A stretch of DNA of 31,821 nt, taken from a virus. Below are positions 1 through 31,821 of this stretch, piece after piece. The DNA lies in the IMG/VR virus record IMGVR_UViG_3300032223_000593, positions 1 to 31,821 of that record. One strand, 5' to 3'. The notes beneath the pieces were generated by a model that was not told the DNA's origin, made no database searches, and worked only from the letters and a program-made list of their open reading frames with translations. The translations under genes and the position numbers were made by a program. How positions within the stretch are numbered: position 1 is the stretch's first letter; every line of letters begins with the position of its first letter.

Positions 1-1
1 A

Positions 2-832
2 TCTCTTGCTGGTAATATAGCATCGGGCAGTAAACGCATATCCATACGTGGTGGGGTATTCCGTAAGATTGTAGGTGGTGAAGAAGTAGGTAAGATTACA
101 GGTAGAGAATTAAATGTAATTATTGTGAACGCAAATAAAAACGTATCACGTATATTCTATGCTGGTAAATACAATCCAACTGAAATTGTTCCACCTACTT
201 GCCAATCTACAGATGGGTTAACACCTGAAACTGGCATTGAAGATAAGCAAGCCACATCATGCTCTGCATGCCCACAGAATATTGCTGGGTCTGGAGAAGG
301 TAATAGCCGTGCTTGTAAATACCAACGCCGCCTTGCTATATTATTAGAAGGCGATACTTCAGGCGATGTATATCAGTTGACTATACCTGCTACATCTATT
401 TTTGGTAAGGGCGAAGGTAACTTGCATCCGTTTGAAAGCTATATTAAGTACATCGCTGGTAATGGTCGTAACATTAATCAAATCATTACTCAGATTAGCC
501 TTGATACAGATAGTGATACACCTAAGCTTTTATTCTCTCCTGCACGACATGTTAATCAGGAAGAGTGGGGATTATCTGAAGATGCAGGGTCATCGTTAGC
601 CGCACGTAATGCAGTTACTATGTCGGTTGCACAAACTGATGGTGTTAAGAAGCCTAAAGCAGTTGAGTATAAAGGACCTATATTAAAAGCCTTTAAAGCT
701 GAACCACAATCAGAGCCTGAAGAATCTGCAGAAATCTTAGAGCCTGTAAAGCGAGTAGCAAAGAAGCCTGATGTACCTACGGCTGACAAAAAGAACCTAG
801 CAGATGTAATTAATGCTTGGGGTGATGAGTAA
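2..832 (+). CDS. Cysteine-containing phage protein, possibly ssDNA-binding (5' partial)
   Basis: The frame is open from the first bases of the window to the TAA at 830-832, so the gene starts upstream and 276 residues are visible; the GTG at 125 is internal and is not needed as a start. The middle holds a cysteine cluster (PTC, then SCSAC, then RAC) that could bind one zinc ion, followed by a mixed stretch with many isoleucines and threonines. The C-terminal third is Lys/Glu/Pro-rich, looks disordered and ends in the acidic tail NAWGDE. An acidic tail of this kind, next to a primase-helicase, is what a single-stranded DNA-binding protein would show, but I do not recognise the family and this role is inference from context. 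The next gene starts 6 nt downstream, so the two are probably co-transcribed. Confidence 0.8.
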   Translation, partial: SLAGNIASGSKRISIRGGVFRKIVGGEEVGKITGRELNVIIVNANKNVSRIFYAGKYNPTEIVPPTCQSTDGLTPETGIEDKQATSCSACPQNIAGSGEGNSRACKYQRRLAILLEGDTSGDVYQLTIPATSIFGKGEGNLHPFESYIKYIAGNGRNINQIITQISLDTDSDTPKLLFSPARHVNQEEWGLSEDAGSSLAARNAVTMSVAQTDGVKKPKAVEYKGPILKAFKAEPQSEPEESAEILEPVKRVAKKPDVPTADKKNLADVINAWGDE

Positions 833-838
833 GAGTAT

Positions 839-1066
839 ATGAGCTACGGATATAGTTCTAGGCTTGTCGAGGCAAATAAAAAAGCTGACAAAAAGAATCT
901 AGGAGTTTTACTGGGCAGGCGATGCATTGCTTGTGACATACCAGTAGGAGATGTTGCCAAGATTCTTAATGTTAGTCGTATGACTGTATATAATTGGTTT
1001 ACTGGGGAACACACCCCCCAGTCGGGCTATGACGATGCAATCAATGAGTTAATAGACAAGCTTTAA
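839..1066 (+). CDS. Small helix-turn-helix DNA-binding protein
   Basis: A 75-residue protein. Residues about 37-60 read VGDVAKILNVSRMTVYNWFTG, which fits a Cro/CI- or MerR-type helix-turn-helix: a first helix, a turn around N-V-S, then a recognition helix RMTVYNWF. The protein is little more than this fold, so it is probably a DNA-binding regulator or a replication accessory protein rather than an enzyme. It starts 6 nt after the upstream stop with a weak AAGAG site before the ATG. A GC-rich hairpin lies 22 nt after its stop and before the primase-helicase gene, so it could act on, or be co-regulated with, that gene. Its target is unknown. Confidence 0.8.
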   Translation: MSYGYSSRLVEANKKADKKNLGVLLGRRCIACDIPVGDVAKILNVSRMTVYNWFTGEHTPQSGYDDAINELIDKL

Positions 1067-1088
1067 ATAAATCGTTTTTGGATATTTA

Positions 1089-1107
1089 GAGGGGGCCAAT
1101 CCCCCTC
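1089..1107 (+). other. GC-rich hairpin between HTH gene and primase-helicase gene
   Basis: GAGGGGG (1089-1095) pairs perfectly with CCCCCTC (1101-1107) around the loop CCAAT. The 7-bp stem is far more GC-rich than its surroundings. No U-tract follows, so it is not a typical intrinsic terminator. It lies 26 nt upstream of the primase-helicase ATG and could be an attenuator, an mRNA-stability or processing structure, or a protein-binding site. Only the pairing is observed; the function is inferred. Confidence 0.55.
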
Positions 1108-1133
1108 CGAGTACCCGTCTTTGAAAGATATAG

Positions 1134-3965
1134 ATGGAAGATTTTGACCTTTTAAATGCAGTTCTTCCTAGGGAAGGGTGGTTCTGCGTAGTAGGAATTA
1201 AAGGGGATGATGTTCGGCAAAAGCTTGTAGAGACTAGAGAAGAATTAAATACATGGGCTGAGAAGTTTGTAGAACAGAAAAGAAATGTGTTTTTTGGTTG
1301 TTCTAAGTTTGAAACTAAGCTTAACCGTACTAAAGACAATGTAAAGTCCGTTAAAGCGTTTTGGATGGATATAGATTGTAGCCCTGGAAAAGAAAAAATA
1401 AACTTAAAAACAGGAAGACCCGATGGATATATAAGTCAAGAAATAGGCTTGCAAGAGCTTACAAGGTTCTGTACACTCATAGGTATGCCCACCCCCCACA
1501 TAGTGAATTCAGGTAGGGGATTTCACGTTTACTGGGAGCTTTCAGAAGAAGTAATAAAGGAAGATTGGGAGCCAATAGCGCACAAATTAAGAGACCTTTG
1601 TTTTCTACATAATTTCTACGTAGACGGAAGCGTATTTGAACCCGCACGTATTTTACGTATTCCAGGTACATTTAACTTTAAAGGTGTTGACCCTTTACTT
1701 GTTTCAGTTGTACAAGTAGGTGAAGTTACTTCATTAGAATTTTTGAAAGATATATTACACGTAGAAGCCAAAGAGGTTATAGATTTTGAAAAGCCCACAG
1801 GAGAACTAAACGAACTTACTAAATCTTTGTTAGGCAATACAACTAAAAAGTTTAAGAACATAATGATACGTGGTGAGGAAGGCTGTTTGCAGTTACTTCA
1901 TGCTTATCAAAATCAAAATGATGTAGGATATGATTATTGGAGAGATGTACTATCTATAACAGCATTTTGTGATGATAGCCATAAAGCCTCGCACATGATG
2001 TGTAATCAAGCAGATTCATATGAGCCTAATAAAGTAGATGCAAAAGTAAAAAACTTACAGCTTACTGGCGGTCCACATCTGTGCACTACATTTGAAAAAA
2101 ATAATCCTAACGGATGTAACGGTTGCAAATGGAAGGGTAAAATAAATACCCCTATTAAGTTAGCTACAGAACTAAATGTAGCTACAGAGAAAGAAGAACA
2201 AGTAGAAGAATCAGTTGCAGTGCATAAAATACCTGCCTACCCTAACCCATACCTTCGTGGAGTTAATGGCGGCATATACCTGCCACCGGGCAAAGATGAA
2301 GCAGACCCTATATGCGTGTACGAACATGATTTATATATAGTAAAACTTATGGAAGAAGGATTTTCAGCGTTAGCTTTATGTAGGTTGCATCTACCACATG
2401 GGGTAGTTAAAGAGTTTGCAATACCACTAGTACTTGCATCTTCCAAAGAGGATTTAAGGAAAGAATTAGCAACACAAGGAGTAGCGGCATCCCCAACTCA
2501 ATACGGATATTTAGCTGGGTTTATAACCGCATTTATTAAAAATTTACAATACATTAAAAGGCCGGAAACAATGAGAACACAATTTGGTTGGACAGATAAC
2601 GATAGCAAGTTTATTGTTGGAGATAGAGAGATTAGCAAGGACGGTGTTTATGGTAGTCCAGTATCTAATACTACTAGAGAAATCGCAAAACATATGGTGC
2701 CGATTGGGTCATATGATAAATGGAGAGAAGTCTTTAACATGTACAGGTTACCTGGGTTAGAACCGCATGCATTTGCTGCTCTGACTGCCTTTGGTGCGCC
2801 GCTATTTAAGTTTACAGGACTTAAGGGGGCAATCATTAACGTTATTTATAAACTAGGTGGTACAGGCAAATCAACTACACTCTTTATGTGTAACAGCGTA
2901 TGGGGGCACCCTGAAGCATTAGGGTCCATATGGAAAGATACTAACAACGCTAAGATTCAAAAACTTGGAATAATGAATAATCTACCTAATACAGTAGATG
3001 AGATTACAAACATAAGCCCGCAAGACTTTTCTGATTTAGCATATAGCATGTCGCAAGGGCGAGGTAAAGATAGAATGGCTGGTAGTAGTAATGAGCTACG
3101 TAAGAATGATACTACTTGGCAGACCATGTCTTTATGTAGTGCAAATGCAAGCTTCTATGAGAAGTTAGCGTCTAATAAGGCTGGCGCTAATGCTGAGATG
3201 TTAAGGTTATTTGAGTACACAATTGCGCCTAGTAATGTAATTTCTACTGAGGATGGTAAGCGTCTATTTGATAGACAGCTCAAGGAAAACTATGGTCATG
3301 CAGGTGAGAAATACGCTCAATTTTTAGTTAATAACCTTGAAGAAGTAGTGCAGGCTATATTGAATATACAGAATAAGATAGATAAAGAACTGCGTTTAAC
3401 TCCTCCTGAGCGATTTTGGTCAGCGGTTGCGGCTTGTAACTTAGCTGGGGGGTTAATTGCTAAACGCCTAGGGCTACATGACTACGATATGATGGCAATC
3501 TATAAGTGGACTACCGACACTATTAGTGGCATGCGTGAAGAGATTAAACCCCCTGCAGAAGATACATATAGCATAATCGGTGACTATATTAACCGTCATA
3601 TGCAGAATATCTTAGTGGTTAAAGATGAAGTTGATAGCCGCAGCGCTGCAAAGCCTCTACCTACGTTAGAACCTAGAGGTGACTTACTTATCCGGTACGA
3701 GCCCGATACTAAACGTATGTATTTTGTAACCAAAGATTTTAAAAATGACTGCGTAGACCAGCAGATTAGTTACAAGGATACGTTAAAAGAGTTAAAGGAA
3801 AAAGGATTCTACGAAGGTACTATGAACAAGCGTATGTCTAAGGGTATGAAGATTACGTCCCCTGCAGTTAATGTACTTATGTTTGATTGTTCTACTGGTT
3901 TTGTAAACATGGACGAGCTAATCGCCCCGGAGATTGAGAATGCGCATAGAGAAACTGAGTTATAA
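1134..3965 (+). CDS. Primase-helicase fusion (AEP-type primase plus DUF927/SF3-like ATPase)
   Basis: A 943-residue replication protein that should prime DNA synthesis and unwind the phage genome. The N-terminal part has the signatures of an archaeo-eukaryotic-type primase: FWMDID with metal-binding D79 and D81, SGRGFHVYW with H131, and VDGSVFEPARILRIPGT with D164 and two arginines (R172, R175). A small cysteine cluster follows (C317, C328, C331), like the zinc-binding element often found between primase and helicase parts. The C-terminal ATPase has a Walker A motif GGTGKST (about 575-581) and a Walker B-like VDE (D622, E623), in the arrangement seen in DUF927 helicases. The gene starts at ATG 1134 with a weak ribosome binding site. 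Its last 26 nt overlap the next small gene. No separate primase or helicase is visible, and the polymerase must be outside the window. Confidence 0.9.
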   Translation: MEDFDLLNAVLPREGWFCVVGIKGDDVRQKLVETREELNTWAEKFVEQKRNVFFGCSKFETKLNRTKDNVKSVKAFWMDIDCSPGKEKINLKTGRPDGYISQEIGLQELTRFCTLIGMPTPHIVNSGRGFHVYWELSEEVIKEDWEPIAHKLRDLCFLHNFYVDGSVFEPARILRIPGTFNFKGVDPLLVSVVQVGEVTSLEFLKDILHVEAKEVIDFEKPTGELNELTKSLLGNTTKKFKNIMIRGEEGCLQLLHAYQNQNDVGYDYWRDVLSITAFCDDSHKASHMMCNQADSYEPNKVDAKVKNLQLTGGPHLCTTFEKNNPNGCNGCKWKGKINTPIKLATELNVATEKEEQVEESVAVHKIPAYPNPYLRGVNGGIYLPPGKDEADPICVYEHDLYIVKLMEEGFSALALCRLHLPHGVVKEFAIPLVLASSKEDLRKELATQGVAASPTQYGYLAGFITAFIKNLQYIKRPETMRTQFGWTDNDSKFIVGDREISKDGVYGSPVSNTTREIAKHMVPIGSYDKWREVFNMYRLPGLEPHAFAALTAFGAPLFKFTGLKGAIINVIYKLGGTGKSTTLFMCNSVWGHPEALGSIWKDTNNAKIQKLGIMNNLPNTVDEITNISPQDFSDLAYSMSQGRGKDRMAGSSNELRKNDTTWQTMSLCSANASFYEKLASNKAGANAEMLRLFEYTIAPSNVISTEDGKRLFDRQLKENYGHAGEKYAQFLVNNLEEVVQAILNIQNKIDKELRLTPPERFWSAVAACNLAGGLIAKRLGLHDYDMMAIYKWTTDTISGMREEIKPPAEDTYSIIGDYINRHMQNILVVKDEVDSRSAAKPLPTLEPRGDLLIRYEPDTKRMYFVTKDFKNDCVDQQISYKDTLKELKEKGFYEGTMNKRMSKGMKITSPAVNVLMFDCSTGFVNMDELIAPEIENAHRETEL

Positions 3966-4134
3966 CGTAAATTGGAAGAACTTTAAGGTGGGGTACTCGT
4001 TCTTTATACCTTGTCTTAACTGCATGCAAGCTAAAAAGGATGTGCTTCAGATATCAAAACGCCTAAAAATGGATATATTAACCAAAGTTACCATAGAAGA
4101 AGGCATTAGGGGTTTACGTATTTGGAGAATTTAG
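3940..4134 (+). CDS. Small conserved-looking phage protein, function unknown
   Basis: A 64-residue basic protein with a PCLNC cysteine pair (C24, C27) and a C-terminus reading EEGIRGLRIWRI. I chose ATG 3940 over the in-frame TTG at 3934 because a GGAGA site sits 6-7 nt upstream of the ATG. It overlaps the 3' end of the primase-helicase gene by 26 nt in another frame and is the last gene of the + strand block. The RGLRIWR-type ending is familiar from small phage proteins of unknown function; a DNA- or RNA-binding role is possible but is a guess. The overlap, the ribosome binding site and the position directly before a terminator support a real gene. Confidence 0.65.
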   Translation: MRIEKLSYNVNWKNFKVGYSFFIPCLNCMQAKKDVLQISKRLKMDILTKVTIEEGIRGLRIWRI

Positions 4135-4147
4135 TTATACTGCAAGG

Positions 4148-4183
4148 GTAACTTATGTTACTTTTCCTTGGGAATTACTTCCC
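4148..4183 (+). other. Two short hairpins ahead of the convergent terminator
   Basis: GTAAC (4148-4152) pairs with GTTAC (4157-4161) around TTAT, and GGGAA (4170-4174) pairs with TTCCC (4179-4183) around TTAC. Both are perfect 5-bp stems with 4-nt loops and lie just after the last + strand gene. They may help halt transcription or protect the 3' end of the + strand transcript. Confidence 0.4.
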
Positions 4184-4189
4184 CTTTAT

Positions 4190-4218
4190 ATCCCCGCTTA
4201 AAACGTGGGGATTTTTTT
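4190..4218 (+). terminator. Rho-independent terminator for the + strand block
   Basis: ATCCCC (4190-4195) pairs with GGGGAT (4207-4212) and is followed by seven T residues (4212-4218), the standard intrinsic-terminator form on the + strand. On the - strand no T-tract follows the stem, so the signal works mainly for the replication block. Its T-tract contains the complement of the stop codon of the 2133-residue gene on the other strand, so the two convergent blocks abut without spare sequence. Confidence 0.8.
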
Positions 4219-7200
4219 ATTTTTCAGGGACAATTCTTTCTCTTGCTGGATATAAATAAGGTTCAAGTTCTTTAGGCATATACTGCCCTCTATAAGTACG
4301 CTTACTTTTTTCTCTTGCGGCATCAATAGATTCTCTTATTGTGCTTGGAAGTATGGCAAGTTTTTTATTTGGGTATCTCTCATTATGCTTATCTATCTCG
4401 TCTAAAATCTTTTGTGTATCTTTTTCATCTTTAGAATTAGATATTAATGTTTCATTTAATTTATTTAATAAAGCTTGTTTTTCATTTCTAGCAATTGTAA
4501 TTTCTCGATTAGATTTAAACCCTTCTTCTTGTAGTCTAGATAATTTAGTTGGTTGAAATCCAATAGCTTGCCCAAGAATATTCATGCTGCTTAGTTCTTC
4601 AGGTTTAAGAATACTTTCCCCACGCCTAATTTCTGCGCCTTCAGTCGCTAACCTATAAGCAACTATTGGGTTTTTAAATAAAGCAGGCACCATTCTTTCT
4701 AAAGCTCTTAGAGTATGCCCATTATTAAAATCATCCAGTCCACCTACAATATCTAAACCTTTTGAAACGCCCGGACCTAAATTAGCTATCAAAAAGTTTT
4801 GAACTGCTTCTGCATCTGTTTTGCTAACTTTACCAGAATCTCTAATCCACATACCATCCATAGATGTACGTGAGCCTATATTTAACCCACTAATAGCAGA
4901 TATAGGACCTTTTTCAAGCATCTCCGCATACTTATCCCCAAACATTTCAGGTAGTATTTCTTGACGGAAACGCAAATCAAAGTTATCTGAAGTTATAGGG
5001 TTTTGAAGTCTACGTTTTCTTCTTGCTTCTTCAGCATCATCACCACCTATATTATTTAAAGTAGCATCAATAGCGGCACATATTACGCTATATAAAGGCA
5101 TACCAACTAAACCATGAAATAAACCACCCATAGCTAAAGTACCAGTAAGGCGTTTCATTGCGGCTTGTTTATCTGCCCAAGTTTCACCAGCAAAACTATT
5201 GTATCCGTTACGTACTAGATATGAAGTTACGTTGAAAGCATACATTTTAAACTGCCCTAACGTTTTACCAACAAAATTACGTAGAACTGTAGGTCTACTC
5301 ATGTTGTCATACCTACCTAATAACTCGTAGGTTTTATCTACAGCCTTTTGTACCGCACCTTCAAAATCTTTTGTCTTTGCATATTCAGCTTCAAATATCA
5401 TCATATAAGTCATCTCTCTACTTATACGTTCGGCACCATTAAACAACCCAGACATAGCATTTAAAGTCTGTCTTCCAGCATTTTGCGCAAAGTTATCGTA
5501 AGAGTTATCGGGAGTCCTACCTTTATTAGTTAGTACTGCAGTATTAGTAGCAGTAGTAACACCTCTTGCAATAGCCTCATCAAACGCATCACTTAAAAGT
5601 CTACTTTCTTTTACAAATTTAGAATCACCTACAGATACGCTGCCTTTTTCAACCCCTAAAGAACCCCATAGAGCAGAATATTTAGCAAATAAAACACCGC
5701 TTTTTACTGAGCCGTAATCCGCCCACATATTTGGCAGTACCATAATAGGTATAGATGCAAGCTGTACAGCGGCTGAAGCGGGGGCAGTTAATAACCAGTA
5801 GTATGCAAATTGATTTACTAAAGCAGAAACAGTTCCCGGTTCAGGTGGATTAAGTTCTGCCCTACCTCTAGCAGCCATTTCATCAATAATTTCGCCATAC
5901 TTACTTTTATCTGCTAACGGCATACCCTGTAAAGAATCTTTGGCTCTTTCTATTTCCGCTTCTATTTCATCGCCATACTGTAACTTAGATGCTTGCGCTG
6001 CAATTCTATTTGCAGACGTTTTAAAGTTACGAAATATATCTGCACTAAAACCAGTAATATTATCTGCAGTTATAAACTGTTTGCGAAAACTTCTTTCTGG
6101 CATAGTACGTAGGTAAGTTTGATATAGCTCATCTTTAATAGTTTCTACGTCTACATTACCTTTTTCAGCGGCTTTATCTATGATAGCAAACATATCTTTT
6201 AAGGCTTGAGTAACTTCATGCCCTGAATTACGCATAGTAGTTATATCGTTTCCAACGTTAAATCTTTCATTTACTTCGTCTTCACTAAGCCCTAACTTTT
6301 CTGCTCGTTCTTGTGCAAATAAATTACGTGCAGTACCTGTATCAAATAGGTAAAACTCTCTGCCAGTAGGTCCTTTAGATATACTCAACCAATAAATACC
6401 ATCACGCATAAATGGAAAATACTCGGTAATCTTACTTTCTTCTTGCATCTTTCTTATTGCAGACAAGAGTACTTTTTTATCTTCTCCAGGTAATTGCAGT
6501 CTATTGATTTTTGAATCTAATAGCCCACGAACCATATCCATATTATCTGCATAATATTTTTTAACCATAGCGTATAGTTCTTTACCTTTAGGGTCTAGCT
6601 TATCCCAATATTCAAAAACTCTTTCTATGCCGTTTTCTCTTAATGTAATTTGACCTCTAATAGATGGTAAGCTTTTTGAATCAGTTGCTGGGTCGCTAAG
6701 TTTAGCATTTAGTTCTTTAAGTCTTTTGTCGTTAAACATAGCGTCAATTTTATTTTTAAACCCCATAGGGCTTACACCTTCTAGCCGTGCTAAATGCATA
6801 GTAGCAGCTAGGTTTTTCATGTTATCTTTACCTGCTCTAATATATGCGCCTAGTTTATCTGCTTTAATAGCGGCATCTTTTAAAATTCTAGCTCTTGATG
6901 TAGCCATACGTTGGGTAATAGTATCCATGTCTTTTAAACCGGGTATTTTATTACCTATCCAACGCATAATATCTGCAGTTGGTAAAGTACGTGCAATATT
7001 TCTTACAGCACCATCATCAAACGCAGTCCATCTTGCATCTAATATTCCTTTAATCTCATCAAAACTATGAGCGTCTTTTATTAAAGAAATTGTAGATTTA
7101 TTCATTTCTGTAGCGCTTTGAGATATTTCTAGTTGTTGTATTGCCTTGGCTATTCTTTTTTGTTTTGGTTTTTTGTTAAAACTTACAGATTCTAGTTTGG

Positions 7201-10200
7201 CATCAACAGGCTTTTCGGCTAATAACCCGCTACCAAGCAGTAATAAATCTTGCATAGCAGATTCATGTTTAGCATCCATACCTAATGCATTACGTAGTGT
7301 ATTTGCAAACTTAGTAAATAAAGAACCAAAGAAACCGGGAGAACCTTGTTTAGCTGCGCCGGGAGTAGTTAAAAGAAAACTTATTACACCCTCATCAGAT
7401 AACCCATAAGCTAAAAACTCTTTAGCATCATCAAGTATATTAATGCCGCCTACTTCTTCTTCGTTAAACAAAAAGCCCAGTTGTGTATTAAATTCTTCTC
7501 CATTAGCCCTACGAGTGTCATATGCGTCTTTAACTCTATCCATTAAATCAAATAAGTTATCGTACAAAGCCTGCACTTGTCGAGATGGTGTACCCCCACG
7601 CATTATAGTAACTGCATACTGCTCAATCATACTATCTAGTGCGGCATGTAGAGCCTCGTGTATAACAGTAGTATTGTTAATACCATGCATATCAGGGGGG
7701 CCAAAACCCTCCCCACGAACATATATCATTTTTTTAAGGCTACCATCAGGAAGTTTAATAGTAACCATTGCACCATTAGCAGTTCCATCTTCAGTTATTA
7801 TTTCTGATAAAGGGGTACCTTTTATGGTTATCCCAGCTAAATCAGTTTTAGAATTAACAACTATAAACCCAACGTTTTTCATAAAAGGTTTAAGAGCACG
7901 TATTAATGTGCGCTCAAATGCAGTTCCAGTTTTGCTCGCTATATTTAATGCTTGTTCTGCAGTGGTTATATTTTCGCCATTAAAGGCAGTATTAGGTTTG
8001 CTATTAGTTGTCTGAGATTTACTAGCTTTAGTTAAAAGTTGTTTAGCTCGTTCTATTGCTGATTTTAATTTTGGTTCAGCTTCAGTTTTGTTTTTTGCAT
8101 CTATAGCAGCTCTTTGTTCAGGAGTTAGTTTTGCTCGTTCTGTTCTACGTGCATCAAGCACTCGTCTTTCTTCTTCAGTTATACCAGCAATAATTTCTGC
8201 TGCTTTTTTACCCGCGGCTCTATCTCTTGCTACACCTTTAGCAATATCGTCTAATTGTCCTAATAAACTAATACGTGCGGCTCTATGTTCTTGTTTTTTA
8301 TCAGCACTCATTTGTGCTACTTGGGAAGCACGTTCTGTATTTTGTTTAAGGCTTTCTATTAATTTAATAATATCTCTTACTTCTTTTTTATTTGCCGCAG
8401 ACTGTTGAGCTTTAGTTGCAGCGGCGGCGGCTATTTGTTCGGGTGTTTTTTCAACCTTTGGTCTACCACGAGTTTCTTGCAACTTAGCTATTACATCTTT
8501 AGCTGTATCTTCTTCGGTTACTTCAACATTATTGTCTGTAGCTAGTTTTGTTAAGTCTGCATTAGGCATTTCGCCTTCAGGGAATGAATACCCCCTATCA
8601 ACTGCATCTAGTACTTCATTTAGTTTTGAAGGTATTATAGCTTCTGTAGTAGGTACAATGTTTGATGGCGGAGAGATAGCCTCTCTTAAAGCTTGTATTG
8701 CTCTTTCGTTAAACCCTTTACCTGCTTCTGGCATAGGTATACGTAGCATATTCAACATACCTTTTAATTTAGAAGCATTTGGTTTTTCTACCTTAGAATC
8801 TAATTTAGTTAAATAATCTACAGCGGTTTGTTGTACTACTTGTTGGGTTGTACTTAGTGTACCTTGTTGTACATTTTGCAGTGGCGGCGTTCCTGTTCCA
8901 GCCCCTCCAACAGGTTCGATATTATTTGCCAGTCCAGCAGTGACAGGTGTTGTAAGTTCTTGGGTGTTGACTGTTCCTTGTCCAGACACAGGAACGCTTG
9001 ACTCAGTTCCTCCGGTGATAGTTCCAGGACTCGTTCCATTTGTGGCTCCTAGTTGGTTTAAAGGTATGATTGGTATCGGTGCACCATCTGCTGATACTAC
9101 TGGCGGTGTAGTTGGCGGGGTTACTGGTGGTGTGGGAGGCGCTACAGGTGGTTCTGTATTATCCGTTGTTTTTTGATTTATACTTTCTTGGGCGGCTTCT
9201 ATTGCTTCTTCATCAGTTAAAGATGGAGTTTTTAATTTTAGGTCTAGTGCTACTTGAGTTAACTCAGCTTGAGCGGCAGCCTCCACAGGAGACATGTTAG
9301 GATATTTTTTAGTCAGCGCTTCAGTTATAGTTATTATTTGGTTTTGTTTTTTTGCAGCTTCTTGTTCAGGAGTTAAAACAGGGGGTATTACTTCTCCACT
9401 TGGGGCTATAGCACTAGTAAGTCCTACATGCCCTGCACCGCCTACTCCACCACCAACAGCTTCAGCAGCGGCGGCATTAATTACTCTTTTTATATTAGCC
9501 CAATCTGTATAGCCTTTATCTTGTTCTTTTAAAGCTTTTTCACCTGCAATACTCATAAGTTCTTGAGCACCACCAGTTAACCCTTCTTCACCAATACTTC
9601 TAGGTAATTCTTTTACCGTTTGTTTAGTAAGCTCTTCTTTTGTAAGTGCTTTAGCCCCTACCTCTAAAGTTTCTTTTGCAACTTTTGCCCTTAATATAGC
9701 GCCTACTGGACCTGTAACAGAATCTAATGCGCCGCTAGCAATTGCTACAGACATAGAAACATTCATTGTTTTATTTACATACTCTTGTATTTTATTTGCT
9801 TGCTCTTCAGCAGTCAGCCCTTTCATCTCTGGCTGTTTCATTAAATGTTCTACACGATTGCCAAACTGTTCTCCAGTACTCATCCCTATACCAACAAGCC
9901 CAGCACCTAATGCACCGGCGGGGGTTAAAGAAGCCGCTACTATAGGTAGTAGTTGTACGCCAGCAGAACCTGCATTAAATGCTAACCAATTTCCAAAGTC
10001 TTTAAGTCCTTCAACATCGGTTAAATCTGTAGTTTTACCTTTGTACTTTAACGCATCTTTTTGATATTCTTGCACGGCTTTTTGTGCCTCTACAATCATA
10101 CCTTCTCTATTTTTAATAGTAGTACCCATTTCAGCTCGCATATTTTCACGGGCTTCTGGCGCTAAGTTTAAATATGTTTTTGCCATATCAAAAGACATAC

Positions 10201-10618
10201 CAGCTTTTTTAGCATCTTCTGGAGTTTTTATTTCTCCAGCATCAATCTGGTCAAACATTTTTGTATTATTTATAGCGGTATTAATAAGCGAGGAATCTAC
10301 ACCTACACCTACGTTTTGATACATGTTTTTTAGACCTATAGCGCCAGATACTATACCTTTACGGGCTTCGCTTAATCCAGGAATAGGAGATAACATATCT
10401 AATGCATCTGTAGCTCTAGATAAAAATCCTGGTTTTTCTTCTTCTTTTTGTTTAGCTAACCATTCTTCGGGGTTAAGTATACCGGCTTGTTTTTCTTCTT
10501 TTGTAGGTTGTTTTTGAGCAAGCCATTCTTCAGGGCTCGGTATACCAGTTTGTTTTTCTTTAACTTGCTCTTTTACTTGTTGAGCAAGCCATTCTTCAGG
10601 GTTAGGTATAGTAGCCAT
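4217..10618 (-). CDS. Giant ejection-type polyvalent virion protein with HExxH zinc-peptidase motif
   Basis: A 2133-residue protein, the last gene of the - strand block. From the N-terminus: three copies of a PEEWLA motif (residues 4-55), small-residue-rich helical segments, a Pro/Thr linker near residue 485, an RGRPK AT-hook-like motif at 717-721, and Lys/Gln-rich coiled segments. Next is a peptidase-like domain with HEALH (H987, E988, H991) and a downstream KEFLAYGL whose E1067 is a plausible third zinc ligand. The C-terminal third is helical; its hydrophobic stretches (about 1605-1630 and 1825-1860) flank a segment (1720-1806) that resembles the LPD38 domain of large polyvalent phage proteins. 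Such proteins travel in the virion and enter the cell with the DNA, like the T7 gp16 ejection protein, although no transglycosylase motif is visible here. It follows the 754-residue gene with a 1-nt TAATG overlap. The role is inferred from size, context and motifs. Confidence 0.85.
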   Translation of the reverse strand: MATIPNPEEWLAQQVKEQVKEKQTGIPSPEEWLAQKQPTKEEKQAGILNPEEWLAKQKEEEKPGFLSRATDALDMLSPIPGLSEARKGIVSGAIGLKNMYQNVGVGVDSSLINTAINNTKMFDQIDAGEIKTPEDAKKAGMSFDMAKTYLNLAPEARENMRAEMGTTIKNREGMIVEAQKAVQEYQKDALKYKGKTTDLTDVEGLKDFGNWLAFNAGSAGVQLLPIVAASLTPAGALGAGLVGIGMSTGEQFGNRVEHLMKQPEMKGLTAEEQANKIQEYVNKTMNVSMSVAIASGALDSVTGPVGAILRAKVAKETLEVGAKALTKEELTKQTVKELPRSIGEEGLTGGAQELMSIAGEKALKEQDKGYTDWANIKRVINAAAAEAVGGGVGGAGHVGLTSAIAPSGEVIPPVLTPEQEAAKKQNQIITITEALTKKYPNMSPVEAAAQAELTQVALDLKLKTPSLTDEEAIEAAQESINQKTTDNTEPPVAPPTPPVTPPTTPPVVSADGAPIPIIPLNQLGATNGTSPGTITGGTESSVPVSGQGTVNTQELTTPVTAGLANNIEPVGGAGTGTPPLQNVQQGTLSTTQQVVQQTAVDYLTKLDSKVEKPNASKLKGMLNMLRIPMPEAGKGFNERAIQALREAISPPSNIVPTTEAIIPSKLNEVLDAVDRGYSFPEGEMPNADLTKLATDNNVEVTEEDTAKDVIAKLQETRGRPKVEKTPEQIAAAAATKAQQSAANKKEVRDIIKLIESLKQNTERASQVAQMSADKKQEHRAARISLLGQLDDIAKGVARDRAAGKKAAEIIAGITEEERRVLDARRTERAKLTPEQRAAIDAKNKTEAEPKLKSAIERAKQLLTKASKSQTTNSKPNTAFNGENITTAEQALNIASKTGTAFERTLIRALKPFMKNVGFIVVNSKTDLAGITIKGTPLSEIITEDGTANGAMVTIKLPDGSLKKMIYVRGEGFGPPDMHGINNTTVIHEALHAALDSMIEQYAVTIMRGGTPSRQVQALYDNLFDLMDRVKDAYDTRRANGEEFNTQLGFLFNEEEVGGINILDDAKEFLAYGLSDEGVISFLLTTPGAAKQGSPGFFGSLFTKFANTLRNALGMDAKHESAMQDLLLLGSGLLAEKPVDAKLESVSFNKKPKQKRIAKAIQQLEISQSATEMNKSTISLIKDAHSFDEIKGILDARWTAFDDGAVRNIARTLPTADIMRWIGNKIPGLKDMDTITQRMATSRARILKDAAIKADKLGAYIRAGKDNMKNLAATMHLARLEGVSPMGFKNKIDAMFNDKRLKELNAKLSDPATDSKSLPSIRGQITLRENGIERVFEYWDKLDPKGKELYAMVKKYYADNMDMVRGLLDSKINRLQLPGEDKKVLLSAIRKMQEESKITEYFPFMRDGIYWLSISKGPTGREFYLFDTGTARNLFAQERAEKLGLSEDEVNERFNVGNDITTMRNSGHEVTQALKDMFAIIDKAAEKGNVDVETIKDELYQTYLRTMPERSFRKQFITADNITGFSADIFRNFKTSANRIAAQASKLQYGDEIEAEIERAKDSLQGMPLADKSKYGEIIDEMAARGRAELNPPEPGTVSALVNQFAYYWLLTAPASAAVQLASIPIMVLPNMWADYGSVKSGVLFAKYSALWGSLGVEKGSVSVGDSKFVKESRLLSDAFDEAIARGVTTATNTAVLTNKGRTPDNSYDNFAQNAGRQTLNAMSGLFNGAERISREMTYMMIFEAEYAKTKDFEGAVQKAVDKTYELLGRYDNMSRPTVLRNFVGKTLGQFKMYAFNVTSYLVRNGYNSFAGETWADKQAAMKRLTGTLAMGGLFHGLVGMPLYSVICAAIDATLNNIGGDDAEEARRKRRLQNPITSDNFDLRFRQEILPEMFGDKYAEMLEKGPISAISGLNIGSRTSMDGMWIRDSGKVSKTDAEAVQNFLIANLGPGVSKGLDIVGGLDDFNNGHTLRALERMVPALFKNPIVAYRLATEGAEIRRGESILKPEELSSMNILGQAIGFQPTKLSRLQEEGFKSNREITIARNEKQALLNKLNETLISNSKDEKDTQKILDEIDKHNERYPNKKLAILPSTIRESIDAAREKSKRTYRGQYMPKELEPYLYPARERIVPEK
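10454..10609 (-). repeat. Three PEEWLA repeats at the N-terminus of the giant protein
   Basis: Residues 4-12, 26-34 and 47-55 read IPNPEEWLA, IPSPEEWLA and ILNPEEWLA, separated by charged Lys/Glu/Gln linkers of 12-13 residues. The matching DNA (10583-10609, 10517-10543, 10454-10480) differs in several bases between copies, so the peptide rather than the DNA is what has been kept. Short linear motifs repeated on a flexible N-terminus usually serve as docking sites. Confidence 0.8.
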
Positions 10619-12882
10619 TACTTAAGATTATATTCTTTTTTATAAGCGTCCCATTGATTTTGAGGCATAGTAGGAGGTCTTGCATATTGTTTACCATTAT
10701 CGGCTGTAGCTATTTCTACTTTAGGCGGCGCTGTTGCATTAGTTGGTCCACCTGTCGGTAATAAATTTCGTAAAGTTGTTATTTCTTGCTCTATTCTTAC
10801 TCTTTCTTCTTTTGATTTACCCAACATAGAATCTTGTAAAGAATCTATTTTTTCTTTAATAGCTTTAGTCTGAGCGTTATCAGCAGCAGCGGAAGCAGCG
10901 ATTGTTGGATGGTATAGCGCTATTTTCTTTTCTAGTGCGGCACCTTTTTGTTTTTGTTCCGGTGTAGCGTTTGGAGAACTTGCGTCTGTTAATATTTGTA
11001 GTTCTTCTCTTGATAAATTTTGCGCAGCGCCTGCATTAGCCATAGTTGCATTAGCTGCAATTTGAGCGGATTGAATATGTGCTTTATTGGTATTAATATT
11101 CATTTGTAGTGCATTAGCTAGCTCATCAGCCTTCATACCCTTTTCAGCCGCAATCTTAGCAAACGCATTTCTATCTGTTTGTGCTAATGTAAGAAGTTTA
11201 ACTTGGTCGCTATATTCCATATTAGATACTTCGTACTGCGCTTTGGCTAATTCACCCTGTGCTTTTCTACGTTCTTTAGCATCTTCTAACATTCCAGGAA
11301 CGGTTTGTTGAGCGGCAGCGCCAATATTAGTAAGCGCATTAGGTGAAGTACCTGCAGCCATACCAGCTCCAAACTGCATTAATCTACCCCACAATTGTTC
11401 ATTTTTATCTGGTTGAGCGTTTTTAATTGCTTCCATATATTTTGCACCTACATCACTTCTATCACCTAATAAAGATTTATATTCCGCAGACCTTGTAGCT
11501 AAATCATTTTGGTCTGGTTGTTTTTGTTTATCGTAAAAACCGCCCGGTTGTGCATCAGCATCTCGTGGGTCACCACCACCAGCAAAAGCTACAATACCGC
11601 CACTAGCCATATTAACAAAACCACCCCCAGCAGCACTAGCTACACCCTGTCTAGCATTAGCTCTAAAAGTTTGTTGGCTTATAGCATCTGCCGCAGTTTC
11701 TGGGTCATTAGTTTGTAAGTTAGCTTTTTGCGCTAGTTGTTGGTCTGATAACTTCTCTAATATACTTGGTAACTTACCTGCTGGCACACCGCTAGCAATA
11801 CCACCACTAGCCATTTTCTTTTCTTTAATTTCTCCACCACCAGCAGCCGATTTAAACCCACCCGATGCGCCATAAGCACCAAGAGCCGTAGCACCAAGAC
11901 CACCAATTTGAGTTAATGCACTAGGAGGAGCTTGATACGTAGTTTGTGTTTGAGTTGTTGGTGTAGAACGCAACAAATTCATAATATTAGCAGTTTGAGT
12001 AGTGCCGTAGTTTTGTTGGTTACCATAGTTCTGTATAGCTTGATTAAGCAGTGCTTGTTGATTTTGTTGCTCTTGTGTGCCCATCTGATTCTGTGTACCA
12101 AGTACACCTTGTTGAGCTGCAAGCTGCTGACCACCAATACCAGCTAATGTATTAGCTCCTTGAATACCCGCTTGAGCACCCTGTAAACCTAATTGAGCAC
12201 CAGTATTCATTTGCTGTTGAGCATTGTTAAAAGCGGTGTTATACCCTTGTCCAATGGCTTGGTTCATTGCAGTATTTTTATTTCGCTCATTTTCAGCCGC
12301 CATAATAGCATCTCTACCACCACCAAATGCACCTTGTTGTGTAGCTTGACCAGCTTGTTGAGTGCCAGTAATACCATATTGTCTTTGAATTTCAGCTAAC
12401 TGTGGGTCTAAACTAGCTTGTAAATACGGGTTCATATAAGCACCAACCGTATTTGGGTCAGTAGCCATGTTTTGAAAGTTTTGCCCTGCCCCTAAAGCTT
12501 GTGCTGTACCATACCCCGCCATCTGCGTTGCTGGTTGGTATTGTCCGGGCACCTGAAGATTTGCTGCGCCTTGATAGGATTGTTGTTGTAACGCACTAGG
12601 TCCTGCAACGCCAAGTCCTGCTACTTGTAATTGTTGGTTATATTGGTCTTGACTTACTGGCGTACCCGTAAATTGACCTTGAGCATTGGTCTGTCCACCG
12701 AATGGCGTAAATCCACGAGAACTTAAAACCTCTCCATTAGGACCAAGATTAAACGCATTAGACATAGAAGTGCCAATTAATGCATTTGCTGTAGGCTGTG
12801 CCCAGTCCGCAATAGGATTAGTAGTTATTGTCTGCTGTGTTGGTTGTGATGGTGCTGGTGCTGGTGAACTTCCGCCGCTCAT
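10618..12882 (-). CDS. Gln/Gly-rich virion protein, probable ejection protein
   Basis: A 754-residue protein. The N-terminal half is rich in Gln, Ala and Gly with long repetitive helical stretches, and holds the segment DPNTVGAYMNPYLQASLDPQ followed by AFGGGRDAIMAAE, a combination I associate with large structural proteins of environmental podovirus-like phages. The middle contains two copies of an AAGGG...MASGGI element and an FAGGGD, and the C-terminal third is predicted to be helical and charged. It lies between a GNAT-like gene (4-nt overlap) and the 2133-residue gene (1-nt overlap), the place where T7-like phages keep their internal virion proteins. An injected or internal core protein is the best inference; no enzymatic motif is visible. 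Confidence 0.8.
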   Translation of the reverse strand: MSGGSSPAPAPSQPTQQTITTNPIADWAQPTANALIGTSMSNAFNLGPNGEVLSSRGFTPFGGQTNAQGQFTGTPVSQDQYNQQLQVAGLGVAGPSALQQQSYQGAANLQVPGQYQPATQMAGYGTAQALGAGQNFQNMATDPNTVGAYMNPYLQASLDPQLAEIQRQYGITGTQQAGQATQQGAFGGGRDAIMAAENERNKNTAMNQAIGQGYNTAFNNAQQQMNTGAQLGLQGAQAGIQGANTLAGIGGQQLAAQQGVLGTQNQMGTQEQQNQQALLNQAIQNYGNQQNYGTTQTANIMNLLRSTPTTQTQTTYQAPPSALTQIGGLGATALGAYGASGGFKSAAGGGEIKEKKMASGGIASGVPAGKLPSILEKLSDQQLAQKANLQTNDPETAADAISQQTFRANARQGVASAAGGGFVNMASGGIVAFAGGGDPRDADAQPGGFYDKQKQPDQNDLATRSAEYKSLLGDRSDVGAKYMEAIKNAQPDKNEQLWGRLMQFGAGMAAGTSPNALTNIGAAAQQTVPGMLEDAKERRKAQGELAKAQYEVSNMEYSDQVKLLTLAQTDRNAFAKIAAEKGMKADELANALQMNINTNKAHIQSAQIAANATMANAGAAQNLSREELQILTDASSPNATPEQKQKGAALEKKIALYHPTIAASAAADNAQTKAIKEKIDSLQDSMLGKSKEERVRIEQEITTLRNLLPTGGPTNATAPPKVEIATADNGKQYARPPTMPQNQWDAYKKEYNLK

Positions 12883-13283
12883 AATTTAATCTCCATTAAC
12901 GTGGCTTTTTTAGCAAGCCCAACTTTTTCATACAACCGAGTAGCTGAATCTCTAGTATATACTTGCACTCTTGTAGCGCCCATACCACGAACAATTCTGC
13001 ATACTTGGTCAAAAATATCTTGATTAACGACTTGTCTACCACCTGTAGTGGTAATAATAGCAGTTCTGTCATTAACTCCATTATTAAACGCTACGGTAGC
13101 TACCCCGTGAATTTGTTGCAAATCATCTACTGCAACTAGCAAAATCCAAGCGCCTGTAGTTAAGAATACCTTAACTTGGTCTAGACTATAATCGTCTGTA
13201 TATTGTAGCGCACGTTCTATGTATGGCGCAACTCCTGACCAAATTTGTGTAATATATTCTACACCTACGGTTTGGACTTTCAT
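12879..13283 (-). CDS. GNAT-fold-like protein in the ejection cluster
   Basis: A 134-residue protein. The C-terminal part, RVQVYTRDSATRLYEKVGLAKKATLMEIKL in outline, has the end of a GNAT acetyltransferase fold: a strand, then the (A)TRLYEKVGL helix-turn that normally precedes the last strands. The central segment WILLVAVDDLQQIHGVATV fits the two core strands. A clear acetyl-CoA loop (Q/RxxGxG/A) is not evident, so it may be a degenerate, structural member. GNAT-like proteins occur next to the internal core proteins of podophages, which matches this position, with 4-nt overlaps to both neighbours. Acetyltransferase activity is not established from the sequence. Confidence 0.7.
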   Translation of the reverse strand: MKVQTVGVEYITQIWSGVAPYIERALQYTDDYSLDQVKVFLTTGAWILLVAVDDLQQIHGVATVAFNNGVNDRTAIITTTGGRQVVNQDIFDQVCRIVRGMGATRVQVYTRDSATRLYEKVGLAKKATLMEIKL

Positions 13284-14731
13284 GCTGGTAAATATTTTTC
13301 AGGTTTAATCTGTTTACCTTGCTTTTTAGTCCCTGTACGAGCCTTACGAATTCTATCCATCATCGCGTATAATTGTTTTGCTCCAGCATCACTAGAACCG
13401 TTACCTAAATGACTTACTACATCAGCAGGTACTACAAATTCGGAATCGGCTAATCTTGCTGGTTGATGTTTACCTATTCTAGCGGGGATTGAATCACTCA
13501 TACCGTCACCGGGACCTTTAAGCATTTGTCCGCCATCTGAGTATGAACCTATACTGCCACCCATAATACCGCCACTTGCTGCTTGAACAGGTACTTGACT
13601 TGCAGCATCTATACCTTGTACTGGGTTACCTTGCATTTGATTTAGGGCAAATTGAGCATTATAATCTCCACCCTGTGCCGCTGTATTTATGGCTTTAAGT
13701 CCTTCAGGAGTTTTAGCAGCAGTCATATGTTTTTTAGCTTGTGGCAAGTTTAAATTTGTATTTCGTTGTGTACTTGCTGTAGTAGTTCTAGGTGTTTTAC
13801 CCCCAGTAGCAAATTTCATTGCGCCAGTATAGGGGTCAGTAACCGTATCAGTTGGTTCTATTACATCTGTGCCCATAGGAGTATTAGTTGCATTTTGAAA
13901 ACGATTCATCCCTGTTAAACCGCCTAAACCAGACTGAGGAAACATTTCATTTCCGCCGGTAGCATTTTCACGAGACATTTGTTCTACAGTACCAACCGAC
14001 CCACCATCTGCATAACCTATTCGTCTTTGTGCAGGGGGACCACCGTATTGAGGATTTATTCCACCATAATAAGGAGCTGTTGCTGGTTGGTATGTGTTTC
14101 TATCAAATTTATAGTCCAGCCCAGACGTAACTGGCTGCGCTGCTTGTTGGGGGGTTATTCCTGGCTGCTGATTTAATAAAGTAGCTAACCCTAAACCACC
14201 AGCGCCAATAATACCTGTCTTTGCAAGAGGGCTTAAACTAGACCATCCCCCCGCTGTTGGGATTGGAGTGCCCGGCGCATTTGTACCCGGAATAAAGTTA
14301 ACATCTTTTGCCGCATTAGCCGGATTTGTACCAACTTCACTACCCCAAGCATTTGGGTCAATTTCTGCTCCGGGTCTATCAAACCCCATAGCTAAATCAT
14401 TTGGTGACGCTTGTAGTGGTGTTCCAACAGGAGCTACATCATATACTCCAACATTTGCAGCTTCTGGTCCTGTTAAAGAAGCATTTCCACCAAGTATTCC
14501 AGAACCAGCTAGAGTGCCACCAACACCACCCATAAGTGCGCCTCGTCCTACGTCACCTCCGGTAAGAGCAGCAGCTCCACCACCCAAAGCAGCTCCAGTT
14601 AAACCAACCGCTGCGGTAGTACCCACTGCATCCGATAAAAAAACAGGTGCAAGTTCAGGAGCTGCAATAGAAGCACCGATTGCCAACGCTGTTGGTAACA
14701 TACTTCCTATTCCTCCGCCACCACCTGACAT
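13280..14731 (-). CDS. Gly/Ala-rich virion protein with VVPADVVSHLGNG C-terminal motif
   Basis: A 483-residue protein. The first 80 residues are hydrophobic and rich in Gly and Ala, with alternating GGVGG-type segments that could insert into or lie on a membrane. The middle is low-complexity. The C-terminal 80 residues are more ordered and include PARLADSEFVVPADVVSHLG followed by NGSSDAGAKQLYAMMDRIRKA, a combination common in structural proteins of environmental phages but without a known function. Four GG motifs (ADGGS, ATGGK, MGGS, SDGGQ) are spread along it. A clear AAGGAGATATT ribosome binding site precedes the ATG at 14731. The neighbours make it a candidate ejection protein. Confidence 0.8.
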   Translation of the reverse strand: MSGGGGGIGSMLPTALAIGASIAAPELAPVFLSDAVGTTAAVGLTGAALGGGAAALTGGDVGRGALMGGVGGTLAGSGILGGNASLTGPEAANVGVYDVAPVGTPLQASPNDLAMGFDRPGAEIDPNAWGSEVGTNPANAAKDVNFIPGTNAPGTPIPTAGGWSSLSPLAKTGIIGAGGLGLATLLNQQPGITPQQAAQPVTSGLDYKFDRNTYQPATAPYYGGINPQYGGPPAQRRIGYADGGSVGTVEQMSRENATGGNEMFPQSGLGGLTGMNRFQNATNTPMGTDVIEPTDTVTDPYTGAMKFATGGKTPRTTTASTQRNTNLNLPQAKKHMTAAKTPEGLKAINTAAQGGDYNAQFALNQMQGNPVQGIDAASQVPVQAASGGIMGGSIGSYSDGGQMLKGPGDGMSDSIPARIGKHQPARLADSEFVVPADVVSHLGNGSSDAGAKQLYAMMDRIRKARTGTKKQGKQIKPEKYLPA

Positions 14732-14765
14732 AATATCTCCTTACAATTATTGTGATTTTAACACG

Positions 14766-15041
14766 TTAAACAGTACTTCCGCTAGCGTTTTTCCACACCG
14801 TGCCGTTGTACCAAATGGGAATACTTAAACTTGTATCGTAATACATTTGACCTATTTGAAGCTGTAACGTAGGTCTGTTCGCTGTTGTTCCAGACTGTGG
14901 TGTAATAAGTCCAAGTACTGCGTTATCTACTGTATTAAAGTAAAGCGTTAAAATTTGCTCAAGCTGGTCCATAAACAACTTGTTATACTCAAGTGGAGCC
15001 GCAGGTAGTCGAGGGTTTTTAGTATTAATTAACGCAGTCAT
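14766..15041 (-). CDS. Small virion/fibre-type structural protein
   Basis: A 91-residue protein with an N-terminal helical part (LEYNKLFMDQLEQILTLYFN) and a C-terminal GQMYYDTSLSIPIWYNGTVW. The second resembles the YxDTTLxxPIWWNGTxW element found at the ends of phage fibre and tail proteins. Its ATG overlaps the stop codon of the upstream HNH-AP2 gene by 1 nt (TAATG), and 34 nt separate it from the next structural gene. The exact position in the virion is unknown. Confidence 0.75.
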   Translation of the reverse strand: MTALINTKNPRLPAAPLEYNKLFMDQLEQILTLYFNTVDNAVLGLITPQSGTTANRPTLQLQIGQMYYDTSLSIPIWYNGTVWKNASGSTV

Positions 15042-15661
15042 TATCTACCCGCCCAATGTATACGCTCTAATTCTTTGCGGGCAATAGCGGCTTCTTCCGC
15101 CGTATCAAAAACTTTTGAGTAATATTTTTTCTTTTGAACAGTTATACATGCATAATATTTATTATTGTGAAATAAAACTCCAGTTAGACCTGTTTTGCTG
15201 GTTTTTGGCGCTTTAATATTTCTAGCTTGAGTAGTTGGAGAAGCCCATCTACAGTTTGATATTTCATAATTCCCAGACGGATTAATTCTATCTAAAGTTT
15301 CATTGCCTTGAGGTTCACCCATGCATTGTGCAAAATTTGCATAATCCAACCATTCTGGACAAACGGCTATCCCTTTAGCGCCATAACGCTTGTAATCTTT
15401 ATCTTTAGGATTTGTGCATCTTCTAATCATTGCTCGCCATGTATTGTAAGAACTTTTTTTCCATCCACCGTGTTTAAAATTTGGGATTATACAACCGCAT
15501 GATTCTGTATTCCCCGTTACCAAACTACCAGCTACAACATCTATAAAATTACCACATTCACACTTGCATTTCCATAATACTTTTTTTAAATTATTACGAC
15601 CTGCTTGCTCCACTACCGTTAACTTGCCAAACTTTTGTCCTGCACGGTCTATGAATTTCAT
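15041..15661 (-). CDS. HNH homing endonuclease with AP2 DNA-binding domain
   Basis: A 206-residue selfish endonuclease. The N-terminus has a zinc-binding WKCKCECG...SCGC cluster (C32, C34, C36, C55, C57). The HNH region follows (YGAKGIAVCPEW at 93-104, then DRINPSGNYEISNCRWAS from 124 on), and residues 158-203 form an AP2/ERF-like domain (TGVLFHNNKYYACITV...FDTAEEAAIARKELE). This domain order is typical of mobile HNH-AP2 genes that cut a homing site and copy themselves into it. It lies between the gp10-like gene and a 91-residue structural gene; its stop overlaps the start of the latter. It has a very strong ribosome binding site (AAGGAGGA, 15666-15673) and a promoter-like sequence upstream, so it may be expressed independently of the structural transcript. 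Confidence 0.92.
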   Translation of the reverse strand: MKFIDRAGQKFGKLTVVEQAGRNNLKKVLWKCKCECGNFIDVVAGSLVTGNTESCGCIIPNFKHGGWKKSSYNTWRAMIRRCTNPKDKDYKRYGAKGIAVCPEWLDYANFAQCMGEPQGNETLDRINPSGNYEISNCRWASPTTQARNIKAPKTSKTGLTGVLFHNNKYYACITVQKKKYYSKVFDTAEEAAIARKELERIHWAGR

Positions 15662-15687
15662 AATATCCTCCTTGTTTAGAAGATATT

Positions 15688-15716
15688 AGTATACACCAAT
15701 ATTTGTAATCTGTATA
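15688..15716 (-). promoter_or_regulatory. Sigma70-like promoter candidate for the HNH-AP2 gene
   Basis: On the - strand, TATACA (15716-15711) and TATACT (15693-15688) are separated by 17 nt, matching the sigma70 -35 box at 4 of 6 and the -10 box at 5 of 6 positions. Transcription would start near 15681, about 20 nt upstream of the endonuclease ATG and just before its AAGGAGGA site. The 59-nt intergenic gap is one of the longest in the - strand block, which leaves room for a promoter. AT-rich DNA gives such matches by chance, so this is only a candidate. Confidence 0.4.
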
Positions 15717-15720
15717 CATA

Positions 15721-17910
15721 TCACCTACGTCCGTCAGGTCTGATATCAATTCTAGGATTGCCCAATTGCCACTGTGTACCAGCGGTATTTGACGAAACAA
15801 TTAACGACATTTGACGACCCCGTAGTCTGCAATATGCATACTGAGTAAACTGCTGTACATCATAGGTGCTTTGCCCAACATAAGACTGTGCGCTAGTAAC
15901 TAACGGTAAATCAGATGTACCATAAGCTGAGCCGGGGTTTTGTCTTGGAAGAACTGTAAATGTTACCGCTGGCGAGCTAGATGTAGACCCGTTAAAACCG
16001 ATATCAGGAATAATTCGCCATACAAATCCAAAATTGTGTCCATCGCCAATGTCAAAATCTGAAGACTGTATGTAGGAGTAAATAGGTGTTGGTGGGTTAC
16101 TTGTTCCATCGTCTATTCCATTTTCGTGATAAATAATGCCTGACTGTACTACACCAACATCTGTTACCGTGCTATTAGCTGTATGTACGGAAGCAGTCGT
16201 ACCATATGCACCTCTTGAACACCCTGTTAGCGTAGTGTTTGTTGACCCTGTATATATTATACGCTCTGCATCAATTTCTACCACGCCAGATGTTGGGAAG
16301 TTATTTTTATTGGTTACATAAATTGTTGTATCTGTTAAACCCACTGCTTGTGAAGTTGTAGTAACTGGTGCGTATCCTAAAGCTGTTGGGTAGCCTCTAA
16401 GTGGTGTATCAGACCATGCGGTACGTGTCATATTACCGTAGTACCAAGTTTGCTCTAAATGGTTGTATATAACATACTTATCAATAACATTTGAATTAGC
16501 AGAACAATAGAACCACCAAATCTCATTAAACCCTTCATTGATACCAGCAAAAAATTGATAAGATTGTGATTGGTTAATATCTTGGAATACATACTCTCTT
16601 ACAGTACATGGCAGAGTTTGCACTTGACCTGAGTACATGAAAAACTTATCTTTACCCATCCAGTAAGTTACATTGTTTACAGCAGTTGCTACGTTTGGAC
16701 CCATAATAGATATATTATCTGCAAGGATATTAAAACCCCATACATACGGAGCGCCCAAATACTGCATCGAATATAACGCAACGTCAGTAAATACAACAAT
16801 CTCTTGACGGGTTTGTACCGCAGAAACAATTTGTGAGCCTTTACTTAGTGTGTAATTACCAGCTTGGTTTGTAATAGCCGGTGTCCATGTTAAAAGATTC
16901 TGTTGGTCTGACCAGCTAATCAACATTGGGTTTTGAGTGCCATTTCCGTATGTATCTGTACCAAAGGCAATTACAAAACGACTTGCATCTGACACCATAA
17001 CGTAATTACATATAGTTGGGCAAGAAGCATCAGTTAACCAGTACGCATTCCCGTTTTGTGTATTACTATTTGTCTTTGATAGAACTTGCGCTACGTTGTA
17101 CGTATTAGGGTTTGTATCTACTACCCAGTAATAAATTGGACCACCTCTAGGGTTAAATACTAAGTTTTGTCCATAGTTACCCTGACTCCATAAGCGAAGC
17201 TGTGAACCAATACCTTGTGAGGCTGGCGCAGGAGAACCCCATCCGGTACTTGCGGAACCCACACTTACACCACTCCACCCACCAGCACCCCAACCAACGT
17301 TCTGCGTGTAATTAGCATTACCTGAAGTAATTTGATATGTTGCTACTGTAGCACCACCGCCGTTACCGGAATCTCCAGCCGTAGCAGTTACTGCAACTGT
17401 AATTGAGTATTGTGTAGCTGATATGTAAGTTACTTGGTAGCCACCAGCTTTATTTAAAACCGCCGCAGTAACGTTGCCACCTAAAGAAACCGCACTAGTA
17501 AATGTAACAAAGTCGCCTGTTTGAGTATTGTGAGATGCTTGTGTAACGGTAATAAGAGAGGAGCCAGTACTAGCAGCAAATGTAGCAGCACCCGCAGCAG
17601 ATACCGCACGGATTGGGGTTACATCATATAAATAACCACCTAAACTTTGTTGTACATAAAACTTTTGATTAGTGCCAATACCTAAATAGTTATAGCCGTT
17701 TAAGCCTATCCAGTTTTTTAGTGAACGACCTACACCAATATAGTTAGTTCCTGTAGGATTAACCGTACCAGAGTCTAATGTCCAACCACCAATTTTTTCA
17801 ACTTGTCCAGAACGAAACCGAATCTTATCACCCGCATACCAACCGCCTTCATTAGCAAGTGAAGTGCCTTCACGATTAACACCCGGACGCATCTGCAATT
17901 TTTGTAACAT
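15721..17910 (-). CDS. Large tail protein resembling P22 gp10-type tail accessory factor
   Basis: A 729-residue structural protein. The N-terminus (RPGVNREGTSLANEGGWYAG, then KIRFRSGQVEKIGGW) resembles the start of P22 gp10-type proteins, which have PPGxxRNGTxY...GRWYDxNLVRF...PIGGW and form the hub to which tail spikes attach and which seals the packaged DNA. The remainder is beta-rich with regular Trp/Gly/Tyr spacing, as in a beta-propeller. A segment near residues 525-570 (VVEIDAERIIYTGSTNTTLT, then GCSRGAYGTTASVH) is a familiar phage structural insert. It overlaps the endolysin start by 1 nt. Assignment to the gp10 family is by recognition of the N-terminal pattern and is not proven. Confidence 0.75.
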   Translation of the reverse strand: MLQKLQMRPGVNREGTSLANEGGWYAGDKIRFRSGQVEKIGGWTLDSGTVNPTGTNYIGVGRSLKNWIGLNGYNYLGIGTNQKFYVQQSLGGYLYDVTPIRAVSAAGAATFAASTGSSLITVTQASHNTQTGDFVTFTSAVSLGGNVTAAVLNKAGGYQVTYISATQYSITVAVTATAGDSGNGGGATVATYQITSGNANYTQNVGWGAGGWSGVSVGSASTGWGSPAPASQGIGSQLRLWSQGNYGQNLVFNPRGGPIYYWVVDTNPNTYNVAQVLSKTNSNTQNGNAYWLTDASCPTICNYVMVSDASRFVIAFGTDTYGNGTQNPMLISWSDQQNLLTWTPAITNQAGNYTLSKGSQIVSAVQTRQEIVVFTDVALYSMQYLGAPYVWGFNILADNISIMGPNVATAVNNVTYWMGKDKFFMYSGQVQTLPCTVREYVFQDINQSQSYQFFAGINEGFNEIWWFYCSANSNVIDKYVIYNHLEQTWYYGNMTRTAWSDTPLRGYPTALGYAPVTTTSQAVGLTDTTIYVTNKNNFPTSGVVEIDAERIIYTGSTNTTLTGCSRGAYGTTASVHTANSTVTDVGVVQSGIIYHENGIDDGTSNPPTPIYSYIQSSDFDIGDGHNFGFVWRIIPDIGFNGSTSSSPAVTFTVLPRQNPGSAYGTSDLPLVTSAQSYVGQSTYDVQQFTQYAYCRLRGRQMSLIVSSNTAGTQWQLGNPRIDIRPDGRR

Positions 17911-18443
17911 TAAGCCACCATATTAGTTGCAATTGTTTCAACTCTGGCTACTCGGTTTAGCCAACCTTTTTCATATGTTGCGTTATGTAAACTTTTATAC
18001 CATGCTTCTTTTGCATCGCTGTATCTATCTACTAATTGTTTTGCTGGTATTGCACGTATTGCAGATAATGTTAGCGGTCCAATAGCACCGTCTTGGTTTA
18101 CACCTATAGCTTGTTGAAGTAATTTAACAGAACGACCAACCCCTGCATTAACAGCAAAGTCAAACGCCATATAATCAACCCCATTAGGAAGCTCGTCTCC
18201 ACGCACCATGTCCCAGTATTTACGCTTATAGAACGGAGCTACTTTATCACGGTTTAAAGCTTTCATATCATTCCAAGTAACAGGATGTCCTACATATGCT
18301 TCCCAATTTGCTTGTGTTACGCCGAGGTTTGTTGAGCCAGCTCTGCCGTCAGGTAGTTTATTGCCGTTATCTCTAACGTCTGTAGTAAATCCGCCTTCGT
18401 CTTTTAGAATTAAATCTAAAGATTTTTCAAAGTTATCAATCAT
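17910..18443 (-). CDS. Endolysin, glycoside hydrolase family 108-type with peptidoglycan-binding C-terminus
   Basis: A 177-residue lysozyme-like enzyme that degrades host peptidoglycan at the end of infection. The N-terminus has LKDEGGFT with the expected catalytic glutamate E16, followed by the NLGVTQANWEAY and YWDMVRGDELP segments typical of family 108 (N-acetylmuramidase) proteins. The C-terminal half has GVNQDGAIGPLTLSAIRAI, a peptidoglycan-binding-like repeat. It has no signal peptide, so export depends on the holin encoded immediately upstream, whose stop overlaps this ATG by 4 nt. The length fits complete single-module family members. Confidence 0.92.
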   Translation of the reverse strand: MIDNFEKSLDLILKDEGGFTTDVRDNGNKLPDGRAGSTNLGVTQANWEAYVGHPVTWNDMKALNRDKVAPFYKRKYWDMVRGDELPNGVDYMAFDFAVNAGVGRSVKLLQQAIGVNQDGAIGPLTLSAIRAIPAKQLVDRYSDAKEAWYKSLHNATYEKGWLNRVARVETIATNMVA

Positions 18444-18937
18444 TTTGCTACCGGAGTTGAGTTATATAACATAGCATCTTTAGCTTGGCTACCATTAGAA
18501 GACCCAAAATAAAAACCAATAATACCAGTCCAAGCAGTACCTAAACTACCTAGCATAATCATTAATTCATCAGACTTTTGAGCAAAACCAGTCATTAATG
18601 CATAGAGAATACCAAAAAAACCAATCGTAACTAATATAGCTAAAAGTGGTGGTACGAATGATTTTGTTTCAGACTGCATATCACGAGCAGACTTACGGTC
18701 ATCAACCGCTAAAGATTCAAAATTTAAACCTAGTTCTTGTGTACTTTTTTGAAACTCTATCTCAGCAAGTTTAAGTTGTGCAATCTGGTCAGCGGACATC
18801 TTACCGCTATCTATTGTATTCTGTACATCTTTTTCATCAACGCCAATAACCTTAGCAATTGCAGTAACAGCCAAGCCAGCTAAAGGACCACCTAAAGCCG
18901 TTGCAATTGTAGGCGCTACTTGTTCTAACCAAGACAT
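18440..18937 (-). CDS. Holin, three-transmembrane GTA-type
   Basis: A 165-residue membrane protein. The N-terminus WLEQVAPTIATALGGPLAGL and following VTAIAKVIGV form a hydrophobic helix, a charged Lys/Asp/Gln-rich region covers about residues 34-90, and two transmembrane segments follow (FVPPLLAILVTIGFFGILYA and LMIMLGSLGTAWTGIIGFYF). This layout matches the 3TM holin family known from gene transfer agents and podophages, which opens the inner membrane for the endolysin. It precedes the endolysin with a 4-nt overlap and has an AGGAG site before its ATG. No spanin pair is evident beside it. Confidence 0.88.
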   Translation of the reverse strand: MSWLEQVAPTIATALGGPLAGLAVTAIAKVIGVDEKDVQNTIDSGKMSADQIAQLKLAEIEFQKSTQELGLNFESLAVDDRKSARDMQSETKSFVPPLLAILVTIGFFGILYALMTGFAQKSDELMIMLGSLGTAWTGIIGFYFGSSNGSQAKDAMLYNSTPVAK

Positions 18938-18945
18938 AAAAACTC

Positions 18946-19983
18946 CTAGGTTTTAATAATAAAGTTGATACCAAGGTATGGTGAAATAGTTGATATTGCT
19001 GTTCCTGAACCAGTGCCATCTGTAGTGCCTGAAGCCGTACCTGAAGAAGTAACACTAAAGGCGTGGGTATGACCTGAGTCTGTAATTCCTGTTGTTGCTG
19101 AGGTAGTTCCAACAGAAAGAGGATAACCTTGAGTATTTGCTGCGGCGTAAAAAGTTCCAGGACCGCTAGTTCCTGCGGCAGGTAATCCATGAGCATGACC
19201 AGGGTCTGAAATAGCAGCGTTACCTGTATTTGTTGTACCTGAGCCTGTAGTTGAAACGCTACCACTAAATGTATGCGTATGGCTTGGTAAATTTGTAGTT
19301 GCAATTGTTGTTGTTGCAGCGCCACCAGTAGCACCAACTGTTGTCCCGTAAGGCATACGATTTGTATAATCAGGCACGTTAAACGTTGTTGAACCATCAC
19401 CCACGCCAAAAGTTGTACCAATAACACCAAACAAAGTAGAATAAAGTGTTCTTGAAATAGCCGTACCATTACATATAACATAGCCAGAAGGTGCAGAAGC
19501 AGTTGCCCACATTTGAATTGAACCTGCTGGAACGGTATTTGTAACTGCTGTATAAAAGTTTGAGCCGTCTCCATAAACAGGAACTGTTTGACCATTAGGA
19601 ACAAGAACCGCCGTACCCGTAGCATATTTAATCTGGATACTTTGTCCTCCAGTTGTGGAGTTTTTGATAATATAGACTTTACTTGCTGATGCTGGAGCAA
19701 TCACGTTGCGTGTTGCAGTTAAACTACCTGTGCTTGTTACTACTAAAACCATACTTCTTGACTGGTCTACCGCACCGTTATTGGCTGTTAATGTAATGTC
19801 GGCATCGGTTGGGAAGTTTACAGTTGGATATGTGCCACTTACGTATGGACCACCAGACACACCAGCAATGGCTTGTTCTAAGATTGAACCTAATGATGTA
19901 TTTGTAGTTGTACCCCAAGTACCGGCTTGGTCACCTGAGCCTATTAGCTCTGTTCTTAGGTTGGTTGAGTAGGTAGATGCCAT
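18946..19983 (-). CDS. Tail-collar-domain fibre protein with HxH motifs
   Basis: A 345-residue fibre protein. Residues about 1-150 form an N-terminal shaft (TELIGSGDQAGTWGTTTNTS is typical of this class). Residues about 150-215 contain the phage tail-collar domain: PAGSIQMWATASAPSGYVIC, then NGTAISRTLYSTLFGVIGTTFG and FNVPDYTNRMPYG. After it come three HxH motifs in SHTHTF, GHAHG and GHTHAF contexts within Gly/Ser/Thr-rich repeats. In T4 fibres such HxH motifs coordinate metal ions along a trimer axis. The protein probably contacts the host surface. It precedes the holin by 8 nt and has an AAGGAT site upstream of its ATG. Confidence 0.88.
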   Translation of the reverse strand: MASTYSTNLRTELIGSGDQAGTWGTTTNTSLGSILEQAIAGVSGGPYVSGTYPTVNFPTDADITLTANNGAVDQSRSMVLVVTSTGSLTATRNVIAPASASKVYIIKNSTTGGQSIQIKYATGTAVLVPNGQTVPVYGDGSNFYTAVTNTVPAGSIQMWATASAPSGYVICNGTAISRTLYSTLFGVIGTTFGVGDGSTTFNVPDYTNRMPYGTTVGATGGAATTTIATTNLPSHTHTFSGSVSTTGSGTTNTGNAAISDPGHAHGLPAAGTSGPGTFYAAANTQGYPLSVGTTSATTGITDSGHTHAFSVTSSGTASGTTDGTGSGTAISTISPYLGINFIIKT

Positions 19984-19992
19984 TATTTATCC

Positions 19993-20184
19993 TTACGGGT
20001 AGTTGTTATACACAGGAACCCAAGTTACAGTTTGACTGTCGTTAATTGCAATCCAGCCACGTTGTGCAGCCGTATCTAATAATACCAAATTTTCAGTTAT
20101 TTGACTACTAAACGAAGCTATTACAGCAATAGAATCCGCTAAGTTTAAGCTTTCTGTTACAGTGCCTGAAAAGATTGTCGCCAT
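19993..20184 (-). CDS. One-repeat miniature paralogue of the 20-residue-repeat protein
   Basis: A 63-residue protein. It has one complete 20-residue unit (VTESLNLADSIAVIASFSSQ), the start of a second (ITENLVLLD), and then a cap (GWIAINDSQTVTWVPVYNN). The upstream gene at 20186-20962 ends in the equivalent cap (GWIRIDDSETTEWVLIDN). The two genes are 1 nt apart and have diverged at the DNA level, so this is an older tandem duplication or a contracted relative rather than a sequencing artefact. It is probably a structural fibre or tip component; I do not know a named family. Confidence 0.75.
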   Translation of the reverse strand: MATIFSGTVTESLNLADSIAVIASFSSQITENLVLLDTAAQRGWIAINDSQTVTWVPVYNNYP

Positions 20185-20185
20185 A

Positions 20186-20962
20186 TTATTGCCTGTTGTC
20201 TATTAAGACCCATTCGGTTGTTTCACTATCATCAATTCTAATCCAGCCCCAGCCTATTGGCAAGGAATCAAGCGTTATTGGTTCTGTTATAGATGATGCA
20301 AAGTTTCCTATTCCTACGGGCTGGTCGGCTAAATTTAAATTTTCTGTAAGGGCATTAACAAAAGCTGCCACTACGGTTTGGGTATTTGCCACGCCTATGT
20401 TTTCAGTAATATATGTAATAAATGTAGCTACAACAACTTCTGAATCTGTCTCAGTAATCGTACTCTCAACAACCGCCGCAACAAATGCCGCTACTACGGA
20501 CTTTAACTCCGCTAAAGTTACTGCTTCTGATATGACAGAAAACTGTGTACGCAGTGGGCTTGATGCATCTGCCGCCGTTATAACTTCAGTAATGGCTGAA
20601 ACAAATGCAGCTACTACTGCCTGTGTGTTATTTATAGTTAAAGCTTCTGTAATAGCTGTAGCAAACGTTGGTGCGCCGATAGATGAATCTGTTAAAGTCA
20701 ATGCCTCAGTAATTGCTGACACAAACGCAGTTACTAACGACTCTAACTCCGCTAAAGTTATTGCTTCTGATATGGCAGAAAACTGTGTTCGTAATGGGCT
20801 TGATGCATCTGCCGCCGTTATAACTTCAGTAATTAAAGATGCAAACACCGCTGTTAAAGACTGTGAATCCGCTGAAGTAAAAGCCTCAGTAATAGCCACA
20901 ACATACGCAGATGTACCTAGCGTAGCATATGGAGATTGAGCGAAGCCAGCGTAACCGTACAT
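20186..20962 (-). CDS. Virion protein built from about ten 20-residue ITE repeats
   Basis: A 258-residue protein. After a 23-residue N-terminus, residues 24-224 are ten consecutive units of 20 residues (one has 21) with the pattern [IV][TS]E...T.AD......F.SA. An eleventh partial unit and a cap containing GWGWIRIDDSETTEWVLID follow. The constant 20-residue period with fixed hydrophobic, Glu and Asp positions suggests a solenoid or a trimeric repeat shaft. Units 2-3 and units 6-7 are nearly identical, revealing a recent internal duplication. It sits between the glycine-rich adhesin and its one-repeat paralogue, so a receptor-binding or fibre role is likely. No enzymatic motif is visible. Confidence 0.8.
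   Translation of the reverse strand: MYGYAGFAQSPYATLGTSAYVVAITEAFTSADSQSLTAVFASLITEVITAADASSPLRTQFSAISEAITLAELESLVTAFVSAITEALTLTDSSIGAPTFATAITEALTINNTQAVVAAFVSAITEVITAADASSPLRTQFSVISEAVTLAELKSVVAAFVAAVVESTITETDSEVVVATFITYITENIGVANTQTVVAAFVNALTENLNLADQPVGIGNFASSITEPITLDSLPIGWGWIRIDDSETTEWVLIDNRQ
20480..20833 (-). repeat. 240-bp direct repeat inside the ITE-repeat gene
   Basis: The segments at about 20480-20593 and 20720-20833 are imperfect direct copies offset by exactly 240 bp, or four 20-residue units. Within them 39 nt are identical (20555-20593 and 20795-20833), and a second perfect stretch covers 20504-20520 and 20744-20760. The other units share only protein-level similarity, so this duplication is the youngest event in the array. 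Confidence 0.9.
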
Positions 20963-21627
20963 TAGAAAAACGCTGTAACAATAATTACACCAGAAATACC
21001 ATTGGAATAAGTTCCGCCACCTACACCGCCGCCACCACCAGAACCATAAGCATTTCCACCACTGGCAAAACCATTACCACTTCCTGAGCCACCACCAGAA
21101 CCACCATCTCCAAATGGAGAACTTGCACCTTTGCCACCAACATAATATGGAGCAGATGCCCAACCATATGTACCATACGAGCCAGTTGCGTTTAAATAAC
21201 CGCCGGTTGCTGTACCACCAGCACCGCCATATCCAGTAGTAGTACTTGCAGTGCCTGCCGTACCGCCGTTAGCAGTAAATAAAGAAGTTCCGAATGTAGA
21301 ATTTCCACCACTACTGCCGGCAACCGCAGCTCCAACCGAATATGAATATGTGGTAGATGGGCTTGTGATAATGCCTTCTAAATAACCAGCTGCACCGCCA
21401 CCGCCACCAACACCACTTGCACCTGAACCACCTGCGCCACCTCCACCAATCATGCGAACAGTAATGTATTTGGTGTTAGTAGGTACTGTGTAAGTTCCTG
21501 AACCTGATGTATATGCAGTTACTTGGGGAACAGCATGACTAATCTGTGTAGAAGTATCATTAAAAGTTAATTGGTTTACAGAACCACTAAGTGTAATACC
21601 ATTTGTTCCATCAATCGTAGTTGTCAT
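20962..21627 (-). CDS. Glycine-rich receptor-binding-type fibre protein
   Basis: A 221-residue protein. The N-terminus (TTTIDGTNGITLSGSVNQLT) is a short shaft motif common to phage fibres. A beta segment TYTVPTNTKYITVRMIGGGG leads into a Gly/Ser/Ala-rich domain with many GGGG clusters (about residues 80-210) and a hydrophobic end GVIIVTAFF. This is the known glycine-rich tail-tip domain (polyglycine loops as in gp38-type adhesins), whose loops bind host receptors and vary between phages. It overlaps both neighbours by 1 nt (TAATG). It probably determines host range together with the S74 fibre upstream. Confidence 0.85.
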   Translation of the reverse strand: MTTTIDGTNGITLSGSVNQLTFNDTSTQISHAVPQVTAYTSGSGTYTVPTNTKYITVRMIGGGGAGGSGASGVGGGGGAAGYLEGIITSPSTTYSYSVGAAVAGSSGGNSTFGTSLFTANGGTAGTASTTTGYGGAGGTATGGYLNATGSYGTYGWASAPYYVGGKGASSPFGDGGSGGGSGSGNGFASGGNAYGSGGGGGVGGGTYSNGISGVIIVTAFF

Positions 21628-22898
21628 TATTTAGCCTCCAACGCTGTTAATCGTGTTGTTAATGATTCTATTAATGCTTGTTGTTCTTTTACTGCGTTAA
21701 TTAAATACCAAGTTAAATTTGTTGTATCTACAGACATTACACCAGTTGATTCTGTTTTAACGCAATCAGGAAGAATAGCTTGAAGTTCTTGGGCAATTGT
21801 GCCCAGTTGAACACCTTTAATATCAATGGCATTTTGTGGTGGTAATTCTGTAATTTCTTCTGCGGTGCGATATTCAAAATTGCGCACTTGAATTGCTTTG
21901 ATTGCAGAAAGCCCCATTGTATTATCAACTATGTTCTTTTTAAGCCTTTGGTCAGATGTAATAGCCCAAACAGTAGAATTGTTACCTTGATAAACAGAAC
22001 CATATCCGCCTGAATATGTTGCAATTCTTGTTGTGTTAGAGCCTTGACCACCTGCTCCTACGCCAATAACAATACAGTTGTTATCTGTAGCAGCATTAGG
22101 ATTTGCAGTATACCCAATAAATATATTGCTTCCACCTGTTGTTGTGTTATACCCAGCTTGATAACCTAGTGCTGTGTTATTAGATGCGGTAGTGTTATTT
22201 GCTAATGCTCCATGCCCTACTCCTGTATTGTTAGAGCCTGAAGATGTGTAATATCCTGTAGAAAGCGTAGAACCGTATAATCCACCACCAAAAAAAGCAT
22301 TTGCTACTCCTGTGGTTATTTTGTATCCAGCATTAAATCCAACTGCTGTGTTATCTGTAGCTGTTGTAGCCGAATACAATGCTCCACCACCAATAGCGGT
22401 TGAACGACCTGTACCAGTTGTTGTTGAATAGCCAGCAGAATTTCCAATAAATACATTGTCTGTAGATGTACTTCCACTATACCCAGCCTGATAACCTACT
22501 GCGGTGTTATTTGATGCGGTGGTGTTTGTTTGTAATGCACTTGTTCCAACAGCCACATTATATGAACCAGTTGAAATGCTTAATCCAGCAAAATATCCTA
22601 ACGCAGTATTTGAGCCACCTGTTCCGTTTGTATACAAAGCACCATTACCAAAAGCGGCATTATTTGAGCCTGATGAATTGGCAACTAAAGCACTAGCACC
22701 AACAGCAGTATTACTGGCAATAGAACCTGCACCTTTACCAACAGTAAGACCTGATATAGATGCGTCATTAGTAACTGTTAATGTACTACCATTTGCAGTA
22801 AGAACTGTTGTGCCGTTGCTTTGTAGGGCAAGCTGACCTGATAAGTCAGCCGTTTGTACTAATCCTGCTGATGTTGATGCGTTGATTGTGACAGCCAT
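21627..22898 (-). CDS. YadA-head-like fibre with C-terminal S74 self-cleaving chaperone
   Basis: A 423-residue fibre. Residues about 60-295 are tandem (N)TA[VL]GxxAG-type repeats, as in the left-handed beta-roll head of trimeric adhesins. The C-terminus is a peptidase S74 intramolecular chaperone: SDQRLKKNI has the Ser-Lys pair expected for autocleavage (S315 and K320), and VQLGTIAQELQAILPDCV plus a final coiled coil (EQQALIESLTTRLTALEAK) complete the domain. These chaperones help the fibre trimerise and are then released. Cleavage should therefore leave a mature fibre of about 314 residues. A 66-residue gene ends at its start codon (1-nt overlap). Confidence 0.92.
   Translation of the reverse strand: MAVTINASTSAGLVQTADLSGQLALQSNGTTVLTANGSTLTVTNDASISGLTVGKGAGSIASNTAVGASALVANSSGSNNAAFGNGALYTNGTGGSNTALGYFAGLSISTGSYNVAVGTSALQTNTTASNNTAVGYQAGYSGSTSTDNVFIGNSAGYSTTTGTGRSTAIGGGALYSATTATDNTAVGFNAGYKITTGVANAFFGGGLYGSTLSTGYYTSSGSNNTGVGHGALANNTTASNNTALGYQAGYNTTTGGSNIFIGYTANPNAATDNNCIVIGVGAGGQGSNTTRIATYSGGYGSVYQGNNSTVWAITSDQRLKKNIVDNTMGLSAIKAIQVRNFEYRTAEEITELPPQNAIDIKGVQLGTIAQELQAILPDCVKTESTGVMSVDTTNLTWYLINAVKEQQALIESLTTRLTALEAK
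22151..22538 (-). repeat. Imperfect 58-nt direct repeats in the fibre-head gene
   Basis: The stretches at 22151-22208 and 22481-22538 match closely and are 330 bp apart, both encoding the TTASNNTA[LV]GYQAGY segment of the head repeats. They show how the beta-roll array grows by duplication and could also be a site for recombination between phages. Confidence 0.75.
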
Positions 22899-23098
22899 TA
22901 TGCTACTCCTTCATCTGCTGGAATTGGTTCGTTACCTTCGGACTTCCACAACAAAAATGCTTGGTAGTCTGTGTTGTCAGGGTCAAATGGGATGCTTAAA
23001 TAACGACCATCTTCTGTAATACCAAAAACAGAATTATGTGTAGTTGGATTGGGTAACCCAATTGTTGAAACAAGTTTTTCTAATTGATAGTTTTTCAT
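22898..23098 (-). CDS. Small protein in fibre cassette, possible fibre-assembly factor
   Basis: A 66-residue acidic protein. The central and C-terminal part DGRYLSIPFDPDNTDYQAFL, then LWKSEGNEPIPADE, resembles short phage proteins encoded next to fibres (DPxNTDYQxFLxWxxEGNxPxPADE), some of which are XkdW-like or fibre-assembly factors. It lies directly between two fibre genes, immediately after the stop of the first and overlapping the second by 1 nt. Chaperone function is inferred from position only. Confidence 0.7.
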   Translation of the reverse strand: MKNYQLEKLVSTIGLPNPTTHNSVFGITEDGRYLSIPFDPDNTDYQAFLLWKSEGNEPIPADEGVA

Positions 23099-24232
23099 TT
23101 ATAACTCCGCTGATGCTTCATAACCATATCCAAGATAACAATCAGAACCGCCTGATATTTGAGTTGCAAGAACTGCAATACCAGAAGTTGTTTTATCCAA
23201 GTTTGAATAAACACCTGCACCGCCTCGTGTTTCAACTTGATTTGTATAAGATGTTGACCGAGTAGATAAAGTAACAGTAGGTGTTGCTCTTTTTTCTACT
23301 TTAAAAGATGTTGAAATTGAAGCCTGTGTTCCTGTTCCACCTGAAAAACCAATTAATGTATTAACCATGTAACCAAAAAGTGTTCCAGCAGAAATAATTG
23401 TTCCATTAGAGTTTCTGTATGCCATGCTTGGGTACATTTCATAATACCTCTGACACAACGCTAACTCAGTCCCATACGGTCTATAGTCAAAGTTAGTAGC
23501 GTTTGTTCCTACTTCTAATTGAACACCTGTTATGTAGAATGTTGCACCGCTTGTTCCGACTACTGATGTTGCTCCTGTTGGGGCAAAGTATGTTCCAGTT
23601 GCCCATGCGTTAGCAGTACCACTATATGTAGAGCCAATTCCAAGACCATACCAAATAGTTAAACCTTTTCCATTAGTTGAACCTATCCAAGTTCCTGAAG
23701 TATCTCCAGCTATAGTTACGCTAACTGTAGTCCAAGTATTTGCAGAAGATACTGTGTAATTAAATGGGTAACTTCTGTTTTGTGCTGAATTTTGTAATGA
23801 ACCGCCAAAAGTTCCTGTTAAAGAACTATACACTCGAAATGATAAAGTAACAGTTTGAGCATTTGCTGTTCCAAATTGCAAATCAGATGTATTAAAGCCT
23901 TCAATAGTATATTTTAAAAGAAAGTAATCACCAGCCGCAAGAGACGTATTTGCTAAAGAAGTAACACCTAAATAATTACTAAATCCTACTGGCGGAGTAA
24001 CTGAGCCAGCATTTTGTTGTACGCTAAATTTAGATGCTTGTGAAAGACCTGTAGACCATCTATCAAGTGTATAAGTATTATCTACTGTAGGTGTAACACT
24101 AGCTCCACTATTTCTTTGGTCAATAACCATAGCACCATTAATAATACGATTCCTAAACACCGCACTTGCAGGTGCTAAGACGTTATTTAAACTGTCTTTT
24201 ACTGTATCGACTAATATTTGTCCATATGGCAT
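23099..24232 (-). CDS. Tail fibre with lectin-like jelly-roll region
   Basis: A 377-residue protein. The N-terminal segment FRNRIINGAMVIDQRNSGAS followed by YTLDRW is a widespread start of phage receptor-binding domains. Residues about 60-250 are beta-rich with alternating hydrophobic residues, and the ending YITGVQLEVGTNATNFDYRP, then YGTELALCQRYYEMY, is the usual conserved tail of this class. It fits a jelly-roll carbohydrate-binding fold. An AAAGGAA site precedes the ATG. It is one of several host-recognition proteins in this cassette. Confidence 0.82.
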   Translation of the reverse strand: MPYGQILVDTVKDSLNNVLAPASAVFRNRIINGAMVIDQRNSGASVTPTVDNTYTLDRWSTGLSQASKFSVQQNAGSVTPPVGFSNYLGVTSLANTSLAAGDYFLLKYTIEGFNTSDLQFGTANAQTVTLSFRVYSSLTGTFGGSLQNSAQNRSYPFNYTVSSANTWTTVSVTIAGDTSGTWIGSTNGKGLTIWYGLGIGSTYSGTANAWATGTYFAPTGATSVVGTSGATFYITGVQLEVGTNATNFDYRPYGTELALCQRYYEMYPSMAYRNSNGTIISAGTLFGYMVNTLIGFSGGTGTQASISTSFKVEKRATPTVTLSTRSTSYTNQVETRGGAGVYSNLDKTTSGIAVLATQISGGSDCYLGYGYEASAEL

Positions 24233-24243
24233 GATTTATTCCT

Positions 24244-24738
24244 TTACAAAACTATCCAGCGTTGACCAGAACTAACAGTAACCGACTGCCCACTTGCTAC
24301 CGTAATTGGACCAGCTGAAATAGCGTTACTTCCTGTAGGCACTGTAAAAGATGCAGATACCGTAGCGTTGTTTAATAAAAGACCATTACTAGCATTAAAT
24401 GCCGGTGAAAATGCCGTGCCTGTTGTAGCATCTTGGTTTACACTTCGGCTTGATGGGTACGTAATAAATACGTTTACTGTTCCTGAGAACGTAACTGCAC
24501 TTCCAGAGTTAGACGAAGCATAGACTGTGGTTCTTGTTAAAGTTGGTCCAGTTGTTGAGTAACTTCCTAACCCCGTTTCCCAATTGCCCGAAGCATCAAA
24601 TGCGGAGTAATAGGTTGTGTTTCCGTTTCCAACCCCCGCCAAAGATTGAAATCCTGTAACTGTTCCTGTTAAAGTAAAGCTAATGGTAGTATTACTACTC
24701 CCAGTTTGTTGTGAACGGTCAAGCAGCACCAAAGCCAT
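24244..24738 (-). CDS. Small beta-rich virion protein
   Basis: A 164-residue protein. The segments TGFQSLAGVGNGNTTYYSAF, NWETGLGSYSTTGPTLTRTT and GTVNVFITYPSSRSV form a pattern shared by many environmental-phage structural proteins of unknown exact role. No signal peptide, coiled coil or catalytic motif is visible. Its ATG overlaps the stop of the upstream GIY-YIG gene by 1 nt and it is followed 11 nt later by the 377-residue fibre gene. A fibre-base or adaptor role is possible. Confidence 0.78.
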   Translation of the reverse strand: MALVLLDRSQQTGSSNTTISFTLTGTVTGFQSLAGVGNGNTTYYSAFDASGNWETGLGSYSTTGPTLTRTTVYASSNSGSAVTFSGTVNVFITYPSSRSVNQDATTGTAFSPAFNASNGLLLNNATVSASFTVPTGSNAISAGPITVASGQSVTVSSGQRWIVL

Positions 24739-25319
24739 TATTTATTTCCTAACAATTCTTTTGACCACGTATAACCTTTATGGCATTTCTCTTTGCCATT
24801 TGCGCAATTATATATGTGTTGCGCTGTAAACCCTGCGTTTCCCATAGCTTTTTTACCAATTATGCTAATTACCTCACCAGTATTTATATTGGTGCCAATA
24901 AATTTAAATTGTGTTTTTAAAATCATTTGCTTTTTAATTGTTTCTGCAGAATGTTTTCTACCAACCCATTGTGTATTACCTTTATTGGCTAAACTAATTT
25001 TTGCTTTTGTTTCTTTGTTGCAGGGTATTCCTTTATTCCAAGGTATTGTTCCTAAAGAACCTTCTCCTCCATCTGTCATGTTGCATAGTTTATACCCCAT
25101 ATCTTTAAAACAAGATATTAAAATAATTTCATGGTCCAGTGCTTCTTTGTTGGTATCCCATGTGGCTAATATTTGTACTTTAGGTTTTCCATATTTTGCA
25201 ACAACCCTATGCCAATACTTGTTTCTGCCTTTTAAGGAATTTGCACGATACTCCCCACTGCCCTTACCTATGTAAAATAAGCGACCTTGTGGGGTATAAT
25301 GGGCGTATGTATAAAACAT
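24738..25319 (-). CDS. GIY-YIG homing endonuclease
   Basis: A 193-residue homing endonuclease. The catalytic domain runs from residue 3 (YTYAHYTPQGRLFYIGKGSG, the GIY...YIG pair in modified form) to the conserved glutamate region EALDHEIILI (E64). NUMOD3-type DNA-binding helices follow (KETKAKISLANKG and SAETIKKQM, residues about 102-132), and the C-terminal FIGTNINTGEVISIIGKKAM, then FTAQHIYNCANGKEKCHKGYTW, resembles the NUMOD1-type element. It is inserted between the 259- and 164-residue structural genes. Its stop codon overlaps the next start by 1 nt. Homing would copy it into related phages that lack it. Confidence 0.92.
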   Translation of the reverse strand: MFYTYAHYTPQGRLFYIGKGSGEYRANSLKGRNKYWHRVVAKYGKPKVQILATWDTNKEALDHEIILISCFKDMGYKLCNMTDGGEGSLGTIPWNKGIPCNKETKAKISLANKGNTQWVGRKHSAETIKKQMILKTQFKFIGTNINTGEVISIIGKKAMGNAGFTAQHIYNCANGKEKCHKGYTWSKELLGNK

Positions 25320-25334
25320 AAAAACCCTTTAAAA

Positions 25335-26114
25335 TCAAGAAGTTGCGGTGGTGCTGTAGGTCACAGCCAAACTGTCTCCAGATGCAACAGTCTTATATCC
25401 GCCAGTAAATGCGCCAGCAGAATATAGAACACCAACAGTTGTATCTTTAGTAGCAGATGCAGATGCGCCACCGTTAATAAAACAACCACCAACGTTACCA
25501 GAAGAGGTCATTGCAAATGTTACAGCAGAACCTGTTTTGGTTGTTACGTTAGACGGTGAAGTACCTGAAGAAGTTGCGGCAGTCCAAGTAATTGATTGAC
25601 GGTTACCTGTGTATGTAGGAGCGTTAGCTAAACCAACTTCAACCCAACCAGCGTGTGTAACCATTGTATCTGCGGCAAGGAATGTACCGATTAAGTTAGC
25701 TGTACCTGTACCAGAACCAGCGCCTGTAGCAACAAACACAATACCAACAGTATTTGCAGATGCGCCGATTGACGTAAATGTTGTTGTACCAACAGAAGCA
25801 ATTTGATATGTTGCACCCGTAACAAAAGAACCAGCAGTTACTAATGTACCTGTGTAACCAACAAGACCTAAATAGTTTGCACCAGAAGCTGTACCACCAG
25901 CTGTACCAGTAGCACCAAAGTAAAAGTCAAATAAAGACTGTTTACCAATAGCAGTAACAACGTTAGGGGCAGTATCTTCCCATTTAACATTGCCTTCAGC
26001 ATCACGGCAAACAACGTGATATACACCTTGCATACCTAAAGCCTCGCTAGAACCAGCTCCACGAGTAACGGAGGCAACTGAAGTATCTCCAAATTTTGAT
26101 AATTCTTGTTTCAT
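25335..26114 (-). CDS. Virion protein with an inserted GTGTA-type module
   Basis: A 259-residue protein. The flanks (YHVVCRDAEGNVKWEDTAPN, then GKQSLFDFYFG and TMVTHAGWVEV) belong to a common environmental-phage structural protein class. Between about residues 91 and 142 lies an extra beta module (SFVTGATYQIASVGTTTFTS, then IGASANTVGIVFVATGAGSG and TGTA). It matches a short domain that recurs, in my knowledge, at loops of many unrelated phage fibre and tail proteins. It has a TAGGAG site before its ATG. Position in the virion is unknown. Confidence 0.75.
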   Translation of the reverse strand: MKQELSKFGDTSVASVTRGAGSSEALGMQGVYHVVCRDAEGNVKWEDTAPNVVTAIGKQSLFDFYFGATGTAGGTASGANYLGLVGYTGTLVTAGSFVTGATYQIASVGTTTFTSIGASANTVGIVFVATGAGSGTGTANLIGTFLAADTMVTHAGWVEVGLANAPTYTGNRQSITWTAATSSGTSPSNVTTKTGSAVTFAMTSSGNVGGCFINGGASASATKDTTVGVLYSAGAFTGGYKTVASGDSLAVTYSTTATS

Positions 26115-26122
26115 AATTGCTC

Positions 26123-26542
26123 CTAGTTAAGAATAATAACAGCCGTTGTAGATGTAGCTGTTGGAAAAGTTACAGTAAAATTGCCTGACGCTATTTTATC
26201 AGACCCAAAATCTAATACACATACAGCCGCATTTGTAGTCCCATTATAAATCAAAGCACCCCTAGCAGTAAAGGATGCGCCGGTCCAAGTAACATTATTA
26301 AATGAAATATATGCTGAATTATTGCTAGTGCTACTTGCTGGCGGGATGTTGGTTAGGGTTTTTCCTCCGGCGGTGTATCCCGCTCCAGAAACCTCATTGG
26401 AAGTACTATAAGCAGTAGTTGTATTGTCCAGATTAGCCAGAGATGTATAAAGTGCAATTTTATAGGTTCCACTAGTAAAGTTCTCCAATCCATTCAACAG
26501 ATTCTGTTTAAATATGGTGCATTGACCTTGTGTAAAACTCAT
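26123..26542 (-). CDS. Beta-rich virion protein
   Basis: A 139-residue protein. The segments GTYKIALYTSLANLDNTTTA, NEVSGAGYTAGGKTLTN, FTARGALIYNGT and AVCVLDFGSDKI define a family common in phage structural regions (KxALYT...AYxxxNEVSGxGYTAGG) whose function is not known to me. It overlaps the HNH endonuclease stop by 4 nt (ATGA) and precedes the 259-residue gene by 8 nt. A tail-tip or adaptor role is plausible. Confidence 0.78.
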   Translation of the reverse strand: MSFTQGQCTIFKQNLLNGLENFTSGTYKIALYTSLANLDNTTTAYSTSNEVSGAGYTAGGKTLTNIPPASSTSNNSAYISFNNVTWTGASFTARGALIYNGTTNAAVCVLDFGSDKIASGNFTVTFPTATSTTAVIILN

Positions 26543-27075
26543 ACTATAACCTCAAACTTATTTAATTTTGCAGAGTTTTCAGACAGCCGCATTGGCTGTA
26601 AATTACTAGGCACATGTAGTCCAGACACCAATTCGCCTTGCAATGGAATAATATGGTCAATAGTCCATTTTTCTTTGTTTTCACGAGTAAGCATTGTGGC
26701 TATAGCATACATACATTTAATTTTTAATCTGTCAAAATCAGTCAACCAAGACGGTGTTCTTTGTATTCTAGCGGCTCTTCTTTTTGCTGTTGTGGTCCGT
26801 CTAACAATGTAGCCAGCCAATGTACTTTCGTATTTTTTTATTGCTCTTATACGACTTTGTTTGCCTTCTATAGATTGTGAATATGTTTTTTCTGTCTGCT
26901 TTCCTTTTTCCGACCATCTATACTTTTGTTGTCTAGACACTCTATTAATATGTGCCGTAGGGTTTGTCATCTCCATTACATATTGGCATTTTTTACAGGT
27001 ATGTCTATGCCCGTTAGAATGTTTTTTAAATTCTATCAACTCTTTATTCACCAAACATTTTTTACAGGTTCTCAT
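26539..27075 (-). CDS. HNH homing endonuclease
   Basis: A 178-residue endonuclease. Two cysteine pairs at the N-terminus (C4, C7, C27, C30) form a zinc finger, a long basic helical linker follows (about residues 45-110), and the C-terminus has the HNH core: IDHIIPLQGELVSGLHVPSN, then LQPMRLSENSAKLNKF, with D140 and H141. It lies between the adaptor gene (2 nt upstream) and a small structural gene whose ATG overlaps the endonuclease stop by 4 nt. It is unlike the other two endonucleases in the window, so the three were acquired separately. Confidence 0.92.
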   Translation of the reverse strand: MRTCKKCLVNKELIEFKKHSNGHRHTCKKCQYVMEMTNPTAHINRVSRQQKYRWSEKGKQTEKTYSQSIEGKQSRIRAIKKYESTLAGYIVRRTTTAKRRAARIQRTPSWLTDFDRLKIKCMYAIATMLTRENKEKWTIDHIIPLQGELVSGLHVPSNLQPMRLSENSAKLNKFEVIV

Positions 27076-27077
27076 AA

Positions 27078-27803
27078 TTAAATTACGCCTCCTTTTGGAG
27101 CTGCGTTTAATTTTAACATCCCATCTCTATAACTATCACCACGTTCAAGAGCATCGCACAGTCTACGTAATTCATTCATTGCTTCAGTATATTTAGCTGT
27201 ATAGAAAGTGATAATATCCTGTTCCGCCTTCATAAAAATAGCGGCTTCTAACAAGCAACCATAGAGTAAAACAGGGTCATAGTTATCACCAAGCCAAGAC
27301 TCACCAGCAGTAACAATAGATGCTGGATAATAAAAATAATGCATTTCAACCTGATAATTAGCATCAGGTGTAGGTCCTAGGATATAAGACAATGCATTTG
27401 CATTATTGTATTGTGTACCAAATAAAGCGTAATACTTAGGTGTTCCACTAGCGGCTGGGTAAGGATAAGCCTCACGGATAAAGTTAACATCTTTATTTAA
27501 AAGATACGTATAAGGCACCGTAAGGTCATTAGTATAAACAGCGACAGAATAAGCTGATAACCAATCAGTCGGTAAAGATAGGTATTGATTTCCAGAACTT
27601 ACAGTACCTGTTACGTTTCTTCTTAAAGCCGGTATATTTATAGAGTTATAAATACGTGTTTCTGCTTGGGTAATAAATGTATTAACTTGGGTATTACTTG
27701 CTGTTGTTACAGTCGTAGTTCCATCAGTCCCAGTAAATGTAGTACTTGGGAATTCGTTTTCACAATACGTTTTTATTGTATTGAATAACGTTGTATAGTT
27801 CAT
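27078..27803 (-). CDS. Head-tail adaptor, SU10-type
   Basis: A 241-residue protein. The start MNYTTLFNTIKTYCENEFPS and the later FITQAETRIYNSINIPALRR, LSLPTDWLSAYSVAV and YDPVLLYGCLLEAAIFMK are the pattern of the SU10-like phage adaptor class that sits between portal and tail. Length is normal. It overlaps the following small gene by 1 nt and ends 2 nt before the HNH gene. With the 244-residue protein at 29.1-29.8 kb it probably forms the head-tail connection. Confidence 0.8.
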   Translation of the reverse strand: MNYTTLFNTIKTYCENEFPSTTFTGTDGTTTVTTASNTQVNTFITQAETRIYNSINIPALRRNVTGTVSSGNQYLSLPTDWLSAYSVAVYTNDLTVPYTYLLNKDVNFIREAYPYPAASGTPKYYALFGTQYNNANALSYILGPTPDANYQVEMHYFYYPASIVTAGESWLGDNYDPVLLYGCLLEAAIFMKAEQDIITFYTAKYTEAMNELRRLCDALERGDSYRDGMLKLNAAPKGGVI

Positions 27804-28048
27804 TAAGCCATTGGTCCCATAGCTTTTCTACCACGCTCTGCTGCGCCATTACCACGAGTTTCTAAACCCTCGTTTTTAACTTCTTTAAATGGTCCCTTAG
27901 TAACATAGCCTACTGAGATATTCATTTTATTAAGATAGTCATTACCAGATTCCATAGACATATTAGGCAGCTCATTACCTACAGATTTACCATCCATAGT
28001 ATGTGGTTTTGCATAAACTCCGGCGGGTTTGTTGTTAATTTTAGCCAT
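27803..28048 (-). CDS. Small basic protein with C-terminal TRGNGAAERGRKAMGPMA
   Basis: An 81-residue protein. The N-terminus is Lys/Gly/Asn-rich with no recognised fold, and the C-terminus is LETRGNGAAERGRKAMGPMA. The same kind of ending (TRG or IRG, then G.A..G.KA.GPMA) is found on small proteins of many environmental phages. It shares the TRGxGxA core with the three tagged proteins nearby. The function is unknown; its place between a basic small protein and the adaptor suggests a virion component. Confidence 0.75.
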   Translation of the reverse strand: MAKINNKPAGVYAKPHTMDGKSVGNELPNMSMESGNDYLNKMNISVGYVTKGPFKEVKNEGLETRGNGAAERGRKAMGPMA

Positions 28049-28050
28049 GA

Positions 28051-28251
28051 TTATTTTCCATTCGCTTTAAGTTTAGCCATATTGCGTCCCATAGACTTCA
28101 TATCGTCATTAGTCTTGCCGCCTTTAGATAGCTTGGTCAAATTAGTGCCCTTACCACCCTTATGCTCTTGTTTATCATGCATTTTAAAAGCTTTCTTAAC
28201 GATTGCCTTATCTTGCTTGATATCTTCTTTCATGCTTTCCATCTTCGCCAT
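28051..28251 (-). CDS. Small Lys-rich protein, function unknown
   Basis: A 66-residue, very basic protein (about a quarter lysine). MKEDIKQDKAIVKKAFKMHD is probably a helix, followed by KQEHKGGKGTNLTKLSKGGK with two GG motifs. A good AAGGAG site precedes the ATG. It is the kind of small protein regularly found beside head-tail genes in environmental phages. DNA or nucleic-acid binding is possible from the charge, but not shown. Confidence 0.72.
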   Translation of the reverse strand: MAKMESMKEDIKQDKAIVKKAFKMHDKQEHKGGKGTNLTKLSKGGKTNDDMKSMGRNMAKLKANGK

Positions 28252-28261
28252 TTTTAGCTCC

Positions 28262-28639
28262 TTAACTGATTGTTACACTATTAGTCACACCTGTTGATTG
28301 TAATGCATTTGGTGTTTCATTAAAATCGTATTTCATACCTACAGGGTTCCATCCCCATTGAATCTGTCTACTACCACCACTAGGAAACCCGCTAACATCA
28401 TAACCTGACTGGTAATAACTATTATCTCTACGTGGCTCTCTTACTGCTTGTGGGTCATTTACCGGATACATGCCTAATTGCAACTGCGGCTGGTCCATTT
28501 CCCAACACTCGTGACATACTTTAATACTGACATTTTTTGTCTTAATAGTCAACTTCTTTAGCTCTGTAAGCTTATATCTAAACCCACATCTATCGCACTC
28601 GGCAATAGCAAACTTGCCAGACGAGAACATCGTAGTCAT
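28262..28639 (-). CDS. Small protein with four-cysteine zinc ribbon
   Basis: A 125-residue protein. CDRCGFRY (C15, C18) and CHECWE (C42, C45) form a typical zinc ribbon of the kind seen in phage structural proteins (CxRCGFxY ... CxxCWE). The C-terminal half is Pro/Gly/Asn-rich, with QIQWGWNPVGMKYDFNETP. It overlaps the upstream gene by 4 nt. It is probably a virion protein, since this family appears next to head-tail adaptors; the exact role is unknown. Confidence 0.78.
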   Translation of the reverse strand: MTTMFSSGKFAIAECDRCGFRYKLTELKKLTIKTKNVSIKVCHECWEMDQPQLQLGMYPVNDPQAVREPRRDNSYYQSGYDVSGFPSGGSRQIQWGWNPVGMKYDFNETPNALQSTGVTNSVTIS

Positions 28640-29088
28640 TTTCTAGCCTTGCCGTATCCGCGCGTTGCTAATTTACCAGCAACTTTTGGTTTAGCCGAAT
28701 TACTTTTTGATTTAACCGAACCGCCTTGGTTAAATTCTGTTTTATAGCCAACTTCATATCTTGGTTGCATTGGACTATTTAATGGTTTAATGATTTTTCC
28801 ATAAAATCCAGATGGATGTTCGTATGTAGCGTCTATTCCACCTATTTTATTAATCTGTCCTACTGGAGTATCAACATTGATGCCCGTAGCGCCTAGATTT
28901 AACTTCCCCTTTTTATCCGCATATTCCCCTCCAACGCGTGCCAAATGTCCCGGAATTGATGGTCCCATATCAGGATTATGAGGAAATGCTCCTGCACTAA
29001 TAGAAACGGGAAGATAATTTGAGTCTATATTTTCGTCATCCGTTTCACGAAGTTTTTCATTTGCTCGTTCTGATAAACTTTTAGCCAT
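28636..29088 (-). CDS. Virion-associated protein ending in the KVAGKLATRGYGKA tag
   Basis: A 150-residue protein. Residues 50-115 are an ordered beta-type region (LARVGGEYADKKGKLNLGAT, then GQINKIGGIDATYEHPSGFY), followed by a linker with FNQGGSVKSKS and the terminal KVAGKLATRGYGKARK. The last 14 matched residues are identical to those ending the proteins at 30170-30418 and 31149-31451. It overlaps the next gene by 4 nt and starts 1 nt after the gp4-like gene. Function unknown. Confidence 0.75.
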   Translation of the reverse strand: MAKSLSERANEKLRETDDENIDSNYLPVSISAGAFPHNPDMGPSIPGHLARVGGEYADKKGKLNLGATGINVDTPVGQINKIGGIDATYEHPSGFYGKIIKPLNSPMQPRYEVGYKTEFNQGGSVKSKSNSAKPKVAGKLATRGYGKARK

Positions 29089-29089
29089 T

Positions 29090-29824
29090 TTAACTATTCC
29101 CTAAATAGGTCATTCTAGGTATAAAACGAATCGGTGCCTTCTCACGGTCTTCTTCAGAGGCAAATTGGAACTGCTGTTCATAATCTTGTTTTAAACCCAT
29201 AACCCTATTAACGTCCATATTAGGAAGTTTTAAAGACAAGTAATAAGCTAAACCAGCCACCATACAAGGCAGCCAACGAAACGGAATATCTTGGGTATTT
29301 ACAGCATTACCAGCGTCCTGTATACGGCGCATACGCCAATAAACAAAGGTATAGTAGTTAGACTGGTCAGGGGTGGGCCAAACTGTGACTTGAGGGCTTC
29401 TATCAGGTGTTGCACCGGTAGGGTAGGTTGCGCCAGACTGCCTATTAATCCATACTTGAATTGGTCTTCCCTGCGCTAGTTTATTAGGGATTGTAGAGTA
29501 GGTAGATATACTGATGCGACTGATGGTGATATCGGTTTGATTGTTAGTTTGTCCAGCATTTGTTCTAATCTGGTGTTCCAATAAATCAATCGTATCCGTA
29601 GGTAAGTCGTAAGTGTTAGTACCCTGCACCATTGGTATAGTGCCTTGTTCAATTGTCCAAAGATTAATTCCACGGTTTGCCCATTCAATAGTTAGTAAGT
29701 TTAAAGAACGTCTTGCTGTACGAAAGTCATAACCAGAGCGCAACTCTTGACCACACCTCTCAAATGCTTCTTCAATAAGGTCTGATAAGTCTAGATTAAA
29801 TGCACTGGTTCCAGTTGTTGTCAT
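29090..29824 (-). CDS. Head-tail connector/tail-accessory protein, P22 gp4-like
   Basis: A 244-residue protein. The helical start LIEEAFERCGQELRSGYDFR, then TARRSLNLLTIEWANRGINLW, matches the first helices of P22 gp4-like accessory proteins common in environmental podovirus-like phages. It continues with DLPTDTIDLL and VTVWPTPDQSNYYTFVYWRM, and a helical C-terminus FRWLPCMVAGLAYYLSLKLP. It should join portal to tail. Its ATG overlaps the stop of the 41-residue gene upstream (ATGA). The family assignment rests on pattern recognition. Confidence 0.8.
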   Translation of the reverse strand: MTTTGTSAFNLDLSDLIEEAFERCGQELRSGYDFRTARRSLNLLTIEWANRGINLWTIEQGTIPMVQGTNTYDLPTDTIDLLEHQIRTNAGQTNNQTDITISRISISTYSTIPNKLAQGRPIQVWINRQSGATYPTGATPDRSPQVTVWPTPDQSNYYTFVYWRMRRIQDAGNAVNTQDIPFRWLPCMVAGLAYYLSLKLPNMDVNRVMGLKQDYEQQFQFASEEDREKAPIRFIPRMTYLGNS

Positions 29825-29946
29825 TTTGGAAACTCAAATATTAATCTTACAATTAAAAAATCAAACACAAGCATGTCGCAATCATCTTCATGTACTATCT
29901 CTGTGCCTAACATAACGCCTTTAATGAAATGGATATATAGCGTCAT
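29821..29946 (-). CDS. 41-residue small phage protein
   Basis: This short gene runs ATG 29946-29944 to TGA 29823-29821 and overlaps the start of the gp4-like gene by 4 nt (ATGA), which is the local style. The product begins MTLYIHFIKGVMLGTEIVHE and ends in FDFLIVRLIFEFPK. KGxMLGxE...LxxDLLIVRxxF is a pattern I know from other small phage proteins of unknown function. A stop-start overlap and no alternative gene in the gap 29825-29951 support it. The amphipathic to hydrophobic C-terminus may bind membrane or another protein. Confidence 0.7.
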   Translation of the reverse strand: MTLYIHFIKGVMLGTEIVHEDDCDMLVFDFLIVRLIFEFPK

Positions 29947-29951
29947 TTTAA

Positions 29952-30173
29952 TTACCTTTTTTTAGCCGTCTTTGCTGAATTGGTGAAATCCATACTGGTT
30001 GGTGCGCCTTTACTTCCGGGTTTGCGCATTTTTTCTTTAGAGCCAGCGGCAATACGAGCTTGCTTTTTATGGATATTTTCATATAAACCGCCCTTCTTTA
30101 ACAGCACTGCTGACTCACTTGTCTTAGGTATTTTTTTAGGGGACATTGCTCCCATACCACGACTAGCTTTCAT
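29952..30173 (-). CDS. Small basic protein with GLYENIHKKQARIAAG motif
   Basis: A 73-residue, Lys/Arg-rich protein. The central KKGGLYENIHKKQARIAAGS, then KEKMRKPGSKGAPT, followed by FTNSAKTAKKR, is a conserved pattern of small proteins in environmental phages. The ATG overlaps the upstream stop by 4 nt, and the next gene starts 5 nt downstream. The charge suggests nucleic-acid or capsid-interior binding. Function unknown. Confidence 0.75.
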   Translation of the reverse strand: MKASRGMGAMSPKKIPKTSESAVLLKKGGLYENIHKKQARIAAGSKEKMRKPGSKGAPTSMDFTNSAKTAKKR

Positions 30174-30418
30174 TTTGCTTTACCATACCCACGAGTAGCT
30201 AGTTTACCAGCGACTTTACCACCCTTTTTGTACTTGTCGCCCATAGGATTCGTAGTCTCACCAGTATCTGGCTTACCTACTATATTTTCTTTAGCTTCGT
30301 TTAATTTCTTCCCTAGCCTAGTTTTACTCATAGACTCTTCGGCGGCTTTGTTTTCCGCTTCAGTACCCATAATGTTTTCTTTAAGGCGAGTAATAGGGTT
30401 ATTGGATTTGCTTGGCAT
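30170..30418 (-). CDS. Small protein ending in the KVAGKLATRGYGKA tag
   Basis: An 82-residue protein. The N-terminal half is helical and charged (ITRLKENIMGTEAENKAAEE and KTRLGKKLNEAKENIVG), a short linker follows, and the C-terminus is YKKGGKVAGKLATRGYGKAK. The body shares nothing obvious with the two other tagged proteins. It lies 2 nt after the His-rich gene and overlaps the following gene by 4 nt. Function unknown; a virion or assembly component is inferred. Confidence 0.75.
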   Translation of the reverse strand: MPSKSNNPITRLKENIMGTEAENKAAEESMSKTRLGKKLNEAKENIVGKPDTGETTNPMGDKYKKGGKVAGKLATRGYGKAK

Positions 30419-30420
30419 AA

Positions 30421-30606
30421 TTAAGCCTTTCCGCCCATATACATAGTTTTTACGTGCTCGTGGTGTAACTTATGACCTGCTGCGTGGTCTTTAAAAAAGT
30501 TATGGTGTGGCTTATGACCTGCTTCGTGTGCTTTAGTAGCCTCTTCATGCATTTCATGTTTTACAACAGCTTGTTCTGTCATTACTTTTGCGTGGTCCAT
30601 TTTCAT
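30421..30606 (-). CDS. Histidine-rich small protein
   Basis: A 61-residue protein with 12 histidines. Start ATG 30606 has an AGGAGA site 5-6 nt upstream; the longer open frame from 30675 would overlap the upstream gene, so it is not preferred. HEAGHKPHHNFFKDHAAGHK continues with LHHEH, so a HxAGHKxHH unit occurs twice. This composition suits divalent-metal binding, or pH-dependent charge change. The end MYMGGKA carries the GG motif of its neighbours. No family recognised. Confidence 0.72.
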   Translation of the reverse strand: MKMDHAKVMTEQAVVKHEMHEEATKAHEAGHKPHHNFFKDHAAGHKLHHEHVKTMYMGGKA

Positions 30607-30619
30607 ATCTATCTCCTGA

Positions 30620-31147
30620 TTAGCAAACTTTACCTTTAGTTTTACCTTTAGACTCAATACCACCACCCTTAGCAAAACTCATATTTTTAACCTTACCCAT
30701 TTTAGGAGAACCAATAGCAGCCTCTTTAGGTGCTGGCTTCTTAGCGCTCATAGTATCTTTAACTTTTTCCATCTTTGCTGGCATCATACGTGTTTCAGCT
30801 TTTCCACCTTTTTTCATACCTAACATCCCCATAGATTTGGATTCGGGCATTATACCCTGTTTAGAAATACCTTTCGGTAACTGTTTATTCGTTTCTTTTT
30901 GAATCTTTGCACCTGAACTAGCCATACCGCCTCCTTTAAAAAGCGCCGTAGCGCCATGATTAGTTTTTTTCTTGTTTATAACTTGTAGCTCTGCGCTATT
31001 TTGTCCACCACTAGAAAACTTTTTACCCTTATCAGCTTCACTAAAATCTTTTCCTACAGACTGCGGCACTCCAGTTTTTTTAGCGAATGTTTTATTATGC
31101 GCTATTGCATTCATAAAGTCATGTTGTTTTTTACTTGAGCTTGGCAT
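30620..31147 (-). CDS. Lys/Gly-rich protein with N-terminal SKKQHDFM motif
   Basis: A 175-residue basic protein. The start at ATG 31147 is preferred: it lies 1 nt after the upstream stop, has GGAAGG 9 nt before it, and gives the familiar beginning MPSSSKKQHDFMNAIAHN (MPxxSKxQxxxM, as in DUF3008-like proteins). GVPQSVGKDFSEADKGKKF follows. The rest is low-complexity Lys/Gly/Met-rich with three GG motifs (FKGGG, MKKGGK, FAKGGG) and ends SKGKTKGKVC. Probably a disordered, nucleic-acid-compatible virion or assembly protein. Confidence 0.72.
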   Translation of the reverse strand: MPSSSKKQHDFMNAIAHNKTFAKKTGVPQSVGKDFSEADKGKKFSSGGQNSAELQVINKKKTNHGATALFKGGGMASSGAKIQKETNKQLPKGISKQGIMPESKSMGMLGMKKGGKAETRMMPAKMEKVKDTMSAKKPAPKEAAIGSPKMGKVKNMSFAKGGGIESKGKTKGKVC

Positions 31148-31148
31148 A

Positions 31149-31451
31149 CTATCTTGCCTTCCCATATCCTCTAGTCGCTAATTTACCAGCGACTTTACCA
31201 CCTTTTTTCATTGGTTTGATTTTAGAATCTTTATCAGCGCCAAGCACCTCTTTGAGACCTTTATGACTATCATCTCTAGGCTTCATTACACCTTGGTCTA
31301 GCCCACCATCAGGTGGTCTTAGTGCTTCATATTCATTTTTTTCATTAGGCATAAGCAAACCCATTACATTAGGGCGCCGTGTTCTTACAACTCCAGAATC
31401 TTTTGTTTTTCCAGATTTAATTTCACTTGCTATATTATCTATATCAGCCAT
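31149..31451 (-). CDS. Small protein ending in the KVAGKLATRGYGKA tag
   Basis: A 100-residue protein. ATG 31451 is preferred because it follows the upstream stop by 1 nt, whereas the longer frame (from 31472) overlaps that gene. The N-terminal part has RTRRPNVMGLLMPNEKNEYE, then ALRPPDGGLDQGVMKPRDDS, a mixed sequence with no recognised fold. It ends MKKGGKVAGKLATRGYGKAR. The same 14-residue end recurs at 30170-30418 and 28636-29088. Function unknown. Confidence 0.75.
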   Translation of the reverse strand: MADIDNIASEIKSGKTKDSGVVRTRRPNVMGLLMPNEKNEYEALRPPDGGLDQGVMKPRDDSHKGLKEVLGADKDSKIKPMKKGGKVAGKLATRGYGKAR

Positions 31452-31452
31452 A

Positions 31453-31680
31453 TTATTTCCAAAATTTTTCAAAAGCTGCTATTATTACACCGCCAAATAA
31501 TACTGCAAGTACATTGCTAATATAATGATATGTTTTCTTTTCTGCTTGTTGTTCGGCTAACATGCGGCGTATATCATTAACGCCTGCTTTTAACTCCTCA
31601 ACGTCTTTTACAAGCTTATCCATGTCATCCTGCAAATGCTTTAGTTCGTTGGCATGAGTAGCTAGCTCTCTAGCTGTCAA
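31453..31680 (-). CDS. XhlA-like coiled-coil membrane protein (start possibly frameshifted)
   Basis: A 75-residue protein as read from TTG 31680. Residues 5-48 form a coiled coil (HANELKHLQDDMDKLVKDVE, then ELKAGVNDIRRMLAEQQ), and a single transmembrane helix follows (ISNVLAVLFGGVIIAAF) with a short Lys end. This coiled-coil plus C-terminal membrane helix layout is that of XhlA-type haemolysin/holin-associated proteins. There is no ribosome binding site for the TTG. An ATG at 31708 with GGTGG upstream starts a 12-codon reading frame that, after removing one A at 31681-31683, would join this frame to give 84 residues. It lies far from the holin-endolysin pair. Confidence 0.7.
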   Translation of the reverse strand: MTARELATHANELKHLQDDMDKLVKDVEELKAGVNDIRRMLAEQQAEKKTYHYISNVLAVLFGGVIIAAFEKFWK

Positions 31681-31707
31681 TTTCTGGGTCGTTAATCTGT
31701 AATTCCA

Positions 31708-31821
31708 TCAACATTTCCACCTTTTAAGACTAGCAGCTTTTCGTGTTGGTTTGCCGTTTTCATCTTTCATTGGTCCGGGCATGCCGCTCATTCTTGCACA
31801 AAAAGACTTTTTCCTACTACC
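31708..31821 (-). CDS. Small phage protein, DUF6321-like (5' partial)
   Basis: The last 37 codons and TGA stop (31710-31708) of a gene that begins outside the window. The visible product starts GSRKKSFCARMSGMPGPMKD and ends KAASLKRWKC. SFCARMxGMxGPMxDxxGxPTRKxxxLxRWxC is the typical end of a short basic protein family widespread in environmental phages (I recall it as DUF6321). Its TGA overlaps an ATG by 1 nt (TGATG). Function unknown. Confidence 0.72.
   Translation of the reverse strand, partial: GSRKKSFCARMSGMPGPMKDENGKPTRKAASLKRWKC

Follow-up and report, generated by a model that had tools for sequence, protein, structure and literature searches.

The window analysed here, a 31,821-nucleotide stretch of viral DNA (IMG/VR record IMGVR_UViG_3300032223_000593), contains a tail-fibre cassette with two genes for repeat proteins, array A and its short paralogue array B, whose features are collected with those of the surrounding genes in Table 1. 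Array A overlaps the upstream Gly-rich gene by one base; of 103 family members, 82 have an ORF at most 80 nt upstream, and 34 of these show the same one-base overlap. The collar, S74 and tail-fibre matches of the neighbouring proteins bore out the location in the tail-fibre region that had been given in a preliminary description of this DNA, and since SU10-type adaptor genes are present, the phage is probably short-tailed. A plus-strand ORF (20175-20939) was considered as a separate gene and rejected, being the antisense shadow of array A. Three small proteins encoded on the minus strand (28636-29088, 30170-30418, and 31149-31472) share the C-terminal peptide GKLATRGYGKA[RK]; this pattern occurs three times in the window, not once in 100 shuffles, and in none of 315 loci, few of which cover that region.

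Table 1. Array A, array B and other genes and features of the window.
Feature	Coordinates	Strand	Basis or remark
Array A, repeat-protein gene, 258 aa	20186..20962	-	ORF and unit profile
N-terminal motif MYGYAGFAQSPYATLG, residues 1-16; family form MFGxxxFAQxPFAxLG	20915..20962	-	Family conservation
Ten-unit array, residues 24-224	20291..20893	-	Unit profile
Block copy 1, units 2-3, residues 44-83	20714..20833	-	Nucleotide identity to copy 2; holds 39-nt repeat
Block copy 2, units 6-7, residues 124-163	20474..20593	-	Nucleotide identity to copy 1
C-terminal Trp-containing tail WGWIRIDDSETTEWVLIDNRQ, residues 238-258	20189..20251	-	Kept in relatives
Array B, short paralogue, 63 aa: two units and GWIAINDSQTVTWVPVYNNYP, a W-containing end resembling that of array A, without N-terminal motif	19993..20184	-	Directly downstream of array A
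Tail fibre protein, 345 aa: GTWG-type N-terminal region and Phage Tail Collar domain (PF07484, E 1.6e-21)	18946..19983	-	
Upstream gene: Gly-rich domain (PF21722, E 3.6e-9), matches tail-class phrog_863	20962..21627	-	
Protein with C-terminal Peptidase_S74 chaperone domain (PF13884, E 4e-11), tail spike/fibre PHROG matches	21627..22898	-	
Homing-endonuclease-like gene with NUMOD3 motif, inside the fibre cassette	24738-25319	-	
SU10-type adaptor (PF24175, E 5.6e-22), upstream of the fibre cassette	27078..27803	-	
Second, different SU10-type adaptor gene	29090-29824	-	
2133-aa protein: LPD39 domain and N-terminal ~21-residue tandem repeat containing PEEWLA	4217-10618	-	

The regular array of ten 20-residue units described beforehand was confirmed by a profile of the unit, which placed successive units 20 residues apart in eight cases and 21 in one (units 7/8), and by the identity at lag 20 (0.269), which lay above the maximum at that lag among 5000 shuffles (0.160). 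The majority residues of the 20-residue seed units are I-T-E-A-L-T-L-A-D-T-E-S-V-V-A-A-F-A-S-A. The preliminary description had also reported a 39-nt perfect repeat 240 bp apart, concluding that four units were copied recently and that the array is still expanding. The 39 nt are indeed identical at 20555-20593 and 20795-20833, and they exceed the longest exact repeat in 2000 synonymous-codon shuffles (27 nt). Nucleotide identity is 93% between units 2 and 6 and 82% between units 3 and 7; just N-terminal of this block the lag-240 identity is about 0.5-0.7, resembling other unit pairs, and C-terminal of it mostly 0.2-0.4. The alternative that four units were duplicated in tandem as a 240-bp piece was rejected, because the lag-240 identity is high only for units 2-3 versus 6-7. 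Copying is thus real, but what was copied is one two-unit block present twice, not four units. Between the two block copies 12 of 40 codons differ (six synonymous and six nonsynonymous), so that the copying can be called recent in a relative sense only.

Used as a query, array A retrieved two relatives from IMG/VR (L003 and L004) and none from GenBank phages. A DNA pattern for two consecutive units recovered at least 120 IMG/VR stretches, and among the matches listed 110 of 131 sequences (the window and repeat fetches of some contigs included) reached a chain score of at least 35, the maximum in a control of 3000 shuffled ORFs being 22.7. A pattern for the N-terminal motif was common in IMG/VR viral contigs, and in the genome collection it gave one stretch, in a MAG named Halieaceae. 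The family sample comprised at least 198 distinct complete proteins with the N-terminal motif in at least 181 clusters at 90% identity, 147 of them with at least three units. The family layout consists of the motif MFGxxxFAQxPFAxLG, a 20-residue array and C-terminal WxxI repeats, and array A likewise has an N-terminal motif of this form and a period-20 array before a W tail. Many uncultured phages in IMG/VR therefore carry relatives of the 20-residue profile, for which a search in other phages had been suggested.

Six ITE-type queries run against 50,697 GenBank phage records with the low-complexity filter on gave no convincing relative (best match E 0.04, covering a third of the query). Neither a consistent Pfam or PHROG match for the family nor a significant PDB sequence match was found. 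In 85 members Pfam gave scattered unrelated matches to 28 families, each in at most six members (best E 1.5e-4), and the PHROG scan of members hit 16 families, among them one named 'tail fiber' in two (E 1.1e-4), baseplate and tail families in one each, and one unnamed family in five (best E 0.004). Among titles and the beginnings of abstracts, a corpus with most subscription journals outside it, no paper describing this repeat family was found. The earlier remark that no named fold is known for the repeat is in line with these searches, as no consistent known family or solved relative appeared in Pfam, PHROG or PDB sequences. As judged from sequence, the family is uncatalogued, yet common in environmental phages. 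The 20-residue array is also found as a fused module, near the C-terminal end of six proteins of 1326-1901 aa (L008, L010, L019, L065, L108, and L110), where it follows a Gly-rich stretch. These long members had no PHROG match and one Pfam match, below the cut-off; Pfam gave no match for three of the fused Gly-rich segments, and BLASTP gave none at 1e-3 between the Gly-rich gene of the window and the Gly-rich part of the fused proteins, so we do not claim homology between the two.

Repeat number is not fixed among relatives. Among the matches listed, 4-31 units were detected in the 147 clusters (11-12 in 81 of them), near relatives of the window protein having 9 and 17, and this variation in whole-unit steps agrees with the capacity for length change that had been proposed. 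Also among the matches listed, the distance from the start to the first tail Trp equals 19+20k, within 2, in 127 of 146 proteins (k 5-18, with k=12 in 67). At period 20 the mean resultant length was 0.84 over the full set of 146; without the commonest length class (72 proteins left) it was 0.77, where independent values would give 0.10, neither figure being corrected for relatedness among the proteins. These results indicated that lengths differ by whole units. In 140 of the 147 listed arrays self-similarity peaked at a lag divisible by 20 and exceeded that of shuffles. When 38 proteins chosen for a length of 277-303 aa were aligned (314 columns), conserved positions proved specific to particular units.

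Close relatives were informative on the pace of such changes. Of 59 pairs at least 75% identical among the matches listed, 47 were equal in length and 53 lay within 5 aa; L304, whose reading frame looks broken by an internal deletion or by an error of assembly, is a member of five of the remaining six, and the sixth pair differs by 11 aa. Since such pairs are nearly always equal in length, arrays usually change length slowly, and adaptive length change is not supported. Internal repeats that are exact over 30 nt or more were present in 10 of the 147 listed arrays, and over 39 nt or more in eight, that of the window among them (median, 13 nt). Continuing expansion as a general property of these arrays was accordingly weakened, both by the same length of 53 of 59 close pairs and by the small number of arrays with long exact repeats. 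The window array, L229, and L237 contain long identical stretches at a distance of exactly 240 bp (four units), possibly by chance; a four-unit superperiod was not clear in the family, the mean unit identity being 0.34-0.37 at lags 1-7 and 0.365 at lag 4.

In the lineage of the window itself, unit number differs more than in most close pairs: array A has 10 units in the window, 9 in L003, and 17 in L004. Its sequence identity to the window protein is 59% in L003 and 51% in L004 (the same contig as L100), whereas the 139-aa, 259-aa, adaptor, and collar proteins are 97, 91, 80, and 91% identical in L003 and 96, 92, 95, and 91% identical in L004, the collar comparisons spanning 148 and 98 residues, respectively. 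Other parts of the fibre cassette diverge too, with 81 and 73% identity to L003 and L004 over part of the length for a 164-aa neighbour, 28% over 124 residues for the S74 protein, and 44-81% for the other neighbours; the cassette is therefore mosaic, and the array is one variable part of it. Array B has two units in the window and 11 in each relative, where it measures 278 aa (L003) or forms a 310-aa ORF, 300 aa from its MFG start (L004); the window copy seems to correspond to the final two units and the C-terminus of this longer gene. Arrays A and B are separated in L003 and L004 by four or five ORFs that are absent between them in the window, and in all three it is array B, not array A, that precedes the collar gene.

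Similar ends were also found around other repeats. Among the matches listed, 31 clusters have the N-terminal motif without a detected ITE unit, and 25 of them carry a W motif near the C-terminus. The best lag in the 27 that exceed 150 aa was 20 or 40 in 17 cases, 22 or 44 in five, and another value in five, and in four of the 27 no lag rose above shuffle level; three of the four short proteins seem unrelated except for the N-terminal motif. The clearest other repeat types are VALTGVSASGAVGTV-like ones (e.g., L145 and L211) and those of L131 and L296, and the repeats of L191 and L224 look like diverged ITE units; a missing profile match does not prove the absence of common descent. The non-ITE member L199 matched gp68 of Pelagibacter phage HTVC023P (QGZ17697.1; 25% identity, E 2e-5), and a metagenome-assembled phage, DSL-LC04, was matched by both L145 (E 3e-16) and L199 (E 5e-13). 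Both matched proteins are annotated as hypothetical.

The association with the GTWG-type fibre gene was analysed from both sides. From 80 loci matched by the downstream fibre gene, 68 were used, after dropping three in which the match lacks the gene start, four with less than 700 nt upstream, and five with identical upstream proteins. In 53 of the 68 the fibre gene is immediately preceded by a gene for a repeat protein, many of these loci being closely related; the 53 consist of 26 ITE-type arrays, seven proteins with a 22/44-residue repeat and 20 further 22/44 frames. In 20 of the 24 loci left blank by an ATG-only ORF finder, an open frame with a 22/44-residue repeat and a W tail occurs 12 nt upstream. 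Fifteen loci lack a directly upstream repeat gene: nine have other genes, two a W tail only, and four are without. Starting instead from the arrays, and counting clusters drawn from the matches listed that have at least 1.5 kb of downstream sequence, a strict motif test placed the fibre gene next in 42 of 102 ITE and 4 of 25 non-ITE clusters. The sample chosen by fibre gene thus supports the pairing of array and fibre gene, and the sample chosen by array points either to exceptions to the pairing or to fibre genes that escape the motif test. In six named phages, the gene before the GTWG gene encodes a clear repeat protein in HTVC023P and DSL-LC04, a protein of weak periodicity in HTVC027P (0.14 at lag 44), and a non-repetitive one in CRP-901, CRP-902, and MinM2.

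Structure prediction with AlphaFold2 gave monomer models of very low confidence, with a mean pLDDT of 40.9 for the window protein (85 alignment rows) and of 33.8 for L035 (38 rows), the latter showing about one low-confidence strand per unit. No globular fold with non-equivalent repeats appeared. Low pLDDT fits an obligate oligomer and a disordered chain equally well. Within the unit, odd positions are more conserved than even ones (1.40 versus 0.61 bits, p 0.028), a pattern that an extended strand would show. This parity is due mostly to E3, D9, and F17, and the motif that defined the seeds already required the first two of them. Hydrophobicity showed no alternation along the unit (power 0.29 at 180 degrees and 2.70 at 60). 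Among 1032 units, F17 is kept in 797 and I/V/L1 in 835.

Repetitive fibre shafts are already known as a phage part, and this protein family is not consistently matched in the catalogues. The adenovirus fibre shaft is a triple beta-spiral in which short strands and turns are repeated along a long shaft, with about 15 residues per repeat and a conserved Gly or Pro turn; the unit of array A has 20 residues and no conserved Gly or Pro. Fibres of the S74 type end in Peptidase_S74, for which array A has no match, whereas a nearby gene of the window has one. The triple-stranded beta-helix of T4 gp5 is a trimer with a VxGxxxxx motif whose length can be manipulated by adding repeats (PMC4576200); both proteins are repetitive, but array A has a period of 20 and no VxG in its unit. 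Uncultured pelagiphages, as described in PMC3909814, have T7-like tail fibres in which a repeat stretch peculiar to the individual fibre comes after a conserved N-terminus, and tail-fibre genes are variable within their populations. Those fibres have a T7-type N-terminal domain, which array A lacks (Pfam to E 10), and their repeats are specific to each fibre, whereas that of array A is common to many phages. HTVC023P gp68 resembles the family in its N-terminus (LLGITAISQSPIASLGG), its Trp-containing C-terminus, and the GTWG-type 'putative tail protein' that comes next; unlike array A, it has a best repeat lag of 22, and it was matched through the non-ITE L199, not through the window protein.

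We propose, with a probability of roughly one half, that this probably short-tailed phage has a tail appendage in which array A serves as shaft or spacer. The protein would be present in the virion, where the conserved N-terminal motif of about 16 residues would fix or start the chain, each 20-residue unit would form one rung, which may consist of a single long beta strand and a turn, and the C-terminal Trp-containing tail would close the chain. Several chains, perhaps three, would assemble into the spacer, and the downstream collar fibre gene would probably encode its partner. Length would change by whole units through duplication or deletion within the array, seldom in most lineages.

Other functions can be envisaged for the same architecture. 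The units may bind a host glycan or surface protein weakly, so that unit number sets avidity and the array is an adhesin and not a spacer. Its place in the fibre cassette, and its lower conservation (59/51%) than that of the adaptor, 139-aa, 259-aa, and collar proteins (80-97%), agree with such a role, but the divergence of the S74 protein and the other cassette neighbours does not single out the array, relatives have different repeats between similar ends, and the Pfam scans gave no carbohydrate-binding match, so we regard receptor binding as unlikely. A protein outside the virion, whose gene lies in the fibre region by chance, is very improbable: a homing-endonuclease-like gene is present in the same region, but the repeat gene directly precedes the fibre gene in the majority of the loci chosen by fibre gene, and in several contigs arrays are fused after long Gly-rich proteins.

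Other folds were weighed as well. A monomeric beta-solenoid, with one 20-residue coil per unit, would explain a period that stays constant despite differing sequences and the approximately one strand per unit in the L035 model; it is, however, rather improbable given pLDDT values of 41 and 34 obtained with 85 and 38 relatives, the lack of a significant PDB sequence match, and a hydrophobicity without alternation. Of the 'shaft or solenoid' put forward in the preliminary description, the solenoid was thus weakened and the shaft stands as the best reading. The array could also be mostly disordered, serving as a flexible linker or as a decoy on the surface, and owe its repeats to the ease with which such sequence is duplicated. 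The very low pLDDT of the two models and units rich in Ala, Ser, and Thr would fit, but retention of F17 and I/V/L1 in most units, whole-unit quantisation, and the unit-specific conserved positions in the 38 aligned proteins argue against disorder, which we consider quite improbable.

Taking the shaft reading further, a generic phage shaft can be imagined, with a fixed rung of 20 residues (22 in sister lineages) and a new fold, perhaps trimeric, defined by its period and not by its sequence; different phages would have the N-terminal motif and the Trp tail in common and insert unrelated repeats between them, and length would be set in whole rungs. This extension is tentative, and we would sooner doubt it than adopt it; if true, the generic shaft would count as one of those uncharacterised tail appendages that are common in environmental phages. 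If the role of array A as a shaft or spacer is confirmed, its units would provide a countable length marker for the evolution of tail appendages, the family would be a candidate for a new fibrous fold, and an annotation would become available for many genes that lie close to tail fibres and are now called hypothetical, one of them in a cultured SAR11 phage.

Follow-up and report, generated by a model that had tools for sequence, protein, structure and literature searches.

Two interchangeable C-terminal peptide tags on unrelated small proteins in a clade of tailed phages from aquatic bacteria

The window analysed here is the whole of a 31.8-kb IMG/VR virus record. It is probably a genome fragment, because none of its genes was recognised as coding for capsid, portal or terminase; a gene for an SU10-type adaptor is present. 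Three small genes on the minus strand (Table 1) encode proteins that end in KVAGKLATRGYGKA plus one or two basic residues, as the initial annotation had claimed with correct coordinates for the peptide (31155–31196, 30176–30217 and 28645–28686). The ends read MKKGGKVAGKLATRGYGKAR (31149–31451), YKKGGKVAGKLATRGYGKAK (30170–30418) and SAKPKVAGKLATRGYGKARK (28636–29088), so that two of the proteins share a stretch of 19 residues (KKGGKVAGKLATRGYGKA[RK]), of which the other one has 14. The remaining parts of the proteins had been described as unrelated. This agrees with our comparison within the record, in which similarity was confined to the C-terminus (query residues 79–100 and 73–100 of 100 only) and no full-length homology of the three proteins was found. 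None of them matched a Pfam, PHROGs or NCBIfam profile at a meaningful E-value, and an AlphaFold prediction for the 28636 protein with one relative gave a mean pLDDT of 41.5, too low for the model to be of use.

Table 1. Genes and terminal motifs of the tag locus and related features in the window.
Feature	Position	Strand	Remarks
Tagged small protein 1, 100 aa	31149–31451	-	No relative of the body found; matches to relatives run only through the tag
Class II C-terminal tag KKGGKVAGKLATRGYGKAR	31152–31208	-	End of the 31149–31451 protein
QHNFM-module protein, phrog_16759	30620–31147	-	In relatives, tagged with class I or class II
Degenerate class I-like C-terminus FAKGGGIESKGKTKGKVC	30623–30676	-	End of the 30620 protein
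Tagged small protein 2, 82 aa	30170–30418	-	C-terminal body segment DTGETTNPMGDKYKKGGKV; class I tag on that segment in relatives
Class II C-terminal tag KKGGKVAGKLATRGYGKAK	30173–30229	-	End of the 30170–30418 protein
Small protein, N-module MKASRGMGxxxPKKxPK and LYENIHKKQ body	29952–30173	-	N-module on several other bodies in relatives
Head-tail adaptor (SU10_adaptor)	29090–29824	-	Clade marker, adjoins tag genes
Tagged small protein 3, 150 aa	28636–29088	-	Body related to a segment of the L230 1894-aa polyvalent protein
Class II C-terminal tag KVAGKLATRGYGKARK	28639–28686	-	End of the 28636–29088 protein
'ad2', conserved neck-region gene beside the adaptor	28262–28639	-	Tree follows tag class with fewest changes
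Small protein, looser C-terminal motif LETRGNGAAERGRKAMGPMA	27803–28048	-	Tag-system membership uncertain
Polyvalent protein, 2133 aa	4217–10618	-	LPD39; C-terminal half like P1 DarB-type antirestriction protein

The triplets quoted earlier for TRGYGK in the three genes are correct, but the divergence is less extreme over all 14 codons of the tag. Pairwise, 8/14, 7/14 and 4/14 codons are identical, and AAA-GTC/T-GCT-GGT-AAA is nearly common to the three copies. The mean codon identity of about 0.45 equals the value found between genomes (0.449, see below), so no recent copying of DNA is needed. The peptide is conserved and the DNA is not, in line with the proposal that selection keeps the peptide. 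Recent gene duplication was ruled out, since the bodies are unrelated and the tag codons are as unlike as between genomes.

Between two of these genes lies a gene for a protein with an N-terminal QHNFM module, whose degenerate class I-like end had escaped the initial annotation. The module forms the N-terminus of the 'virion structural protein' families phrog_22033 and phrog_25121. It comprises about 50 residues and is common to the clade described below and to phiKZ-like jumbo phages; PHIKZ165.1, a stand-alone hypothetical protein in phiKZ, shares 71% identity with the 30620 protein over residues 1–51. Besides the C-terminal tags there is a second shared module, which is N-terminal (M[KMR][AP]SRGMG[AD]..P.K.PK, then a GG linker). 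It occurs on at least five bodies beside genes with C-terminal tags, its carriers being the window protein at 29952–30173 and proteins of L132, L232, L284, L285 and L295. Outside this cluster, a NUMOD3-containing protein of the homing-endonuclease type (24738–25319) is inserted among tail genes, and two regions without a Pfam match (15041–15661 and 26539–27075) resemble further HNH-type insertions.

Beyond the window, the tag of the three proteins, here termed class II, has the consensus xVAGKLATRGYGxA[RK]. An exact degenerate 32-base pattern for GKLATRGYGKA matched 17 viral stretches, and this recurrence of the core excludes a chance origin of the shared peptide; two looser patterns matched 62 and 66 viral stretches. 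After identical proteins had been merged, 63 distinct class II proteins were counted in IMG/VR, which fall into 28 unrelated body clusters (BLAST with bodies cut free of the tag). The carriers of tags are mostly 60–300 aa long and are not large multidomain polyvalent polypeptides. In five class II carriers (L042, L048, L054, L056 and L074) the segment DLSGDGKVTQKD lies upstream of the tag and resembles an EF-hand or dockerin calcium loop.

Variants of the class II tag led to a related C-terminal motif, class I, with the consensus KxGG...R[GA]DGxAxRGKT[KR]G[KR]xx-COOH. A scan for RGDGxAxRGxTxG yielded at least 133 class I proteins in at least 52 body clusters, and the RADG variant is also common. 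That the core residues do not vary follows from the search pattern itself. The distance to the stop codon was left free by it, as no stop codon was required; yet 130 of the 133 matches listed have precisely three residues between the end of the motif and the stop. Both tags are basic and glycine-rich, and a [YFM]KxGG linker stands between body and tag. The initial annotation was thus right in spotting one tag but overlooked a second one, with which it is interchangeable.

A common host peptide was ruled out as the source of the tags. AGKLATRGYGxA had no match in 84,980 bacterial and archaeal genomes, and class I had three matches in the genome collection, two of them on phage contigs of the same clade. 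The tag peptides alone matched no named family, and PDB searches with the capsid alignment, the adaptor and both tags gave no match. A tblastn search of phage and plasmid records with the tag by itself gave no match either, but is uninformative, since short low-complexity queries may be filtered and Pag-Yong1 does have a class I-type C-terminus.

Nearly all carriers of the tags belong to one clade of tailed phages, with DSL-LC04, Pelagibacter phage HTVC023P and Planktothrix phage Pag-Yong1 as relatives; the carriers are viruses of freshwater and marine bacteria. Virion-module references (DSL-LC04, HTVC023P, CRP-902 and Pag-Yong1) were found via the adaptor of the window and searched in all tag contigs. 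The same virion module was present on 206 of 211 contigs (81/83 for class II and 125/128 for class I among the matches listed). In Pag-Yong1 itself, protein UMO75986.1 has a class I-type C-terminus (GRDGCAKRGRTKGRFI). When loci were instead sampled via the capsid protein (best 80 by capsid identity, unbiased for tags and biased for clade breadth), 31 of the 34 loci with capsid and adaptor have at least one and up to five class I-type tags, in the relaxed definition used for this count. Every tag gene is co-directional with the virion module. Most lie between the major capsid gene and the adaptor gene, others between portal and GroES, between terminase (TerL) and portal, or between adaptor and next gene. 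The expectation that the carriers adjoin head-tail genes was therefore borne out, the neighbours being head-neck genes.

The tag is genuinely modular, gene ends being exchanged as units at the KGG junction. The segment DTGETTNPMGDKYKKGGKV, part of the 30170 protein, is followed by the class II sequence AGKLATRGYG in the window and in L102, and by the class I ends SSASKRADGCC or RSSASKRADGCC in L318, L327 and relatives. Likewise, either tag class is found on the same body in the DTGETTNPMGDKY-KxGGKV family, and a body common to L024 and L316 has a different tag class in each. Among proteins of the QHNFM family, those of L044 and L060 end in class II and those of L016 and L211 in class I, and the window protein has its degenerate class I form. 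The SFCARM...RINKSLRAWNC family is untagged in most genomes; in L261, L277, L289 and L292 the tag simply prolongs the protein beyond its last residue, a pure extension of the C-terminus.

The tagged bodies are hypervariable. In a count that leaves out the QHNFM family, 27 of 50 tagged bodies were without a relative in any of the 33 further genomes sampled, compared to 39 of 262 untagged neighbours (p = 1.4e-8). Their median net charge is +5. The 28636 body has one relative, a segment of a 1894-aa protein (L230:2345–8029) with ART-PolyVal and GH108 lysozyme domains, whose gene lies between terminase and portal. At several apparent domain borders of this polyvalent protein, [YFM]xxGG motifs are found. 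Iyer et al. (2017, PMC5512222) proposed that polyvalent proteins of phages are packaged and injected. The window phage itself encodes a polyvalent protein of this injected type (4217–10618), which starts with three [IL]xxPEEWLA[QK][QK] repeats, a candidate N-terminal packaging signal.

Both strict classes were never found on one contig. Contigs with at least two strict tags (10 for class II and 14 for class I) are never mixed, some of these contigs being near-copies. This exclusivity is not absolute, because the 30620 protein has its degenerate class I end inside a class II genome. Tag class follows phage phylogeny, with 4 changes on the adaptor tree compared to 28.3 with shuffled labels. Tags on different bodies are more alike in amino acids within than between genomes (0.853 versus 0.751, p = 0.013; 0.807 versus 0.735, p = 0.0035; permutation), with codon identities at identical residues that differ only slightly in the same direction (0.492 versus 0.449 and 0.484 versus 0.42). 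A co-evolving receptor would produce such a likeness; shared genome ancestry also contributes. The earlier idea of a routing tag that is under selection and serves one partner is strengthened by the tag swapping and by the single class per contig.

We propose that the peptides are C-terminal sorting tags, whose free C-terminus (xVAGKLATRGYGxA[RK] in class II or R[GA]DGxAxRGKT[KR]G[KR]xx in class I) would be recognised by a component of the head or neck during late assembly. Connected to the tag by the flexible [YFM]KxGG linker, unrelated and fast-diversifying small proteins would thus be loaded into the virion and probably be ejected together with the DNA. To such a virion-loading signal for probably ejected cargo, comparable to those of T4 and P1, we assign a probability of roughly 0.5; incorporation, partner and ejection are inferred here from sequences and gene order. 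A wider version is more tentative: the tags may be a general C-terminal 'zip code' of this aquatic clade, with two exclusive and interchangeable codes, a head or neck receptor co-evolving with them and a quickly changing arsenal of small effectors loaded into the particle.

The main rival to loading into the virion interior is a location at the neck, where the tagged proteins would be minor structural or assembly factors with their C-terminus docked on adaptor or portal; the initial annotation had already named the connector as an alternative to the capsid interior. Such a neck or connector tag would fit the genes that lie between major capsid and adaptor or behind the adaptor. It would also fit the trees, which match tag class best for adaptor and ad2 (2–3 changes versus 7 for a neighbouring gene on the same contigs), and to that extent they count against loading. 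The better fit is slight, however, and too weak to name the receptor; as adaptor and ad2 are the nearest neighbours, proximity alone could explain it. Since some carriers are encoded elsewhere, between portal and GroES or between TerL and portal, and since hypervariable bodies in numbers of one to five per genome are unlike structural neck proteins, we consider this explanation unlikely. Another property that speaks against loading is the composition of the tags: a peptide rich in lysine, arginine and glycine could bind DNA. The tag might then be a nucleic-acid-binding tail that holds on to phage DNA or RNA, while the bodies, themselves of positive median charge, bring varied activities to the genome or its transcripts. 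A fixed distance to the C-terminus, coherence of class on each contig and a near-invariant sequence including aspartate and tyrosine nevertheless exceed what charge would need, and no family match was found, which makes this explanation rather improbable.

The C-terminal position and the GroES gene in the same module would likewise suit a regulatory signal for a protease or a chaperonin, e.g. the GroES system of the phage, that controls stability or folding of late small proteins. We regard this as quite improbable, as a host factor would not explain why the tags are restricted to one clade with two codes that switch together; moreover, we know of no resemblance of the tags to ssrA-like or MuA-like degrons. 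Least probable by far is a recombination scar or linker, in which DNA homology at gene ends aids the exchange of cassettes and the peptide has no function. Although the swapping at the KGG junction would be expected from it, DNA-level homology would be needed, whereas codons at identical residues agree to only about 42–49% within and between genomes, and two amino-acid codes are kept instead of the DNA.

Loading into the virion by a terminal peptide has parallels in other systems. The capsid-targeting sequence (CTS) of T4 (IPI–IPIII) resembles the tags in that one short peptide occurs on unrelated, variable small proteins. It is, however, N-terminal, while the tags described here are C-terminal, glycine-rich and basic and form two classes; we know of no sequence resemblance between the two. 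The cargo-loading peptides of encapsulins are short and C-terminal, follow a flexible linker, are found on unrelated cargo and bind a shell with the HK97 fold. Position, linker and unrelated bodies make them the closest C-terminal analogy, although encapsulins are bacterial compartments and the likeness is one of description. In phage P1, no more than the first 30 residues of DarB are needed to bring a reporter into the head (PMC9024508). The Dar system thus has a terminal loading peptide and anti-restriction cargo, and a DarB-like C-terminal region occurs in a window protein; but the DarB signal is N-terminal, and the Dar proteins have no common consensus (PMC9024508), whereas the tag peptide is common to dozens of proteins. 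That the signals of both T4 and P1 are N-terminal is a further point against the loading reading. Polyvalent proteins are linked to the tags by the 28636 body, which is part of one in L230; they are giant and multidomain, whereas the carriers are small, separate and share only the tag.

A text search of PMC5512222 found no mention of KGG, of a short motif or of a C-terminal motif. The literature was also searched for the class I peptide and for tags at the C-terminus, without result, most subscription journals being outside this coverage. In the literature searched, a clade-wide tag system with two codes and concerted switching appears to be undescribed, whether its partner sits in the neck or in the capsid interior. 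If it is a code for cargo, it would be the first C-terminal one that we know of in tailed phages.

Should the tag prove to be a virion-loading signal, travel in the particle could be predicted for every phage protein that ends in it, and a large number of unnamed small genes would become a readable list of candidate injected effectors for anti-defence or host takeover. It would also offer a short peptide that, placed at the C-terminus, takes proteins into phage particles, in contrast to the N-terminal signals of T4 and P1. The natural swaps between the two codes offer a ready route to the receptor. If the zip-code reading is true, gaining the tag would be enough to make a new cargo gene deliverable.
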